From the NCBI RefSeq assembly GCF_000744225.1, contig NZ_JQLN01000005.1:1945001-2009000 (forward strand): a stretch of 64,000 nucleotides of DNA, read 5' to 3'. The first letter of the stretch is position 1. Every line of letters starts with the position of its first letter. The position numbers and the translations under genes were made by a program. Positions 1-64,000 of the stretch are shown here, in pieces. The notes under the pieces were generated by a model. That model did not search any database, was not told the DNA's origin, and was given only the letters and a program-made list of their open reading frames with translations. Origin of the DNA: Kitasatospora mediocidica KCTC 9733. Lineage in GTDB: Bacteria > Actinomycetota > Actinomycetes > Streptomycetales > Streptomycetaceae.

Positions 1-1163
1 ACGGCGGCCTTCGCACGGTCGGCCAGCGCCTCGTCGTGCGGGAACGCCAGCTCGCTGATCAGCAGGGACACCGTGAAACCGATACCCGCCAGGGTCGAGA
101 CCGCGAACAGGTCGGCCCACTTGAGCTGCGGATTGAGCTCCGCACGGGTGAACCGCGCGGCCAGCCAGGTCCCGCCGAAGATGCCGAAGGTCTTCCCGAG
201 CAGCAGCCCGAGCACGATGCCCAGCGGCATGGCCTGGGTGAACACGGCCCGGACCGCCGACGGTGAGATCGTCACCCCGGCCGCGAAGAGCGCGAAGAGC
301 GGCACGGCCACCCCGGCGGAGAGCGGCCGGACCAGGTGCTCGATGTGCTCGCCGGGGGAGTGCTCCTCGCCCTCCTCCCGGTGACAGCGCAGCAGCAGCC
401 CCATGGCGACACCGGCCACGGTGGCGTGCACGCCGCTCTCGTGCATCAGTGCCCAGATGACGAACGCCAGCGGGACGAAGAGGTACCAGCCGTGCACCCC
501 GCGCCGGTGCAGGAACCAGAAGAGCACCAGACCCGCCAGCGAGAGACCGAGCGCCCAGAACTTGATCCCCGAGCTGTAGAAGACCGCGATGATCAGGATC
601 GCGATCAGGTCGTCCACGACCGCGAGGGTCAGCAGGAAGGCCCGCAGGGCGGACGGCAAGTGAGTGCCGACCACGGCCAGCACGCCCAGGGCGAACGCGA
701 TGTCGGTGGCGGTCGGGATCGCCCAGCCGCCCGGGTGGCCTCCGCCGCCGCTGTTGACCGCGGTGAAGACGATCGCGGGGAGTGCCACCCCGCTGACCGC
801 GGCGACCACCGGCAGCGCGGCGGCACTGGGAGAGCGCAGTTCCCCGGCCACGAACTCGCGCTTCAGCTCGATGCCCGCGACGAAGAAGAAGACGCTGAGC
901 AGGCCGTCCTTGGCCCAGTTCTCCAGCGAGAGGTCCAGGTGCAGCGGAGTGGAGGGCCCCACGGTGTAGTCGAGGACGCTCGCGTAGGCAGCCGGCCAGA
1001 CGTTGGCCCAGATGAGTGCGACGACCGCGGCGAGCAGCAGCAGGATGCCTCCGACGGTCTCGGTGCGCAGGGCATCCGTCAGGTAGCGGCGTTCGGGCAG
1101 CGAGAGCCTGCCGAGGAACTGGCGGCGCTGGGTGGGCGGTTCGGTGGGCGGCGGGCTGACCAC
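1..1163 (-). CDS. nhaA: Na+/H+ antiporter NhaA (3' end off window)
   Basis: Inner-membrane sodium/proton exchanger. The reading frame begins at GTG 1163, preceded by AGGAGG at a good distance, and runs off the left edge, so the C-terminus is missing (about 387 residues are visible). It is strongly hydrophobic with about a dozen membrane segments. Family hallmarks are visible: TDIAFALG, and AVVDDLIAI with the paired aspartates that carry the ion in NhaA, plus AGIGFTVSLL near the C-terminus. The N-terminal 20 residues are Pro/Thr-rich and cytosolic. It is transcribed away from the serine hydrolase gene. Family assignment is secure; the exact end is unknown. Confidence 0.95.
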   Translation of the reverse strand, partial: MVSPPPTEPPTQRRQFLGRLSLPERRYLTDALRTETVGGILLLLAAVVALIWANVWPAAYASVLDYTVGPSTPLHLDLSLENWAKDGLLSVFFFVAGIELKREFVAGELRSPSAAALPVVAAVSGVALPAIVFTAVNSGGGGHPGGWAIPTATDIAFALGVLAVVGTHLPSALRAFLLTLAVVDDLIAILIIAVFYSSGIKFWALGLSLAGLVLFWFLHRRGVHGWYLFVPLAFVIWALMHESGVHATVAGVAMGLLLRCHREEGEEHSPGEHIEHLVRPLSAGVAVPLFALFAAGVTISPSAVRAVFTQAMPLGIVLGLLLGKTFGIFGGTWLAARFTRAELNPQLKWADLFAVSTLAGIGFTVSLLISELAFPHDEALADRAKAA

Positions 1164-1588
1164 GCGGGAGGCCTCCTGGGCACGGGACGACGTGTGGATA
1201 CACCTGTGGTGCAGTGCCGACCAGACTTCCCGGCGCGCCTCGGAGACTGTCGCGGATCTTGTCGCGACGTTGACAGTCTACGGGGTGCCGGGAGCCGAAA
1301 ATCCGGTTTGTCGCATTTTATGGCCACTGGCCCTGGTTTGCCGCGCGGACCTCACCTGCTGAGAGGACGGCTCCGGGCCCCGAGCGGGACGGCGGTCAAC
1401 TGGGCTGTCAGCGCCGACGGTTGACTGCGGACGCGGTGACGCCGGGTCCGAACCGATCCGACTTCTGGGTCTGACTGCCCTTTCCCCTAACGGCGTTGAG
1501 CACATGCGACCCCGATGCGCCGACCATATCGTCGAGCCAGTGCGCCGCCCGCTCAGGGCGGCCTCTCGACGTGACGTGGAGGAACCCC
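1164..1588. other. Intergenic region between divergent nhaA and serine hydrolase
   Basis: About 425 bases that must hold the promoters of two divergent genes. Part of it is relatively A+T-rich (about 1290-1325). I see no convincing coding frame or strong hairpin here. Confidence 0.5.
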
Positions 1589-3115
1589 ATGCCCGTTCAG
1601 GAACCGGCCGATTCGGCCGGGCCCGCAGCGGCGGAACCGGCCGACCGGTCCGCAGCGCCCTTCCCGGCAGCGGGAGGTGGGGACGGAGCGCAGGGCGCAC
1701 CGCCCCTGTTACCGGCACCGTCCGCCGGCCCCGCTCGTCCTGTCGCTCCCGCCCTTCCGGTCCTTCCCGCCGCACTCGCGAGTCGTGCCGTCGTGACCGA
1801 CCGCCCCGCGTTGACCGGCCGCACCGCGTACCTGGATCGTCCCCCGTATCCGGACGCCGTGCCCGCCGCCCCGGCTGCCGCCCCCGCCCTCTTCGTCCCC
1901 GGCGCCGTCGTCGCCCGCTCGCGGACCGCCCTCACCAGCGGTCAGAGCGCACCGGACCCGCTCCGCCTCGAACGCCGCCTGCGCCCGCTCTTCCAGGGCC
2001 TCCCACCGGACAGCGGTGTCGCCGTCGCCGTGATCCAGGGCGCGGAGCGGACGGTGGCCTGTCGTGGCTTCACCGACCCGGCCACCGAGCGTCCCGTCAG
2101 GGCGGACACCCGCTTCGAACTCGGATCCGTCACCAAGACCTTCACCGCACTGCTGCTGGCCGAGATGGTGGCCAGGGGCGAGGTCCGGTACGACGATCCG
2201 ATCGACAAGTATCTGCCCGCCGGCGCGGTCCCCGGCTACCCGAGGGAACGGCCGATCACCCTGCTGCACCTCGCCACCCACACCTCGGGTCTTCCGCGGC
2301 TGCCGGTCGGCCTGCTGCCCAACGCGATGCCGCAGTGGTTCACCCGGCCCTGCGCCACCTTCAACGTCGCCCACCTGCTGCGATCCCTGGCCCGGACGCC
2401 GGTGCGCGGCACCCCCGGCGTCCAGGTCCGCTACTCCAGTCTCGGCTGCGGGCTGCTCGGGCTGCTGCTGGAGAACGCGGCGGGCACCCGGTACCAGGAT
2501 CTGCTGGCCGACCGGGTCTGCGATCCGCTCGGACTGGTCGACACGTCCTGTGGCCCCGGCCAGGAGTTCGGCGGCGGCTACCGTCGCGGACGACGGGTGC
2601 CGTCCTTCCGGATCCCCGCGCTGCCGGGCGCGGCGGCCCTGCGCTCCAGCGCGGACGACATGCTGCGCTACCTCCAGGCACATCTGGCGCTGGACGCCGC
2701 GCCGGGCGTGCGGCGCGGTGAGTCGCGCGGCGGCGACCTGGACCCCTTCGTCGCCGGCCCGGCACTGCGGACCGCGCTCGGGGACGTACGGCGTCCGCGG
2801 GTGGCCCGGCGGCTGACCGGGACGCGGGTCTGCCTCAGCTGGAAGCAGCGCTCGGGCGTCCCCGTCGACGGCGAACCCGCGGCCGGTGCCGCGGACGCCG
2901 AGGGCGGGAGGCCGGCGACGGGTGACCGCATGCTGGAGCAGGTGGTCTTCCACGAGGGCAGCACCCGTGGCTTCGCCGCCTTCGCGGGATTCGACCCCGT
3001 CGCCAGGACAGGCCTGGTCGCGCTGATCAGCTCCCCGCCCACCCGGCGCAGGCGGTTCCTGCAGACGGCGTACGACACCCTGCGCGGACTGGCGTCCGAC
3101 CAGGAGCCGCACTGA
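1589..3115 (+). CDS. Serine hydrolase, class C beta-lactamase/D-Ala-D-Ala carboxypeptidase-like
   Basis: Penicillin-binding-protein-like serine hydrolase of 508 residues. ATG 1589 is chosen because GGAGG lies just upstream; the frame is open further upstream but without a better start. The first ~130 residues are Pro/Ala-rich and probably disordered, with no clear signal peptide. The catalytic domain begins near residue 130 and contains S180-V-T-K183 (SxxK nucleophile motif), a YSS triad in place of the usual Y-x-N, and HEGSTRGF near the C-terminus as the third motif (HxG in place of KTG). Family members hydrolyse amide or ester bonds in cell-wall peptides or small esters; the substrate here is unknown. 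Confidence 0.88.
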   Translation: MPVQEPADSAGPAAAEPADRSAAPFPAAGGGDGAQGAPPLLPAPSAGPARPVAPALPVLPAALASRAVVTDRPALTGRTAYLDRPPYPDAVPAAPAAAPALFVPGAVVARSRTALTSGQSAPDPLRLERRLRPLFQGLPPDSGVAVAVIQGAERTVACRGFTDPATERPVRADTRFELGSVTKTFTALLLAEMVARGEVRYDDPIDKYLPAGAVPGYPRERPITLLHLATHTSGLPRLPVGLLPNAMPQWFTRPCATFNVAHLLRSLARTPVRGTPGVQVRYSSLGCGLLGLLLENAAGTRYQDLLADRVCDPLGLVDTSCGPGQEFGGGYRRGRRVPSFRIPALPGAAALRSSADDMLRYLQAHLALDAAPGVRRGESRGGDLDPFVAGPALRTALGDVRRPRVARRLTGTRVCLSWKQRSGVPVDGEPAAGAADAEGGRPATGDRMLEQVVFHEGSTRGFAAFAGFDPVARTGLVALISSPPTRRRRFLQTAYDTLRGLASDQEPH

Positions 3116-3180
3116 CGCGGCGGCGGCCCGCCCCGTGACCGGCGCGGGACGGGCCGAGGCCGCGGATGTCAGCCGGATAC

Positions 3181-3223
3181 GACGGCGGCCGCCCCCGCTT
3201 GCGCTGCGGGGGCGGCCGCCGTC
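3181..3223. terminator. Bidirectional terminator hairpin
   Basis: Perfect 18-bp G+C-rich stem (3181-3198 with 3206-3223) and a 7-base loop, located between the convergent serine hydrolase and acetyl-CoA synthetase genes. Position and symmetry fit a shared terminator; there is no long T-tract. Confidence 0.85.
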
Positions 3224-3258
3224 ATGTTCCGACGTGTTCCGTCGCGATCCTGGAGGGA

Positions 3259-5214
<1,956 letters not shown>

Positions 5215-5369
5215 CGCGAACTCCTCATCGAGTCTCTTCGTGGTGCTTTCCCCCCCGGGGAGAGAAGCGCCAGTGCTGCGGGTTTTTTCCCTCTGGTGGG
5301 ATTGTCCCGTGTGTCCCAGCGGACAGCTCACCAGGCGAAGGGTCGGTTGACAAGGGCCACCCGGAAAAT

Positions 5370-5381
5370 TGGTGTAGACCT
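5370..5381. promoter_or_regulatory. Weak DasR-like palindrome upstream of acs
   Basis: TGGTGTAGACCT resembles the DasR site core TGGTCTAGACCA with two mismatches. It lies 156 bases upstream of the acs start in the 558-base divergent spacer 5215-5772, which otherwise shows no coding frame. Resemblance only; many such matches occur by chance. Confidence 0.2.
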
Positions 5382-5772
5382 CTTCTCGAGGGAAGGTCGG
5401 ATTTTCGTACAGGGCGGCGATTTTCGAGCAGAGGTACGACACTCGGGGCCGGTTCTTACGGTTCGGGGAGCCTCGCCGAACGGATCCGGGTGGGTCTGTC
5501 GGGGGTGACGCCCGGATCGTCTCCCGATCGTCGCCGCACCGAGTCTTGACGCTCAGTGAGTGCGGTAGTCCCCTGGAGTAACCAGTCCGCTGAAGCCGGC
5601 GCGGGCCCACTACACACGGTTTCTGCTCGTCAGTCTGTCTGTCATTTTGTCAGTTCGCCGTACTCGCATCGCGGTGCCCCAACCGCGCGACGTGCTGCCG
5701 CTGTCCGGCCGCGCGGTCGCCCAGGGGGAGCGAACGCGCGGCGCCGGTGCGGTGCTTCGGGGAAGGCCAGCC

Positions 5773-6297
5773 ATGTCGGGAACGCCTGCCAGTCCTGCAC
5801 CCCTTCCGAGACCGGGCGACTTCGCGGTCGTCCGCATGCACGGCACCGCGGGTGCCCTCATCCATGTCGGGCAGTGGCTCAACGGGGACGGCTTCGCCGA
5901 CGTCGAGCACGCCTTCGTTCTGGTCGGTGACGACGAGTTGGTGGAGGCCGAGCCGGGCGGTGCCCGGCTGACGCCGGTCTCGGCCTACGACGGGCGTCAG
6001 GTGCGTTGGTCGAGCGGCCACATCCAGCTGACCAGCGATCAGCGCGCGGCGATCGTCGCGGCGGCACGCGGCTACCTCGGCGTCCCCTACAGCTTCCTCG
6101 ACTACGCGGCGCTGGCAGCGCACCGCTTCCGGCTTCCGGGCAGCGGTTCCCTCAAGGACTATGTGGGCGACACTCGGCACCAGATCTGCTCCCAACTGGT
6201 CGACCAGTGCTATCAGGACGCCGGAGTCCATCTGTTCCGCGACGGTCGGTGGCCCGGCTATGTGACCCCGGCCGACCTCGACAACCTGCTGGGGTAG
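5773..6297 (+). CDS. YiiX/DUF830-like permuted papain-fold protein
   Basis: A 174-residue protein, start ATG 5773 with GGAAGG upstream. It looks like the circularly permuted NlpC/P60 (YiiX, DUF830) family. The N-terminal part carries the His motif in VEHAFVLV (H46) and the C-terminal part the nucleophile in ICSQLVDQ (C139), the expected order for the permuted fold. The phrase PRPGDFAVVRMHG resembles the family's typical N-terminal RPGDI stretch, and GVPYSFLDYAAL is also typical. No signal peptide is visible, so it is probably cytosolic. Family members may cleave amide or lipid ester bonds; the substrate is unknown. Confidence 0.75.
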   Translation: MSGTPASPAPLPRPGDFAVVRMHGTAGALIHVGQWLNGDGFADVEHAFVLVGDDELVEAEPGGARLTPVSAYDGRQVRWSSGHIQLTSDQRAAIVAAARGYLGVPYSFLDYAALAAHRFRLPGSGSLKDYVGDTRHQICSQLVDQCYQDAGVHLFRDGRWPGYVTPADLDNLLG

Positions 6298-6421
6298 CGG
6301 GATCGCCCGGATCCGACGGATTGACCGGATGTCGCAGACGCCGGCTGCCGCATGACGCGGCGGTCGGCGTTTTGCGCGAGCTCTTGACGCGGAGGGAGTG
6401 GGACGCCACCATCCACTTGTG

Positions 6422-6440
6422 GTTAGGAAACTTTACTAAC
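6422..6440. promoter_or_regulatory. 19-bp imperfect palindrome upstream of chitinase
   Basis: GTTAGGAAACTTTACTAAC: 9-base arms with one mismatch around a central C, about 140 bases before the chitinase ATG in an otherwise G+C-rich spacer. Position and symmetry suggest an operator for a regulator of a secreted glycan hydrolase. Confidence 0.5.
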
Positions 6441-6580
6441 TGCATGTCGCGCCGCGCCCATGTCGGCATCGACTGCCGCGCATGCCGCGACCCGCACGTC
6501 ACGGCATGCGCGGCGCGGTCCTGTTCGTCCCGGCCCCCATGGCACCAGTCCCCGGCCGTCCATGGATCTGAAAGGTTGTC

Positions 6581-7519
6581 ATGAACAAGCAACTTCGATT
6601 CGGAGCCCTCGCCCTCGCCGCGACCGCCCTCCCGCTCGGCTTGACCGCAGTCACCGCCGCCCCCGCCCAGGCAGCGACCGCGTTCCCCGCGCACTACGCC
6701 GCGCCCTACCTGCAGATCGGCGGGTCGGACACCGGCGACCTGGCCGCCGACCGCAAGGCCAGCGGCCTGCAGTACTACACGCTCGCCTTTCTGACGCCGA
6801 AGTCCGGCTGCACCCCGATGTGGGAGGACGGCAACGACTCGCTCGGCGCCTTCACCTCCCAGGTCAACGCCTTCAGGTCGGCCGGCGGCAACGTCATCAT
6901 CTCCTTCGGCGGAGAGGCCGGCGGCGAGCTCGCCCAAACCTGCACCTCGGTCTCCAGCCTGACCGCCGCGTACGCCAACGTGGTCAAGACCTACGGTGTG
7001 ACCAGGCTCGACTTCGACATCGAGGGCAGCGTGCTGGACGACACCGCGTCCAACGCCCGCCGGGACCAGGCGCTCGCGGCGCTGCAGAAGTCCAACCCCT
7101 CGGTCCAGGTCGACTTCACGGTGCCGGTCGACCCGACCGGTCTGGAGTCGAACGCTCTCAACCTGCTCAAGGACGCCAAGAGCAAGGGCGTCGCGGTGAA
7201 CCTGGTGAACATCATGACCATGGACTTCGGCGACGGGCAGAACGCCCTGAAGGACGCCGAGTCCGCGGCCAACGCCACCCACGGGCAGCTCGCCGCTATC
7301 TACGGCGGGAGTTCGGCCCAGGTCTGGGCCAAGATCGGGCTGACCCCGATCGCCGGTCGCAATGACGACAACGAGAACTTCACCCAGTCCAACGCCGGCA
7401 CCCTGGAGAGCTTCGCGGCCTCGAAGGGCGTGCAGGAGCTGTCCTTCTGGGAGGTCGACGGCTACGACAAGGCCGCCGGGTACGCCTACTCGAAGATCTT
7501 CAACAAGATCACCAGCTGA
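6581..7519 (+). CDS. Secreted GH18 chitinase, single catalytic domain
   Basis: Secreted glycoside hydrolase of 312 residues. The first ~31 residues form a Sec signal peptide ending AAPAQA. The rest is a TIM-barrel domain: NVIISFGGEAGG is the family SxGG strand and RLDFDIEG contains D144, D146 and E148, the DxDxE catalytic motif with E148 as the acid. MTMDFG and SFWEVDGY fit later barrel strands. There is no carbohydrate-binding domain, so it resembles the small Streptomyces chitinase-C-like or endo-beta-N-acetylglucosaminidase-like GH18 enzymes. Start ATG 6581 follows GAAAGG. Likely substrate is chitin or a GlcNAc-containing glycan; expression may be controlled through the palindrome at 6422-6440. 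Confidence 0.92.
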   Translation: MNKQLRFGALALAATALPLGLTAVTAAPAQAATAFPAHYAAPYLQIGGSDTGDLAADRKASGLQYYTLAFLTPKSGCTPMWEDGNDSLGAFTSQVNAFRSAGGNVIISFGGEAGGELAQTCTSVSSLTAAYANVVKTYGVTRLDFDIEGSVLDDTASNARRDQALAALQKSNPSVQVDFTVPVDPTGLESNALNLLKDAKSKGVAVNLVNIMTMDFGDGQNALKDAESAANATHGQLAAIYGGSSAQVWAKIGLTPIAGRNDDNENFTQSNAGTLESFAASKGVQELSFWEVDGYDKAAGYAYSKIFNKITS

Positions 7520-7603
7520 CAGCTGCGGTCGGCCGACTCCGCGCCACCCCTGAACGCGCGGACCCTGAACGGGCGGCACCTCAACGCGCCGCCCCGACTG
7601 TGC

Positions 7604-7642
7604 CGCCCCTGCCAGGCCGATGCCTCCGGCCTGGCAGGGGCG
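7604..7642. terminator. Terminator hairpin between chitinase and SulP-CA gene
   Basis: Perfect 15-bp stem (7604-7618 with 7628-7642) and a 9-base loop, between convergent genes. Confidence 0.8.
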
Positions 7643-7648
7643 TTCCGT

Positions 7649-7684
7649 GTCGTCAGAAGTCCGGACCACGGGACTCCTGACGAC
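7649..7684. terminator. Second hairpin of the tandem terminator
   Basis: GTCGTCAG pairs with CTGACGAC, extended inward by five more pairs after one mismatch. It lies just after the first hairpin and before the stop of the minus-strand gene, so the two may serve opposite directions. Confidence 0.55.
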
Positions 7685-7746
7685 AGGACACGGCACGAAC
7701 CCCGCACGGCCGGCACCGCACGGCACGGCACCCACCCGTCTCGACC

Positions 7747-10065
7747 TCAGGCCGCGCTGGCGATCTCGCGCGCTCCCGCGACGGCGGCGAAGCGCCCGGT
7801 GGCCGGGTCCAGGACGTAGGCCTGCGCCGTGGCGAAGTCGAAGTACATCCCGACCAGGCGCAGCGTGCCGGCCAGGACGCCGCGCTCCACCGCCGGATTG
7901 GCCAGCAACTGGTCGAGCTGCTGGACCACGTTGGTGATGCAGAGCTGCTCGACCTCGTCCGCGACCGGGCGGTCCTCGAACTCCGCGGGAACCCGGGCGA
8001 GCCTGGCCAGCGCGCCACGTCCGTTGCGCAGCCACCGGGCCAGCGGGGTGGGCTTGCCGGGCTGCTCGTGAACGCCGTTGAGCAGGGCCTTCATTGCTCC
8101 GCAGCCGGAGTGCCCGCACACGGTGATGCTGCGCACCTCCAGGACCTCGACGGCGTACTGCACCGCGGCTGCCACGGAGTCGTCGGCGGCGCCGGGCTCG
8201 TAGGGTGCGGGGACCAGGTTGCCGACATTGCGGACTGTGAAGAGGTCGCCCGGGCCGCTGCTGGTGATCATGCTGGTAACCATGCGCGAGTCGGCACAGG
8301 TGAGGAAGAGCTGCGACGGTGTCTGACCCTCCCGGGCAAGCCGCGCGAGTTCCGGACGGACCAGCGGTGCGGTGTGCGTCTGGAAGCCGCGCACTCCGTC
8401 GAGCAGTCGCCCGTGCGGGTCCTCCTGCTGGTCGATGCAGTGATGGCCCATCCACGGAGTCCAGGCACGGCAGCGGTGCGGACCGGGTGAACTGCCGGAG
8501 CGCACCGTGCCGTCGGGGTCGAGGGCCTCGTCCTCCTGTCGCTTGGTCAGCATCGCCACCTGGCCGCCGCGGGCGATGTGCCCGCCTCGCCAGGCGTGCA
8601 GCGCCTCGTACGCGGCGTGGTCGAGGAAGGAGCCGTCATGGCAGATCGTGACGCGTGATCCGACCGGGATCGCGCCGAGCGTCCTGGTCAGCCGCGGCAC
8701 CGTGACAAAGGTCAGCGGACCGTGCATCTCCACCTCGTACGAGCCGTCCGGCCTGGCGACGACGTCCACGTGCGCCCGGGTGAGGCGGTAGAGAGCGAGC
8801 AGTATCGCGGTCGCGCCGCCGAGTGCGACGCCGAGCGGGACGTCGAGCAGCACGACGCCCAGCACGGTGACCAGATAGACCGGGAACTCCCGGTGCCGGT
8901 GCACCTTGCGGATGTGCGCGAAGCTCACCATCTGGATGCCCACCACCATCACCAGCGCCGCCAGTGCGGCCAGCGGGATCCGGCGCAGGCCCCCGGTCAG
9001 CGCGAGCGCGGCGAGCAGGACCCAGACCCCGTGCAGGACGGCCGACCACCGGGTGCGGGCGCCGGCCCGGACGTTGGCCGAGCTGCGGACGGCGCCCCCG
9101 GCCACCGGCAGACCGCCGAGCACGCCGGTGAGCATGTTGGCGATGCCCTGCCCGCGCAGTTCTCGGTCGAGGTCCCCGGCGCCGCCGCTGAGCCGGTCCA
9201 CCGCGACCGCGCAGAGCAGGGACTCCACGCTGGCCACCGCGGTGACGGTGAGGATGGCGCCGAGGATGCCGAGCAGTGAGCCGTGCGGCAGGGCGGCGAA
9301 GTCGTGATCGCGCCAGCTGGGCAGCTCGACCCGGGCCAGCTGGAAGTTGCCGGCGATGGCCAGGGCGGTGCCGCCGGCGACTGCGGCCAGCGCCGCGGGC
9401 ACGCGGTTCAGCCAGGAGCCGATCCGTCCGGCCGCGCCGGGCAGTTGGTGCAGCCGCGGCCACCCGTACAGGGTCGCGATCGCCAGCAGGCCGACGGCCA
9501 GTGCGGGCGGGTGAGGACCGCTGAGCTGGGCGGGCAGCGCGATCAGATTGGCGAGCGCGGAGCTCTGTGGGGAGCCGCCGAGCACCACGTGGAGCTGCGC
9601 GACCGCGATGGTGATCCCCACCCCGGCCAGCATGCCGTGCACCACGGCGGGCGAGACCGCGAGCGCGGAGCGCGCCACGCGTACCGCCCCGAGCAGCAGT
9701 TGGAGCAGGCCGGCGGCCACCGTGATGGCGCAGGTGGCACGCCAGCCGTACTGGGTGATGAGCCCGGCGGTGATCACGGTCAACGCTGCGGAGGGCCCGC
9801 TGACCTGGAGCGGCGTGCCGCCCAGCAGACCGGCGGTGATGCCGCCGACCGCTGCGGCCACCAGCCCGGCGGTCAACGGTGCTCCGGTCGCCAGCGCGAT
9901 TCCGAGCGAGAAGGGAACGGCGATCAGGAAGACGACCAGGGAGGCCGGCAGGTCCTGGGCCGTGGGCAGCTTGGCGCGCAGGCCGATCTGGGAGTCGGGC
10001 CGAGTGGGCGGGGAGTGGCTGTCAGGTGTGGTGTCGGCGGGGCGGAGAGTGCTGTCGTGGGTCAT
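7747..10065 (-). CDS. SulP-family anion transporter fused to beta-carbonic anhydrase
   Basis: A 772-residue fusion, start ATG 10065. Residues ~40-450 form a SulP/SLC26 permease with ~11-12 membrane segments and the family stretch LQVSGPSAALTVITAG. Then comes a STAS-like region, GSYEVEMHGPLTFVTVPRL onward. After a Pro/Asp-rich linker, residues ~565-772 form a complete beta-carbonic anhydrase: C590-A-D-S-R holds the first zinc ligand and Asp-Arg dyad, and H652-S-G-C655 the other two ligands. The fusion suggests bicarbonate (or another anion) uptake coupled to CO2/HCO3- interconversion at the membrane. SulP-CA fusions are known in actinobacteria. The spacer upstream contains a MITE-like element. 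Confidence 0.93.
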   Translation of the reverse strand: MTHDSTLRPADTTPDSHSPPTRPDSQIGLRAKLPTAQDLPASLVVFLIAVPFSLGIALATGAPLTAGLVAAAVGGITAGLLGGTPLQVSGPSAALTVITAGLITQYGWRATCAITVAAGLLQLLLGAVRVARSALAVSPAVVHGMLAGVGITIAVAQLHVVLGGSPQSSALANLIALPAQLSGPHPPALAVGLLAIATLYGWPRLHQLPGAAGRIGSWLNRVPAALAAVAGGTALAIAGNFQLARVELPSWRDHDFAALPHGSLLGILGAILTVTAVASVESLLCAVAVDRLSGGAGDLDRELRGQGIANMLTGVLGGLPVAGGAVRSSANVRAGARTRWSAVLHGVWVLLAALALTGGLRRIPLAALAALVMVVGIQMVSFAHIRKVHRHREFPVYLVTVLGVVLLDVPLGVALGGATAILLALYRLTRAHVDVVARPDGSYEVEMHGPLTFVTVPRLTRTLGAIPVGSRVTICHDGSFLDHAAYEALHAWRGGHIARGGQVAMLTKRQEDEALDPDGTVRSGSSPGPHRCRAWTPWMGHHCIDQQEDPHGRLLDGVRGFQTHTAPLVRPELARLAREGQTPSQLFLTCADSRMVTSMITSSGPGDLFTVRNVGNLVPAPYEPGAADDSVAAAVQYAVEVLEVRSITVCGHSGCGAMKALLNGVHEQPGKPTPLARWLRNGRGALARLARVPAEFEDRPVADEVEQLCITNVVQQLDQLLANPAVERGVLAGTLRLVGMYFDFATAQAYVLDPATGRFAAVAGAREIASAA

Positions 10066-10314
10066 GGCGTCCCGTCTTTCCGGAGGAACGAACGCAGTCA
10101 AGTCCGGTGCGGTACCAGGGATCGGATCGGCTGTCGTGGGTCGCGACGGTGGGGCGGGATGGCGCGGGCACGGTGCCGACGGGTGGGGCGGCCCGTGAGC
10201 CATCGGAACTCTGGTTGATCAAGACTTGGTAAACGGTGGGTAATGGAAGCTTCGCATAGCGTAAGTATGTGCGGGAGCCATCGGGCCCAGATTCACCCCA
10301 CCGGGTGATTGCTA

Positions 10315-10429
10315 GTGCCGCGTCAGGCAACTTTTGCCCGTCAAGGAGCGGCTCCCCCAGCCTTCGGCCGGTGCGGCGAGAGTGCGTGCCGGGCGTCGCG
10401 ACGGGGGTGAAGGCTGCCTGACGCGGCAC
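10315..10429. mobile_element. 115-bp MITE-like element with perfect terminal inverted repeats
   Basis: Both ends carry the same perfect 15-bp inverted repeat (GTGCCGCGTCAGGCA at 10315-10329, its complement at 10415-10429), flanking about 85 bases without a plausible gene. It lies in the 500-base spacer between two same-strand genes. No clear target duplication is visible. The structure fits a transposon-derived MITE or an IS end-to-end remnant; it could also fold as a long hairpin and terminate the upstream side. Confidence 0.55.
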
Positions 10430-10565
10430 AAGGGGGCGACTCGCGCGTGGCACGGACGCGCGCCGAGGGCGGTCGACGCCGGGCGCATGCCGAACGGCCG
10501 GCGTCGCACCCGGACGGGGGTGCTACGCCGGCGGCCGGGCAGTGCGGTCAGCCGTGAGGGGGCGC

Positions 10566-11570
10566 TCAGGCGTGGGCCTCGGCGGCGGCGCAGGCCTGCG
10601 CGCCGTTCTCCTCGCCGAGGACGAACTCCGGGTCCACCTGCCTGGCCAAATCCACGCCGACCTTCGCGTTGCCCCAACTCTCGGCGTTGCGCAGGTGGAA
10701 GTGGACGGCCTGGCTGGTGTACCGCTGGGCGTCCCGGGTGGCGTACGCGGCGTCGGCCTGGCTCTTGAGCTCCGCCAGCACCGCGCGGTTGGCGGGCTCC
10801 AGGGAACTCAGCGGCGGTTCGGCACCCTGTTCGAGGCGGCGAACCCACTCCGACTGGCCGAAGGTGGTCAGCAGGTCGTCGCCGACCTCGGCACGCAGGA
10901 ACGCCAGGTCCTCGGGGCTCTGCACCTTGTTGCCGATGACGCGCAGCGCGACGCCGAAGTCCCGGGCGTACTCCTTGTACTGGCGGTAGACCGAGATGCC
11001 CTTCCGGGTCGGTTCGGCGACCAGGAAGGTGAGGTCGAAGCGGGTGAAGAGGCCGGAGGCGAAGGAGTCGGACCCGGCGGTCATGTCGGTCACCACGTAT
11101 TCGTCCTGACCGTCGATCAGATGGTTGAGCAGTAGCTCGACGGCGCCGACCTTGGAGTGGTAGCAGGCAACTCCGAGGTCCTCCTCGGTGAACGTGCCGG
11201 TGACCAGGAGCCGCACGGATCCCTCGTCCAGGGCGACCGGCCGCGCGCAGGAGGCGTAGACCGGGTTCTCCTCGACGATGCGCAGCAGGCGTGAACCCCG
11301 GCCGGGTGGCGTGGTCTTGATCATCGCCTCGGGGGACTCGATCAGGGGGTTGCTGCCGCGCAGGTATTCCTTGATCTCGGGCAGTCGGGCGCCGAGTGAG
11401 GGGAGAGCGGCGGCCTGATCATCGGTCAGTCCGAGTGCGGGGCCGAGGTGTTGATTGATGTCGGCGTCCACCGCGATGACCGGGCGGCCTTCGGCGGCGA
11501 GGTGGCGGATGAACAGTGCCGACAGCGTGGTCTTGCCGCTGCCGCCCTTGCCGACGAAGGCGATCTTCAT
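10566..11570 (-). CDS. CooC-like P-loop ATPase (MinD/ParA superfamily)
   Basis: A 334-residue cytosolic ATPase of the SIMIBI class. The N-terminus MKIAFVGKGGSGKTTLS is the deviant Walker A motif with the signature lysine; AVDADINQHLG follows as in CooC, the nickel-insertion ATPase of CO dehydrogenase. YVVTDMTAGSDSF matches Walker B. No carbon monoxide dehydrogenase or nickel gene is in the window, so a metallochaperone role is only inferred from similarity. The start ATG 11570 has GGGAA upstream. It is transcribed divergently from the Fic-like gene, across a spacer with symmetrical repeats. Confidence 0.85.
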   Translation of the reverse strand: MKIAFVGKGGSGKTTLSALFIRHLAAEGRPVIAVDADINQHLGPALGLTDDQAAALPSLGARLPEIKEYLRGSNPLIESPEAMIKTTPPGRGSRLLRIVEENPVYASCARPVALDEGSVRLLVTGTFTEEDLGVACYHSKVGAVELLLNHLIDGQDEYVVTDMTAGSDSFASGLFTRFDLTFLVAEPTRKGISVYRQYKEYARDFGVALRVIGNKVQSPEDLAFLRAEVGDDLLTTFGQSEWVRRLEQGAEPPLSSLEPANRAVLAELKSQADAAYATRDAQRYTSQAVHFHLRNAESWGNAKVGVDLARQVDPEFVLGEENGAQACAAAEAHA

Positions 11571-11627
11571 CTGATTCCCGGCTTTCGCTCCGCCGATCGC
11601 CCCCCTGGGCGTCGACCACAAGTTGTT

Positions 11628-11667
11628 GGTAACCGTTATCGTCACCGATAGCGGCCATGGTAACCGT
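11628..11667. promoter_or_regulatory. Paired GGTAACCGT repeats in divergent promoter region
   Basis: GGTAACCGT occurs at 11628-11636 and again at 11659-11667, a 31-base period (about three helical turns). Between them lies an imperfect inverted repeat, CCGTTATCG / CGATAGCGG. The core GGTAACC is itself a palindrome. It sits between the divergent starts at 11570 and 11769, so it is a good operator candidate. Confidence 0.45.
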
Positions 11668-11768
11668 GGTTTAGGGCGCCACGCCCGGGGGAAATGACGA
11701 TTGGCTCGAATGAGTGACAGCGAGGTCGCTGTGCAGGGCGGGACGGGAGAGTCGTTACTCTCGGGTAG

Positions 11769-12692
11769 GTGAGCACTGGAACAGATCCGCTTGCCCCGCT
11801 GGCTGAGCTCCCCGGGGTGCCCGAGTCCGTCGCCGAGGTCCGCAAGGCCATCGATCGGCTGTACGGACACCGCGTGATGCGCCGTCGCGCCCCCGAGGTC
11901 ACGTCCGAGGCCGCCCTGCGCGGCGCGCGGGCGTCGGCCGCCCTGGACGGCGCGGACTGGCCGTTGGAGGAGGTACGCCGGCGCAGCGACTTCAGTGCGG
12001 GCCGGGAGGACCGGTCGGTCGGTGGCGCGCTGCGGATTTCGGCCGAGGCCGGACAGCTGTTGAGCGTCTGGCGGACGTCCCCGCTCCAGGTGCTGGCGCG
12101 GCTGCACCTGCTGGCGGCCGGTGACGGGAGCGCTTCGGCGGGGCGTCCGCGCCAGGCCGACGAGCCCGTCGAGGACCTCTTCCCGTTGGAACTGCAGGCA
12201 GTCGAGGGAGTGGCCGCGGCCCCGTCCGCGCCGGAGTCGCTCAACGCGGTGCCGACGTCCGGCGCGTCGACCGCGACCCTGCCGGCGCCCCCGTCCTCCG
12301 ATGAGGCGGCGGCCCGGCTCGACCAGCTCGCGCAGCTGCTGGCGGCGCGGACCTCGTCCGCGCTCGGTGGCGCCCCGGCGCTGGTGGTCGCCGCGGTGGT
12401 GCACGGCGAACTGCTCGCGCTTCGCCCCTTCGCGACGCACAACGGTCTGGTCGCCCGGGCCGCGCAGCGGATCGTGCTGATCGCCGAGGGTCTGGACCCG
12501 AAGGCGATCTGCCCGGCCGAGGTCGGGCTCGTCGAGCTCGGAACGGCCGCGTACCGCCAGGCGCTGGCTGGTTATCTGACCGGCACTCCGGAGGGCCTGG
12601 CCCGTTGGATCGCCCACTGCGGACTGGCGCTGAGGCTCGGGGTCCGGGAGAGCACCGCGGTCTGCGAGGCCATGCAGCGCGGCATGGTCTGA
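11769..12692 (+). CDS. Degenerate Fic/Doc-like protein
   Basis: A 307-residue protein starting at GTG 11769. Near the C-terminus RPFATHNGLVAR (residues 219-230) lines up with the Fic core HPFxDGNGRxxR, but the catalytic His is Arg219 and the first Gly and the Arg of GNGR are replaced. The upstream ASAALDG (about residues 55-61) resembles the inhibitory-helix motif SxxxEG with Asp for Glu. A low-complexity Ala/Pro insert covers residues ~145-180. If homologous to Fic enzymes, it probably lacks AMP transfer activity and may be a binding or regulatory protein. It is divergent from the CooC-like ATPase. Assignment rests on motif alignment by eye. Confidence 0.6.
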   Translation: MSTGTDPLAPLAELPGVPESVAEVRKAIDRLYGHRVMRRRAPEVTSEAALRGARASAALDGADWPLEEVRRRSDFSAGREDRSVGGALRISAEAGQLLSVWRTSPLQVLARLHLLAAGDGSASAGRPRQADEPVEDLFPLELQAVEGVAAAPSAPESLNAVPTSGASTATLPAPPSSDEAAARLDQLAQLLAARTSSALGGAPALVVAAVVHGELLALRPFATHNGLVARAAQRIVLIAEGLDPKAICPAEVGLVELGTAAYRQALAGYLTGTPEGLARWIAHCGLALRLGVRESTAVCEAMQRGMV

Positions 12693-12807
12693 GTCATCGG
12701 GCCGTCGGCCGGGCGGACTTGGCGTTCGAGCCGCCCGGCTGGAGAGCCCCGGGAGTGGGGGCGTTCGTATGGCGAGCGTCGTACCACGGGCGTCCGGGAA
12801 CAGAGTT

Positions 12808-12838
12808 GCGGCGACACCCTGACTGCTGGTGTCGCCGC
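12808..12838. terminator. Terminator hairpin after the Fic-like gene
   Basis: Perfect 11-bp stem (12808-12818 with 12828-12838) and a 9-base loop, in the 424-base spacer 12693-13116 between convergent genes. I see nothing else convincing in that spacer. Confidence 0.75.
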
Positions 12839-13116
12839 TGGTACAGCGTCCGGGTGACCATGCGTGCACCGGAAGTGCCCATCAGGCGGGGATCCTGCCC
12901 GTTCGCCTGGTGCGGCGGCCCGAATCGCGGGTCGGCTGCACGTGGGTGCTCGGAAGCTGTACGCGGTCCGTGGGCCTGAACTGCGGTGTCGGTCTGACCT
13001 CTTCGGGTCCTTCCGGGTCTCGCGGGCCGTGAGTCCTTTGTATCTCGGATTAGGGTGAAAAGGAACTCGAAGGGCGAATTCTTTACCTTTTGTCCGATTC
13101 GTGGTCGAGGTTGTCC

Positions 13117-14103
13117 TCAGGCGACCGGCTGCCGACGCTTGGCCAGCTGCCAGACCAGGCCGGCTGTCATGACCGCCGTCCCGATTGCGACCGCCGCGAC
13201 CACCGTTCGACTCGGCGCCCTGAACTCGGGAAGCCTGCGGTGCAGTTCGATCGGCCGGTCGAAGACCAGGACGGGCCACTCGCGGGCCACCGCCTCCTTG
13301 CGCAGGCTCCGGTCGGGGTTGACCGCCGACGGCCTGCCGACGGCTTCCAGCAGCGGCAGGTCGGTGATGGAGTCGCTGTACGCGTAGCACTCGGCGAGGT
13401 CGTAGCCCTCGCGCAGGGCCAGCTCGCGGATCGCGGCCGCCTTGTTCTCGGCGTAGGCGTAGTACTCGATCTCACCGGTGTAGCGACCGTCCTCGATCTG
13501 CAGTCGCGTGGCGATCACCCGATCGGCGCCGAGCATCGCGCCGATGGGCTCGACGACCTCCGACCCGGAGCTGCTGACGATCACCACGTCGCGCCCTGCG
13601 GCGTGGTGCTGCTCGATCAGCGAGGCGGCCTCCTCGTAGATCAGCGGATCGATCAGGCCGTGCAGGGTCTCGGCGACGATCTCGCGGACCTGCTGGACGT
13701 TCCAACCACGGGTCAGGGTGGAGAGATACTGCCGCATCTTCTCCATCTGGTCGTGGTCCGCGCCGCCGACCAGGAAGACGAACTGGGCGTAGGCGCTCTT
13801 GAGCACGGCCCGACGGTTGATCAGACCGCCCTGGTAGAAGGGGCGGCTGAAGGCGAGGGCGCTCGACTTCGCGATGATCGTCTTGTCGAGGTCGAAGAAG
13901 GCCGCCGTCCGGGCCGGCGCGGCGAACGGGCGCACGCCGGTCGGTCGCTCGGCCGGTTCGGGGTAGCTGCCGGCGGCTGTGGTGGTGCTTTGCTCGGGAG
14001 GGTGCGGGGTGCTCCTGTCGAGGGTCGCTGCGCCCTGCTGTGCGGCGTCCGGTCCGGAGCTGTCGCCATCGTCGGCGATGTCGGCGTTCTCGCTGGTGTC
14101 CAC
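13117..14103 (-). CDS. HAD-superfamily hydrolase (SerB-like, subfamily IB) with C-terminal membrane anchor
   Basis: A 328-residue protein. After a ~65-residue disordered N-terminus comes the HAD core: FFDLDKTII (motif I, nucleophile and acid/base Asp), VIVSSSGSE (motif II Ser), and YSDSITDLPLL (motif III/IV acidic pair). The C-terminus has one hydrophobic segment (VVAAVAIGTAVMTAGLVW) followed by basic residues, so it is probably anchored by its tail. Subfamily IB phosphatases act on phosphoserine and similar small phosphoesters; the substrate is unknown. Related genes lie beside the Tad operon in other streptomycetes. The start GTG 14103 lacks a strong ribosome site, so the N-terminus is less certain. 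Confidence 0.85.
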   Translation of the reverse strand: MDTSENADIADDGDSSGPDAAQQGAATLDRSTPHPPEQSTTTAAGSYPEPAERPTGVRPFAAPARTAAFFDLDKTIIAKSSALAFSRPFYQGGLINRRAVLKSAYAQFVFLVGGADHDQMEKMRQYLSTLTRGWNVQQVREIVAETLHGLIDPLIYEEAASLIEQHHAAGRDVVIVSSSGSEVVEPIGAMLGADRVIATRLQIEDGRYTGEIEYYAYAENKAAAIRELALREGYDLAECYAYSDSITDLPLLEAVGRPSAVNPDRSLRKEAVAREWPVLVFDRPIELHRRLPEFRAPSRTVVAAVAIGTAVMTAGLVWQLAKRRQPVA

Positions 14104-14267
14104 AGGAACCGAGGATAGATGGCAGCCTCGGAGGGGCCGCCATTCGGTGGACTAGGGGGTGTCTGGGTTTGTGTTTCTGGCCGCTCGGGTACACCATGGA
14201 AGTCACGGATCGTTCGCGACCGTGCTAACCCGGTCCGGCTCCTCCCCCCCGAGTCGGACCGTGGATA

Positions 14268-14302
14268 GACGACCCCCGCTCTCCCCCCCGGCGGGGGTCG
14301 TC
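14268..14302. terminator. Strong hairpin upstream of the Tad operon
   Basis: Perfect 12-bp stem (14268-14279 with 14291-14302) with a C-rich 11-base loop. It lies in the spacer between the divergent HAD and ssd genes (14104-14781), so it may end an untracked short transcript or act in a leader rather than end a known gene. Confidence 0.55.
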
Positions 14303-14523
14303 GCATGTCCGGGCCCATTTTGCAAGGGTCTTCAGGGCAGACTGGCGATGAGCCGGGATTCGAGGGGCGACATTTCGCACGAAGGTGTCGGGCCTGACTG
14401 CCCCCTTCGATGACTACGCTGAGTAGCTGACTGCGCATCGTCGCCGACATGCCCGGACGGTTGTCACATCGCTGCCCGGGGCGTCGCCGGAGGGGTGAAA
14501 CGGGTGCCTACGGGTGACGTTGG

Positions 14524-14550
14524 TTGTCCACATCGCCGCGGTTATCCACA
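14524..14550 (+). promoter_or_regulatory. Two DnaA-box-like sites upstream of ssd
   Basis: TTGTCCACA at 14524-14532 and TTATCCACA at 14542-14550, same orientation, 18 bases apart. The first matches the preferred Streptomyces DnaA box, the second the E. coli R1 box. They lie about 230 bases before the ssd start, with T- and G-runs just after them. Confidence 0.5.
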
Positions 14551-14781
14551 GGTTTTTCAAGGGGGGCTGACGGGCTCCAGGCATCGCGGCACTGTGAGGG
14601 CCAAGCCGAGGCCGTGAGCCCGGTCCGACGGGGAGCGCTTCGCCCGTCGGCGCCGGTGCGCACGGCTGAGATCCGACCCTCGTCGCCGCCGCCCTCGACC
14701 CGCCCTCGCCCCGCCGCCCTCGGCGGAGCCCTGGCGCGGTCGACGGCAGGTCGGCGATCATCCCGCTCCGGGGAGGCAGCC

Positions 14782-15903
14782 ATGCCGACGACGATCGTCA
14801 ACCAGTACGGTCCCGCGCCCGACGACTTCGAGCCGAGCGGGCCGCTCATCCTCACCGAGGACGACGCGCTCGCCGAACACCTGCTCCGTCTCTGCGCGGC
14901 CGCCGGTGCGGAGCCACAGCTCCTCTCCGGCGCTCCGCCGCCGCGCCACCTCTGGGAGGCCGCCCCGCTCGTCCTCGTCGGCGACGACCTGTCGGAGCGG
15001 TGCAGTGGGCTCGCCCGGCGAGCGGGTGTGCTGCTCCTCGGCCTGGATCTCGACGACTGTGAGGTCTGGGTCAGAGGGATCCAACTCGGCGCCGAACAGG
15101 TGCTGTTCCTGCCCGATGCGCAGGCCTGGCTGCTCGACCGGATCGCCGACGCGATGGAGGGGGTCGGCCCCCCGGCGGTGACCGTGGCGGTGCTGGGCGG
15201 GCGGGGCGGCGCCGGAGCCTCGACACTCGCCTGCGCGCTGGCCGTCACCGGAGCTCGGGCCGGCCATCGGACCATGCTGATCGACGCGGATCCGCTGGGC
15301 GGAGGGCTGGACGTCATGCTGGGCGGCGAGGCGACAGCGGGCCTGCGCTGGCCGGATCTCGCCGGATCCCGCGGCCGGGTGAGCGGCCACGAGCTGGCCA
15401 AGGCTCTCCCGTTGCTGCACAGCCTCACCGCGCTCTCCTGGGATCGAAGCGACTCACTGGTGATCCCGCCGGAGGCCATGCGCAGTGTGCTGGCGGCTGC
15501 TCGACGGCGGGGCGGGCTCGTGGTGCTCGACCTGCCCAGACATCTCGAGCCTGCCGCCTCGCAGGCCCTGGAACAGGCCGACACCGGGCTGTTGGTGATC
15601 CCGGCGGAGCTACGGGCGATGGCCGCGGCAGGCCGGGTCACGGCTGCAGCCCGGATGCGGCTGGCCGATCTGCGCGCCGTGATCCGCCTGCCGGGGCCGC
15701 TGGGGCTCCGCAGCGAGGAGATCGCCCGCGGGGTGGGGCTGCGACTGGCCGGCGAGGTCTCGCACGAGCCGGGTCTGACGGTCGACGCCGAGCGGGGTAC
15801 GCCGCCCGGGTTGCGCACGCACGGACCCCTCGCCCGGTTCTGCGCCGCGTACCTCGACGAAGTCATGCCGCCCACCGTCATCGAAGGAGGAACCACCTCA
15901 TGA
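14782..15903 (+). CDS. ssd: Septum site-determining protein Ssd (CpaE/TadZ-like ATPase)
   Basis: A 373-residue MinD-like protein that opens the Tad operon. Start ATG 14782 follows GGGGAGG; the frame is open upstream but without a better start. An N-terminal receiver-like half (residues ~15-120) is followed by the ATPase half: GGRGGAGAST at about 139-148 sits at Walker A but lacks the usual lysine, and MLIDADPLGGGLD and LVVLDLPRH complete the fold. TadZ/CpaE proteins place the pilus machine in the cell; actinobacterial Ssd has been linked to septum regulation. It overlaps tadA by 4 bases (ATGA). Confidence 0.88.
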   Translation: MPTTIVNQYGPAPDDFEPSGPLILTEDDALAEHLLRLCAAAGAEPQLLSGAPPPRHLWEAAPLVLVGDDLSERCSGLARRAGVLLLGLDLDDCEVWVRGIQLGAEQVLFLPDAQAWLLDRIADAMEGVGPPAVTVAVLGGRGGAGASTLACALAVTGARAGHRTMLIDADPLGGGLDVMLGGEATAGLRWPDLAGSRGRVSGHELAKALPLLHSLTALSWDRSDSLVIPPEAMRSVLAAARRRGGLVVLDLPRHLEPAASQALEQADTGLLVIPAELRAMAAAGRVTAAARMRLADLRAVIRLPGPLGLRSEEIARGVGLRLAGEVSHEPGLTVDAERGTPPGLRTHGPLARFCAAYLDEVMPPTVIEGGTTS

Positions 15904-17237
15904 GCAACCGCATGCACTTCACCCGGCATCCTTCGGAGCGTCACATCCCTTGGCAGGCCAGACCCAACCGCGTCCGGCAGCGCCCGAGCCCGGCGCCGCC
16001 GCGGCGCCGGTCCGGACGCGCCGGCGTGGGCCCCGGCCGGGGTTCGGACCCGGAGGGGAGGGCGGCGCTGATCGACGCGGTGCGGCTGCGCCTGGCCGAG
16101 GCCGGCGTCGCGCCGACGAGCAGCTCGGTCGCCGCCGCGCTGCGGGCCGCACAGCCCCCGTTGGGCGACGACGACGTGCTGAACACCGTCCGCACCCTGC
16201 GCTCCGAGCTGGTCGGAGCGGGCCCGCTCGACCAGCTGCTCTCGGCGCCCGACGTGACGGATGTGCTGGTCAACGGTCCGGACGAGGTCTGGGTGGACCG
16301 TGGGGGTGGGCTGAGCCGGGAGCCGGGAGTCAGCTTCCCGGACGCCGAGGCCGTGCGCCACCTCGCTCACCGCCTGGCCACCGCCGCGGGCCGCCGGCTC
16401 GACGACGCCAGACCCTGGGTCGATGCCCGGCTCCCCGACGGGACACGCCTGCACGCCGTACTGCCGCCGATCGCGACCGGGTGCACCCACATCTCGCTGC
16501 GGATCTGTCGGCCGCGGCCGTTCACCCTGGACGAGCTGGTGGCTGCCGACGCCCTGTCGGAGGCGGGTGCGGAGCTCCTGCACGCAATCCTGCGAGCCCG
16601 GCTCTCGTTGCTGATCAGTGGTGGCACCGGGAGCGGCAAGACCACGTTGTTGGCCGCGCTGCTGGGGCTGGTCGGCCCAGGGGAGCGGATCGTCATCGCC
16701 GAGGACTCGGCGGAGCTGCAGCCCGCGCATCCGCATGTGGTCCGACTGCAGAGCCGTCCCCCCAACCAGGAGGGTCTGGGGGAAATCACCTTGCGGGACC
16801 TGGTCCGGCAGGCCCTGCGGATGCGGCCGGACCGGCTGGTCGTCGGGGAGGTCAGGGGAGTCGAGGTGCTGGATTTGCTCGCGGCCCTCAACACCGGCCA
16901 CGAGGGTGGCTGCGGCACGGTGCACGCCAACACGGCGGCCGATGTGCCGGTCAGGCTGGAGGCGTTGGGATCCATGGCGGGCCTCGAACGGCTCGCCGTC
17001 CACAGCCAGGTCCGAGCGGCGATCGATCTGGTGATCCACCTGGTCCGTGAGCCGAGGACCGGTCTGCGCCGGGTCGCCGAGCTGCACACGTTGGTAGGCG
17101 ACGAGTCCGGGCTGGCGGTCACCGTACCCGCCGTGGTCTTCGCCCTGGACGGCACGGTCTCCCGTGGAGCCGGCTGGAGGCGTCTGGAGCGGCTCTGTGC
17201 CGCGAGGGGGGTTCCGGTGGGTTGGGGGATCGGATGA
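15900..17237 (+). CDS. tadA: TadA/CpaF secretion ATPase
   Basis: A 445-residue type II/IV secretion ATPase that powers pilin assembly or secretion. ATG 15900 overlaps the ssd stop. Walker A is GGTGSGKTT with K247; EDSAELQP and LVVGEVRGVEVLDLL match the Asp box and Walker B; HEGGCGTVHAN is the His box. The first 60 residues are basic and Pro-rich. It would form a hexamer on the inner face of the membrane and contact TadB/TadC. Confidence 0.95.
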   Translation: MSNRMHFTRHPSERHIPWQARPNRVRQRPSPAPPRRRSGRAGVGPGRGSDPEGRAALIDAVRLRLAEAGVAPTSSSVAAALRAAQPPLGDDDVLNTVRTLRSELVGAGPLDQLLSAPDVTDVLVNGPDEVWVDRGGGLSREPGVSFPDAEAVRHLAHRLATAAGRRLDDARPWVDARLPDGTRLHAVLPPIATGCTHISLRICRPRPFTLDELVAADALSEAGAELLHAILRARLSLLISGGTGSGKTTLLAALLGLVGPGERIVIAEDSAELQPAHPHVVRLQSRPPNQEGLGEITLRDLVRQALRMRPDRLVVGEVRGVEVLDLLAALNTGHEGGCGTVHANTAADVPVRLEALGSMAGLERLAVHSQVRAAIDLVIHLVREPRTGLRRVAELHTLVGDESGLAVTVPAVVFALDGTVSRGAGWRRLERLCAARGVPVGWGIG

Positions 17238-18277
17238 GCGGGCGCGCCGTGCAGGCGGTCCTGGCCCTGCTGCTCTGTCTGGCAACGCTCTCCGCGTGGG
17301 CCGGTCTGAACGGCCGTGCGCGAGGGCGGCGTCGGGGGCGGGCCGTGCTGGTCGGTCCGGCTGCGGCTGCGGCTAAGTCTGCGACGGAGGTCGACTCGGG
17401 AGTGCCCAGGCACTTCCGTGCACGTGGGCGCTCCCGTTGGCTGATCGTTGAACTCGCCTGGGTTCCTGTGGGCTTGGCCCTGTGGTGGGTGACGGGATCG
17501 CCGGTTCCAGCGCTGGTCGCAACCCTCCTGGTGCTTCCGCTGCGCCGGTGCCGGCTGCGGCGGCGAGTCGCGCGGGAGGCGCGGGGCAGGGCAGCGGCGA
17601 TCACCGAGTTTTGTGCGGCACTGGCAGGGGAGCTGCGCAGCGGCGCCACCCCGGAACAGGCCCTGGAGTCGATTGCGGGCCGTGGCCGGTCGTCCGGGGG
17701 CCTGGATGTTCGCCTGGGACAGGAGGCCATCGTCCGGCTGGCCGCCGGGCGGTACGGAGCAGACGTGCCCGCGGCCTTCCGCTGGCTGGCGGAACTCCCC
17801 GGGGGCGGCGGTGCAGCGGCGATCGCGGCCTGCTGGCAGGTCACTTCGGACGGTGGTACCGGCCTGGCGACCGGACTCGACCGGGTGGCAGAGGCGCTGC
17901 GTGCGGAACGCGCGCTGGAGGACGAGATCAGGAGCGAACTGGCGGGGCCTCGGACGACCGCAGTGCTGCTGGCGGCCCTGCCGGTCTTCGGGTTGCTGCT
18001 CGGCGGTGCACTCGGTGCGCATCCGGTGACGGTTCTGCTGCATACCCCGCTGGGCCTGGGGTGTCTGGGCGCCGGAGCCGCACTGGAGGTGGCCGGCCTC
18101 GTCTGGACCGGAAGGATCGTCCGAGGCGCCCAGCATCTCGCGGGTGCGGGAAGACTACTGGGCAGTGGAGTTGGAGCCGGGGCTGCTACTGGAGTCGGTA
18201 CCGGTAAGGGCTCGGAGCGAGCTGGCAGTCGGCGCGGATTGCGGTTCACCGCAGCACCCGTGGGGGTGGCGTGGTGA
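17234..18277 (+). CDS. tadB: TadB-like inner-membrane platform protein
   Basis: A 347-residue type II secretion F-domain protein. Start ATG 17234 overlaps the tadA stop (ATGA). One N-terminal hydrophobic segment, two more near residues 80-105, a cytosolic GspF-like domain with AAITEFCAALAGELRSGATPEQAL and SDGGTGLATGLDRVAEALRAE, then two more membrane segments. Its C-terminus is Gly/Ala-rich. It is the membrane partner of TadA. Confidence 0.88.
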   Translation: MSGRAVQAVLALLLCLATLSAWAGLNGRARGRRRGRAVLVGPAAAAAKSATEVDSGVPRHFRARGRSRWLIVELAWVPVGLALWWVTGSPVPALVATLLVLPLRRCRLRRRVAREARGRAAAITEFCAALAGELRSGATPEQALESIAGRGRSSGGLDVRLGQEAIVRLAAGRYGADVPAAFRWLAELPGGGGAAAIAACWQVTSDGGTGLATGLDRVAEALRAERALEDEIRSELAGPRTTAVLLAALPVFGLLLGGALGAHPVTVLLHTPLGLGCLGAGAALEVAGLVWTGRIVRGAQHLAGAGRLLGSGVGAGAATGVGTGKGSERAGSRRGLRFTAAPVGVAW

Positions 18278-19197
18278 GCGGGACGATCCTCGATTCCTGC
18301 GCGGTGCCGTTGTCGGCGGTGGTGGACCTGCTCGGGCTGGCGGGAGTGCTGGGAGCGGGCGGCGGTGCGTTCTCGCTGGGCAGCTGGTTGCTGCGTAGGC
18401 GTCGGGCACGACGGCGTGCGGCACGGCTGGAAGAACCGTGGCAGGACACGGCACCGCAACCCCTCGATCAACGGTCCGCTGGGTTGGACGGGTTCGGTCC
18501 GGCTGGCGTGTCGATGAGCGCCACGGGCTTGGGAGTTGGGGGACGGGCCGCGCGGGGTCGGCGGTGGCCCTGGTCGTGGCGACGTCTGTGGAAGGAGTCG
18601 GCGCGCCCCGGGCTGGCGGGGCTGGCGGTGGCGGTGGCCGTCGGTGGTCCGGTCGGGCTGTTGGTCGGCGTGCTGCTGGCGGTGGCGTTGCAGCGGTGGC
18701 TGCCCGCAGAGCGTTCGGCAGCGGACCGTCGCAGGGAGCATGAGGACGCTCAGCTGGTCGCCCAACTTCCTTTGGCGTCGGAGCTGCTGGCTGCCTGTCT
18801 GAGTTCGTCCGCCACGCCGGCCCAGGCTGCTGCGGCAGTCGCGCAGACGGTCGGCGGTCCGCTGGGAGCGCGTTTGTCGGCCATCGCGTCCGAGCTTTCG
18901 CTCGGTGCGCCGCCGGTGCTCTGTTGGGGGCGCCTTGGCGACGATTGTCCGGCTCTCGCGCCCCTGGCGCGCTGCCTCGTCCGGACGAGCGTGAGCGGCG
19001 CGCCGCCGGCAGCTCCGCTCTCCGGGCTTGCCGTTGCCCAGCGAGCGACGGCGTCCCGAGCAGCCCATGAACGGGTCCGCCGCGCGGGTGTGTTGGCCAC
19101 GGCACCGTTGGGCCTGTGTTTTCTGCCGGCCTTCGTCCTGATCGGCATCGTCCCGGTGGTCATGGGATTGGCGGCGTCCTTTGCGCATCGAATCTGA
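18274..19197 (+). CDS. tadC: TadC-like inner-membrane platform protein
   Basis: A 307-residue second F-domain protein. Start GTG 18274 overlaps the tadB stop (GTGA). It has an N-terminal membrane segment, a pair near residues 105-140, a cytosolic domain with LASELLAACLSSSATPAQAA, and a closing pair with GLCFLPAFVLIGIVPVVMGL. TadB and TadC together form the platform for the TadA ATPase. Confidence 0.87.
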   Translation: MSGTILDSCAVPLSAVVDLLGLAGVLGAGGGAFSLGSWLLRRRRARRRAARLEEPWQDTAPQPLDQRSAGLDGFGPAGVSMSATGLGVGGRAARGRRWPWSWRRLWKESARPGLAGLAVAVAVGGPVGLLVGVLLAVALQRWLPAERSAADRRREHEDAQLVAQLPLASELLAACLSSSATPAQAAAAVAQTVGGPLGARLSAIASELSLGAPPVLCWGRLGDDCPALAPLARCLVRTSVSGAPPAAPLSGLAVAQRATASRAAHERVRRAGVLATAPLGLCFLPAFVLIGIVPVVMGLAASFAHRI

Positions 19198-19280
19198 GCG
19201 CTGGGTCGCGTGCCGGATGCGCAATTGATCATCGTGCTGAAAACGGAAATCGTCAGAAAGACAGAAAGGAAGGTTCGTCC

Positions 19281-19580
19281 ATGAATGAATTCTCTGTCGG
19301 CCCGGCCTCCGCTTCGGCCCTCGTTACCTCCCAGCCGTATGACCGAGTCGCGCTTACGCCTTCCAGCGGATCGAGTGAGCGCGGGCGTGGGCGGTGGCTC
19401 GGCGCATGGATCCGGCGGAGGGTCGCCGGCGGTGTGGACAGCGGGATGTCCACAGCGGAGTACGCGGTCGGGACGGTGGCGGCGTGCGGCTTCGCCGCGC
19501 TGCTGTACAAGGTGCTGACGGGTGGAGCGGTCACGGACGCCATGACCGAGCTGCTTAACCGGGCCCTCCATGCGGTCTGA
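19281..19580 (+). CDS. DUF4244 Flp-like prepilin
   Basis: A 99-residue protein, start ATG 19281 after GGAAGG. A ~55-residue leader precedes GMSTAEYAVGTVAACGFAALLY: Gly then Met, with Glu at +5 and Tyr at +6, the class Flp/TadE processing pattern, followed by a single hydrophobic helix. It is the likely major pilin of the Tad locus. The leader is longer than in typical Flp prepilins. It is separated from tadC by 83 bases, so it may have its own ribosome loading or processing signal. A dedicated prepilin peptidase is not in the window. Confidence 0.85.
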   Translation: MNEFSVGPASASALVTSQPYDRVALTPSSGSSERGRGRWLGAWIRRRVAGGVDSGMSTAEYAVGTVAACGFAALLYKVLTGGAVTDAMTELLNRALHAV

Positions 19581-20112
19581 ACGGCTGCCGGCCCGGTGCT
19601 CGGATCGGGCCCGAGCAGCCCCTTCAGTCGCTGCCGTCACTGCCGTCACTGCCGTCGCTGTCGTCGTTGTTCGCGCTCGTGGCCGTGGCCGTGGCGGCCG
19701 CACCCGCCGTGGCCACCGCGCCCGGTCCGCTCGGCTCGCCACGCCCGGCCGGGGTGGGGCGGACGCTGGCTACGTGACCGCCGAGACAGCCGTCCTGATG
19801 CCCGTGCTGGTGCTGTTGGCGGCCGTGCTGCTCTGGGGCGTGCTGTCCACGGCGGTACAGCTGCGCTGCATCGATGCCGCGCGGGTCGGGGCCCGCGCGG
19901 CTGCCAGGGGAGACAGCGACGCGATTGCGGTCGCGCAGGCGGTGGCGCCGCGCGGCGCGTCGGTGCGGCTGACGACGGAGAAGGAGATGGTCCGGGTGGC
20001 GGTGGAGGCCGAGTGTCTGGGGCCGGGCAGGTTGGCAGCCGTGCTCTCCGTGCGGCTGACGGCGGACGCGGTGGCCGCCCGGGAGGACGTGATGGTGGAG
20101 GGGTTGGAATGA
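19570..20112 (+). CDS. tadE: TadE-family pseudopilin
   Basis: A 180-residue protein whose ATG 19570 overlaps the end of the pilin gene by 11 bases. After a basic, low-complexity ~65-residue N-terminus comes GYVTAETAVLMPVLVLLAAVLLW, with Glu in the +5-like position of a TadE hydrophobic helix, then a small extracellular domain with a single Cys. TadE proteins are minor pseudopilins of the Flp machine. The true start could lie downstream, because the N-terminal part looks poorly conserved. Confidence 0.8.
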   Translation: MRSERLPARCSDRARAAPSVAAVTAVTAVAVVVVRARGRGRGGRTRRGHRARSARLATPGRGGADAGYVTAETAVLMPVLVLLAAVLLWGVLSTAVQLRCIDAARVGARAAARGDSDAIAVAQAVAPRGASVRLTTEKEMVRVAVEAECLGPGRLAAVLSVRLTADAVAAREDVMVEGLE

Positions 20113-20642
20113 CCAGGTTGAGAAGCCCCCGTCGAGGCACGAGGCTGGCGTCCCCGGCGTCCCCGGCGTCCCCGGCGCCCCCGGCCTCCGCAGCGTCCCC
20201 TGCGGCCGCGTCGACGCGGCCTTCCGCAGCGCCCGACCAGGGCTCGGCGACGCTCTGGTTGACGGTGTTGACGTTGCTCGGGTGCGCCGTCTTCGGCTTC
20301 GTTCTCGCCCTGGGCTCGGTGCTCGCCGCCCGACACCGTGCCGAGGCCGCGGCCGACCTGGCCGCCCTCGCGGCCGCCGATCACCTGCTGCTCGACGCGG
20401 ACGGAGGCTGTGCGCGGGCGGCGGCAGTCGCCGCGGCTCAACAGGCCGCGCTGGTCTCGTGCACGGTGGACCCCGGGGCGGACAGCGTGGAGGTGCTGGT
20501 CCAGGTCCCCGTGCGAGGGGTGCGTGTCCCGGTGGGCCCGGCCACCGCGCGGGCGAGGGCCGGGCCGGTCCGGTCGTTCGGCGGCGCGAGCGACGGCGTC
20601 CAGCGGAGTTCCTGCTCGGCCAGCCGCGGCAGCCGCTGCGCC
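20109..20642 (+). CDS. TadE-like (Rv3654c-type) protein without a nearby stop codon
   Basis: Start ATG 20109 overlaps the tadE stop (ATGA). Residues ~40-155 look like the Rv3654c family: GSATLWLTVLTLLGCAVFGF helix, AARHRAEAAADLAALAAADHLL, and GVRVPVGPATARARAGPV where relatives usually end (about base 20575). No stop follows in frame until 22404-22406, deep in the antisense of the helicase gene. A +1-frame stop exists at 20665-20667. I list only the part up to the convergent gene. Either a small indel removed the stop or the sequence has an error there. Confidence 0.65.
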
Positions 20643-23045
20643 CTATCCGGCAGTCGCGCCGACCTGACCCTCGGTTCCCCCGCCCGTCCCGTCGCTGGCG
20701 CTGTCGGAGCCTGCGGGCTCCCCTGGCGGCTTGGGGGCGCCGGCGAGCAGGACGGTCAGCAGCCGCACGGCGCCGGCCTTGTCCAGCGGGTCGTTCCCGT
20801 TGCCGCACTTGGGCGACTGGACGCACGAGGGACAGCCGCGGTCGCACTCGCAGGCCGAGATGGCGTCGCGGGTCGCGGTCAGCCACTCGACCGCGCGATG
20901 GAATCCGTGCTCGGCGAAGCCGGCCCCGCCCGGGTGGCCGTCGTAGACGAAGACGGTGGGCCGCTGGGTGTCGGTGTGCAGCGGTACCGAGACACCGCCG
21001 ATGTCCCAGCGGTCGCAGGTCGCGAAGAGCGGCAGCAGACCGATCGACGCGTGTTCGGCCGCGTGTGCGGCGCCCGGCAGCAGGTCGAACGGGATGGTCG
21101 CGTCGAGCAGCTGGTCCTCGGTGACGGTCCACCAGACGGCCCGGGTGCGCAGAGTCCTCGGCGGCAGGTCGAGTTTGCTCTCGCCGAGGATCTCGCCGGT
21201 CGAGATCCGCTTCCGCAGGAAGCCCACGACCTGGTTGACCACCTCGACCGAGCCGAAACTCAGCCTGCCCTCGCCCCACTCGACGGTCCGGTCGGTCGAC
21301 AGCACCGAGATGCTGGTGGTGTCGCGGGCGGAGGTGGTGTACGAGGGGTTGGCGGCCTCGACCAGCGCCACCGAGGTCTCCAGGTCCAGGTGCTGGACCA
21401 GGTAGGTCCGCCCCCGGTGGAGATGGACGGCCCCGGTGTGCACGGTGGTGTGGGAGGCGGCCGCGTCCACCGTGCCCAGCAGGCGTCCGGTGGAGACCTC
21501 GACGATCTGGACCGGGTTTCCGCCGCTGCCGCGGAGGTCGACGGCGTCGGCTGCCCGTTCCCGCCGGGTCCAGTACCAGGCGCCGTCCGAGCGGCGCCGC
21601 AGCAGCCCGCGCTGTTCCAGGACCGGCAGCAGCTGCGCGGTCGACGGCCCGAAGAGCTTCAGGTCCGCCTCGCCGAGGGGCAACTCGGCGGCCGCCGCGC
21701 ACAGGTGCGGGGCGAGGACGTGCGGGTTGTCCGGGTCCAGCACGGTGGCCTCTACCGGCCGGGCGAAGAGTGCCTCGGGGTGGTGCACCAGGTAGGTGTC
21801 CAGCGGGTCGTCGCGGGCGATCAGGATCGCGAGTGCCCCCTGGGCCTCCCGGCCTGCCCGGCCGGCCTGCTGCCACAGCGATGCCCGGGTCCCCGGGTAG
21901 CCGGCCAGCAGCACCGCGTCGAGGCCGGAGACGTCGACGCCCAGCTCCAAGGCGGAGGTGGAGGCCAGACCGAGCAGTCGGCCGGACTGCAGGTCATGCT
22001 CCAGCGCCCGGCGTTCCTCCGGGAGGTATCCGCCGCGGTAGGCCGCGACCCGCCCGGCGAGCGAGTCGTCGAGGTTGTCCTGCGCCTGCAGTGCGACCAG
22101 TTCGGCGGCGCGTCGGGAGCGGACGAAGGCCACCGTGCGGGTGCTGCCCGCCACCAGGTCCGTGAGCAGGTAGGCGGCCTCGCTGGTGGCCGTTCGGCGC
22201 ACCGGTGCGCCGTGCTCTCCGACGTGTTCGGTCAGCGGCGGTTCCCACAGCGCGAAGACCATCGGTCCGCGGGGCGAGGCATCGTCGGTGACGGCCACGG
22301 CGGGCAGCCCGGTCAGGCGTTCGGCCGCCGCGGCCGGTTCGGAGGTGGTGGCCGAGGCCAGCAGGAAGGTCGGGTCGGAGCCGTAGCGGTGGCACAGCCG
22401 CCGTAGCCGGCGCAGTACCTGGGAGACGTGCGACCCGAAGACGCCCCGGTAGCTGTGGCACTCGTCGATCACCACATACCGCAGCGCCTTGAGGAAGGAG
22501 GCCCAGCGCGGGTGGGCCGGCAGGATGCCGCGGTGCAGCATGTCCGGGTTGGTCAGCACGTACGACGCGTACTGGCGGACCCACTCGCGTTCCTGCGGCG
22601 GGGTGTCGCCGTCGTACAGGGCCGCACGTACCCGGGTGGGCGCGAGTTCGGTGGCCCGGCGGCGTTGGTCGGCCGCCAGGGCCTTGGTCGGCGCGAGGTA
22701 GAGGGCGGTCGCGCCGCGGCCGTTGGCGGCCTCGGTGCCGGCCAGTAGGTCGCTGAGCACGGGAGCGAGGTATCCGAGCGACTTGCCCGAGGCGGTTCCT
22801 GTGGCGAGCACCACAGTTTGACCGGATGCGGCCAGAAGCATTGCCTCGGCCTGGTGCGCCCAGGGCCGCTCGATTCCGAGTTCCAGGGCGGCGGCGCGAA
22901 TCTCCGGCCGGATCGTGTCCGGCCACGGGGCATGGCGCGCCAGGCGCGCGGGCAGATGCTCCGTATGGGTGAGCCGCTCCGAACGTCCCCGACTGGCGAC
23001 CAGGGTCGCGAGCAGGGCCTCGGGCGGGCGATGGCGGGGCGGCAT
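20643..23045 (-). CDS. DEAD/DEAH-box helicase with DUF1998 domain (MrfA-like)
   Basis: An 800-residue superfamily 2 helicase. ATG 23045 is chosen because the protein then starts MPPRHRPPEALL; the frame is open 38 codons further upstream. Motifs in order: Q-like RPWAHQAEAM, Walker A ATGTASGKS, Ia APTKALAADQ, DEAD-box variant VIDECH, III SATTSEP, and motif VI QQAGRAGREAQG. The C-terminal DUF1998 region ends in CECDRGCPSCVQSPKC, a four-Cys metal site as in Bacillus MrfA, which repairs mitomycin adducts. So a DNA-repair role is likely. It is divergent from bldG. Confidence 0.92.
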   Translation of the reverse strand: MPPRHRPPEALLATLVASRGRSERLTHTEHLPARLARHAPWPDTIRPEIRAAALELGIERPWAHQAEAMLLAASGQTVVLATGTASGKSLGYLAPVLSDLLAGTEAANGRGATALYLAPTKALAADQRRRATELAPTRVRAALYDGDTPPQEREWVRQYASYVLTNPDMLHRGILPAHPRWASFLKALRYVVIDECHSYRGVFGSHVSQVLRRLRRLCHRYGSDPTFLLASATTSEPAAAAERLTGLPAVAVTDDASPRGPMVFALWEPPLTEHVGEHGAPVRRTATSEAAYLLTDLVAGSTRTVAFVRSRRAAELVALQAQDNLDDSLAGRVAAYRGGYLPEERRALEHDLQSGRLLGLASTSALELGVDVSGLDAVLLAGYPGTRASLWQQAGRAGREAQGALAILIARDDPLDTYLVHHPEALFARPVEATVLDPDNPHVLAPHLCAAAAELPLGEADLKLFGPSTAQLLPVLEQRGLLRRRSDGAWYWTRRERAADAVDLRGSGGNPVQIVEVSTGRLLGTVDAAASHTTVHTGAVHLHRGRTYLVQHLDLETSVALVEAANPSYTTSARDTTSISVLSTDRTVEWGEGRLSFGSVEVVNQVVGFLRKRISTGEILGESKLDLPPRTLRTRAVWWTVTEDQLLDATIPFDLLPGAAHAAEHASIGLLPLFATCDRWDIGGVSVPLHTDTQRPTVFVYDGHPGGAGFAEHGFHRAVEWLTATRDAISACECDRGCPSCVQSPKCGNGNDPLDKAGAVRLLTVLLAGAPKPPGEPAGSDSASDGTGGGTEGQVGATAG

Positions 23046-23285
23046 GAGGACCCAGTGTGTCACTGGAGTGACGGACAATCGCGGCAAGCCATCGTGCGGG
23101 CATGGTGCCAGGTGGTTGAATGATGCGGTGGCGGGCCAGTTGGCCGGGGCCGGCGGCACCTGGGCCGGTCACTCGACCATGCGGTGGAGATCGTATGGCC
23201 GGGATCGGCAGCCGAGAGCGGCCGAGGCCGCCCGACTCGCGGTACAACGCAATGTGACGTAGCAAGGCAAGGTGCTGGAGGTTCC

Positions 23286-23627
23286 GTGGACCTGTCCCTG
23301 TCGACCCGTACAGTCGGCGACCGCACGGTCGTCGAAGTTGGCGGCGAGATTGATGTGTACACCGCCCCTAAGCTGCGGGAGCAGCTGGTCGAGCTCGTCA
23401 ACGATGGCAGCTATCACCTGGTCGTCGACATGGAGGGCGTGGACTTCCTCGACTCGACCGGCCTGGGTGTCCTCGTGGGCGGCCTGAAGCGGGTTCGCGC
23501 ACACGAGGGCTCGCTTCGCCTCGTCTGCACCCAGGAGCGGATCCTGAAGATCTTCCGGATCACCGGTCTCACCAAGGTGTTCCCGATCCACTCCTCGGTC
23601 GACGAGGCCGTCGAGGCGACCGACTGA
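23286..23627 (+). CDS. bldG: Anti-sigma factor antagonist BldG
   Basis: A 113-residue STAS-domain protein controlling development and antibiotic production in streptomycetes. Start GTG 23286 with GGAGG upstream. [16 protein letters not shown] contains the phosphorylatable Ser57, the same residue number as in S. coelicolor BldG. When unphosphorylated it would bind and neutralise an anti-sigma factor, probably the product of the next gene. The 240-base divergent spacer with the helicase gene should hold its promoters. Confidence 0.95.
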
Positions 23628-24024
23628 ACGGGCTGAACGGCCCTAGCGGCCTGAACGACCGATCAACCCGGGCCACTGACCGGTCTGCCGATCCGTCGGC
23701 CGGCTGATTCCAAGGGCTCGTCCGCTCGACGAGCCGTCGGGTCCCTCGGCCATGCGTGGCCGGTGGATCCGACGGCCCGTCCGGTGGAGATCCTTCCTGG
23801 GCGGCCGACCGTCGGCTGTTCGGCGTCGGCAGTCTGGCTGGCTCCGTGCGGGTCGGCGGCCTGGCCTTCGTCGGGCCGTTGGGCTCTCGGTTGTCGTACT
23901 GCAGTCGGACTGCGGATCGATGCGATGCCTGGGTTCGGTCCGCCGTGATGTGGGCCGTAGGGTCGGCAGCAAGCGTCGGCGGTGTCTGCCGGACGCTCAC
24001 CGGAAGTAACCCCGAGGGGGAGAA
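23628..24024. other. Gap between bldG and its anti-sigma gene
   Basis: About 397 bases with several overlapping open frames of up to about 150 codons on both strands, but no ribosome site, no recognisable protein and no clear hairpin. Best treated as non-coding leader or linker. Confidence 0.5.
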
Positions 24025-24435
24025 ATGGCAACCGTCGAACTGCGATTCAGCGCCCTGCCTGAGCACGTGCGGACAGCCCGCCTGGTGGCCGCGGCGGTGG
24101 CCAGACGCGCCGGCGTGGACGAATCGGTACTCGACGAGGTCAGGCTGGCTGTGGGCGAGGCCTGCTCGCGGGCCGTCGGCCTGCAACAGCGTGGTGGCCT
24201 GAGCGGCGCGGTCCGGGTGGCCCTGATCGACCAGGAGAAGCGTTTCCTCATCGAGGTCGGCGACGGCGCGGGCTCGCTGAGCGACCTCGCGGAGCCCGGC
24301 ACGGACGGTGACTCCGGGGAGGGCGTCGACGACACCCTCGGACTCGCGGTGATCACGGGCCTGGTGGAGGACCTGGAGGTTGGCCGCGACGACGACGGCG
24401 GGCTGATCAGGATGAGCTGGCCGGTCACCACCTGA
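24025..24435 (+). CDS. Anti-sigma factor, HATPase (SpoIIAB/RsbW-like)
   Basis: A 136-residue serine kinase of the GHKL type, start ATG 24025 after GAGGGGGAGA. The N-box stretch VLDEVRLAVGEACSRAV is clear, with the expected Glu; the G-box region is shortened, with ITGLVEDLEVGRDDDGG at the end. Located just downstream of bldG, it is the predicted BldG partner, as in S. coelicolor where the two are linked. It could phosphorylate BldG on Ser57 and hold a sigma factor. Confidence 0.87.
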   Translation: MATVELRFSALPEHVRTARLVAAAVARRAGVDESVLDEVRLAVGEACSRAVGLQQRGGLSGAVRVALIDQEKRFLIEVGDGAGSLSDLAEPGTDGDSGEGVDDTLGLAVITGLVEDLEVGRDDDGGLIRMSWPVTT

Positions 24436-24508
24436 GCGCGCCCCCTGATCGCACCAGCTGAGCGCGCCACCTGTGCTCACCAGCTGAGCGCACCATCAGC
24501 TGAGCGAG
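24425..24508 (+). repeat. Degenerate tandem repeats of ACCAGCTGAGCGC
   Basis: Four imperfect copies (ACCTGAGCGCGCC, ACCAGCTGAGCGCGCC, ACCAGCTGAGCGCACC, ATCAGCTGAGCG) starting at the stop codon of the anti-sigma gene and running to the hairpin that follows. CAGCTG is a palindrome. The repeat looks like slippage-type duplication. Confidence 0.6.
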
Positions 24509-24517
24509 GTTTGCCGA

Positions 24518-24576
24518 AAAGAATCATGGGCTGTTGCCGGGAAGCGCAAATTTCCGGCAACAGCCCATGATTCTTT
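24518..24576. terminator. Very long perfect hairpin after the anti-sigma gene
   Basis: A perfect 23-bp stem (24518-24540 with 24554-24576), with a 13-base loop that can close by a few more pairs. It is A+T-rich at its ends, so transcription from either side meets A- or T-tracts. It separates the bldG pair from hppA and fits an intrinsic bidirectional terminator. Confidence 0.85.
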
Positions 24577-24734
24577 CTGCTTTCTGCTGCGCGCAGTCTA
24601 TTTCGATCGTGGGTTGATTCCTACACTCCTGAATATCCGGTCGGGCCGGTGGATCGTGCCCGGTCGCCTGTGCCACCAGAGCCACTCGCGCGTCGTCCGG
24701 ACAGGGGCGGCGCGCCAGTCGTCGGGGAGGACGC

Positions 24735-27155
24735 ATGGCGGGAATCACTCTCATCACAGCTGATTCGGCAGACGCATTCGTGCACTCGCATACCTGGACC
24801 GGACTGGCCGACGGATCGTCGGGCACAGCCGTCCTCACCGACGGGAATCGGCTCGTCGTGCTGATCGTCGGGCTGGTCGCCCTCGCCGCGCTCGGGGTCG
24901 CGGTGATGATGGTGCGTCAAGTGCTCGCGTACGAGGCGGGGACCCCGGCGATGCGGCGGATCGCCGAGGCCATCCAGGAGGGCGCGAACGCCTACCTGGC
25001 CCGGCAGTTCAGGACCCTCGGGGCCTTCGCCGTCGGGGTGTTCTTCCTGCTCATGCTGCTGCCGGCGGACAGTTGGTCGCAGCGGCTCGGCCGTTCGGCC
25101 TTCTTCCTGGTGGGCGCGCTCTTCTCGGCGGCCACCGGCTATCTGGGCATGTGGCTGGCGGTCCGGGCCAACGTCCGGGTGGCGGCGGTCGCCCGCGACG
25201 TGGTGGCCGGCGAGGAGCAGCCCGCGCAGCACCGGGCGATGCGGATCGCCTTCCGTACCGGCGGCGTGGTCGGGATGTGCACGGTCGGCCTCGGACTGCT
25301 CGGTGCGGCGGTCGTCATGCTGGTCTACCAGACCAACGCGCCAAGGGTGTTGGAGGGTTTCGGGTTCGGCGCCGCGCTGCTCGCGATGTTCATGCGGGTC
25401 GGCGGCGGCATCTTCACCAAGGCGGCGGACGTCGGCGCGGACCTGGTCGGCAAGGTCGAGCAGGGCATCCCGGAGGACGACCCGCGCAACGCCGCCACCA
25501 TCGCGGACAACGTCGGCGACAACGTGGGGGACTGCGCCGGGATGGCGGCCGACCTCTTCGAGTCCTACGCGGTGACCCTGGTCGCCGCGCTGATCCTGGG
25601 GCGGGCGGTGTTCGGGGACGTCGGGCTGGTCTTCCCGCTGATCGTCCCGGCGATCGGGGTGGCCACGGCGGTGCTGGGCATCGTCGCGGTGGCGCCGCGG
25701 GTGTCGGACCGCAGCGGGATGACCGCGATCAACCGCGGCTTCTTCCTCTCCGCGGCGGTCTCGGTGCTGCTCGTCCTCGGTGCGGTCTTCGCGTTCCTGC
25801 CGGGGAGTTTCAGCGGGCTGCACCACGTCCCGGCCGCGATCAGCGGGCACCGCGGCGACCCGAGGCTCTTCGCGCTGGCCGCGGTGGCGATCGGCATCGT
25901 GCTGGCGGTGCTCATCCAGCAGTTGACCGGCTACTTCACCGAGACCAGCCGCCGACCGGTGCAGGACGTCGGCAAGAGCTCGCTGACCGGCCCGGCGACC
26001 GTGGTGCTGTCCGGCATCTCGTTGGGACTGGAGTCGGCGGTCTACTCGGCCGTGCTGATCGGCGCCGCGGTCTACGGGGCGTACCTGCTGGGCGGCGGGT
26101 CCATCGTGCTCGCGCTCTTCGCGGTCGCGCTGGCCGGGACCGGGCTGCTGACCACCGTGGGGGTGATCGTGGCCATGGACACCTTCGGCCCGGTCTCCGA
26201 CAACGCGCAGGGCATCGCCGAGATGTCCGGCGAGGTGCACGGCGCCGGCGCGCGGGTGCTCACCGAGCTGGACGCGGTGGGCAACACCACCAAGGCGATC
26301 ACCAAGGGCATCGCGATCGCGACGGCGGTGCTGGCGGCGACCGCGCTGTTCGGCTCGTTCAACGACGCGATCGGCGAGGCGGTCTCCAGCGCCGGCGGCA
26401 ACACCTCGGGGGCGGCGAGCCTGAGCCTGGACATCGCCCAGCCCAACAACCTGGTGGGCCTGCTGCTCGGCGCCGCCGTGGTCTTCCTGTTCTCCGGACT
26501 GGCCATCAACGCGGTCTCCCGGTCGGCCGGTTCGGTGGTCTTCGAGGTTCGCAGGCAGTTCCGCGACCACCCCGGGATCATGGACGGCAGTGAGACGCCC
26601 GAGTACGGCAAGGTGGTGGACATCTGCACCCGCGACGCACTGCGGGAGTTGGTCACCCCGGGCCTGCTCGCGGTGCTGGCGCCGATCGCGGTGGGCTTCG
26701 CGCTCGGGGTCGGCGCGCTGGGGGCGTATCTCGCCGGTGCGATCGGCACCGGAACACTGATGGCGGTCTTCCTGGCCAACTCGGGTGGTGCGTGGGACAA
26801 CGCGAAGAAGCTGGTCGAGGACGGCGCGCACGGCGGGAAGGGCAGCGTCGCGCACGCGGCCACGGTGATCGGCGACACGGTCGGCGACCCGTTCAAGGAC
26901 ACCGCCGGGCCGGCCATCAACCCGCTGCTCAAGGTGATGAACCTGGTCTCGCTGCTGATCGCCCCGGCCGTGGTGCGGTTCAGCTTCGGCGTGCACGCCA
27001 GTGTCGGCGTGCGGGGGCTGGTGGCGGGGTTGGCCGCGCTGCTGGTGGTCGGCGCGGTCTACCTCTCGAAACGTCGGCCGGTGACCGTGGCGGACGCCGA
27101 CGCGGACAGGCAGGCGCTGCCGGGGACGGGAGGGGTGGTCCCGGCAGAGGGCTGA
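24735..27155 (+). CDS. hppA: Membrane-bound proton-pumping pyrophosphatase
   Basis: An 806-residue enzyme with about 16 membrane helices that hydrolyses pyrophosphate and pumps protons. Start ATG 24735 follows GGGGAGGA. Substrate motifs are visible: FTKAADVGADLVGKVE, DNVGDNVGDCAGMAADLFESYAV, and SGGAWDNAKK. In DAVGNTTKAITKG the residue K520 is at the position that separates K+-independent enzymes (Lys) from K+-dependent ones (Ala), so this one should be K+-independent. The C-terminal tail is short and basic. It would salvage the PPi made by acs and other ligases. Confidence 0.97.
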   Translation: MAGITLITADSADAFVHSHTWTGLADGSSGTAVLTDGNRLVVLIVGLVALAALGVAVMMVRQVLAYEAGTPAMRRIAEAIQEGANAYLARQFRTLGAFAVGVFFLLMLLPADSWSQRLGRSAFFLVGALFSAATGYLGMWLAVRANVRVAAVARDVVAGEEQPAQHRAMRIAFRTGGVVGMCTVGLGLLGAAVVMLVYQTNAPRVLEGFGFGAALLAMFMRVGGGIFTKAADVGADLVGKVEQGIPEDDPRNAATIADNVGDNVGDCAGMAADLFESYAVTLVAALILGRAVFGDVGLVFPLIVPAIGVATAVLGIVAVAPRVSDRSGMTAINRGFFLSAAVSVLLVLGAVFAFLPGSFSGLHHVPAAISGHRGDPRLFALAAVAIGIVLAVLIQQLTGYFTETSRRPVQDVGKSSLTGPATVVLSGISLGLESAVYSAVLIGAAVYGAYLLGGGSIVLALFAVALAGTGLLTTVGVIVAMDTFGPVSDNAQGIAEMSGEVHGAGARVLTELDAVGNTTKAITKGIAIATAVLAATALFGSFNDAIGEAVSSAGGNTSGAASLSLDIAQPNNLVGLLLGAAVVFLFSGLAINAVSRSAGSVVFEVRRQFRDHPGIMDGSETPEYGKVVDICTRDALRELVTPGLLAVLAPIAVGFALGVGALGAYLAGAIGTGTLMAVFLANSGGAWDNAKKLVEDGAHGGKGSVAHAATVIGDTVGDPFKDTAGPAINPLLKVMNLVSLLIAPAVVRFSFGVHASVGVRGLVAGLAALLVVGAVYLSKRRPVTVADADADRQALPGTGGVVPAEG

Positions 27156-27192
27156 GGCTGAGGGCTGAGGCAGAGGGCTGAGGGCTGAGGTG
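27145..27192 (+). repeat. GAGGGCTGAGGC tandem repeats after hppA
   Basis: Four or more imperfect copies of (A)GAGGGCTGAGGC overlap the end of hppA. They look like simple slippage-type repeats; there is no function I can support. Confidence 0.6.
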
Positions 27193-27308
27193 GGATGGGT
27201 GGGCACAGGGTGAGACAGGATTGACAAACTGTTGAAGCGGCGGCTTCTCTGCTGATCGGATGATCGGAGAAATCCCGATCAGCGCTCAGTCCACGAGAGG
27301 GAAGCCCC

Positions 27309-27677
27309 ATGCGGATCCGCATCCTCTGGCCGGCCGGCCAGGCCACCGCGACCCTGCGGTCCACCCCGACCAGCGAGGCACTCTGGGAGGCGCTGCCGGT
27401 CAGCGCCTCCGCGAACACCTGGGGTGAGGAGGTCTACTTCGGCACGCCCGTCAGCGTCCCGCGCGAGGACGACGCGCAGCAGGTGGTGGAGCCCGGGACG
27501 GTCGCCTTCTGGACGGACGGGGACAGCCTGGCGCTGCCGTACGGGCCGACGCCGGTCTCGCGCGGCGGCGAGTGCCGGCTGGCCAGCCCGTGCAACCTGC
27601 TCGGAACGCTCGACGGTGACCCGCAGGTGCTGCGCACCGTGCGCGACGGCGACCCGATCCGGGTCGAGCGCGCCTGA
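27309..27677 (+). CDS. Cyclophilin-like fold protein
   Basis: A 122-residue cytosolic protein, start ATG 27309 with GAGGGAA upstream. The layout resembles the small cyclophilin-like (TM1367/DUF3830-type) family: an ALWEALPVSASANTWGEEVYF stretch, a WTDGDSLALPYGPTPVSRGGE strand-turn and a NLLGTLDGDPQVLRTVRDGDPIRVE end. Members have the cyclophilin barrel without proven prolyl isomerase activity. Function is unknown. It is conserved next to hppA in streptomycetes, as far as I recall. Confidence 0.65.
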   Translation: MRIRILWPAGQATATLRSTPTSEALWEALPVSASANTWGEEVYFGTPVSVPREDDAQQVVEPGTVAFWTDGDSLALPYGPTPVSRGGECRLASPCNLLGTLDGDPQVLRTVRDGDPIRVERA

Positions 27678-27773
27678 GCGGCACCGCACCGGCGGGACGG
27701 CCGACCGTCACGGATCCCCCGTCCGGTAGTTTCACCGGGGACGGTTCGGGACTGGACGGAAAGGGCTCTCCTG

Positions 27774-28580
27774 GTGGACGAGCGAAAGCGGGCGGGCCGA
27801 CGGCTGCTGGCGGTACCGGTGCTGGGCGCGCTGCTGGCGTCGGGCGCGGTCGCCTGCAGCAGTGACAACAGCGGTCAGTTGAACGCCTGGGCGAGCAGTG
27901 TCTGCGGCTCGATGCGCGACCCGGTCGGCCAGGCGCAGACCTCGCTGAACGACACCAGTCGGGTGGTGGCGGGTGAGGCGCCGGCCGATCTGCAGAAGCG
28001 CCTCTCCACCGACCTGGGGACGCTGAGCACCGCCAACCAGCAGATCGCGGACGCGATCACCAAGGCCGGCGTGCCCAAGACGGCCAACGGCGCCGGGCTG
28101 CAGAAGGACGCCGCCGCCGAGCTCGGCCAGGCCGCCCAGGGCTATCAGGGCATCCAGACCAAACTGCAGGCCCTGTCGACGAGCGACCAGGGCAAGTTCG
28201 CCGACGGGCTGAAGGGCATAGGCGACCAGGTGCAGCAGCTGGCCCGGCTCTCCACGGGGGCGTTGGCGAAGCTGCAGAGCGGTGACCTGGGGACGGCGAT
28301 CGCCAAGCAGCCGGGCTGCAAGAGCTCCGCGACGGCCGGCGCGAGCGGCACCGGCGGCGCGAGTGGCGCGGCGGGTTCGCCCGCGGCCTCCGGTTCGCCC
28401 GCCGCCTCCGCACCGGCGGCACCGGGTTCGCCCGGAGCACCCGCCGCGCAGGGGTCGCCCGCAGCGCCCGCCGCGCCTGGTTCACCCGCGGCGCCCGCGT
28501 CGTCGGCTGCGGGCTCCGGCACGCCCGCCGCCAATCCCTCGTCCTCCGGGAGCCCGGCCGCCGCCGCCTCGCCGAGCTGA
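27774..28580 (+). CDS. Putative lipoprotein with Ala/Ser/Pro tail
   Basis: A 268-residue secreted protein, start GTG 27774 after GGAAAGG. The leader ends LASGAVAC, a lipobox, so Cys28 is probably lipidated. Residues ~30-180 are a helical domain (LNAWASSVCGSM, VQQLARLSTGALAKL) with two Cys that could pair. The last ~90 residues are repeats of GSPAAP-type units, a flexible cell-wall spacer. No enzyme motif is visible. I do not recognise the family. Confidence 0.7.
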   Translation: MDERKRAGRRLLAVPVLGALLASGAVACSSDNSGQLNAWASSVCGSMRDPVGQAQTSLNDTSRVVAGEAPADLQKRLSTDLGTLSTANQQIADAITKAGVPKTANGAGLQKDAAAELGQAAQGYQGIQTKLQALSTSDQGKFADGLKGIGDQVQQLARLSTGALAKLQSGDLGTAIAKQPGCKSSATAGASGTGGASGAAGSPAASGSPAASAPAAPGSPGAPAAQGSPAAPAAPGSPAAPASSAAGSGTPAANPSSSGSPAAAASPS

Positions 28581-28585
28581 CCCGT

Positions 28586-28622
28586 GGCGCGTGACCCGTG
28601 ACCCGTGACCCGTGACGCGTGG
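28586..28622 (+). repeat. CGTGACC heptamer repeats
   Basis: Four or five consecutive near-identical CGTGACC units between the lipoprotein stop and the methyltransferase start. It is slippage-prone simple sequence. Confidence 0.6.
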
Positions 28623-28704
28623 CACCCAGTGGCACCGGCGCACCAAGCCGGTGCCGCCGCGAGGTGTGCGCCGCGCCGGGCGCGACAGGCGGGACAATGG
28701 CGGG

Positions 28705-30240
28705 GTGACCAAGCTCCCCGTTCCCGACCCCGCCCGCCTCGCCCGCCTGCGTGAGGCGCTCCTCGCCGCCTCCTACACCGCCGACGGCTGCCTCGATCTG
28801 CTCGGCCCCACGGGCTACGCCGCCCTCGCCCGCAGCGAGGCGGTCCCCGCCCTGCGGGCGACCCGCGGCGGCACGCCGCTGGAGACGCTGGTCCGGCTCT
28901 TCCTGCTCCAGCAGCCGGTGCCCTACACCGCGGCCGCCGCCGCGCTGCCGGTCGACGAGGCGCTGGCGGACGGCTGGCTGCTGCGGGACGGCGCCGAGGT
29001 CCGGGCCACCGTCGACGTGCGCCCGTACGCCAACGAGGTCGCCGGCCTGGACAGCGCCGACGCCTGGGTGGTCTCCGACCTCGGCTGCGCCGTCGGCGGC
29101 GCGGGCGGGATCGGTGCCGGCGCGACCGGTGACGCCGGTGTGGCCCGCCGGGAGTTGGTGCTGGGCGTGGGCGGCGCGTCCACCACGCTGGCGAACCTCG
29201 CCGTACGCCGTCCGGTCCGCGCGGCGCTCGACCTGGGCACGGGCTCCGGCGTGCAGGCCCTGCACGCCGCGCGGCACGCCCAGCAGGTCACCGCGACCGA
29301 CCTCAACCCGCGCGCGCTGGCCTTCGCCCGGCTCACCCTGGCTCTCTCCGGCTTCGACAACACCGAGACCGCTGAGGGCAGCCTCTTCGAGCCGGTGGGG
29401 ACACGGAAGTTCGACCTGATCGTCTCCAACCCGCCGTTCGTGATCTCACCCGGCAGCCGGTTCGTCTACCGCGACGGCGGCATGGCGGGCGACGAGCTGT
29501 GCCGGAGCCTGGTCCGCGGCGCCGCCGAGCATCTGGAGCCCGGCGGCTACTGCCAGTTGCTCGCCAACTGGCAGCACGTCAAGGGCGAGGACTGGCACGA
29601 CCGGCTGGCCGGCTGGGTGGCGGGCACCGGCCTGGACGCCTGGGTGGTCCAGCGCGAGGTGCAGGACGTCGCCCAGTACGCGGAGCTCTGGCTGCGCGAC
29701 GGCGGTGACCACCTCACCGCCGCCGCCGACTACCAGGCCCGCTACAACGAATGGCTGGACGCCTTCGAGGCGGCGCGGGTCGAGGGCATCGGCTTCGGCT
29801 GGATCACCCTGCGCGCCGCCGGGGCGGACCGTCCGACGGTCCGGATCGAGGAGTGGCCGCACCCGATCGAGCAGCCGCTCGGCCCGCACATCGAGCAGTG
29901 GTTCGCCCGGCAGGACTTCCTGCGCACGCACGACGACGCCGCGCTGCTCGCCGCCCGCTACACGCTGGCCGACGAGGTCGTCCAGGAACAGGTCGGCGCC
30001 CCGGGCGCCGAGGACCCGGAGCACGTGGTCCTGCGGCACAACCGGGGCATGCGCCGGGCGACCAAGGTGGACACCGTGGGCGCCGGCTTCGCGGGCGTCT
30101 GCGACGGCACCCTGGCGGCCGGGGAGATCGTCGACGCGATCGCCCAGTTGCTCGGCGAGGACCGGGTGTTGCTGCGTGACCGGGTCCCGGAGTCGCTGCG
30201 GATGCTGGTCGAGCAGGGCTTCATCGAAGCTGTCGGCTGA
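28705..30240 (+). CDS. Class I SAM-dependent methyltransferase (NPPF type)
   Basis: A 511-residue protein. Start GTG 28705 is chosen because upstream sequence is low-complexity. An N-terminal ~150-residue helical domain precedes the Rossmann fold: LDLGTGSGVQALHAA (motif I), TDLNPRALAFA (motif II), and DLIVSNPPFVISPG (motif IV), the NPPF of enzymes that methylate exocyclic or amide nitrogens (HemK, RlmG, DNA-adenine types). The C-terminal ~200 residues carry no known enzyme motif. So it is probably an rRNA or protein methyltransferase; the target is unknown. Confidence 0.85.
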   Translation: MTKLPVPDPARLARLREALLAASYTADGCLDLLGPTGYAALARSEAVPALRATRGGTPLETLVRLFLLQQPVPYTAAAAALPVDEALADGWLLRDGAEVRATVDVRPYANEVAGLDSADAWVVSDLGCAVGGAGGIGAGATGDAGVARRELVLGVGGASTTLANLAVRRPVRAALDLGTGSGVQALHAARHAQQVTATDLNPRALAFARLTLALSGFDNTETAEGSLFEPVGTRKFDLIVSNPPFVISPGSRFVYRDGGMAGDELCRSLVRGAAEHLEPGGYCQLLANWQHVKGEDWHDRLAGWVAGTGLDAWVVQREVQDVAQYAELWLRDGGDHLTAAADYQARYNEWLDAFEAARVEGIGFGWITLRAAGADRPTVRIEEWPHPIEQPLGPHIEQWFARQDFLRTHDDAALLAARYTLADEVVQEQVGAPGAEDPEHVVLRHNRGMRRATKVDTVGAGFAGVCDGTLAAGEIVDAIAQLLGEDRVLLRDRVPESLRMLVEQGFIEAVG

Positions 30241-30273
30241 CGATGCGTCAGGACTACTCCTGGGTCCCCGGGT

Positions 30274-30834
30274 TCAGGGGTGGTACAGCTCGTTGATGCT
30301 GGTGATCACGTTCTTGGAGTTGACCGTGACGTCGTAGCTGTTGCCGTAGCACTGGTAGGGCTGCGGCATGCTGTTCGGGGTGGCGAGGCATTCGCCCGCG
30401 AGCTTCATGAAGGTGTTCAGCTCCAGCGATTTGGTCTTCATGTCGGCCAGCATGCCGGTCTTGACGTCGTTGCTGAAGGAGTAGAGCTGCGGGGTGCCGT
30501 AGCCCTGGAAGTAGCCGTCGTTCGGGATGTCGGGACCGCAGACGAACTTGGTGTCCAGGGCCTTCATCCAGACCGAGGTGGCATGGCCGACGGCGGTCGC
30601 CACGATGACGCGGTGGCCCGGCTCCACGGCGTTGGCGGTGCAGTCGGCCGCCGGCTTGGCGGAGGCGGTGGGAGCGGTGGCCGGAGTGCTCGGTGCGGTG
30701 CCGGGCGCGGAGGTTCTGGCGGGTGCGGTCGGAGCGGCACCCGCCGGCGTCGGGTCGTCCGGCCCGCAGGCGGTCAGCGAGAGCGCGGCGCAGGCGAGGG
30801 CGGCGGCGGTGGCGAGCAGGCGGCGGGCTGACAC
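30274..30834 (-). CDS. Putative lipoprotein
   Basis: A 186-residue secreted protein; start GTG 30834. Lipobox LSLTAC ends the 24-residue leader. A Pro/Ala/Thr linker (~30-60) is followed by a ~125-residue domain with four Cys and a Gly/Tyr-rich middle (DGYFQGYGTPQLY). It converges with the methyltransferase gene with a 33-base gap. Family not recognised. Confidence 0.7.
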   Translation of the reverse strand: MSARRLLATAAALACAALSLTACGPDDPTPAGAAPTAPARTSAPGTAPSTPATAPTASAKPAADCTANAVEPGHRVIVATAVGHATSVWMKALDTKFVCGPDIPNDGYFQGYGTPQLYSFSNDVKTGMLADMKTKSLELNTFMKLAGECLATPNSMPQPYQCYGNSYDVTVNSKNVITSINELYHP

Positions 30835-30923
30835 GGTGGGGACCCCCAAGGTCTGACGGTGCGCCGGCCTGCGGGCCGGTCGACTTGCAGACGTCGCGGG
30901 CGGATCGCCGGGTTGCCACCGTT

Positions 30924-30957
30924 GCCCGGCTGTGACGTTCGACGGCCCGGCTGTGAC
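30924..30957. promoter_or_regulatory. Direct repeat GCCCGGCTGTGAC, 21-base period
   Basis: The 13-mer occurs at 30924-30936 and 30945-30957, two helical turns apart, in the 268-base spacer between the divergent lipoprotein (30834) and membrane protein (31103) genes. This geometry fits a tandem activator or repressor site. Confidence 0.4.
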
Positions 30958-31102
30958 CTTCGGTCCGGGAGTCGGCCGGGACGCCTGGGTGTTCACCGTT
31001 CCGTGGCCGAGACTTTCCCCTCCGTATGACCAATGTCGCGTCCGGGTTGTCTGCGGGCTGCCAGGCTCCCGCCGCAGGAGATCGCCGAGGAGGGCTGGGG
31101 AC

Positions 31103-31576
31103 GTGGAGACGCCGACGGCGGTGCTGGCCGGGAGTGTGCTCGCGCTCTTCGGCAGCGCCTTGTTGTTCTGGTGCGCCGCAGAGTTGCGGCTGCGCCACCA
31201 CCTGCGGCGACACGGAATTCCGGCCACCGCGCTGGTGGTCGCCGACGAGCGGACGGCCGACGCGCTGGACCCGGCTCCGCTGCTCTCCTACGCCACGCTC
31301 CCGGCGGTCTTCCCCGCCGCGGGGGGAGCGTGCGGCGGCGTCGAATCGGTCGCGGTGCTGGCCCGTCCGCGCGGGCGCACCCCGCTGCGCCGCCCCGCCG
31401 GGTGCGCCCCGGGCAGTGTCGTCCGGGTCTCCTATGACCCCCGGCGCCCCGCCCGGGTCGTCCTCACCGGCAGCGGGACTATGGCCTCGCTGCCGCTCGA
31501 CGTGTTCTGGACGATTCTGGGCACCAGCAGTCTCGCCGCCGGTCTGAGCCTCCTCGCCTCCGTACTGACCCGCTGA
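31103..31576 (+). CDS. DUF3592-like membrane protein
   Basis: A 157-residue protein, start GTG 31103 with GAGG upstream. Two membrane helices (residues ~5-25 and ~130-155) flank an extracytosolic beta-rich domain with RHGIPATALVV and APGSVVRVSYDPRRPARVVL, the pattern of DUF3592 proteins. Function unknown. Confidence 0.65.
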   Translation: METPTAVLAGSVLALFGSALLFWCAAELRLRHHLRRHGIPATALVVADERTADALDPAPLLSYATLPAVFPAAGGACGGVESVAVLARPRGRTPLRRPAGCAPGSVVRVSYDPRRPARVVLTGSGTMASLPLDVFWTILGTSSLAAGLSLLASVLTR

Positions 31577-31964
31577 CGGAGCCCGCGTCAGGCGCGGCCC
31601 GTCCCGCCGACACCGGCCGGCGCTGCCCACTACCGCCCGCTACCGGCCGAAATGCGGCCCCGCCGAGCCCTCGCCGACACCCCGCTGGGGAGAACTGCGC
31701 GACACGAACGTCCATCATCGGGTTACCGTTCGAGTGGCGTCGGACGGGCTTGCCGGAGAAAAACCGGGATCCGTCCGTTTGACAAGGGTGGCCGGGGTAC
31801 GGTCACACTCCGCTGGTGGGGTCGTCGCGATGCGACACCGCACGACGGTGTGTGCCGGGCTGCGGAGAGCCCGGGTTGCCTGCGGTGACCGGTCCCATGG
31901 CCGGTCGGTATCCCGTGGGGCACGCCGGCCAGGACAGGTAAACGACCGGGAGAGAAGAGCGAAG
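31577..31964. other. Spacer upstream of topA
   Basis: About 388 bases. It should hold the topA promoter; TTGACA at 31779-31784 is the only promoter-like hexamer I see, but no -10 element lies at the right distance. No gene is visible. Confidence 0.4.
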
Positions 31965-34853
31965 GTGTCCCCGAGCAGCGAGACCGCGCGCAACGGCAAG
32001 CGACTCGTCATTGTCGAGTCGCCCGCCAAGGCGAAGACGATCAAGGGCTATCTCGGCCCCGGATACATCGTCGAGGCGAGCGTCGGGCACATCCGTGACC
32101 TTCCGGGGACTGCGGCCGAGGTACCGGACCAGTACACCGGTGAGGTGCGCCGCCTCGGCGTCGACGTCGACCACGACTTCGCCCCCATCTATGTGGTGAA
32201 CGCCGACAAGAAGTCGCAGGTCTCCAAGCTCAAGGCGCTGCTCAAGGAGTCCGACGAACTCTTCCTCGCCACCGATGAGGACCGCGAGGGCGAGGCCATC
32301 GCCTGGCACCTGCAGGAAGTGCTCAAGCCCAAGGTCCCGGTCAAGCGGATGGTCTTCCACGAGATCACCAAGGACGCCATTCAGGCGGCCGTGGCCAACC
32401 CGCGCGAGCTGAACCAGCGTCTGGTCGACGCCCAGGAGACCCGCCGCATCCTCGACCGCCTGTACGGCTACGAGGTCTCGCCGGTGCTCTGGAAGAAGGT
32501 CATGCCGAAGCTCTCGGCCGGCCGTGTCCAGTCGGTGGCGACCCGCCTGGTGGTCGAGCGCGAGCGCGAGCGGATCGCCTTCACCTCCGCCTCGTACTGG
32601 GACCTGACCGCCACCTTCGCGACCGGCCGCACCCCGGCCGACGCCGCGAACCCGGAGACCTTCGGCGCCCGGCTGTCCTCGGTGGACGGCAAGCGGATCG
32701 CCAGCGGCCGTGACTTCGGCCCGGACGGCCGGCTGAAGGTTTCGGAGATCAAGGGCGCCAACACCCTGCACCTCGACGAGCAGAGCGCGCGTGCGCTGGT
32801 CGCCGCCCTGGAGCAGACCGCGTTCAGCGTCCGCGGCGTCGAGTCCAAGCCGTACCGCCGCTCGCCGTACGCGCCGTTCCGCACCACCACGCTCCAGCAG
32901 GAGGCCAGCCGCAAGCTGGGCTTCGGCGCGAAGCGGACCATGCAGGTGGCCCAGAAGCTGTACGAGAACGGCTTCATCACCTATATGCGTACCGACTCCA
33001 CCACGCTCTCCGAGACCGCGATCAACGCGGCCCGGGCGCAGGTCACCCAGCTGTACGGCGCCTCCTACCTGCCGGACGCGCCGCGCACCTACGCCAGCAA
33101 GGTCAAGAACGCGCAGGAGGCGCACGAGGCGATCCGCCCCTCCGGCGACCGCTTCCGCACCCCGGCCGAGACGGCGCTCGGCGGCGACGAGTTCCGGCTC
33201 TACGAGCTGATCTGGATGCGCACGGTCGCCTCGCAGATGAAGGACGCCGTCGGCCAGTCCGTCACCGTCAAGGTCGGCGGCGTGTCGGCGGCCCGGCAGG
33301 ACGTCGAGTTCTCCGCCTCCGGCAAGATCATCACCTTCCACGGCTTCCTCAAGGCCTACGTCGAGGGCGCGGACGACCCGAACGCCGAGCTGGACGACCG
33401 CGAGCGCCGGCTGCCCCAGGTGACCGAGGGCGACCCGCTCTCCGCCGAGCAGCTGACACCCGAGGGCCACGCCACCAAGCCGCCGGCCCGGTTCACCGAG
33501 GCCTCGCTGGTCAAGGAGCTGGAAGACCGCGAGATCGGCCGGCCGTCGACCTACGCGTCGATCATCGACACCATCATCAACCGCAAGTACGTCTTCAAGA
33601 AGGGGACGGCGCTGGTGCCGTCGTTCCTCTCCTTCGCGGTCGTGAACCTGCTGGAGAAGCACTTCGGCCGACTGGTCGACTACGACTTCACCGCCCGCAT
33701 GGAGGACGACCTCGACCGGATCGCCAACGGCGAGGCGCAGTCCGTGCCGTGGCTCAAGCGCTTCTACTTCGGTGAGGGCGAGGGCCACGCGGTGGGCGGC
33801 GCCGCCGAGGCCGGCAACGGCGACGGCGACCACCTGGGCGGCCTGAAGGAGCTGGTGACCGACCTCGGCGCGATCGACGCCCGGGAGATCAGCTCGTTCC
33901 CGCTCAACAGTGAGATCACCCTGCGGGTCGGCCGCTACGGCCCGTACGTGGAGAAGGCCTCGCAGGTCGAGGGCGAGCCCGGCCAGCGCGCCGACGTCCC
34001 CGACGAGATGCCGCCGGACGAGCTGACGGTCGAGCTGGCCGAGGAGCTGCTGGCCAAGCCGAGTGGCGACTTCGAGCTGGGCACCGACCCGGTCAGCGGC
34101 AACCCGCTGGTGGCCAAGGACGGCCGCTACGGCCCGTACGTCACCGAGATCCTGCCCGAGGGCACGCCCAAGACCGGCAAGAACGCCGTCAAGCCGCGCA
34201 CCGCGTCGCTGCTGAAGACGATGTCGCTGGACACCGTCACGCTGGACGACGCGCTGCGGCTGCTCTCGCTGCCCCGGGTGGTCGGCGCCGACGCCGAGGG
34301 CGTGGAGATCACCGCGCAGAACGGCCGCTACGGCCCGTACCTCAAGCGCGGCACCGACTCGCGGTCGCTGACCGACGAGGAGCAGATGTTCACGGTCACG
34401 CTGGAGGAGGCGCTGGCCATCTACGCGCAGCCCAAGCAGCGCGGCCGGGCCGCCGCCGCGCCGCCGCTCAAGGAGCTGGGCACCGACCCGGTGAGTGAGC
34501 GCCCGGTGGTCGTCAAGGACGGCCGCTTCGGGGCGTACGTGACGGACGGCGAGACCAACGCGACGCTTCGCAAGGACGACGACGTCGAGACCATCACGCC
34601 CGAGCGCGGCTACGAGCTGCTCGCCGAGAAGCGGGCCCGCGGGCCGGTGAAGAAGGTCGCCAAGAAGGCTCCGGCCAAGAAGGCGACCGTGAAGAAGACG
34701 GCTGCCAAGACCACCGCGACCAAGGCGACCGCCTCCGCGACGGCCGCGAAGAAGACGGCTGCCAAGAAGACGGCCGCCAAGAAGGCTCCGGCCAAGAAGG
34801 CGACCGCGGCGAAGAAGACCGCGGCCACCAAGGCCGCCGCCGACCAGGGCTGA
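31965..34853 (+). CDS. topA: DNA topoisomerase I
   Basis: A 962-residue type IA topoisomerase that relaxes negative supercoils. Start GTG 31965 is chosen because the protein begins just before LVIVESPAKAKTIKGYLG (TOPRIM domain). ATDEDREGEAIAWHL holds the metal-binding acids and FITYMRTDSTT the catalytic Tyr340. Zinc fingers are absent; instead the C-terminus has repeats of topoisomerase-C-terminal modules (NGRYGPYLKRG, DGRFGAYVTDGE) and a Lys/Ala-rich tail (AKKTAAKK units). This tail is typical of streptomycete TopA and raises processivity. Confidence 0.97.
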   Translation: MSPSSETARNGKRLVIVESPAKAKTIKGYLGPGYIVEASVGHIRDLPGTAAEVPDQYTGEVRRLGVDVDHDFAPIYVVNADKKSQVSKLKALLKESDELFLATDEDREGEAIAWHLQEVLKPKVPVKRMVFHEITKDAIQAAVANPRELNQRLVDAQETRRILDRLYGYEVSPVLWKKVMPKLSAGRVQSVATRLVVERERERIAFTSASYWDLTATFATGRTPADAANPETFGARLSSVDGKRIASGRDFGPDGRLKVSEIKGANTLHLDEQSARALVAALEQTAFSVRGVESKPYRRSPYAPFRTTTLQQEASRKLGFGAKRTMQVAQKLYENGFITYMRTDSTTLSETAINAARAQVTQLYGASYLPDAPRTYASKVKNAQEAHEAIRPSGDRFRTPAETALGGDEFRLYELIWMRTVASQMKDAVGQSVTVKVGGVSAARQDVEFSASGKIITFHGFLKAYVEGADDPNAELDDRERRLPQVTEGDPLSAEQLTPEGHATKPPARFTEASLVKELEDREIGRPSTYASIIDTIINRKYVFKKGTALVPSFLSFAVVNLLEKHFGRLVDYDFTARMEDDLDRIANGEAQSVPWLKRFYFGEGEGHAVGGAAEAGNGDGDHLGGLKELVTDLGAIDAREISSFPLNSEITLRVGRYGPYVEKASQVEGEPGQRADVPDEMPPDELTVELAEELLAKPSGDFELGTDPVSGNPLVAKDGRYGPYVTEILPEGTPKTGKNAVKPRTASLLKTMSLDTVTLDDALRLLSLPRVVGADAEGVEITAQNGRYGPYLKRGTDSRSLTDEEQMFTVTLEEALAIYAQPKQRGRAAAAPPLKELGTDPVSERPVVVKDGRFGAYVTDGETNATLRKDDDVETITPERGYELLAEKRARGPVKKVAKKAPAKKATVKKTAAKTTATKATASATAAKKTAAKKTAAKKAPAKKATAAKKTAATKAAADQG

Positions 34854-34865
34854 CGCGTCCGAAGC

Positions 34866-34896
34866 CGGGCCCCGCACCTGCGTGGTGCGGGGCCCG
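34866..34896. terminator. Terminator hairpin after topA
   Basis: Perfect 13-bp stem (34866-34878 with 34884-34896) and a 5-base loop, 12 bases after the topA stop. Confidence 0.85.
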
Positions 34897-35056
34897 CGGC
34901 GTGTCCGGCGCCCGGCGTGGCGACCGGCGCTCGGCGGCGCGCCCGGGGGCCCACTGCGGGCTGCGTCACACTCCGGTCCGTCACAACCCTGCAATGGGTG
35001 GGATCCGGAAAGCCGTGAACCCATTTTGGCCAAGCGCTGCCCGCTACGCTGACGGT

Positions 35057-38000
35057 ATGACGAGCGAGGAGCAGCCCACCCCCACTGCAGCGGCCGCGGC
35101 ACCAGCCGGGGCCCCCGACCTCCCCGAGGTCGCGCCGGCCGGCACTCCCGGTGAGCGAGCGCGGGCGATGCTGCGGCTGCGCCCGTACCGCCGGTTGTGG
35201 GTCACCCAGCTGATCGGCGGGACCGCCGACCGGCTGGCCTTCCTGGTCCTGCTGCCGCTCACGGTGATCGCCGCGAACGCGGCCGGTCAGTTCGGCGGGG
35301 GGTATCGGGGGGCCGTCCTGGCGGTGGCCCTGGTCTTCGCCGTCCGGCTGGCCGCGACGCTGCTCTTCGGCGCGGCCCTGCTCGGCCCGCTGTACGCGCT
35401 GGTCAGCACCAGGCTGGACCGCCGCTGGACGCTGATCGGCGCCGACGGTCTGCGCGCCGTGCTGATCGGTGTGGCGCCGTGGTGGCTCGGCTGGCTGAGC
35501 GGTTCGGCGGCCACCTGGGCACTGCTGGCGACGGTCTTCGTCGCGGGCGCGGCCGAGCGGGTCTGGGCGGTGGCCAAGGACGCCACCACGCCGAGCCTGC
35601 TGCCGCCCTCCGACCCGTACGCGCCGCAGGCCGAACAGCGGCCCTCGGCCGCCAACCTGGACACCGTCCGCACCCTCGACCTGCGCACCGGCTGGGCCAC
35701 CGTCCCGCTCGCGGCGGTCGGGCTGGTCGCCTTCACGCTGCTCAACAACCTCTTCGCCGCGCTCGGCTCGCAGTGGTTGAGGGACCATCAGGTGACGGTC
35801 GCCGCGCTCGGCGCGGCGGGCCTGCTGATCGCCTCCGGGGTGCTCCTCTACCTGCAGGAGCTGCCGCGTGGCCGGGTGACGAGCGGTCCGCGCTCCCCGC
35901 TCCAGGGCCTGCGCGCGCCGACCGACGCCACGCCCGGCCCGGCGCTCAGCAAGGGCCGGACCGGCTCCGCCCCGTACTTCACCTTCTCGGTGGCCGCTGC
36001 CTATGCCGCGATGGCCGGCACCGCCGCGCTCGCGCTGCTGACCGCCGCCGAGCACGGCGCCGGCCCGGTCGGCTACGGCCTGCTGGTCCTCGCCGCGACC
36101 GGCGCGCCGTGGCTGGGGCTGCGGCTGACCAAGGTCACGCTGCCCGCGCTCTCCCGCCGCCGGCTGCTGGCGGTCTCGCTGCTCGTCATGGGCACCGCGC
36201 TGATCCTGGCCGGGCTGGTCTTCGACTACGTGCTGATCCTGATGCTCACCACGCTGGCCGGGGTGGCCGCGGGGATAGTGGTCGGGGTCGGCCGGGCGCT
36301 GCTGGAGCAGGAGGTCGAGGAGGCCAGGCTGGCGCGGGTCACCGACCACCTGTACGCCGTGCTGCGGGCGGTGGTGGCGGCCGCGCTGGTCGTCGTCCCG
36401 CTGATCGCCGCCGCCTACGGCGAGGTCGACTACGGCAACCGCGCCCCCGGCAGCTTCACCTTCATCCACGCGGGCGCCGCGCTGGCGATCGCCACCGCCG
36501 GGGTGCTGACCCTGGTGCTGGCCGCCGTCGTGCTGCTCAAGACGGACGACCAGCGCGGGACGGTGCCGTTCGGCCGCGAGCTGCTGGAGGCGCTCGGCGG
36601 CGGCCGCTCGGACTCGCCGCACCGGACCACCGGAAGCGGTTTCTTCATCGCCCTGGAGGGCGGCGACGGCGCCGGCAAGTCCACCCAGGCGCAGGCGCTG
36701 GCCGAGTGGATCCGCAGCAAGGGCCACGAGGTGGTGCTCACCCGCGAGCCCGGCGGCAGCCCGGTCGGGCAGCGGCTGCGCGGCCTGGTGCTGGACGTCG
36801 GCAACACCGGCCTGTCGCACCGCGCCGAGGCGCTGATCTACGCGGCCGACCGGGCCGAGCACGTCGAGAACGTGATCCGCCCGGCGCTCGCGCGCGGCGC
36901 GGTGGTGATCACCGACCGCTACATGGACTCGTCGATCGCCTACCAGGGTGCCGGCCGTGACCTGGCCGCCACTGAGGTCGCGCGGATCTCCCGCTGGGCC
37001 ACCGGCGGCCTGGTGCCGGATCTGACCGTGGTGCTGGACGTCGACCCGACGAAGGCGCGGGAGCGGTTCACCGAGGCGCTGGACCGGCTGGAGTCCGAGC
37101 CGACCGAGTTCCACGCCCGGGTCCGGGCCGGCTTCCTCGCCCTGGCGGCCGCCGATCCGGTGCGCTACCTGGTCGTCGACGGCAGCCAGCAGCCCGCCTT
37201 CGTGACCACCGCGGTCCGCCACCGGCTGGACCGCGAGCTGCCGCTCTCCGAGCAGGAGAAGACCGCGCGGATCGAGCAGGACCGGCGCGCCAAGGAGGAG
37301 GCCGAGCGGCGGGCCGCCGAGCAGGCCCGGCTCAAGGCCGAGGCCGAGGCCGCCGAGCGCAAGCGGCTCGAACTGCTGGAGGAGCTGCGCGCCGAGCAGG
37401 CGGAGAAGGACCGGCTGGCCAAGGAGGAGGCTGAGCGGGTGGCCGCGGAGGCCGCTCGCCAGGCGGCCGAGGAGGCCCGGCGGAAGGCCGAGGAGCAGGC
37501 GGAACTGCGGGCCGTCCAGGAGGCCGAGCGGCGGGCCGCCGAGCAGGTCCGGCTCAAGGCGGAGGCCGCCGAGCAGGAGCGGCGCGCGGCGGAGGCCGCG
37601 CAGCAGGCCGAGCTCCAGCGCCGGCGCGATGTGCAGCGCGAGGAGCAGCGGCGGCGCGCCGAGGAGGCCCTGCAGCGGGCGGAGGCGGCGCGCCTGGCCG
37701 AGGCTGCGGCCGTCGCGGCCGCTGCCGCCGCCACGTCGGCGGCCACCACGGCGGAGCTGCCGCAGGTGGGACCGGACGACCTGACGCAGGAGATCTCCGA
37801 GCGGGACCGGCGCGCCGCGGTGGCCGCGGCGGACGCTCTCGCGCGGTCGAAGGCGGCCCCGGCACCGGCCCCGGCCGCCGCCGACGAGACGGCGGTGCTG
37901 CCGACGGTCCCGGCGGCGGACGAGACCGCGGTGCTGCCGCGGGTCGGCTCGGCGGACAGCGCCAAGGACGGTGCCAAGGACAGCGCCAAGGACGGTGCCA

Positions 38001-38413
38001 AGGGAGCCAAGGCCGCCCCGGCGGGTTCGGGCGGTTCGGTCCTTCCGGTGCTGCCGGTCGAGGAGCGGGTGCCGCCGGGGCTCTGGCGCCCCGAGCCGGC
38101 GGCCGAGCGGCCGGTGGAGCAGACCCGGGCGTTCCCGTCGGTGTCGGAGGAGGACGCGCCGCCGCTGCGTCCGGCCCGTCCCTCCTGGGCCGCGCCCGCC
38201 GGGGCCGTCGGGGCCGCGCCGGAGGCCGAGGAGGAGCCGGAGCGTCCGGTCCGTCCGGCCTGGGCCGAGGAGACGCCGATGGACGACCTGCCCAGCCTGA
38301 CCGACACGCTGCTCGGCTCGCGCGAGGACTGGGCCCGCTGGCAGCAGGCCGAGCCGGAGGGCGAGCAGTCCGAGGGCGGGACGGACGACAAGGGGCGCAA
38401 GCGCCGCAAGTGA
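35057..38413 (+). CDS. tmk: MFS-like membrane domain fused to thymidylate kinase with a coiled-coil tail
   Basis: A 1118-residue three-part protein, start ATG 35057. Residues ~45-510 are 10-12 membrane helices of MFS type. Residues ~530-735 are a complete thymidylate kinase: GGDGAGKST (K541), EPGGSPVGQRLR, DRYMDSSIAYQGAGR and TVVLDVDP; this makes dTDP from dTMP. Residues ~740-900 are charged EAERRAAE-type repeats forming a long coiled coil, followed by a disordered Pro/Ala tail. No separate tmk is in the window, so this is probably the cell's essential kinase, tethered to the membrane. Similar fusions exist in streptomycetes. Confidence 0.93.
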   Translation: MTSEEQPTPTAAAAAPAGAPDLPEVAPAGTPGERARAMLRLRPYRRLWVTQLIGGTADRLAFLVLLPLTVIAANAAGQFGGGYRGAVLAVALVFAVRLAATLLFGAALLGPLYALVSTRLDRRWTLIGADGLRAVLIGVAPWWLGWLSGSAATWALLATVFVAGAAERVWAVAKDATTPSLLPPSDPYAPQAEQRPSAANLDTVRTLDLRTGWATVPLAAVGLVAFTLLNNLFAALGSQWLRDHQVTVAALGAAGLLIASGVLLYLQELPRGRVTSGPRSPLQGLRAPTDATPGPALSKGRTGSAPYFTFSVAAAYAAMAGTAALALLTAAEHGAGPVGYGLLVLAATGAPWLGLRLTKVTLPALSRRRLLAVSLLVMGTALILAGLVFDYVLILMLTTLAGVAAGIVVGVGRALLEQEVEEARLARVTDHLYAVLRAVVAAALVVVPLIAAAYGEVDYGNRAPGSFTFIHAGAALAIATAGVLTLVLAAVVLLKTDDQRGTVPFGRELLEALGGGRSDSPHRTTGSGFFIALEGGDGAGKSTQAQALAEWIRSKGHEVVLTREPGGSPVGQRLRGLVLDVGNTGLSHRAEALIYAADRAEHVENVIRPALARGAVVITDRYMDSSIAYQGAGRDLAATEVARISRWATGGLVPDLTVVLDVDPTKARERFTEALDRLESEPTEFHARVRAGFLALAAADPVRYLVVDGSQQPAFVTTAVRHRLDRELPLSEQEKTARIEQDRRAKEEAERRAAEQARLKAEAEAAERKRLELLEELRAEQAEKDRLAKEEAERVAAEAARQAAEEARRKAEEQAELRAVQEAERRAAEQVRLKAEAAEQERRAAEAAQQAELQRRRDVQREEQRRRAEEALQRAEAARLAEAAAVAAAAAATSAATTAELPQVGPDDLTQEISERDRRAAVAAADALARSKAAPAPAPAAADETAVLPTVPAADETAVLPRVGSADSAKDGAKDSAKDGAKGAKAAPAGSGGSVLPVLPVEERVPPGLWRPEPAAERPVEQTRAFPSVSEEDAPPLRPARPSWAAPAGAVGAAPEAEEEPERPVRPAWAEETPMDDLPSLTDTLLGSREDWARWQQAEPEGEQSEGGTDDKGRKRRK

Positions 38414-38511
38414 GCGGCGGTCGGGCGCCGGTCCGATCCTGTCGGACCGGCCCCGTATGCTCGGGGTTTGAGCAGTGGGCTTGAGCAGCGGGCGACACGG
38501 TGGGAGCAGCA

Positions 38512-39738
38512 GTGGCCGTCTGGGACGACCTGGTGGGCCAGGAACGCGTGGTCGAGCAGCTGACCGCCGCCGCCCGGGCGGCCCGCGCGACGGTGCTTGC
38601 CGGGCGCGGCGCAGCCTCGTCCGCCATCGAGCCCGGGGGTAACGCCTCGTTGATGACGCACGCCTGGCTGCTCACCGGTCCGCCGGGGGCGGGCCAGGTC
38701 ACCGCAGCCCGGGCCTTCGCCGCCGCCCTGCAGTGCACCAGCCCCGATCTGGAGCTCGGCGGCACGCCCGGCTGCGGGTTCTGCGACGGCTGCCACACCG
38801 TGATGGCGGAGAGCCACGCGGACGTGAAGTTCGTCCGGAGCGACGGCTTGTCGATCGGCGTCGGCGACATGCGCAGTCTGGTGCTGCGCGCCTCCAGCTA
38901 TCCCACCGGCGGGCGCTGGTCGGTGATCCTGATCGACGCCGCCCACCGGCTCACCGAGTCGGCCGCCAACGCGCTGCTCAAGGGCGTCGAGGAGCCGTCG
39001 CCGCGGACCGTCTGGCTACTCTGCGCGCCGTCGGTCCAGGACACCCTGCCGACCATCCGTTCGCGCTGCCGCCACCTCGTGCTGCGCACGCCGTCCGCCG
39101 ACGCGGTCGCCGACATGCTGGTGCGCCGGGACGGCGTCGAGCCGGGTGTCGCCCGGATCGCGGCGCTGGCCGGGCAGGGCGACGTCGAGCGCGCCCGGCG
39201 GCTCGCGGTGGACGAACAGGCCCGCGCCCGGCGCCTGGAGGTCCTGCGGATCCCGCTGGTGGTCGCCGACGTGGGCGGCTGCCTGGCCGCGGCGCAGCAG
39301 CTGGTGGACACCGCCAAGACCGACGCCGAGGCGCTGGCCGAGACCCGCGACGCCAAGGAGACCGGTGACCTCAAGGCCGCCTACGGCGCCGCCGAGGGGC
39401 TGGGCGGCAAGGCCCCGCGCGGGATGGCCGGCGCGGTGAAGGAGCTGGAGAAGCGGCAGAAGAGCCGGGCCACCCGGACCCGGCGGGAGTCGCTGGGCGT
39501 CGCGCTGCTCGATCTGCTGGGCTTCTACCGGGACGTGCTGGCGATCCAGCTCGGCGCGCCCGGCTCGCTGGCGAACGAGGACCAGCGCACCGCCCTGGGC
39601 AAGGTCGCCGCGGGCGGACCGCCGGAGGGCACCCTGCGGCGGATCGAAGCCGTGCTGGCCTGCCGTCGCGCGCTGGACCGCAACGTCGACCCGCTGCTCG
39701 CGGTCGAGGCCATGACGCTGGCGCTGCGGGCCGGCTGA
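38512..39738 (+). CDS. holB: DNA polymerase III subunit delta'
   Basis: A 408-residue clamp-loader subunit. Start GTG 38512 has GGGAG 6 bases upstream and gives (M)AVWDDLVGQ. GPPGAGQV occupies Walker A but has Gln for Lys, consistent with delta' not hydrolysing ATP. Four Cys (CTSPDLELGGTPGCGFCDGC) form the zinc site, and TIRSRCRHL contains the SRC arginine-finger motif. It lies 98 bases after tmk, a common pairing. Confidence 0.95.
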   Translation: MAVWDDLVGQERVVEQLTAAARAARATVLAGRGAASSAIEPGGNASLMTHAWLLTGPPGAGQVTAARAFAAALQCTSPDLELGGTPGCGFCDGCHTVMAESHADVKFVRSDGLSIGVGDMRSLVLRASSYPTGGRWSVILIDAAHRLTESAANALLKGVEEPSPRTVWLLCAPSVQDTLPTIRSRCRHLVLRTPSADAVADMLVRRDGVEPGVARIAALAGQGDVERARRLAVDEQARARRLEVLRIPLVVADVGGCLAAAQQLVDTAKTDAEALAETRDAKETGDLKAAYGAAEGLGGKAPRGMAGAVKELEKRQKSRATRTRRESLGVALLDLLGFYRDVLAIQLGAPGSLANEDQRTALGKVAAGGPPEGTLRRIEAVLACRRALDRNVDPLLAVEAMTLALRAG

Positions 39739-39928
39739 CGCCGCGGCGCCCGGCCGGGTGGCCGCGCGGGTGGCCGGGCTGGCGGGTGTTGGACCCGCTG
39801 CGCTCGCTCGTTCGAGTGAACGTGGGCAATCGCCCAGAACGGTCGCATGGATCCCCGGTGTCGTCTTGCACGCTGTGGGCTGGGCCGGTCCGGCCCCCGG
39901 TGTACTGGACCTTCCGAGGTGGTGCCCC

Positions 39929-41125
39929 ATGCCCCGCTCGTCCCTCCTTCTGCTACTTCTCCCGATCCTGTTGCTCGGCTTCTGGCTGGCCCGTGGCGCG
40001 CTGAACCGCTGGCGGGACCAGCGCGCCGCCGTGACCTACGAAATGTCCGCCGACCTTCGCCCGGCCATGCTGCGGGCCGGCGGGGCGGTGCTCTGCGGGA
40101 TGTGCGCGACCGCGCTCGCGGTGGCCGCGGTGCTGGGTGGCCGGGGTGTGCTGGGCGGTGTCGGTGCCGGGGGCCCGGGCAGCGCCGGGGCGAAGGCCCC
40201 CGGCGCTGGGGGCGTCCAGCGTCCGGAGGCGCCGCCGACGCCGGGTCTCGCCAACGCGGTCGCCGCGGTGGCGTCCGGGTCCGCTGCGCCGTCCGCTCAC
40301 CCGTCCGCGTCCGCGTCCGCCTCGGCGGCTGCGTCCGGCTCGGCCTCGGCGGCTGCGGGGCCGGTGCGGTTCGAGACGGTCTCGCACCCGGCCGAGGGCG
40401 AGTTGGTGCAGGGCGCCGTGCCCACCGCCGGAGGCAAGTCGCGCACCGTGCGGGTCTGGCTGCCCGCGCACTACGGTGACGACCCGTCGGCGCGCTTCCC
40501 GGTGCTCGTGCTGCAGGCAGGCACCCCCGGCCGCACGGCGGACAGCGAGATCCCCGACGTCTTCGACGGCATCGCGTCGGCGATCAAGCTGGGCCGCTCC
40601 CAGCCGTTCGTGGTGGTCGCGCCCGAGGGGCCCAAGGGGACCGGGCGCCCCTGCGACCTGGTCGCCGCCGCCCCGCAGGCACTCGCCGACGACGCCGCAC
40701 TGCGTACCGCCATCGCCGCCACGTTCCGTACCCTGCCGCCCGGACCGCAGGGCTGGGCCGCCCTCGGCGTGGACGCCGGTGCCCCGTGCGCGGCCGCGGC
40801 CGGGCTGACCCGCGGGGACCTGTACGGCGCCGCGGCCGCCGTGTCGGGCCGGTACGACGCCGCCGCGCTGGCACAGGCCGGCGCAGACGCGCCGTCCGGT
40901 GCCGCGCCGCAGCTGCTGCTGGCCGCCGCCAAGGGCGACGCCGACGGCCTCGCCTCGGCGCGGCAGGTGAGGAACGCGCTGCACGCGGGCAAGGGCCAGG
41001 CGGCCCGCGCGCTCGTCAGCACCTCCGACATCGTCGAGGACTACGCGCCGGACCGGGAGCGCCTGCGGCTGGTCCGGATCGCGGCGCAGTACCTCGCGGA
41101 GACGCTCGCTCACCCGGGCGGCTGA
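39929..41125 (+). CDS. Membrane-anchored esterase D-like alpha/beta hydrolase
   Basis: A 398-residue protein, start ATG 39929. Two N-terminal hydrophobic segments (3-20 and ~50-72) and a Gly/Ala/Ser-rich linker lead to a putative esterase domain: RTVRVWLPAHYGDDPSARFPVLVLQAG and FVVVAPEGPKGTGRPCD. The usual GxSxG is replaced by LGVDAGAPCAAAAGL (GVDAG), so the nucleophile is absent or changed. It may be a pseudo-enzyme related to mycolyl transferase/esterase D families. Confidence 0.7.
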   Translation: MPRSSLLLLLLPILLLGFWLARGALNRWRDQRAAVTYEMSADLRPAMLRAGGAVLCGMCATALAVAAVLGGRGVLGGVGAGGPGSAGAKAPGAGGVQRPEAPPTPGLANAVAAVASGSAAPSAHPSASASASAAASGSASAAAGPVRFETVSHPAEGELVQGAVPTAGGKSRTVRVWLPAHYGDDPSARFPVLVLQAGTPGRTADSEIPDVFDGIASAIKLGRSQPFVVVAPEGPKGTGRPCDLVAAAPQALADDAALRTAIAATFRTLPPGPQGWAALGVDAGAPCAAAAGLTRGDLYGAAAAVSGRYDAAALAQAGADAPSGAAPQLLLAAAKGDADGLASARQVRNALHAGKGQAARALVSTSDIVEDYAPDRERLRLVRIAAQYLAETLAHPGG

Positions 41126-41261
41126 ACGGGCGGGCAACGCGCCCGGCGGGCGTGGCGGGCCGGGCGGTGGGCGGCCCGCTTCCCGCTACGCTCGGACCGC
41201 CGGTCGAGGACGGACCGCACCCGAGTGTCCCGAGATCCCGAGATCCTTAAGGGGAGCCCGC

Positions 41262-42899
41262 ATGCGACCTGCCCGGCGGCACCGAACCACCGCTGCGCTG
41301 CGGATGGCGTCAGCACTGGTCGCGACCGGGCTGACGCTCGCGGGCTGCACCGGCCACTCCGGCGCCGCGAAGCCGCCCGGGATGGACAACGGCGGCCCGA
41401 TCTCCGCCGACGGCACCCCCGCCGCGACCGCTTCCGCCGCCGCCGTTGCGGGCGCTGCCACGCCGTTGCAGCCGCTGCCCGCGGCGATCCCGGCCGACCT
41501 GGCTTCCTTCTATGCACAGCAGTTGGCCTGGCAGCCGTGCGACCAGAAGTTCGAGTGCACCAGCTTCAAGGTGCCGCTGGACTACGACCACCCCGCTGCC
41601 GGTGACCTGAGCCTGAGCGCGGTCCGCCAGAAGGCCTCCGGGGACGGCTCCGCCCAGCACCTGGGCTCGTTGCTGCTGAACCCCGGAGGCCCGGGCGGCT
41701 CGGCGATCGAGTACGTCGAGTCGGCCGCGGCCGGTTACAACCCGGCGGTCCTCGCGGCGTACGACCTGGTCGGCCTCGACCCGCGCGGGGTCGGCCGGAG
41801 CAGCCCGGTCAGCTGCCTGAGCGGTGACCGGATGGACGCCTACACGGCCGTCGACAGCACCCCGGACACCCCGGCCGAGGTCGATCAACTGGTAGCGGCG
41901 GACAAGGAGTTCGCGGCAGCCTGCGAACAGCACTCGGGCCCGCTGCTGGGCCACGTCAGCACCGTCGAGGCGGCCCGCGACATGGACGTACTGCGCGCGC
42001 TGCTCGGCGACCCGAAGCTCGCCTACGTCGGCAAGTCGTACGGCACGATGCTGGGTGCGACGTACGCCGGGCTCTTCCCGTCCCGGGTCGGCCGGATGGT
42101 GCTGGACGGTGCGGTCGACCCCTCCCAGGACGCGCTGACCAGCAACCGCACCCAGGCGGGCGGCTTCGAGACGGCCTGGAGCTCCTTCGCCCAGGACTGC
42201 GTCAAGCGCGACGACTGTCCGATCGGGCGAACCGAGCAGGAGGCCGGTCGGCAGCTCGACGCGCTCTTCGCCAAGCTCGACGCCAGCCCGCTCAGCGCCG
42301 ACGGCGGGCGGAAGCTGACCGAGGCGCAGGGCGTCACGGGCGTCATCGAGGCGATGTACGCGGAGTTCCTCTGGCCGCAGCTGCGCGCCGGGCTGAAGGC
42401 GGCGCAGGCCGGCGACGGTGGCCCGCTGCTCAAGCTGTCCGACGACTACTACGAGCGCGGCAGCGACGGCTCGTACCCCAACCTGATGTTCGCCAACATG
42501 GCCGTCAACTGCCTCGATTCGCCGGCGCCCTTCCGCAGCCCGGACGAAGTCGCCCGCGCGGTACCGGACTTCGAGAAGGCCTCACCACATTTTGGGCGCG
42601 ACATGGCGTGGATGGCACTGTCGTGCACGTACTGGCCGGTCAAGCCGACCGGCGCCCCGCACACCGTCCGGGCGGCCGGCGCGGCCCCCATCGTGGTGGT
42701 CGGCACCACCCGCGACCCGGCCACCCCGTACGCCTGGGCGCAGGCGCTGGCAGGCCAGTTGGAGTCCGGCCGGCTGCTGACCTACGACGGCGACGGGCAC
42801 ACCGCCTACGGCCGGCACAACGACTGCGTGGACTCCGCGATCAACCGCTATCTGCTGCAGGGGGATTCGCCGGCCCAGGGGCTGCGCTGCGCCAAGTAG
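41262..42899 (+). CDS. Secreted tripeptidyl aminopeptidase-like hydrolase (lipoprotein)
   Basis: A 545-residue alpha/beta hydrolase, start ATG 41262. Lipobox LAGC with Cys29. Family motifs: LLLNPGGPGGSAIEY (oxyanion region), YVGKSYGTMLG with nucleophile Ser259, TTRDPATPY with the catalytic Asp, and DGDGHTAYG with the His, followed by the TAP-type C-terminal domain. Streptomyces relatives (Tap, SlpD, SlpE) release tripeptides from mature proteins outside the cell. Its last 59 bases overlap the tetR gene on the other strand. Confidence 0.93.
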   Translation: MRPARRHRTTAALRMASALVATGLTLAGCTGHSGAAKPPGMDNGGPISADGTPAATASAAAVAGAATPLQPLPAAIPADLASFYAQQLAWQPCDQKFECTSFKVPLDYDHPAAGDLSLSAVRQKASGDGSAQHLGSLLLNPGGPGGSAIEYVESAAAGYNPAVLAAYDLVGLDPRGVGRSSPVSCLSGDRMDAYTAVDSTPDTPAEVDQLVAADKEFAAACEQHSGPLLGHVSTVEAARDMDVLRALLGDPKLAYVGKSYGTMLGATYAGLFPSRVGRMVLDGAVDPSQDALTSNRTQAGGFETAWSSFAQDCVKRDDCPIGRTEQEAGRQLDALFAKLDASPLSADGGRKLTEAQGVTGVIEAMYAEFLWPQLRAGLKAAQAGDGGPLLKLSDDYYERGSDGSYPNLMFANMAVNCLDSPAPFRSPDEVARAVPDFEKASPHFGRDMAWMALSCTYWPVKPTGAPHTVRAAGAAPIVVVGTTRDPATPYAWAQALAGQLESGRLLTYDGDGHTAYGRHNDCVDSAINRYLLQGDSPAQGLRCAK

Positions 42900-43473
42900 C
42901 CAACCAGTCGTCCAGCAGCTTGATCTGACGCTCCGCCGGGAACTCGGCGGGAGCGAAGAGCGCCTGGACCACCAGGCCGAGCGCGAACCCCTGGGCGGCA
43001 GCGGCCAGATCCTCGGTCGCGGTGGTCGTCGGCAGCTCGCCGCGGCGCTGGGCGGCGGCGACGTGGACGGCGAGTCGCTCGCGCGAGCGGCGGTAGCGCC
43101 CGGCGTGGTCGGCGGCGAGCTCGGGGTCGGCCAGCGCGACGTCCCAGGAGCTGACCCAGATCCGGTTGGCGGCCGCGCTCTCGGGGGTGAGCGGCAGGAC
43201 GTCCAGCAGCGCCGTCCGCAGCGCGGCGAGTCCCTCGGTCGGCGCGGTGCGGCGCGGGCGCTCCTCGGAACGCTGCGCCAGGATCTCCAGCGCGGTGCGG
43301 AGCAGGGCGCGCTTGTTGGGGAAGTAGTGCGTGAGCAGTCCGGTCGAGGCGTCCATCTCGGCTGCCACCGCGCGCAGCGTCAGAGCGCCGAAGCCGCGCG
43401 TGACGAGCACCCGCCAGACCGCCTCGGAAACATCGCGGCGGCGGGCTTCATGGTCTCCACGGGCAGGCGGCAT
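42841..43473 (-). CDS. TetR-family transcriptional regulator
   Basis: A 210-residue repressor. The N-terminal HTH reads RDVSEAVWRVLVTRGFGALTLRAVAAEMDASTGLLTHYFPNKRALL. The C-terminal ligand domain is Ala-rich. The operator is probably the CAAACGTTTG palindrome 18 bases upstream of its own start, which lies between it and the divergent GNAT gene; autoregulation and control of the GNAT/LysE pair are likely. Its 3' end overlaps the hydrolase gene convergently by 59 bases. Confidence 0.9.
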   Translation of the reverse strand: MPPARGDHEARRRDVSEAVWRVLVTRGFGALTLRAVAAEMDASTGLLTHYFPNKRALLRTALEILAQRSEERPRRTAPTEGLAALRTALLDVLPLTPESAAANRIWVSSWDVALADPELAADHAGRYRRSRERLAVHVAAAQRRGELPTTTATEDLAAAAQGFALGLVVQALFAPAEFPAERQIKLLDDWLATWRSAAPGPANPPAADSG

Positions 43474-43490
43474 GGCGCTATAGTACCTGC

Positions 43491-43500
43491 CAAACGTTTG
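43491..43500. promoter_or_regulatory. Candidate TetR operator CAAACGTTTG
   Basis: A perfect 10-bp A+T-rich palindrome between the divergent tetR and GNAT genes, in a region of otherwise high G+C. Confidence 0.55.
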
Positions 43501-43576
43501 TTATGTACGACGTCTGCTGTGTACGGCGCCTGTTGTGCGCGTCGCACTCCGCAGCCCGGATTCCTTGGGGGACCCC

Positions 43577-44146
43577 GTGTACGCCATACCGCTCTCCGCC
43601 ACGCTCGACGCCGAACTCCGCCCGCTGGAGCCCTGGCAGGCGCCCGAGTTCCTCGCCCACATCGACCGCGCCCGCGCCAACACCGACCCGTGGATCCCCT
43701 GGGCCTCCGGCTCCACCGACCTCGACTCGGCCCGCGCCACCCTCCAGGGCTACGCCGACAAGCAGGCGGCCGACACCAGGCGGATCTTCGGCATCTGGCT
43801 GGACGGGACGCTGGTCGGCGGCGTGATGTTCGTGAGCTTCGACACCCGCCTCGGCAACTGCGAGATCGGCGTCTGGACCGAGGCGGCCGGCCAGGGCCAC
43901 GGCCTGGTCACCGCAGCCGTCCGGCACCTGCTGGAGTACGCCCTGGTCGAGCGCGGGCTGCAGCGCGCCGAGTGGCTCAGCAGCACGCTCAACGCCCGCA
44001 GCGGCGCGGTCGCCAAGCGCCTCGGGATGAGCCTGGACGGCGTGCTGCGCTCGTACTTCCCGCACAACGGGATCCGGCACGACAAGGAGGTCTGGTCGAT
44101 GCTCGCGAGCGAGTGGGCGGACTCCGAGCAGCGTCCCGGGCGCTGA
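43577..44146 (+). CDS. GNAT acetyltransferase (RimJ/RimL type)
   Basis: A 189-residue enzyme. Start GTG 43577 has GGGGGA upstream; GTG 43535 in the same frame is less likely. The fold is clear: IGVWTEAAGQGHGLVTAAVRHLLEYAL with the acetyl-CoA motif, then LQRAEWLSSTLNARSGAVAKRLGM, the RimL signature. It probably acetylates an N-terminal or amine group of a ribosomal protein or a small molecule. Confidence 0.9.
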   Translation: MYAIPLSATLDAELRPLEPWQAPEFLAHIDRARANTDPWIPWASGSTDLDSARATLQGYADKQAADTRRIFGIWLDGTLVGGVMFVSFDTRLGNCEIGVWTEAAGQGHGLVTAAVRHLLEYALVERGLQRAEWLSSTLNARSGAVAKRLGMSLDGVLRSYFPHNGIRHDKEVWSMLASEWADSEQRPGR

Positions 44147-44215
44147 ACGACCCCGGTCTGTCGGCTCCCCAGCGTCGGTACGATGATGTGCCCACGACTG
44201 CCTGAGGAGCCCCCG

Positions 44216-44866
44216 ATGCTGGGAGTCAACCACCTCGCCACCTACACGCTCGGCGCGGTGGTGATCATCCTGCTACCCGGGCCGAACTCCCTGTACGTGC
44301 TCTCGGTCGCCGCCCGCAAGGGCGTCCGCACCGCCTACCGGGCGGCGGCCGGGGTCTTCCTCGGCGACTTCACCCTGATCAGCCTCACCTCCCTGGGCGC
44401 GGCCTCGCTCCTCAAGGCCAACCCCGACGTGTTCGCCGTCGTACGGTTCGGCGGCGCGGCCTACCTGCTCTGGATCGGCTACGGCATGGTCCGCGCCGCC
44501 CGCCAGCTCTGGCGCGAACACCGCACCCCCGCGACGGCCGCGCCCGCCGAGGTCGTCAGCGGGACGGAGCGCCCGTTCCGCCGGGCACTGGTGATCAGCC
44601 TGCTCAACCCGAAGGCGATCCTCTTCCTGCTCTCGTTCTTCACCCAGTTCGTCGACCCCTCCTACGGACGCCCCGCCCTCTCCTTCGCCCTGCTCGGCGG
44701 CATCCTGCAGACCCTCTCGGCGATCTACCTCTCCGTGGTGATCTTCACCGGCACCGGCCTCGCCAACGCCTTCCACCGCCGCAAGCGCCTCTCCGCCGGC
44801 CTCACCGGCGGCGTGGCCGTCCTCTTCGCCGCCTTCGCCGCCAAACTCCTCGTCTCCTCCGCCTGA
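44216..44866 (+). CDS. LysE/RhtB-family amino-acid exporter (LeuE-like)
   Basis: A 216-residue membrane protein with six helices, start ATG 44216 after GAGGAG. LLPGPNSLYVLSVAARKGVR is the family signature near the N-terminus, and SLLNPKAILFLLSFFTQFV the second half's. It lies 69 bases after the GNAT gene and may share its regulation. Confidence 0.92.
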   Translation: MLGVNHLATYTLGAVVIILLPGPNSLYVLSVAARKGVRTAYRAAAGVFLGDFTLISLTSLGAASLLKANPDVFAVVRFGGAAYLLWIGYGMVRAARQLWREHRTPATAAPAEVVSGTERPFRRALVISLLNPKAILFLLSFFTQFVDPSYGRPALSFALLGGILQTLSAIYLSVVIFTGTGLANAFHRRKRLSAGLTGGVAVLFAAFAAKLLVSSA

Positions 44867-44994
44867 CCACCCCCGGCCGCCGCCCCCACCAGGCACGCCC
44901 CGGGGAACCCGTTACGGATCACCCCCGGAACCTGTGTAGACTAGCCCGCGTTGCCGATGCCAACCTGCCTTCGCAGGTCAGCCTTGGTGGCGGT

Positions 44995-45068
44995 GCCGCT
45001 TTAGCTCAGTTGGCCAGAGCAACGCACTCGTAATGCGTAGGTCATGGGTTCGAATCCCATAGGCGGCT
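44995..45068 (+). tRNA. tRNA-Thr (anticodon CGT)
   Basis: A complete 74-base cloverleaf. The acceptor stem GCCGCTT pairs with AGGCGGC; the D arm, anticodon arm ACGCA-CTCGTAA-TGCGT (anticodon CGT at 45029-45031), and T arm with GGTTCGAATCC are intact. No CCA is encoded. The 3' end is a common integration site, but I do not see a second copy of its 3' end in the window. Confidence 0.97.
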
Positions 45069-45072
45069 CCGT

Positions 45073-45109
45073 AAAGGCCCAGGTCAGATAGCCTCTGACC
45101 TGGGCCTTT
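45073..45109 (+). terminator. Terminator of tRNA-Thr
   Basis: Perfect 16-bp stem (45073-45088 with 45094-45109), 5-base loop, then TTTT. It begins 4 bases after the tRNA end. Confidence 0.93.
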
Positions 45110-45352
45110 TGCCTTCCCGTGACCTTTGGTGTCGGGCGGGCGTGAGCGGAAATCGCTTCATGATCACTCCCGGTGGACATTCGGTGGACATTCGTGCAGC
45201 GAGCGTGCACGCCGGTGGGCACGGACTTGATCCCGGTGGCAACGGGTCCGCTCGGCGGCATGTAACAACCCGACAAGCGGGCTGTGGCCGGACTCAGGGA
45301 TGATGTGCGGTGTAGACGGCTGAACGGGATCGCCTTGGGGAGGCGCGAGGCC

Positions 45353-46573
45353 ATGCGGCAGATCGGGTTGTACTACCCGTACGTGCACGTCCAGGACGAC
45401 GTCTGGATGAAGACGGCAGCTCTGTACTGGCCTCAGATGGCCCGGGTGGTCCCGGACGGTTATCCGGTGCGCGACACCGATTCGGCGCGAGCGCTCGCGG
45501 ATCAGCTCGACTTTTTCGTCCCGGTGTCGCCCGGCACCGCACCGGCGGCCGTCGAAGCGCCCTTCCTAGAGGTGATCCAGGAGCACGCCGGCGTGCTTCG
45601 GCGGTACTACCAGGTCGACGAGTGGGGCCGTAGCCTCGCGGTCCCGCCGGCACTACGTCGTACCAACGCCTACGTTCCCCAGACGGTGGCGCGCACCCAC
45701 CACGACGACCGGCCGCCGGGACACGTCGCCCACCTGTACTGGAAGGAGGTATCCCCCAACCTGCGCGAGGCACTGATCCAGGAGGGGCTGGCGATCAATA
45801 CGGATCGGCCGACGTACGAAGGCAGCAACCCGCTGGGCACCTGGATCTCGATGGACCCCATGCTCGCTTGGGTCTACAAGTGCGCCCTCACTGACGAGCT
45901 GGCTCGCCGGAACCGTCTCCTGCCCACGACTGACCAGGTCGCGGCTCACGCGGCGAACGAGGAGTGGACCACCGAGCGGATCGTCCGAGTGCTCCTGCGC
46001 GGCCGACAGCCGCAGGCCGACCACCCGGTGACGGCCGTCCTCGGGGAGCTGGCCGTTCAGATGGTGCTGCCAACCGATATGGCGACCGTTCCCGTCGAGA
46101 AGGTCATCGAGCTTCGGCAGAATTACGCGACGGAGTTTGACGCCTTCATGACCACGGTGGACACAGTCGCCGGCAAGATCCAGGAGGAGATCGTCGGGAT
46201 CGAGAACCGTGAGGTCCTCGCGGCGTACCTCCGGCAGGTCAACAAGCAGGAGTTCGAGGCGCCGCTCCGAGAGCTGAAGGCGGCCATGAGGAGCCTGAAG
46301 CTCGAGGCTACGACCGGTGTGCTCAACGTACAGACGCAGACACCTGCCGCGCTGGGCGCGGTCGGCGGGTACCTCGGCGGCGGACTGCCGTACGCCTCTG
46401 CGGTCGGCGTCGCGTTCGGCCTCTTCGGCTACACCCGGCAGATCAGCAAGCAGCGCGAGGACGCCCTCGGCGGTTCCCCGGTGTCCTTCCTCCTGAGGGT
46501 CGAGGCTGGCCTCCGCCCCGGGAGCCTGGTCCGCCGCCTCGCGAGCCTCGCCCCCCGCGCGGGCGCCCGGTGA
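45353..46573 (+). CDS. DUF6236-like hypothetical protein
   Basis: A 406-residue protein, start ATG 45353 after GGGGAGG. It begins MRQIGLYYPYVHVQDDVWMK, with a YYPYVHVQDD block that resembles proteins annotated as DUF6236. The middle is helical, with a possible coiled coil at ~240-330, and the end has a short Gly/Ala-rich hydrophobic stretch (LGAVGGYLGGGLPYASAVGVAFGLFGY, residues ~341-367) followed by a basic tail. No catalytic motif seen. It sits between the tRNA and the orphan 5S, in an accessory region, so a defence or mobile-element role is possible but unsupported. Confidence 0.65.
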   Translation: MRQIGLYYPYVHVQDDVWMKTAALYWPQMARVVPDGYPVRDTDSARALADQLDFFVPVSPGTAPAAVEAPFLEVIQEHAGVLRRYYQVDEWGRSLAVPPALRRTNAYVPQTVARTHHDDRPPGHVAHLYWKEVSPNLREALIQEGLAINTDRPTYEGSNPLGTWISMDPMLAWVYKCALTDELARRNRLLPTTDQVAAHAANEEWTTERIVRVLLRGRQPQADHPVTAVLGELAVQMVLPTDMATVPVEKVIELRQNYATEFDAFMTTVDTVAGKIQEEIVGIENREVLAAYLRQVNKQEFEAPLRELKAAMRSLKLEATTGVLNVQTQTPAALGAVGGYLGGGLPYASAVGVAFGLFGYTRQISKQREDALGGSPVSFLLRVEAGLRPGSLVRRLASLAPRAGAR

Positions 46574-46580
46574 GTCCCTG

Positions 46581-47264
46581 CTACCGGATTGGACCCCGTG
46601 GACGGGGCAGGGCGGCGGCACGCTTCTCCTGCGCGATCCGGGCTTGATCCCGCTGCTGGGCGTCCGCCTGCGCCTCCGCCGTGACAGGACCGCCGAAGGT
46701 GACTGCAGGTGCCGAGTCGACCGGATCGAGGAAGTATCTGGCGGGCGGCCGGGTGGACCGAGCAGGAAGGTGCAGGCGGGCGACGCCAGCCGGCAGTTCG
46801 GCACGAAGCGTCCCGTGCCAGCGGATCCATAGCGCCGGGTGCCCGCGAAGGGCTTCGTCGCGGAGCTTGTCCACCGCGGTGCTGTCATCCGTGCGATCGA
46901 TCTCCACCGCGACCGGCGGATCGCTGCCCCGGATCAGACGCAGGTCCAGGTAAGCCGACCATGGTGGTGACCAGTAGATGCGGCAGCCCCCTCTCTGCTC
47001 GCGAGGCGGGTCGATGTACCGGATCGGGGCCTCCCATCTGGTTCTCCACCCGGACGCCCTTGCCCACTGCGCGACCGCAACGCTGATGCACTGGGTTGCC
47101 CGCGCACCGGTCAAGCCGGCGAAGGTGAAATGGGTCTGGGACAGATACGTGTGCAGGGTGGCGGCGAGGGTCTCGGACTCGCCGACTACCGCTGGTTCGA
47201 TGGCCACCCGCTGATTCTCGGCGCTCGCACTGACAATGCCGCCTCGAACTCCACACCGGCACAA
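46581..47264 (-). CDS. Hypothetical protein with restriction-endonuclease-like core
   Basis: A frame of up to 227 residues; a stop lies just upstream of TTG 47264, and GTG 47207 is an alternative start. The centre reads PVAVEIDRTDDSTAVDKL and ALWIRWHG, a pattern like the E-x-D core of the PD-(D/E)xK fold, but no family is certain. The C-terminus is Gln/Arg-rich. It converges with the DUF6236-like gene with a 7-base gap. Function unknown. Confidence 0.55.
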   Translation of the reverse strand: MCRCGVRGGIVSASAENQRVAIEPAVVGESETLAATLHTYLSQTHFTFAGLTGARATQCISVAVAQWARASGWRTRWEAPIRYIDPPREQRGGCRIYWSPPWSAYLDLRLIRGSDPPVAVEIDRTDDSTAVDKLRDEALRGHPALWIRWHGTLRAELPAGVARLHLPARSTRPPARYFLDPVDSAPAVTFGGPVTAEAQADAQQRDQARIAQEKRAAALPRPRGPIR

Positions 47265-47363
47265 CGGGTTTAGTCGAGCCTTCCCGGCGCTGCCCGCGTG
47301 GCAGCGCCTGCCTCGTACGGTCGCACGGTTGTGGTCACCGTACGAGGCCTGCCAGCGCGCCAG

Positions 47364-47621
47364 TCACACGCCGAACAGCATGTCCTGGTAACCGCCGCCT
47401 GACTGGGTGAGCTGTCCACTTTGGTCGTTCTCTTCACCGGCGAAGGACTGCTGCTGCGCCAGGTGTCCGGGCAACGGGACGCGAGTTTCTGAGGCTGGAC
47501 ACAGAACGAGCTGGCGGCGCTGCTGCTTGTGGTCAGCGATCGCGCCAAGGCCGATAGCGTCCACCGGCACGACGGCGACGGACCTGCCGCAGGAGGGGCA
47601 GTCGATCCGGGGCATTCTCAT
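47364..47621 (-). CDS. Small protein with CPSCG zinc knuckle
   Basis: An 85-residue protein, start ATG 47621 (or 47615) without a clear ribosome site. It begins MRMPRIDCPSCG and has a further Cys at VLCPAS, so a small metal site is possible. The tail is Gln/Gly-rich. Codon use is plausible but the call is tentative. Confidence 0.4.
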   Translation of the reverse strand: MRMPRIDCPSCGRSVAVVPVDAIGLGAIADHKQQRRQLVLCPASETRVPLPGHLAQQQSFAGEENDQSGQLTQSGGGYQDMLFGV

Positions 47622-47710
47622 GGGCTGATGATCCCGCACGGGAGCGACAACGTGCGGGCCGCATCGGGGGAGAATGCGGACCGCCGGTTCCAGCAGCCCG
47701 GCCATAGCCG

Positions 47711-47741
47711 TTGAAACGGCCGGCGTGTGATCGTGTATGCT
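47711..47741 (+). promoter_or_regulatory. Candidate promoter of the orphan 5S gene
   Basis: TTGAAA at 47711-47716 and TATGCT at 47736-47741, 19 bases apart (or TGTATG with 17). It lies about 50 bases before the 5S gene. Confidence 0.4.
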
Positions 47742-47789
47742 GACGCCCAGACTTCAGAGCTTGGCGCCGGTCTAGAATCTGCGTCAATC

Positions 47790-47907
47790 TTTCGGTGGTC
47801 ATAGCGAGAGGGAAACGCCCGGTCACATTTCGAACCCGGAAGCTAAGCCTTTCAGCGCCGATGGTACTGCAGAGGGGACTCTGTGGGAGAGTAGGACGCC
47901 GCCGAAT
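47790..47907 (+). rRNA. rrf: Orphan 5S rRNA
   Basis: A complete ~118-base 5S sequence: helix I TTCGGTGG pairs with CCGCCGAA; conserved GGGAAACGCCCGG, CGAACCCGGAAGCTAAGC, GATGGTACTG and GGGAGAGTAGGACGCC are all present. The loop helix CAGAG/CTCTG keeps pairing, so the RNA looks functional. No 23S or 16S sequence lies upstream; the nearest genes are accessory. Its position is known from conserved sequence only; ends are accurate to a few bases. Confidence 0.95.
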
Positions 47908-47916
47908 ATTTGTTAC

Positions 47917-47953
47917 GATTCGCCCCAGTAGATCTCATCTGCTGGGGCGAATC
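47917..47953. terminator. Terminator between the 5S rRNA and the restriction gene
   Basis: A 17-bp stem with one G-T pair (47917-47933 with 47937-47953) and a 3-base loop, 10 bases after the 5S end. It also serves the convergent restriction gene. Confidence 0.92.
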
Positions 47954-47967
47954 CATTCCTGCGCATG

Positions 47968-49080
47968 CTACTCGGCGTTCGAGGTCGAGCTATCGCGCCA
48001 TTCCAAGAGGCCGCTGGGCTCGTCGAGGAACCAGGCAAAAGAGCCGTATGCGAGCTGGGGAAGGCATGTCTTTGCCGTGGACGCATTGCGCGAGGCGAAA
48101 GCGGTCAGGAAGCGGCACTTGTCTTCGGCAATCTCAGAATCCGCCGCCCATTTGAGGATTGCTTCCTTGCGTTGATCGTGGACGGGGCCGTCCGTGGCCA
48201 CGACCTCGATGAACCAGAAGGTTCCGTGAGTTGGGTCAACGTCCGCGATAATGCAGTCAACAAGAAGCACCTTGGGGTCGACGGGCATCCCGAGCTCTTC
48301 GAGGGATTCCTGGTCGTCCGGGTTGATCTTGTCATCGGATTCTGAGATGAAGAGAACGTGAGGGTCCGCGAGGAACTTGGTTGCAAACTCCTCGACTACA
48401 CCCTTAATGATCTCGTTGCTCTTCCCCTTCTTCAGAACGCGGGGCGAGGCGTTGGGCCGCTCAACCTGGATGCCTGTAGCCGTGTTCTTCGCCCGCTTGC
48501 GCTGGGCGTGGGCCCTTGTCTTGCCGGCCTTGTCTAGATTCTTGTCCTGCCACTTCTCAATCTCTGCCTGAAGTTCCTCGCCCTCAAGTGACGGGTCGAA
48601 AAGCGCTGCGAACTCCGGGTTGAATGTATAGCGCGCGTAGGAAGCGGTGGTGTCAATGCCGGAAGTTATCTGGAGGACGTTGTACTTTGCCCACTTCTTG
48701 AGAGTGTCATCCCTGACCTGCTCGCGAGAGTCAGACGCATACCAGCGCTCACCGCGCTGAAAGTTCTCCGCAGCGCAATATTTTTCGACCGCGCCGTGAG
48801 ACTTCATGGCTGCTTTGTAGTAGCCAAGGCGCTCAGCCGACTCCGTGCGAGCGGCAATTGTGTCGCTCATCCAAAGCACGGTGGAGGGGCGGATCGGGTT
48901 GACATTGGCAATCGCGCCCACGTACATCATGGTGAACGCAGTAGCTCCTGCCGCCGGATTGGCGGTGTGCGTGCTACCTGTCAGAGCTGCCGGCAGGATC
49001 CTCTGAAGGCGTTCCTCGTACTCCGTTCGCGACGGCAGGAGGGCAGGCAGGGGTGGCGGAGTGCTATCCGGACTGGTCAC
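47968..49080 (-). CDS. BsuBI/PstI-family type II restriction endonuclease
   Basis: A 370-residue protein. Start GTG 49080 overlaps the methyltransferase stop (GTGA). The C-terminal third has the BsuBI/PstI pattern: VLLVDCIIADVD followed by FIEVVATDG at about 290, then RKEAILKWA and GSFAWFLDEP. This includes the E-x-x-x-T/D acidic core. The N-terminal ~200 residues form the DNA-recognition part. The family cuts CTGCAG, but recognition here is inferred only. G+C is visibly lower than in neighbouring chromosomal genes. Confidence 0.85.
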   Translation of the reverse strand: MTSPDSTPPPLPALLPSRTEYEERLQRILPAALTGSTHTANPAAGATAFTMMYVGAIANVNPIRPSTVLWMSDTIAARTESAERLGYYKAAMKSHGAVEKYCAAENFQRGERWYASDSREQVRDDTLKKWAKYNVLQITSGIDTTASYARYTFNPEFAALFDPSLEGEELQAEIEKWQDKNLDKAGKTRAHAQRKRAKNTATGIQVERPNASPRVLKKGKSNEIIKGVVEEFATKFLADPHVLFISESDDKINPDDQESLEELGMPVDPKVLLVDCIIADVDPTHGTFWFIEVVATDGPVHDQRKEAILKWAADSEIAEDKCRFLTAFASRNASTAKTCLPQLAYGSFAWFLDEPSGLLEWRDSSTSNAE

Positions 49081-50816
49081 GAGGACTGACCATATACGCC
49101 TTCGATCGCTGCCTGCAGGTCTTCCGGAGAGAGCGCTGACCACTCCTGTAGCACGGCGGTGCTTGGAAGTGGCAGAGCAGACAGTTCGTAGGCCGAGACC
49201 GCGACAGAGCCAGTGAGGCACCGGTATAGGCGATCAACAGCTTCGGAGTCGAGGAGCGCGGTCAGCAAGGCCGGGGTCAACGGGCTGTCGTCCTGACTCG
49301 CCGTCAGGACGTTGACGTGGTTCTCTACGACCACACGCCCGCCCCACCGGCCGAGGGCCTCCTGGTCCAAGGCAGCAGCTAGCAGCCGACGTGGCTGTTC
49401 AGGGGCAGTCGTTCGCTGGACTAGAACGGCGGGGCGGTCTAGCACGAGGACGGCCTCGTCCTTCGGCCGGAGGGCCACGTAACGGAGATCATCGCGATTG
49501 GGGTCCTGGTGCAGTTCACCGCCGTCCAGGTCACCAGCCCAGACGATCTTGATTGATGTGGCCTTGGGCTTGCTCGACAGCTGATCCTTGTGCCGATTCC
49601 AGACCAGCGGGCCAGTTGACACAGTCCAGTGATAGTCCGCTAGGCGGTGCGACATTGTCTGCGCTGCCTTGATGAGGGAGTGGTCCTTAGGATCGCGCGG
49701 CAGAAGCCACGGGCCGTCGCCCTGGTCCGGCAGCCGCCCCTTCCCAACGCTCTCCCGTGTAATGGAGCCGTTGACGGTCAGGCGCTCGCATGTGGCTTCG
49801 TTCTTCACGCTGTTGTGCTGGAACGTGGCGAGTACGGTCTCCTGGAGGACGCCCGTGGAGAACACGCCGGTTCGATCCGTGACGTATGTCAGATGCGTCA
49901 GAGGGGCCGTGGTGGACAGGTAGGCGCGAAGACGCTGGAAGTACGAGCCGCCGAGCCAGCCGGCAGGGACCAGAGCGGACATGACACCGCCCGGCGCTAG
50001 GCACTCTGCGGCGGCAGCCATAAAGAGGCCATAGCGGTTCGCATGCCCATAAAGGACATGACTCCACCTCTTGCGGTCCTCGTCAGTGAGGCGGACACGG
50101 CCATAAGGGGGGTTGAGGATGCAGACCTGTACGGGGCGCGGGGGAGGCGTCAGCCCGTCCCCGACTCCGATTAGCGCGGGCAGGATGCTCCGCCGGGCCG
50201 CTGTGATTTGTGCCCAGGTCGGAAGGAGCTCAGCTGCCAGGATGGCATTGCCAAGCCAGACGGCAGCGGCGTCCAGGTCACGACCGCCGATGGCAGACGT
50301 GACCTCGCGGAGGACTTCGGCAGGGGAGCGGTCTGCCTGCGCGGTCAGCCAACCGCGGAGAGCTGGTAGCAGCAGCATCCCGGCTCCGCTCGCAGGATCC
50401 CAAACGAGGCCAGCGGGCGTCTCACCCAAGGTCGTGACGGCTTGGTCGTAGAGCGCAGTGGCCAGGGCAGGCGGGGTGTAGTGCCGCCCGTCGGCGGTCC
50501 GGACAGAACTGTCCAGAGCCGTGACGTAGGCGTTAGCGAGGGCCTCGGGCGAAGCGTCGACGAGGTCTTCCCGCGGGGCGATGCCGATCAAGAGACTCTG
50601 GTCGAAGCCAGACTGCGCGACTGCCTCGTCCAGCCGGAGAGCGCTGGCCGCTCTGAGCCGTACAGCCGATGCGCGTCGCGCCCACCACTCGGGCACGGTA
50701 GCGAGCACCGCTAGCGCTTTCGGAGACAAATCCTTGGTGCCGTTCGCTTCCATCACTGCGCGTTGGGCGCGATTCGTCCGGGCCGTCGGAATCGGTGCTG
50801 CCTCGACGTCAGTCAC
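49077..50816 (-). CDS. N6-adenine DNA methyltransferase paired with the BsuBI/PstI-like enzyme
   Basis: A 579-residue protein, start GTG 50816 after GGGAGG. Motif I is DPASGAG (140-146) and motif IV is NPPY (235-238), the gamma-type N6-adenine arrangement. RHYTPPALATALYDQ precedes motif I as in many gamma-class enzymes. Gene order, strand and GTGA coupling to the endonuclease make this the protective partner of the restriction gene. Confidence 0.9.
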   Translation of the reverse strand: MTDVEAAPIPTARTNRAQRAVMEANGTKDLSPKALAVLATVPEWWARRASAVRLRAASALRLDEAVAQSGFDQSLLIGIAPREDLVDASPEALANAYVTALDSSVRTADGRHYTPPALATALYDQAVTTLGETPAGLVWDPASGAGMLLLPALRGWLTAQADRSPAEVLREVTSAIGGRDLDAAAVWLGNAILAAELLPTWAQITAARRSILPALIGVGDGLTPPPRPVQVCILNPPYGRVRLTDEDRKRWSHVLYGHANRYGLFMAAAAECLAPGGVMSALVPAGWLGGSYFQRLRAYLSTTAPLTHLTYVTDRTGVFSTGVLQETVLATFQHNSVKNEATCERLTVNGSITRESVGKGRLPDQGDGPWLLPRDPKDHSLIKAAQTMSHRLADYHWTVSTGPLVWNRHKDQLSSKPKATSIKIVWAGDLDGGELHQDPNRDDLRYVALRPKDEAVLVLDRPAVLVQRTTAPEQPRRLLAAALDQEALGRWGGRVVVENHVNVLTASQDDSPLTPALLTALLDSEAVDRLYRCLTGSVAVSAYELSALPLPSTAVLQEWSALSPEDLQAAIEGVYGQSS

Positions 50817-51084
50817 CTGAGAGGTCCTCCCGTTTTCGTTACTTGATCGTTGCTTCTCGGCTCGGCCTGCCGAGCTGCTCAGGTGTCCAGCTGCAGGCTG
50901 CCCACCTGGCGATTCTCCGGGGCGGCCCGTTTCGGTACCTTGCGAGGATGCCACATCCGCCTCTTTGGGATGAGCTGGTCTGCCTTTCGCATGTCTGCGT
51001 CGCGGGGCCAGCGGGTTGGAAGGGAGAAGGGGGCAGCGCCCGCCCTGGGGCGGACGGACGCTGCTTCGACATGGCCAGGCGCTC
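50817..51084. other. Spacer between methyltransferase and integrase
   Basis: About 268 bases without a credible gene. It may hold the methyltransferase promoter and, given its place after the integrase stop, could contain an attachment site, but I see no repeat that would prove one. Confidence 0.35.
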
Positions 51085-52692
51085 CTATGCCGACTCTGCC
51101 GTGCCCGGTTCAGTCGTCTTTCGCGGAGGTGCGAGCCTCGGGAGACGCAAAGCACCATGATCGGTGACTACTGACAGCGTTGGGCGGCGACTGTGGGGGA
51201 CAAGCTGGGCGACCTTCTCGGCCGCATCCTTCGCCAGGTCGTCGAGGACGGTCTGGTAGGTGTCTCGGGTGATCCGGGTGTCCGAGTGGCCGAGGGTCTC
51301 GGAGACGACCTTGATGTCGACCCCGGCGGCGAGCATGAGCGTGGCCGCGACGTGGCGAAGGTCGTGGAGACGGATCGGGGGCAGGCCGGCGGCGGCAACC
51401 AGGCGCTCGAACAGGTCGGACATTTTGCCCGGGTGAATGATCGAGCCGTCCTCGTTGGTGAAGACCCGACCGGTGTCCTGCCAGGCGTCACCCCATTCGA
51501 GTTTCTCCTGCTGCTGGCGCTCCCACTGGAGGTCGAGGTGCTGGTCGGTTTCGTCGTCGAGTGCGAGCCAGCGAACGCCGGAGGCGGTCTTCGGGGCGCC
51601 TTCGTAGACGTCCCAGCCATCCTGGATGAGCTGGGTGGCGATGGCGATGGCCTTCACGGCCTTGTTGCGGTCTTCCCAGCGAAGGCCGCAGGTCTCGCCG
51701 CGACGAGTGCCGCGGAAGGCGATGGTGCGGTAGTAGAGGTAGAAGCGGTGCTCGGCGATGAAGTCGAGGAAGATCGCGGTCTGGTCCGGGGTCCAGACCA
51801 TGACGGGGCTCGGCTTCTCGCCGGTCTCCTTCCACCGGACGATTCGTTCGGCGGTCCAGACGAGAGCCTTGGGCTTGGTGCCAGGCAGCAGCTCGACGTG
51901 TGCGGCCGGGTTGAAGGGCGGCATCTGCTGCTGGGCGATGGCGACGTTGAGGGCGGCGCGCAGGGTGTCCCGGATGTGAGGCTGGGTGTTCAACCCGGTG
52001 ATGCGGCGGAACGGCGGCATCTGGTCCAGCTGGGCCTTTAGCCACTTACGGCGTGCCCGGTTCTCCGCACCCTTCCACGGGGTCGCGTCCAACTCGGCCT
52101 TGACCGCGCGCCGTTGCTCGTTCTGCTCCTGGATCTCGATGTTCGCCTCGTTGATGTCGTCGAACATCTTGCTGACGTGCTGAACGCGGAGCTTGTCGAG
52201 CCGGTGGCGGCCAAGGTGGGGGTCGAGGTGGTTGCGGATATCGCAGTCGTAGCGCTTCCAGCCGCCCCGGCTGAGCCGCTTGCGGCCGTCCAGCCATATA
52301 GCGAGCCATTCACCGACGGTGATCTTGGTATTGAGCGGCTGGCCGGTGGCGACCCGACGGCGGACCTCGTCGTAGTCCGGGAGCGGCGCCTTCTCCTTGA
52401 GGCAGCTCTCGAGGAGGTCGCTCATCTGGAGTTGGCCCCAGGCATCGTCCTCGTCCGGGATGGCGAGGAGAGCGCGGACCTTGTCCAGTTCCTCCTGGGC
52501 CTTGGTCGAGGTCTCGAAGCCTCCGCGCCGGAAGCGGCGGCGCCGGCCTTCCTGGTCGGGCTCCAGCTCCTGGAAGACCGTCCAGACGCCGTGGCGGCGG
52601 TTCGACTTGAGCTTGGGGCACGACGCCCCGTACTCCTTGCCGGTGCCGGGGTTGGTGCAGCGGCACCGGCGGGAGATCGTGCCGTTCTTCAC
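51085..52692 (-). CDS. int: Tyrosine recombinase (integrase)
   Basis: A 535-residue actinobacterial integrase. Start ATG 52692 overlaps the XRE gene stop (ATGA). Catalytic features: RGTRRGETCGLRW (first Arg), HDLRH at about 443 (second Arg box), LGHSDTRIT, and the nucleophile Tyr479 in DTYQTV. A CxC...C block near the N-terminus (RRCRCTNPGTGKEYGASC) may bind metal. It would insert or excise the mobile element that carries this region. Confidence 0.95.
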   Translation of the reverse strand: MKNGTISRRCRCTNPGTGKEYGASCPKLKSNRRHGVWTVFQELEPDQEGRRRRFRRGGFETSTKAQEELDKVRALLAIPDEDDAWGQLQMSDLLESCLKEKAPLPDYDEVRRRVATGQPLNTKITVGEWLAIWLDGRKRLSRGGWKRYDCDIRNHLDPHLGRHRLDKLRVQHVSKMFDDINEANIEIQEQNEQRRAVKAELDATPWKGAENRARRKWLKAQLDQMPPFRRITGLNTQPHIRDTLRAALNVAIAQQQMPPFNPAAHVELLPGTKPKALVWTAERIVRWKETGEKPSPVMVWTPDQTAIFLDFIAEHRFYLYYRTIAFRGTRRGETCGLRWEDRNKAVKAIAIATQLIQDGWDVYEGAPKTASGVRWLALDDETDQHLDLQWERQQQEKLEWGDAWQDTGRVFTNEDGSIIHPGKMSDLFERLVAAAGLPPIRLHDLRHVAATLMLAAGVDIKVVSETLGHSDTRITRDTYQTVLDDLAKDAAEKVAQLVPHSRRPTLSVVTDHGALRLPRLAPPRKTTEPGTAESA

Positions 52693-53348
52693 TCTCTGTC
52701 CTCTATACGTCCTTCGTCCGCGGTCTGGTCGACGCCGGTAAGGCCGTCGGGGAGGGCGGGCGGGACGAGACCCCGCTCACGCATCCGCGTCCGGAAGGAG
52801 GAAAGCTCCTTGCGGTCGGCTTCCGCGTACTCCTCATAACCGGCGGCCAGCTCCAGCAGGGCGGCTCTACGGGCCGGGGCCGGGGTGGTGTTGGCGGCCC
52901 GGCGGCGGTCTGTGGCCAAGACGGCAGATGCTCTGGCCGCCGCCACGAGGTCGCCGTGCTCCCGGAAGGTGTCCAGCACGTCCCGAGGACTGCCAGGCGG
53001 GGCCGGTTCCGTGATCGGCGTCTCCCCGGTGAACCACGCGAGGGCGTCCCACGTCGAGACCTCCCTGCCAGGGAGTACCTCCACGGTCTCGGTGGTACCG
53101 AGGGGGAAGAGGAGAGCTACTGGCGGTACGCCGAGCGAGTCCGCAAGGGCGAAGAAGTCGGTGAGCGTGATGCTTGTTCGGCGGCCCGATTCCAGGTTCT
53201 TGATCGTCTGGTCGGTGATCTCCGGTAGGCCGCGTTCGGCGCAGCGCTCGGCTACGGCCGGCATCGTGAGGCCGGCCGCCTTGCGCGCCTCGCGCATGGA
53301 GTGCGCGACCTGGGCGGTGAACGTCGTCGACCAAAGGTCTGAGGTCAT
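52689..53348 (-). CDS. XRE-family regulator beside the integrase
   Basis: A 219-residue protein, ATG 53348. The HTH is RKAAGLTMPAVAERCAERGLPEITDQTIKNLESGRR, typical of XRE repressors. The C-terminal half is Ala/Arg-rich and has no known domain. It probably controls int and the divergent excisionase-like gene through the inverted repeat at 53353-53376. Confidence 0.88.
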   Translation of the reverse strand: MTSDLWSTTFTAQVAHSMREARKAAGLTMPAVAERCAERGLPEITDQTIKNLESGRRTSITLTDFFALADSLGVPPVALLFPLGTTETVEVLPGREVSTWDALAWFTGETPITEPAPPGSPRDVLDTFREHGDLVAAARASAVLATDRRRAANTTPAPARRAALLELAAGYEEYAEADRKELSSFRTRMRERGLVPPALPDGLTGVDQTADEGRIEDRE

Positions 53349-53352
53349 GAGT

Positions 53353-53376
53353 GCACTTTACGACCGAGAAAAGTGC
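53353..53376. promoter_or_regulatory. Inverted repeat in the XRE/xis divergent promoter
   Basis: GCACTTT and AAAGTGC, 10 bases apart, just upstream of the XRE start. A second pair, GATTCG / CGAATC (53399-53423), follows in the same spacer. Confidence 0.5.
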
Positions 53377-53440
53377 TGCCGCAACTCCGTGATACAACGA
53401 TTCGCGTCACAGCGGCACGAATCACGATCAGGAGAGCACC

Positions 53441-53716
53441 ATGGCTGCACCATCCTCTGATGGCATGACCGTCGACGAGCTGCTCGCCCTCCCGGTGGCC
53501 ATCGACCTCGACACTGCGAACCGGGCACTCCGGATCGGCCGCTCCACCGGCTACGGGCTGGCGAAGGCAGGGCAGTACCCGGTCACAGTTCTCCGGCTGG
53601 GCAGCGCCTACCGGGTTGTGACGTCCGACCTGCTGAAGCTGCTCGGGATGGAACGCCGCGCCGACTCCGCCCTGCCGGCGGCCAGCACTGGCGAGGGCCA
53701 CGGGCTCTGCGCGTAG
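53441..53716 (+). CDS. Excisionase-like small HTH protein
   Basis: A 91-residue protein, start ATG 53441 after AGGAGA. LDTANRALRIGRSTGYGLAKAGQYPVTVLRLGSAYRVVTSDLLKLLGM is a MerR-like winged HTH as in recombination directionality factors. It is divergent from the regulator and int genes. Confidence 0.8.
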   Translation: MAAPSSDGMTVDELLALPVAIDLDTANRALRIGRSTGYGLAKAGQYPVTVLRLGSAYRVVTSDLLKLLGMERRADSALPAASTGEGHGLCA

Positions 53717-53765
53717 GTGTGCAGCGGCGGACGGGGCAGGCAGGCCGCAATTCAGCAGCAACCCG

Positions 53766-54461
53766 TTAGCCGAAGTCGCGCCCGGCCCCCGCCAGGTCCC
53801 GGTAGTTCGGGTATCGGTTGCGTAGCGAACCTATGTGCTCGACCAACTCGTCGGTGTACTCGAAGTATTCGCCAGTCTGGCGCAGGTGGGCGAACTCGTG
53901 GTGCCGTTGTGCTTCCTCGTACGTCCCGCCCGGCTCTACGACCAGTAGCCGGGGAGCCTCTCCGAACGGCCGAAGGTCGCCTGCATTGAACCTGCTCCGC
54001 ACGTTCTGGGATGTACCGATCTTGATGAGGTCGGGTCGGGAGCGCCAGAAGGCGTAGTAGACAACGCCATCGCTGTGCAGGTGCGCAGAATCCAGGTCGT
54101 AGCCGAGCATGGAGGCGGGCAGCCTGTCCCGCTTGGACTTCGGCTTCGGCCTGTCCCGCTGTGGCCGTCTTGAAGTCGACTTCACGTGCTCCATGATCAG
54201 GTCGGCTGCGAGTTCCGCCAGGTGTCGTCCGCACAGTGCCACGCCTTGTGGGTGCTCCTCGGCTTCGTTCAGGCAGCTCAGGGACGCGCACGTTGCATGT
54301 GGGAAAGGCGTGGTGCGCGCGGGGACATCCGGAACGGGATGCTCGGGTGCTGGTGCACCTGAGATCCTGGCCGCATGCTCGCCGCACACCGGGATGTCGA
54401 ACGGGTATGACGTCGCGGCGTTGAAGCATCGAGTGGACGCGCAACGCGTATATGGGGGCAC
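53766..54461 (-). CDS. T5orf172/GIY-YIG-like protein with two Cys/His knuckles
   Basis: A 231-residue protein. Residues 1-75 hold two similar zinc knuckles (CASTRCFN...CGEH and CASLSCLN...CGRH). A basic linker leads to VVYYAFWRSRPDLIKIGTSQNVRSRF, which looks like the T5orf172/Mug113 version of the GIY-YIG fold, with LLVVEPGGTYEEAQRHHEF following. It may be a DNA-binding or nuclease protein of the mobile region. Confidence 0.7.
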   Translation of the reverse strand: MPPYTRCASTRCFNAATSYPFDIPVCGEHAARISGAPAPEHPVPDVPARTTPFPHATCASLSCLNEAEEHPQGVALCGRHLAELAADLIMEHVKSTSRRPQRDRPKPKSKRDRLPASMLGYDLDSAHLHSDGVVYYAFWRSRPDLIKIGTSQNVRSRFNAGDLRPFGEAPRLLVVEPGGTYEEAQRHHEFAHLRQTGEYFEYTDELVEHIGSLRNRYPNYRDLAGAGRDFG

Positions 54462-54620
54462 GAGCCGGACCGTACCGACTGCCTATGACAATGCGTCAGC
54501 CGCGGGTCTCCGGGCTCGCCTCGTCTTGAGCCTCGTGGCGCAGCGTCAGTTCGCGTGTTCTACAGTCTGCCCGGCCCAACAAGTCCGGAGCTGTCCCGCG
54601 GGCGTCGCGTCCCGGACGGG

Positions 54621-55091
54621 CTACGCGGCTGTGACGTCCTCCGGACCGTTCAGCACGGGCAGCCAGGCCAGGCCCCATCGCAGCGGCACGCCCCGCGTGT
54701 CCTCCAGGTAGGCGGGGACCTCGATCCGGCTGGGCAGGGGAACGTGTTCGCGTAGCAGCGATTCTGCAAGGCTGGTGAGTTTGGCGTCGCCGATTGCCGG
54801 GATGCGCTCCTCAATCAGGGCCGTGGCGCGGTCCGGGGCGGTCACCAGCTCCCGGACGGTGTCGACGGTAACCCTGGCCACGGAGCGGTACTCCATTGCG
54901 GCGGCGAGCAGCAGGAGCGCGAGCGCATCAAGGGCGTGGACGGCGTGCATATCGCGCGGAAGCTCGCCGTCCGGCTGCCATTTCGGCTCCACGAGCCGGG
55001 TCGCTCGCCGCACCGCTTCGACCCACCCCGGGGTACTGCTCAAATCTGTGAGCATCTCCGCGCGGCCGCGTAGGCCCAGCTTCTCGATCAT
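54621..55091 (-). CDS. Hypothetical helical protein
   Basis: A 156-residue protein. ATG 55091 has GGAAGG upstream; the ATG seven codons earlier has none. It is helical and Ala/Leu-rich with no motif I recognise. Located between the T5orf172-like gene and the EEP gene, all on the minus strand. Confidence 0.5.
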   Translation of the reverse strand: MIEKLGLRGRAEMLTDLSSTPGWVEAVRRATRLVEPKWQPDGELPRDMHAVHALDALALLLLAAAMEYRSVARVTVDTVRELVTAPDRATALIEERIPAIGDAKLTSLAESLLREHVPLPSRIEVPAYLEDTRGVPLRWGLAWLPVLNGPEDVTAA

Positions 55092-55273
55092 CCCGTCCCT
55101 TCCTGTGGACATCGCTACCCATTGTGCGGAATTTGCACTCCCGCCATGCCACTTCGAGTGAACTGCTCGGTGATCTCGTTCGTTCGCTGACTGATCCTGC
55201 GTCAGCCAGAGCCGGTAGGGGCGGACCCAGATGTCCTCCGACCCGCCCAGCCGGCCTCAGCGTCGGAGCGCGG

Positions 55274-56224
55274 TCATGAACCCCCTAACTGCCTGACCGC
55301 TGTGCTGCGGGAAATGTTCGAGGGGTCGAGGTCGATCCAGACAGGGCGGTGGTCGGAAGCCGCAGTGCTGGCCTCGCTCACGTGGACGCCGTAGCCGGTC
55401 AAAGCCGGGGCGACGGGTTGGGTGGGGAGGATGAGGTCGATCCTGCGCTCACCCCACGGGTCGGGGTCGCCTTCGCCGTCCCGCCAGTAGCTCACCGTAG
55501 GCTGCCACGGCGCGCCGAGATACGCGGCTGCGTCGGCCATGAAGCCGCGCCGGAGCAGGGCGGCGCTCGGCCTGCGGTCGGCGAGGTTGCTCCCGCCGAT
55601 CGTCTCCGGGACGCACTGGTACTCCAGGTCGTCATGGTCCTGCCCGGTGTACGGCTCGGTGTCGTAGTAGCCGCCGGTGGGTGAGGGGGCGGCGGAGACG
55701 CTGTTGAAGTCGCCAAGGAGTACCCCGGACTTCACCCGGCCGGTGCGCCGGTAGAAGCCCTTGAGCCGCAGCGCCTCGTTGTAGCGGGCATCGGGTCGGA
55801 ACGGGTCGCCGTGGTAGCTCGCCACCGTCAGGGGCTCCCTCGCGCCGACGTCCAGGCCCAGGGTGGTGACGCCGTGCCAGAAGTCCGGCGCGCCGATGGC
55901 ACGAAAGCTGCCGCGTATGGGGGCGACGGTGTCCGGGTTCCACAGGATGGCGGTGTACCAGGGCTGGTGGACGTTGTGGGCCATCGCGACTTCGGCGGGG
56001 CCTTCGGGGACCGAGCAGGCCAGGCCGCAGTCGGCCGCCAGCCGGCGCAGGATCTCTGCGGCTGCGTCGTCCCAGCCCTGGCGGTCGGCGGTGTCGACAA
56101 GGACCTCCTGGATGGTCAGGACGTCGGGCGCCATCTCCCGGATCGCGGTCGCGCGGGCTCGGCTCCTGACGGAGTCCTCCTCTCCAGGGCGGACCTTGTA
56201 GACGTTCAGATTTGCCAGACGCAC
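55274..56224 (-). CDS. EEP-fold (endonuclease/exonuclease/phosphatase) hydrolase
   Basis: A 316-residue enzyme, start GTG 56224 after GGAAGG. Fold hallmarks: LNVYKVR at the N-terminus, IQEVL with the metal-binding Glu, VASYHGDPF, GDFNSV, and SDHRPVWIDL at the end. The domain cleaves phosphodiester or phosphomonoester bonds; targets could be nucleic acids, inositol phosphates or sphingomyelin-like lipids. It has no signal peptide, so it is cytosolic. It is the last gene of the Nudix-rich set. Confidence 0.88.
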   Translation of the reverse strand: MRLANLNVYKVRPGEEDSVRSRARATAIREMAPDVLTIQEVLVDTADRQGWDDAAAEILRRLAADCGLACSVPEGPAEVAMAHNVHQPWYTAILWNPDTVAPIRGSFRAIGAPDFWHGVTTLGLDVGAREPLTVASYHGDPFRPDARYNEALRLKGFYRRTGRVKSGVLLGDFNSVSAAPSPTGGYYDTEPYTGQDHDDLEYQCVPETIGGSNLADRRPSAALLRRGFMADAAAYLGAPWQPTVSYWRDGEGDPDPWGERRIDLILPTQPVAPALTGYGVHVSEASTAASDHRPVWIDLDPSNISRSTAVRQLGGS

Positions 56225-56312
56225 GTTCTTCCTTCCGGGGCGCGGCGGAGGCAGGCCGGGTGTCGGCCGGCCCGTCGGGTGCCGGCCGGCTTGGCCGGCA
56301 CCCGGGTCGGGA

Positions 56313-58322
56313 TCAGTGGGTGTCGGCGCCGTCCCGGCCGCGCGTCTGGCCGGGGACGGTGATGTCGTACTGGCGGGCCTGGAGCAGATACGCCTCGCGG
56401 TAGTGGGTGGCGGGTCGGCGGGCCATGAGGTCTGAGTGGCTGCCCTCTTCCACGAGCCGGCCGTGGTCCAGGACGAAGATGTGGTCGGCCTTGGCGGTGG
56501 CGCCGAGCCGGTGGGTGATCAGGACGACGGTGACGCCGAGGTCGGTGAGGTGGCGGATCTGCTCGAACGCGGCGACTTCGGCCTGCGGGTCGAGGGCCGA
56601 GGTGGGCTCGTCGACGACGACCAGCGCCGGCAGCCGGTTGTCCTGGTCGGGGGTGGTCAGGCGCAGGCGGGTACGGGCCAGGGCGACCTTCTGCCACTGG
56701 CCGCCGGAGAGCTGGACGCCGCCCTCGAAGCCCTTGGCCAGCAGGGTCTTCCACCCGCGGGGCAGCTCTTCGATCACCGGCTGGAGGTCGGCGTAGTCGG
56801 CGGCGGCGTCCAGGTGCTCCTGGCCGAGGGTGACCTCGGGGCGACCCAGCATCAGGTTGGCCCGCAGGGTGAAGATCCACCGCTGGAAGTTCTGCGCGAG
56901 CAGGGCGACGCTGCGGAACTGCTGGTGACGGTCGGCGGTCGCGGTGTCGACACCGTCCCACAGCACCCGGCCCTGGTGGGGCTGGTAAACGCCGCACAGG
57001 ATGTTGGCCAGCGTGGACTTGCCCGAGCCGTTCGAGCCGACCAACGCGATGACCTTCCCCTGCGGGATGGTCAGGCTGACCTTGTCCAGCGCAGGGACGT
57101 CGCGGCCGGGGTAGCTGAAAGTCACCTCTTCGACCGTGATCGTCTCCGGGCGCTTCGGCAGAGGCGTCCCGCCGGTGGGGATCGCCCGACGGTGGCCGTC
57201 ACGGCGCAGCTGGTCGAGGTCGCGGACGAACAGGCTCTCCTCGTAGAGGCGGTTGACCTGGGAGACGAGGCCGCCGATGCTCGCGGAGCCGGTGCGGAGG
57301 GCGACGACGGCGGTGCCGGCGGCGGCGAGCGGGATGGAGCCGTCCACGACGAGCCAGCCGAGCAGGGCGAAGGCGCCGGTGGTGGCGAGACCGGCGAGGG
57401 CGGCGGTGACCAGGTCCGTGCGGGCGCGGGCGCCGGCGAGGCGGGCTTGCTCCTGTTCGGCGGAGGCGGCCATCTGCTCGTAGTGGTGCAGCAGGAAGGG
57501 GCCGCTGGCGTGGACACGCTGCTCGGCCGCCGAGTAGGGCCGGATCATCATGTCCGCCAGCGCACTGCTGGCGCGGGAGTGCTGGAGCCAGGCCCGGGTG
57601 GAGGCGTACTGGCGGCGGGCGGTGAGCACCGCTCCCCAGCCACGCGGCGCGGTGATCAGCACCAGCATCGGCAGCAGCGCCGGGTAGAGGACGGACAGCA
57701 CGCCGGCGGCGGAGACGAGGGAGAGGCCGGCGGTGAGGACGGAGGTGGCCTGGCCGATGATGTTCTGCAGTGACATCGCGCCCCACCGGGCGCTGTCGAC
57801 CTCCGCGAGGAACTCGGGGTCCTCGATGGCCTCCAGCTCGGAGCGGCTGACGATGCCCAGGAACTCCACGGTGGCCCGGCGGAAGACCGCCGGCTCCAAC
57901 CGACCGCCAGCCCAGGTGGAGAGCGCCGACAGGACCGAGGAGAGCGCGGCCAGCACGCCGACGGTGACGACCGCCGGGAGCGCGGCGCGCAGAACCTGCC
58001 CGACCTCCCCGGGCGCCAGGATCGCCGACAGGGCACGGTTGGTGGCGATCAGCGCGGCAGCCGCCGCAAGCCCGCGCAGCACCTCGGCACCGACCAGCGC
58101 GATCAAGGCCCGACGGTCGGCCTGCCACGCCATCCGCCCGGCCAGGCGCAGGAAGCGGGGCATCTGACGCGCCACCGCCCAGAACGTCACCTCCCCGCTG
58201 GCCATCTCGTGCTTGGCCCAGCCATAGTCGTAGCGCATCGGCCCGCCGAACAGCAGCTGCTCGCTGGCGGAGACACCTTCATCGGTCACGGGCTCGGTCG
58301 GATCGGTCGGTCGGTTCTTCAA
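56313..58322 (-). CDS. ABC exporter half-transporter
   Basis: A 669-residue fused membrane/ATPase protein; TTG 58322 follows GAGGAG. Residues ~60-330 hold six membrane helices of a type IV exporter, then the nucleotide-binding domain: LVGSNGSGKSTL (Walker A), VQLSGGQWQKVALAR (signature), VVVDEPTSALD (Walker B), and ITHRL. It works as a homodimer, since no partner gene is present. It resembles peptide or drug exporters found in natural-product clusters. Confidence 0.9.
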   Translation of the reverse strand: MKNRPTDPTEPVTDEGVSASEQLLFGGPMRYDYGWAKHEMASGEVTFWAVARQMPRFLRLAGRMAWQADRRALIALVGAEVLRGLAAAAALIATNRALSAILAPGEVGQVLRAALPAVVTVGVLAALSSVLSALSTWAGGRLEPAVFRRATVEFLGIVSRSELEAIEDPEFLAEVDSARWGAMSLQNIIGQATSVLTAGLSLVSAAGVLSVLYPALLPMLVLITAPRGWGAVLTARRQYASTRAWLQHSRASSALADMMIRPYSAAEQRVHASGPFLLHHYEQMAASAEQEQARLAGARARTDLVTAALAGLATTGAFALLGWLVVDGSIPLAAAGTAVVALRTGSASIGGLVSQVNRLYEESLFVRDLDQLRRDGHRRAIPTGGTPLPKRPETITVEEVTFSYPGRDVPALDKVSLTIPQGKVIALVGSNGSGKSTLANILCGVYQPHQGRVLWDGVDTATADRHQQFRSVALLAQNFQRWIFTLRANLMLGRPEVTLGQEHLDAAADYADLQPVIEELPRGWKTLLAKGFEGGVQLSGGQWQKVALARTRLRLTTPDQDNRLPALVVVDEPTSALDPQAEVAAFEQIRHLTDLGVTVVLITHRLGATAKADHIFVLDHGRLVEEGSHSDLMARRPATHYREAYLLQARQYDITVPGQTRGRDGADTH

Positions 58323-58363
58323 GCGTTCTCCTCAACTGTGCGGACACTGCTGCGGGGTGGGTG

Positions 58364-58600
58364 TTACTCGTTCCCGGGCGGAGAGAGCGGGCCGGGGGCC
58401 AGGCGCTCCAGCAGCCGGTCCACGCTGCCGTCGGGCCGGTAGAGCGTGCGGTAGGCGTACGGGTGCCGCCCGCCGGGCAGCGCGGCAACGCCCTCCTCGG
58501 TGACGGTGCGGCCCTCGGTGATGGCGAGCAGCCGCAGGTCGACGTCCGCCCGCAGAACCGTCTGCTCACCCGTGAGCGGGCGGCGGTGACGGCCGACCAT
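58364..58600 (-). CDS. Small protein of unknown function
   Basis: 78 residues; ATG 58600 is one base after the Nudix stop, so the two are translationally coupled. It is basic at the start (MVGRHRRPLTGEQ), acidic in the middle, with HPYAYRTLYRPDGSVDRLLERL near the end. No signal peptide, no Cys. I do not recognise it. The position between a Nudix gene and an exporter makes it a possible accessory subunit; a peptide precursor is less likely. Confidence 0.5.
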   Translation of the reverse strand: MVGRHRRPLTGEQTVLRADVDLRLLAITEGRTVTEEGVAALPGGRHPYAYRTLYRPDGSVDRLLERLAPGPLSPPGNE

Positions 58601-58601
58601 C

Positions 58602-59087
58602 TCAGGCCCCGACCAGGGCGCGCAGGTCCTCCGAGGCGTCCCAGCCGTAGGTGGAGAACCCCCGCCCGTCGCCGGAGAGGTAGGCGGTGAGCGCGGCGTG
58701 CGAGGTCGGGAACATCGGCGTGGGCAGCGTGTCAGCGTCCACCCAGACGACTGCGAGGTGCTTGTCCGGCTCGGTGTTCGTCAACTCGCCGCTCCAGGAC
58801 GTCGCGGCGAAGACCGAGAGCAGGAACGGGCCCTTACCATCCCAACCGGCCTTGACCTGGATGGTGTGGACCAGCCGCAGCTCCGCGGGGGCGACGACCA
58901 GGCCCGCCTCCTCGCGCAGCTCGCGGGCCGCGGCCTCGTCGAGGCGCTCGCCCTCCTCGACCTTGCCACCGGGGACGGTCCAGGCGGGCACCTTGGACCA
59001 GGAGTCGTTGGCGTAGTGGACGCAGGCGACCTTGCCCACCTTCTCGTCATGGACGATGACGCACACGGCCTGACGCAGTGACTGCAC
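58602..59087 (-). CDS. Nudix hydrolase
   Basis: A 161-residue single-domain enzyme; GTG 59087 with GGAG upstream. The Nudix box is intact: GGKVEEGERLDEAAAREL then REEAGL. It hydrolyses a nucleoside diphosphate linked to another group; the substrate is unknown. It lies 33 bases after the kinase gene. Confidence 0.93.
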   Translation of the reverse strand: MQSLRQAVCVIVHDEKVGKVACVHYANDSWSKVPAWTVPGGKVEEGERLDEAAARELREEAGLVVAPAELRLVHTIQVKAGWDGKGPFLLSVFAATSWSGELTNTEPDKHLAVVWVDADTLPTPMFPTSHAALTAYLSGDGRGFSTYGWDASEDLRALVGA

Positions 59088-59120
59088 GGATGCTCCAACC
59101 GATAGGGAGAGAAGGGGTGT

Positions 59121-60008
59121 TCACGCAACGGGGTTCGGGTCGCGCAGCAGGTCCAGGACGGTTCGGGCGTAGCCGAGGACCTCCTCGTCGCGGTGATGGT
59201 CCAGGGCCCAGCGCAGGGCGGCAGGGCAGTCGATCGCGGCCCACGCCCGGCACGCCGCCCGCTCCTTCGGCGTGAGGTCGCGGCCATAGCCTGCGGTGAA
59301 CGCGGAACGCAGGTCGGGCCGGTGGGGTGTGAGCTGGAGCGTGACCCGCATCAGGTCGCGGCGGGCCGGGGCCTCGACGTGGCCGCGTTCGAAGTCGATC
59401 ACTCCGAGCGCCAGCCAGTCGCCGTCGCGGCGCACGATCCAGTTCCGGGGGCCGAAGTCGCCGTGGCAGTAGGCGAGCGCGCTGAGCGGGGGGTCGGCAC
59501 GGGTGGCCTCGGCCAGAACCTCGACGTCCTCATTCGACAGACGGGCGTCGCGGGCACGGGCGAGCGCCCGTTCGCGTTCCTGGGCCCAGGGCAGGTACTC
59601 GCCGACGGGCGCGCCGGCCGTCGGCTGCGCGTGGATCGTGGCCAGGAGCTGCCCGGCCTGCCGGTACACCTCCTGCTCCTCGGCGGTGGAAAGGGCGGTA
59701 CTGATGACGGGGGTGCCGGGTAGCGCGGTGGTGACGACGAGCAGCGCGGGCGCGTCGGCGGCCAGCAGGGACGGGGCCCGACCTTCGCCGAGGGCCGGGG
59801 CGAGCAGACGGTAGGCGGCGGTCTCCCGTTCGTGCATGAGCGTGTTCTTGTGGCGCTTGGCGAACAGGCGGCGCCCGCGTCCGTCGACAACCTCCCAGAC
59901 GCTCGGTTGCCCGGCGCGGTCTTGGGAGCGCACGCCCAGCAGCTCGTACGGACCTGCCACCTCGCGCAGCAGCCGGTCGGCGGCCCGGGGCAGGCGGGGC
60001 GTGGTCAT
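59121..60008 (-). CDS. APH-family phosphotransferase
   Basis: A 295-residue kinase fold. ATG 60008 overlaps the preceding Nudix stop (ATGA). LFAKRHKNTLMHERETAAYRLL supplies the nucleotide-binding Lys and Glu; YCHGDFGPRNWIV is the catalytic HGDxxxxN loop; VIDFERG replaces the usual DFG-like metal site. Members phosphorylate small molecules such as aminoglycosides, choline or homoserine. Here the target may be a substrate shared with the Nudix enzymes. Confidence 0.9.
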   Translation of the reverse strand: MTTPRLPRAADRLLREVAGPYELLGVRSQDRAGQPSVWEVVDGRGRRLFAKRHKNTLMHERETAAYRLLAPALGEGRAPSLLAADAPALLVVTTALPGTPVISTALSTAEEQEVYRQAGQLLATIHAQPTAGAPVGEYLPWAQERERALARARDARLSNEDVEVLAEATRADPPLSALAYCHGDFGPRNWIVRRDGDWLALGVIDFERGHVEAPARRDLMRVTLQLTPHRPDLRSAFTAGYGRDLTPKERAACRAWAAIDCPAALRWALDHHRDEEVLGYARTVLDLLRDPNPVA

Positions 60009-60505
60009 GCCGGCCAGCCGACGGTGGACAGGGCCTTGCCGCGGGTGAGCTCGCCGAGTGCGTGCGCGGTGTAGGGAACGATGTCGTCCGGCAGCCGGTC
60101 GAGCGGCCACCAGCGCAGTTCCGCGCACTTGTGCGGTTCGGCGTTGCGGACCAGGCCACCGTAGCGGGCGGGACGGAAGAAGAGCTGGAGGCGGCTGCGG
60201 CCGTCGTCGGCGTCGAGGTGGTGCAGGGTGTGGACGAGGGTGAGGTCGTCCTCGGCGATGAGGATGCCGAGTTCCTCCTCGGCCTCGCGCGTCATCGAGC
60301 GGGTGACCGTCTCGCCGGGCTGCATGTGTCCGGCCGGAACGTGCCACAGGCCATTCGCGTAGCTGGTGTTGCGGCGCCGACCGAGCAGCACCACGTTCTC
60401 GTCGATCAGGACGAGGTGGACGCCGACGATCAGGGTCGGCGGCTCCGCATCGGGCACGTGGGTTGCCGGGCGGTCCGGGTGGCCGGTGCCACCGAGCCGG
60501 GTCAC
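60005..60505 (-). CDS. Nudix hydrolase
   Basis: A 166-residue single-domain Nudix protein. Start GTG 60505 follows GGGAG and overlaps the triple-Nudix stop (GTGA). The box is GHMQPGETVTRSMTREAEEELG, with the invariant Glu-rich helix. Residues NTSYANGLWHVPAGHM place it in the mutator/ADP-sugar-like group. Coupled at both ends to its neighbours. Confidence 0.93.
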   Translation of the reverse strand: MTRLGGTGHPDRPATHVPDAEPPTLIVGVHLVLIDENVVLLGRRRNTSYANGLWHVPAGHMQPGETVTRSMTREAEEELGILIAEDDLTLVHTLHHLDADDGRSRLQLFFRPARYGGLVRNAEPHKCAELRWWPLDRLPDDIVPYTAHALGELTRGKALSTVGWPA

Positions 60506-61875
60506 GAGCTGCTCCCGGCGGGCTGGTCGGCCGCCGTGGTGAGGAACGTCAGGTAGTGCCGCATATAGGGTGGAACGGTGAGAGTGGGGACCTCGTCGAG
60601 GGGGACCATGCGCACGGCCAGGCCCTCGTCGCCGAGCCGTAGGTCGCTCTCGTCTCCGTCCCAGACGGTGTGCAGGACGCGGGTGAGCGGGTGGACGAGT
60701 TCGTGGTGCGGTCCGGGGACCGGCCGCAGCCCGGTGACCTCGATCCCGGCCTCTTCCAGGACTTCGCGGGCAGCTGCCTCCTCCGGGCTCTCCTCGCCCT
60801 CGCGCCAGCCACCGATCGGCGTCCAGTGGCCCGGCCAGGCGATGCCCGGGTTGTGATCGCGGTGGTGCATCAGCAGCCGCCCCTGCCGGTCGGTGACGAA
60901 CGCCATGATCCCCTCGAAGTCGTCGGGCGGTCCGGGGCGTTCCAGGTAGAGCGTCTGGCCGCAGCGGTGGGCTCGCATGATCTGCAGGAGCCGCTGGTAG
61001 CGGGCCGGTTCCATCAGAGCGCCCCAGTCGTGGGCACTCTCGAACCGCCATTCGGTGTGCTCGGCCGGATCGAGGCGGATCTGGGCCTGCTGCTCGGGGG
61101 TGAGGACACCGCCCTCGAAGACGTAGCCGCAGACCGGTACGGGGTACTCGGTGCCAGCCTGCTCGTGGATGACGGCGACCAGGTGCCGCCGGGCGATCAC
61201 CTCGGGGTTCTCGGCGGCGAGGTCGAGGCCCAGCTCCTCCTCGGCCTCGCGCAGGGCGGTGGTGAAGGGTGTCTCGCCGTGCTCGACGTTGCCGCCGGGG
61301 AAGTTCCACACGTCCGGGTTGATGGTCGAGCGCATCCCCAGGACGCGGCCCTGCGGGTCGGTGACCAAGAGGCAGCCGTAGGTGCTGGGACGGGCGATGG
61401 TGGTGACGTAGCCGCCGACCGGCCGCCAGCCCGGGATGTCCAGGCGGCGGTTGAGCCACTCGATCACCGCGCGCTGCCGATCGCTGGTCGGCGGCAGCGA
61501 GTCCGGGTGCGCCCACTGGTGGCTGTCGTGGTCCCTGGAGAGGGCGACCTCGGTGCCGTCCGGAACGACGGCGGTGAAGACGAACTGCCGCACGCGCCGC
61601 CTGCGCTGGTTGGTGAAGTCGAGATGCCGCACATACTCCAGGGCCAGGCCAGTGAGCCCGGTCTCCTCGGCGAGTTCGCGGGCCGCGCCGGCGGGCACCG
61701 CCTCGCCGTCCTCCCGGCCGCCGCCCGGGTACTCCCACAGGCCCGGCAGGACGTCGTGCGGGGACCTGCGGATCATCAGGACCCGGCCCGAGGCGTCGCG
61801 CACCACGACGCCGACGCCGATCCGCTCGATGCCCTCACGGAAGGCGAGTTCGGTGAGTACGTCGAAGTCAATCAC
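60502..61875 (-). CDS. Protein with three tandem Nudix domains
   Basis: A 457-residue protein; GTG 61875 overlaps the MazG-like stop (GTGA). Three complete Nudix boxes are visible: box 1 at residues 51-74 (ends RELAEETGL), box 2 at 194-217 (LREAEEELGL), box 3 at 355-378 (REVLEEAGI). Each is preceded by its own beta-strand set (IGVGVVVRDASGRVL; YGCLLVTDPQGRVL; IMAFVTDRQGRLL). All three keep the metal-binding glutamates, so all may be active. Three active Nudix boxes in one chain is unusual. Confidence 0.95.
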   Translation of the reverse strand: MIDFDVLTELAFREGIERIGVGVVVRDASGRVLMIRRSPHDVLPGLWEYPGGGREDGEAVPAGAARELAEETGLTGLALEYVRHLDFTNQRRRRVRQFVFTAVVPDGTEVALSRDHDSHQWAHPDSLPPTSDRQRAVIEWLNRRLDIPGWRPVGGYVTTIARPSTYGCLLVTDPQGRVLGMRSTINPDVWNFPGGNVEHGETPFTTALREAEEELGLDLAAENPEVIARRHLVAVIHEQAGTEYPVPVCGYVFEGGVLTPEQQAQIRLDPAEHTEWRFESAHDWGALMEPARYQRLLQIMRAHRCGQTLYLERPGPPDDFEGIMAFVTDRQGRLLMHHRDHNPGIAWPGHWTPIGGWREGEESPEEAAAREVLEEAGIEVTGLRPVPGPHHELVHPLTRVLHTVWDGDESDLRLGDEGLAVRMVPLDEVPTLTVPPYMRHYLTFLTTAADQPAGSSS

Positions 61876-62195
61876 TGAGCGGACTCCTCGATGTCGCGTG
61901 CGGCCACCGAGCGCAGGTGGTCTTCGAAGAAGCTGCGGGCATCGCCGCCCATCCGGGCGAGCATCACCAGGGCGGACAGCGCCACGTCACAGGTCTCCCG
62001 GCGCACGTCGTCCCAGTCATGCGAGAAGCCCTTGCGCGGGTTGACGCCGAGCGCCCCGATGACCGCTTCCGCGACCTCCCCGGCCTCCTCCTGCAGCTTG
62101 AGGGCCTGCACCGTCCACCGCTGCTCGTCGCTGCGGTCATCATGCGCATCGAGCCTTGCCGCAAGGGAGTTGACTGTGTCCCAGACCTGTTTCAT
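61872..62195 (-). CDS. MazG-like nucleotide pyrophosphohydrolase
   Basis: A 107-residue helical protein; ATG 62195. KLQEEAGEVAEAVIG and VRRETCDVALSALVML give the E-x-x-E ... E-x-x-D metal site of the all-alpha NTP pyrophosphohydrolases (MazG, dUTPase type). It would split (d)NTPs or analogues to monophosphate plus PPi. First gene after the STAND gene. Confidence 0.87.
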   Translation of the reverse strand: MKQVWDTVNSLAARLDAHDDRSDEQRWTVQALKLQEEAGEVAEAVIGALGVNPRKGFSHDWDDVRRETCDVALSALVMLARMGGDARSFFEDHLRSVAARDIEESAQ

Positions 62196-62322
62196 GGGTG
62201 AGGATCCTGTCCGTGTTCGAGTGGGCCGATCAAGTACTCCGCCGATATGGCGGTTCCCGGCGAGCCCGGGGCATTTCGATTCCCCGGTGGGCCGGTGCCG
62301 GCGCGCGGCAGGCTGTTAGTGG
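62196..62322. other. Spacer between STAND and MazG-like genes
   Basis: About 127 bases, the largest gap among the genes from the STAND gene to the small gene, so it may contain a promoter for the downstream eight genes. No hairpin or clear promoter hexamers seen. Confidence 0.35.
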
Positions 62323-64000
62323 TCATGAGACGGGCACCGCGGCAATGTGGTCGTCGAGACGCTTGACGTCCCTGGTGCTGGTGAGGGCCGTGTACTGGTT
62401 GAGGCTGGCCGTGTACCAGCCGAGGGCGACGTCCGGCTGTCCGGCGCGCTCTGCGGCCTGCCCGAGGAACTCGGTGGTGCGGGCGGTCCAGTGGCGGTGG
62501 CCGACGTCGGCGAACTCGCGCCGGGCCTGAACGAGTGCGGCGACGGCGAGATCGTGCTGGCCCGAGAGGGAGTAGCCCTCGCCGAGGTAGGCCAGCGCGC
62601 GGGCGGAGTTGAGCGGGTCGGGCGGCTGGAGGTCGGCGAGATCGGCATGGGCCGTGCGCAGGACGGGGAGGGCGAAGTCGGTGTTCCCCTGACGGGCGGC
62701 GGCGGAGCCCAGGAGAATCCCGGCGAGCCCCGCGCCCCTGCGGTCGTCGAGGTCGGCGTAGAGGCCGAGGGCTTCCCCGAGGAAGACCTGGGCCTCGTCG
62801 TTGAGCCCGGCGTCGTGGAGTGCCGCTCCGATGCCGGAGGTGTATTGGGCCACGCCAGACCTGTCACCGGCTGCTTGGGCCAGCGCGGCAGCCCGTGAGT
62901 AGTGGGTGGCCGCGTCGGAGTGGCGTTCGGCGGCGACGAGGCCGAGGGCGAGGGTGGAGGACATCTCGCGGATGGCCATCGGGTCGCCCCAGCGGAGCGC
63001 GGCGCGCAGTCCGGCCTCGTAGACGATGATCCACATCGGGACGTCGCGGTGGTAGTGGAAGTGGGGCCAGAGGTCGGAGGCGAGGGCGCAGGCGATCGCC
63101 GGGTCGCAGCGGTCGATGGCGGTGATCATGGCCGGGCCGACGGCGGGGGCGATGGCCTCCAGCCAGGCGAGGGCCTCGTGCCGGTTGGTGAAGCGGACCG
63201 GCTCGACGGGGCGGCCCAGGGATGGGCGGGGCAGGACGCGGTGGTGCGGGGTGAGGAGCTGGGCGCAGGCGCGGGCGGCTTGGAGCAGGTGGGCGAGGTA
63301 GCCGGTGCAGGCGTCGTCGGCGGCCAGCCTGGCGGGTGCTCCGACGCCGATGGCGGCGCTGCGGACGGCGGGGCGGAGCGTGTAGAGGTTGCCGCGGACG
63401 GCGGCGCGGTGGGCGGTGTCGAGCAGGCCCCGGGCGGCCAGCTCGGTGAGGAGCAGCCTGGCTTGGTCGCGGGTGGTGCCGGTCGCGGCGGCACCGGAGG
63501 CGAGGTCGAGGTCCGGGGCCGGGACCAGGGCGAGCCGTCGCAGGAACCCGGCCTCCTGTGGTGACAGGTGGGCGAGGGCGGTGTCGACTGCGTGGCGCAC
63601 GGGGTTGTCCGATCGGGTTGCCCCTGATGGGGAGGGCGCGGGTAGGCCGGCGCGCAGCGGCAGGTCGGGCTGGAGGACGAGGTCGGCTGCGGCGAGCGCG
63701 ATGGCCAGCGGCATCCCGCCGTGGAATCCGACGAGGGCCGCCGCCCCGTCCGGGTCGCGCCCGGTGCGTTCCTCGCCGACGATCCGCGACAGCAGCCGCA
63801 GGCCGTGCTCGGCCGCCAGCGGTTCGAGGCGGTGGTGGACGGCGCCGTGGGCCAGCAGCGCGGGCAGCGGGTCGCGGCTGGTGACCACGACCAGGCAGCC
63901 CGGCGCCGCCGGAATCAGCGGCAGCACCTGACCGGCGTCGGCCGCGTCCTCCAGCACCACCAGCACGCGCCGGCGGGCGGTCTCACTGCGCCACAGGCCG
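62323..64000 (-). CDS. STAND NTPase with NB-ARC-like core and TPR repeats (5' end off window)
   Basis: At least 559 residues are visible; the start lies beyond the right edge. The visible part begins in the NTPase core: RRRVLVVLEDAADA (Walker B-like), LVVVTSRDPL (sensor-like RNBS-B), and GMPLAIALAAADL (GLPL motif). A winged-helix region follows (ALAHLSPQEAGFLRRLALVP), then ~250 residues of TPR-like repeats such as AATHYSRAAALAQAAGDRSG. The missing part may carry Walker A and an N-terminal effector or DNA-binding domain. STAND proteins act as switchable regulators or immune sensors. Confidence 0.87.
   Translation of the reverse strand, partial: GLWRSETARRRVLVVLEDAADAGQVLPLIPAAPGCLVVVTSRDPLPALLAHGAVHHRLEPLAAEHGLRLLSRIVGEERTGRDPDGAAALVGFHGGMPLAIALAAADLVLQPDLPLRAGLPAPSPSGATRSDNPVRHAVDTALAHLSPQEAGFLRRLALVPAPDLDLASGAAATGTTRDQARLLLTELAARGLLDTAHRAAVRGNLYTLRPAVRSAAIGVGAPARLAADDACTGYLAHLLQAARACAQLLTPHHRVLPRPSLGRPVEPVRFTNRHEALAWLEAIAPAVGPAMITAIDRCDPAIACALASDLWPHFHYHRDVPMWIIVYEAGLRAALRWGDPMAIREMSSTLALGLVAAERHSDAATHYSRAAALAQAAGDRSGVAQYTSGIGAALHDAGLNDEAQVFLGEALGLYADLDDRRGAGLAGILLGSAAARQGNTDFALPVLRTAHADLADLQPPDPLNSARALAYLGEGYSLSGQHDLAVAALVQARREFADVGHRHWTARTTEFLGQAAERAGQPDVALGWYTASLNQYTALTSTRDVKRLDDHIAAVPVS

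Follow-up and report, generated by a model that had tools for sequence, protein, structure and literature searches.

A 5S rRNA gene normally closes an rrn operon, and rRNA genes are a textbook case of vertical inheritance. The genome of Kitasatospora mediocidica KCTC 9733 therefore raises a question: where does a complete 5S gene that stands alone among accessory genes come from, and what keeps it intact? We address this question for the window, the whole 64-kb stretch of DNA that was analyzed here, to which all positions given without a genome or locus handle refer.

A lone 5S gene of another lineage than the operon copies

The Rfam 5S rRNA model (RF00001) matches positions 47791-47907 of the plus strand over its full length (model positions 1-120) with the conserved fold and a score of 104.5 bits, against a gathering score of 38 (E 7.8e-22). 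There is no Rfam match to 23S anywhere in the 64-kb window and, by alignment, no 23S tail before the gene, which is thus not a member of an rrn operon in the sense of a 5S following 16S and 23S. Across the whole genome (8.68 Mb) we count 11 copies of 5S, ten of them directly behind 23S sequence, with the window copy as the only unlinked one. The first-pass annotation of this DNA, which described a complete 5S gene without a 23S upstream, is borne out by these results, and the comparison with the other copies that it proposed sets the window copy apart from all ten. Nine operon genes are identical, the tenth differs from them by the compensated pair G16A/C63T, and the orphan differs from the nine at 8 of 117 bases with helix pairing kept. 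Elsewhere in the window, a 6C RNA is found at 14229-14306 (plus strand, 57.2 bits).

Two origins can be discarded. A duplicate of a host 5S gene is ruled out by the eight differences from nine identical copies, which point to another 5S lineage. A split rrn operon, one of the explanations offered by the first-pass annotation, is ruled out by the ten 23S-5S pairs of the genome and by a leader unlike rrn leaders; its matches to the ten rrn upstream stretches are only 9-12 bases long, as by chance. A misassembly at 47.7 kb, which would have undone the observation, is unlikely because the copy is unlike all ten operon copies, lies inside a 2.73 Mb contig, and recurs with its leader in G081, a second genome of the genus that is described below.

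Signals around the gene

A promoter-like pair and a strong terminator had also been reported on first inspection. The pair is present as described on the plus strand (47711-47741), with TTGAAA at 47711-47716, TATGCT at 47736-47741 and a spacer of 19. It was read from the sequence and is weak on its own because a consensus promoter scan with spacers of 16-18 lists no promoter there. Likewise, folding predicts a terminator-like hairpin with a 17-pair stem at 47917-47953 (plus strand), beginning 10 bases past the 5S end; it has no T-run, and a terminator scan of the window does not list it. Both signals gain weight because similar ones recur at four orphan 5S genes, namely the window copy and three from other genomes. 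In all four, TGTA occurs a single time in the 100 bases upstream, at -49 to -59 (at -59 in G081), and a G+C-rich inverted repeat follows the gene, as judged by folding in the window and G081, from a hairpin scan in G134 and by eye in G115, where the downstream scan lists only a small hairpin. The G081 hairpin has the same form as that of the window and another sequence. Between promoter-like pair and gene lies a 22-base leader element (47748-47769, plus strand) that is matched exactly in the leader of the G081 orphan. This element has one match in the window, where none is expected, and among 175 loci it is found only in the window's own and in that of G081.

A restriction operon in an accessory region

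Four overlapping open reading frames on the minus strand head towards the 5S gene. They encode an HTH regulator (52689-53348; PF01381/PF13560) that overlaps the integrase frame, a tyrosine integrase (51085-52692; PF00589, E 5.5e-15, and PF14659), an Eco57I-type DNA methylase of uncertain start (49077-51158; PF07669, E 2.7e-7) and a BsuBI/PstI-type restriction endonuclease, also of uncertain start (47968-49221; PF06616, E 9.2e-30, and PF17728, E 2.8e-11). With a PF06616 endonuclease and an Eco57I-type methylase side by side, the operon has the make-up of known BsuBI/PstI-type restriction-modification systems; it differs from them in that a 5S unit adjoins the endonuclease gene on its 3' side, an arrangement found at 3 of 24 loci (see below) and for which we found no description in the literature searched. 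Between the stop codon of the endonuclease gene and the 3' end of the 5S there are 60 bp, which include the hairpin. The link to the endonuclease is absent from the first-pass annotation.

The region has the marks of accessory DNA. G+C content is 0.71-0.79 at 40 to 45 kb and 0.58-0.72 at 45 to 50 kb, with the minimum at 48-49 kb. At 44995-45070 (plus strand) ARAGORN finds a tRNA-Thr(CGT), which we regard as an integration hotspot because copies of its 3' part recur in relatives and 102 kb downstream here. Using the gene upstream of the tRNA together with the tRNA as query, we obtained a whole or partial match in every one of the 70 genus genomes, the window's own included, and among the matches listed more than 10 genus genomes have the 3'-part copy again within about 30 kb. 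The partial repeats in the window's own genome lie 102 kb (85% over 89 bases) and 105 kb (94% over 33 bases) downstream; the first of these distances corresponds to the site at 44995-45125 and its repeat at G000:C5:2092353-2092441. This pattern suggests that the surroundings of the tRNA-Thr may be an array of elements or an old island, not one clean element. Synteny with relatives is in line with an accessory location: no 5S is found beside the tRNA-Thr in any of 33 fetched pieces, made up of 29 loci taken with flanks of 1.5 kb and of four stretches of greater length. Of the earlier suggestion that the gene is a duplicate carried by a mobile element, the place is thus upheld by the hotspot, the adjoining integrase, the lowered G+C content and the lack of a 5S in the fetched pieces of relatives, and the duplication of a host gene is not, the orphan being of another 5S lineage.

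Orphan 5S genes in other genomes

We searched 394 Streptomycetaceae genomes, drawn from a larger group, with the gene plus its flanks and scored two candidates per genome. Among the matches listed, only G081, of the same genus, matches the upstream flank besides the window, and further orphans may exist beyond these matches. The G081 orphan (L099 10007-10123) shows 98.3% identity with the window copy and has 7 of its 8 changes in common. Right after the hairpin comes what is left of a PstI-type endonuclease, a C-terminal stub with 10 of 20 residues identical (its score is 50, against a best score of 38 in 2000 shuffles), and then the remnant of an IS4-type transposase. In G081 the 5S gene has thus persisted beyond the loss of the restriction gene.

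When 394 genomes of the family were searched with the endonuclease protein, six genomes matched. Two of these besides the window's own genome, Streptacidiphilus jiangxiensis (G134, another genus) and G115 (a third genus), carry a 5S immediately after the endonuclease gene, with no 23S in the fetched stretch. The 5S and the endonuclease gene are convergent in the window, G081 and G115 and co-directional in G134. A distance of 43-72 bp separates the 5S from the stop codon of the endonuclease gene in the three intact loci. The endonucleases of G134 and G115 belong to two different subfamilies. Their orphan 5S genes are 92.3% alike and at most 88.9% alike to any of 19 operon 5S genes, which came from 14 genomes other than G081, G134 and G115, so that foreignness is judged there against relatives. 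Comparison of neighborhoods by tblastx gave background only.

Several other features were seen near these loci. The orphan of G081 lies 350 bp behind an RNase P RNA gene (L099 9255-9659), and a PstI-type locus of Streptomyces cylindrosporus (L115 6001-7047) lies 2 kb behind another (L115 3521-3926); the RNase P RNA gene is perhaps another hotspot. A large GHKL-type ATPase is encoded near the PstI-type genes of G115 (L147 6313-8352, by Pfam) and G153 (L111 11804-13873, by eye).

Pairing and conservation of the 5S body

Relative to the operon 5S, the window copy has full pair exchanges at 17-62 and 83-90, pairing-preserving changes at 18-61 and 34-42, and no new non-standard pair. It contains 2 non-standard pairs, compared with a mean of 5.3 under random change, and 2.2% of simulations are as good. 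For G081, G134 and G115 the corresponding values are 2.2%, 0.7% and 1.2%, with the operon 5S of the window genome as the starting sequence for all four orphans. Beyond the non-standard pairs of the operon 5S, G134 has one more and G115 two more; two helix III pairs are non-standard in both, as is one helix I pair in G115.

The window and G081 also allow gene and leader to be compared. Since their split, 2 of 117 sites have changed in the 5S and 21 of 78 columns in the leader (P 8e-8). Together with the retained pairing, this conservation of the gene over its leader bears the signature of selection for a functional 5S, despite the ten 5S genes of the host.

How strong is the link to PstI-type genes?

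To place the pairing in context, we assembled 24 distinct PstI-type loci (27 fetched, 3 duplicates removed by alignment), of which 6 came from the family search, 12 new ones from 84,980 species genomes and 6 new ones from a 394-genome class sample. A 5S is carried by 3 of the 24, the remaining 21 being without; these include G550, which is cut short by its contig ahead of the gene's 3' end and is counted as lacking a 5S. Of the 24, G546 and G426 are partial matches. Outside the 24 stand the stub of G081, which the protein search did not detect, and two plasmid PstI-type loci that show no 5S in an annotation omitting RNA genes. A permissive Rfam scan of ten sources, representing nine distinct PstI-type loci, revealed no hidden 5S remnants. 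Because 21 of 24 loci show none, the 5S is no fixed part of BsuBI/PstI-type restriction-modification.

As a control we counted 5S genes and 23S ends per genome in 34 near-complete family genomes (14 of the genus, 20 others). These contain 270 5S genes (134 and 136, the latter including one fragment at a contig end) and 134 and 137 23S ends, and in no genome does the number of 5S genes exceed that of 23S ends. Two arrangements came to light among the genomes. G105 has a 23S 3' end without a 5S (G105:C1:436008-436242) and 7 such ends against 6 5S genes. In G145 (G145:C1:1392004-1395106), two 5S genes separated by about 3 kb occupy opposite strands; a 23S end accompanies each of them, and they represent two rrn operons end to end.

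Random placement in the genome cannot well account for the presence of two 5S lineages no more than about 75 bp from a PstI-type gene, and stray 5S genes may be generally enriched in mobile islands. Given that three further bacteria repeat the pairing, a ribosomal component appears to move together with a defence system.

Comparison with known systems

Orphan 5S genes have been seen in other settings. In Francisella, the accessible text of one report describes an orphan 5S gene in all seven strains compared, as an ordinary chromosomal trait (PMC2737636). By that account the two cases are alike in having a 5S outside the rrn operons, whereas the window 5S lies in an accessory region beside restriction genes and is of a lineage unlike that of its host. 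The Bacteroides phage LoVEphage (OY731433.1) is a second parallel, with a single annotated 5S gene on a mobile genome (L098 4004-4109) among phage genes that include a DNA methyltransferase; it differs in phylum, and no PstI-type endonuclease is annotated in the 8 kb seen. A term search of the accessible text of the LoVEphage paper finds no discussion of the 5S (PMC8525569). Among phage records we obtained four weak 5S matches: two belong to LoVEphage, and the other two lie at the very beginning of records that carry no annotation. Three scans of viral contigs for exact patterns gave no match to the 5S. Plasmids can likewise carry rRNA on accessory DNA (161 have a 5S match), with the difference that in all five actinobacterial plasmids opened a 23S lies upstream of the 5S. 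In the literature searched, consisting mostly of titles and the openings of abstracts, we saw no description of a 5S gene tied to restriction-modification; the wording "additional 5S rRNA" appears in the accessible portions of several genome announcements, one of them for a Streptomyces.

A model for the orphan 5S

Based on these data, we propose that the orphan is probably a self-contained 5S unit of a mobile lineage, kept by selection and recurrently found behind PstI-type restriction genes, that provides a minority variant of ribosomal 5S. The unit would consist of promoter, short leader, 5S gene and hairpin terminator, would not derive from the host 5S, and would have lodged, as part of a horizontally moving lineage, beside an operon that combines PstI-type restriction-modification with an integrase. 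The unit would be transcribed independently from TGTATGCT, and the transcript, released by the trimming of ordinary 5S processing, would fold as 5S rRNA. Most likely this RNA would join some 50S subunits, so that the cell would have a minority form of 5S, and a benefit to the element or to the host would keep the gene intact although the host has ten others.

The main rival is that the gene is a passive passenger, an actinomycete chromosomal 5S captured by a mobile element and not yet changed beyond recognition, and that it is near the restriction gene only in that both reside in mobile islands. The 21 loci without a 5S and the hosts' possession of their own 5S genes fit this explanation, but it sits poorly with a 5S conserved far above the leader between the window and G081, with pairing retained better than random in all four orphans and with two separate 5S lineages at the same type of gene, and we consider it unlikely. 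A regulatory use is more doubtful still. A strong 5S-type promoter and a hairpin might act as a convergent terminator or antisense brake on the restriction gene, the 5S product being secondary; the convergent order with a hairpin in between in the window, G081 and G115 would suit such a use, the shared direction in G134 would not, and the conservation of the 5S body would be left unexplained.

The remaining alternatives have very little to recommend them. The first-pass annotation raised the idea of an integration landmark, in which the 5S gene is the attachment or recombination site of the element. An integrase gene does lie 3 kb off, but the window holds no repeat at least 14 bases long of the 5S or its flank, the repeat that resembles an attachment site belongs to the tRNA-Thr, and no integrase is found among the ten G115 and G134 and four G081 neighbor proteins scanned, which makes the idea hard to sustain. 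A remnant of an rrn operon that lost its 16S and 23S would agree with the usual terminal place of 5S in such operons and is scarcely tenable, being contradicted by the leader, by the different lineage of the orphan and by the ten 23S-5S pairs.

A stronger form of the mobile, selected 5S unit that we favor would give the 5S a working role within a mobile defence cassette, in which the element supplies its own variant of a universal ribosome component and selection keeps the pair together. The variant might, for instance, escape a nuclease or factor aimed at the host 5S, or bias the ribosomes of the carrier cell. We regard this extension as rather improbable. If the proposed model is correct, a 5S gene that travels by itself, is maintained by selection alongside ten host copies and settles repeatedly behind one type of restriction gene would represent a new route to ribosome heterogeneity and a new type of cargo for defence islands.
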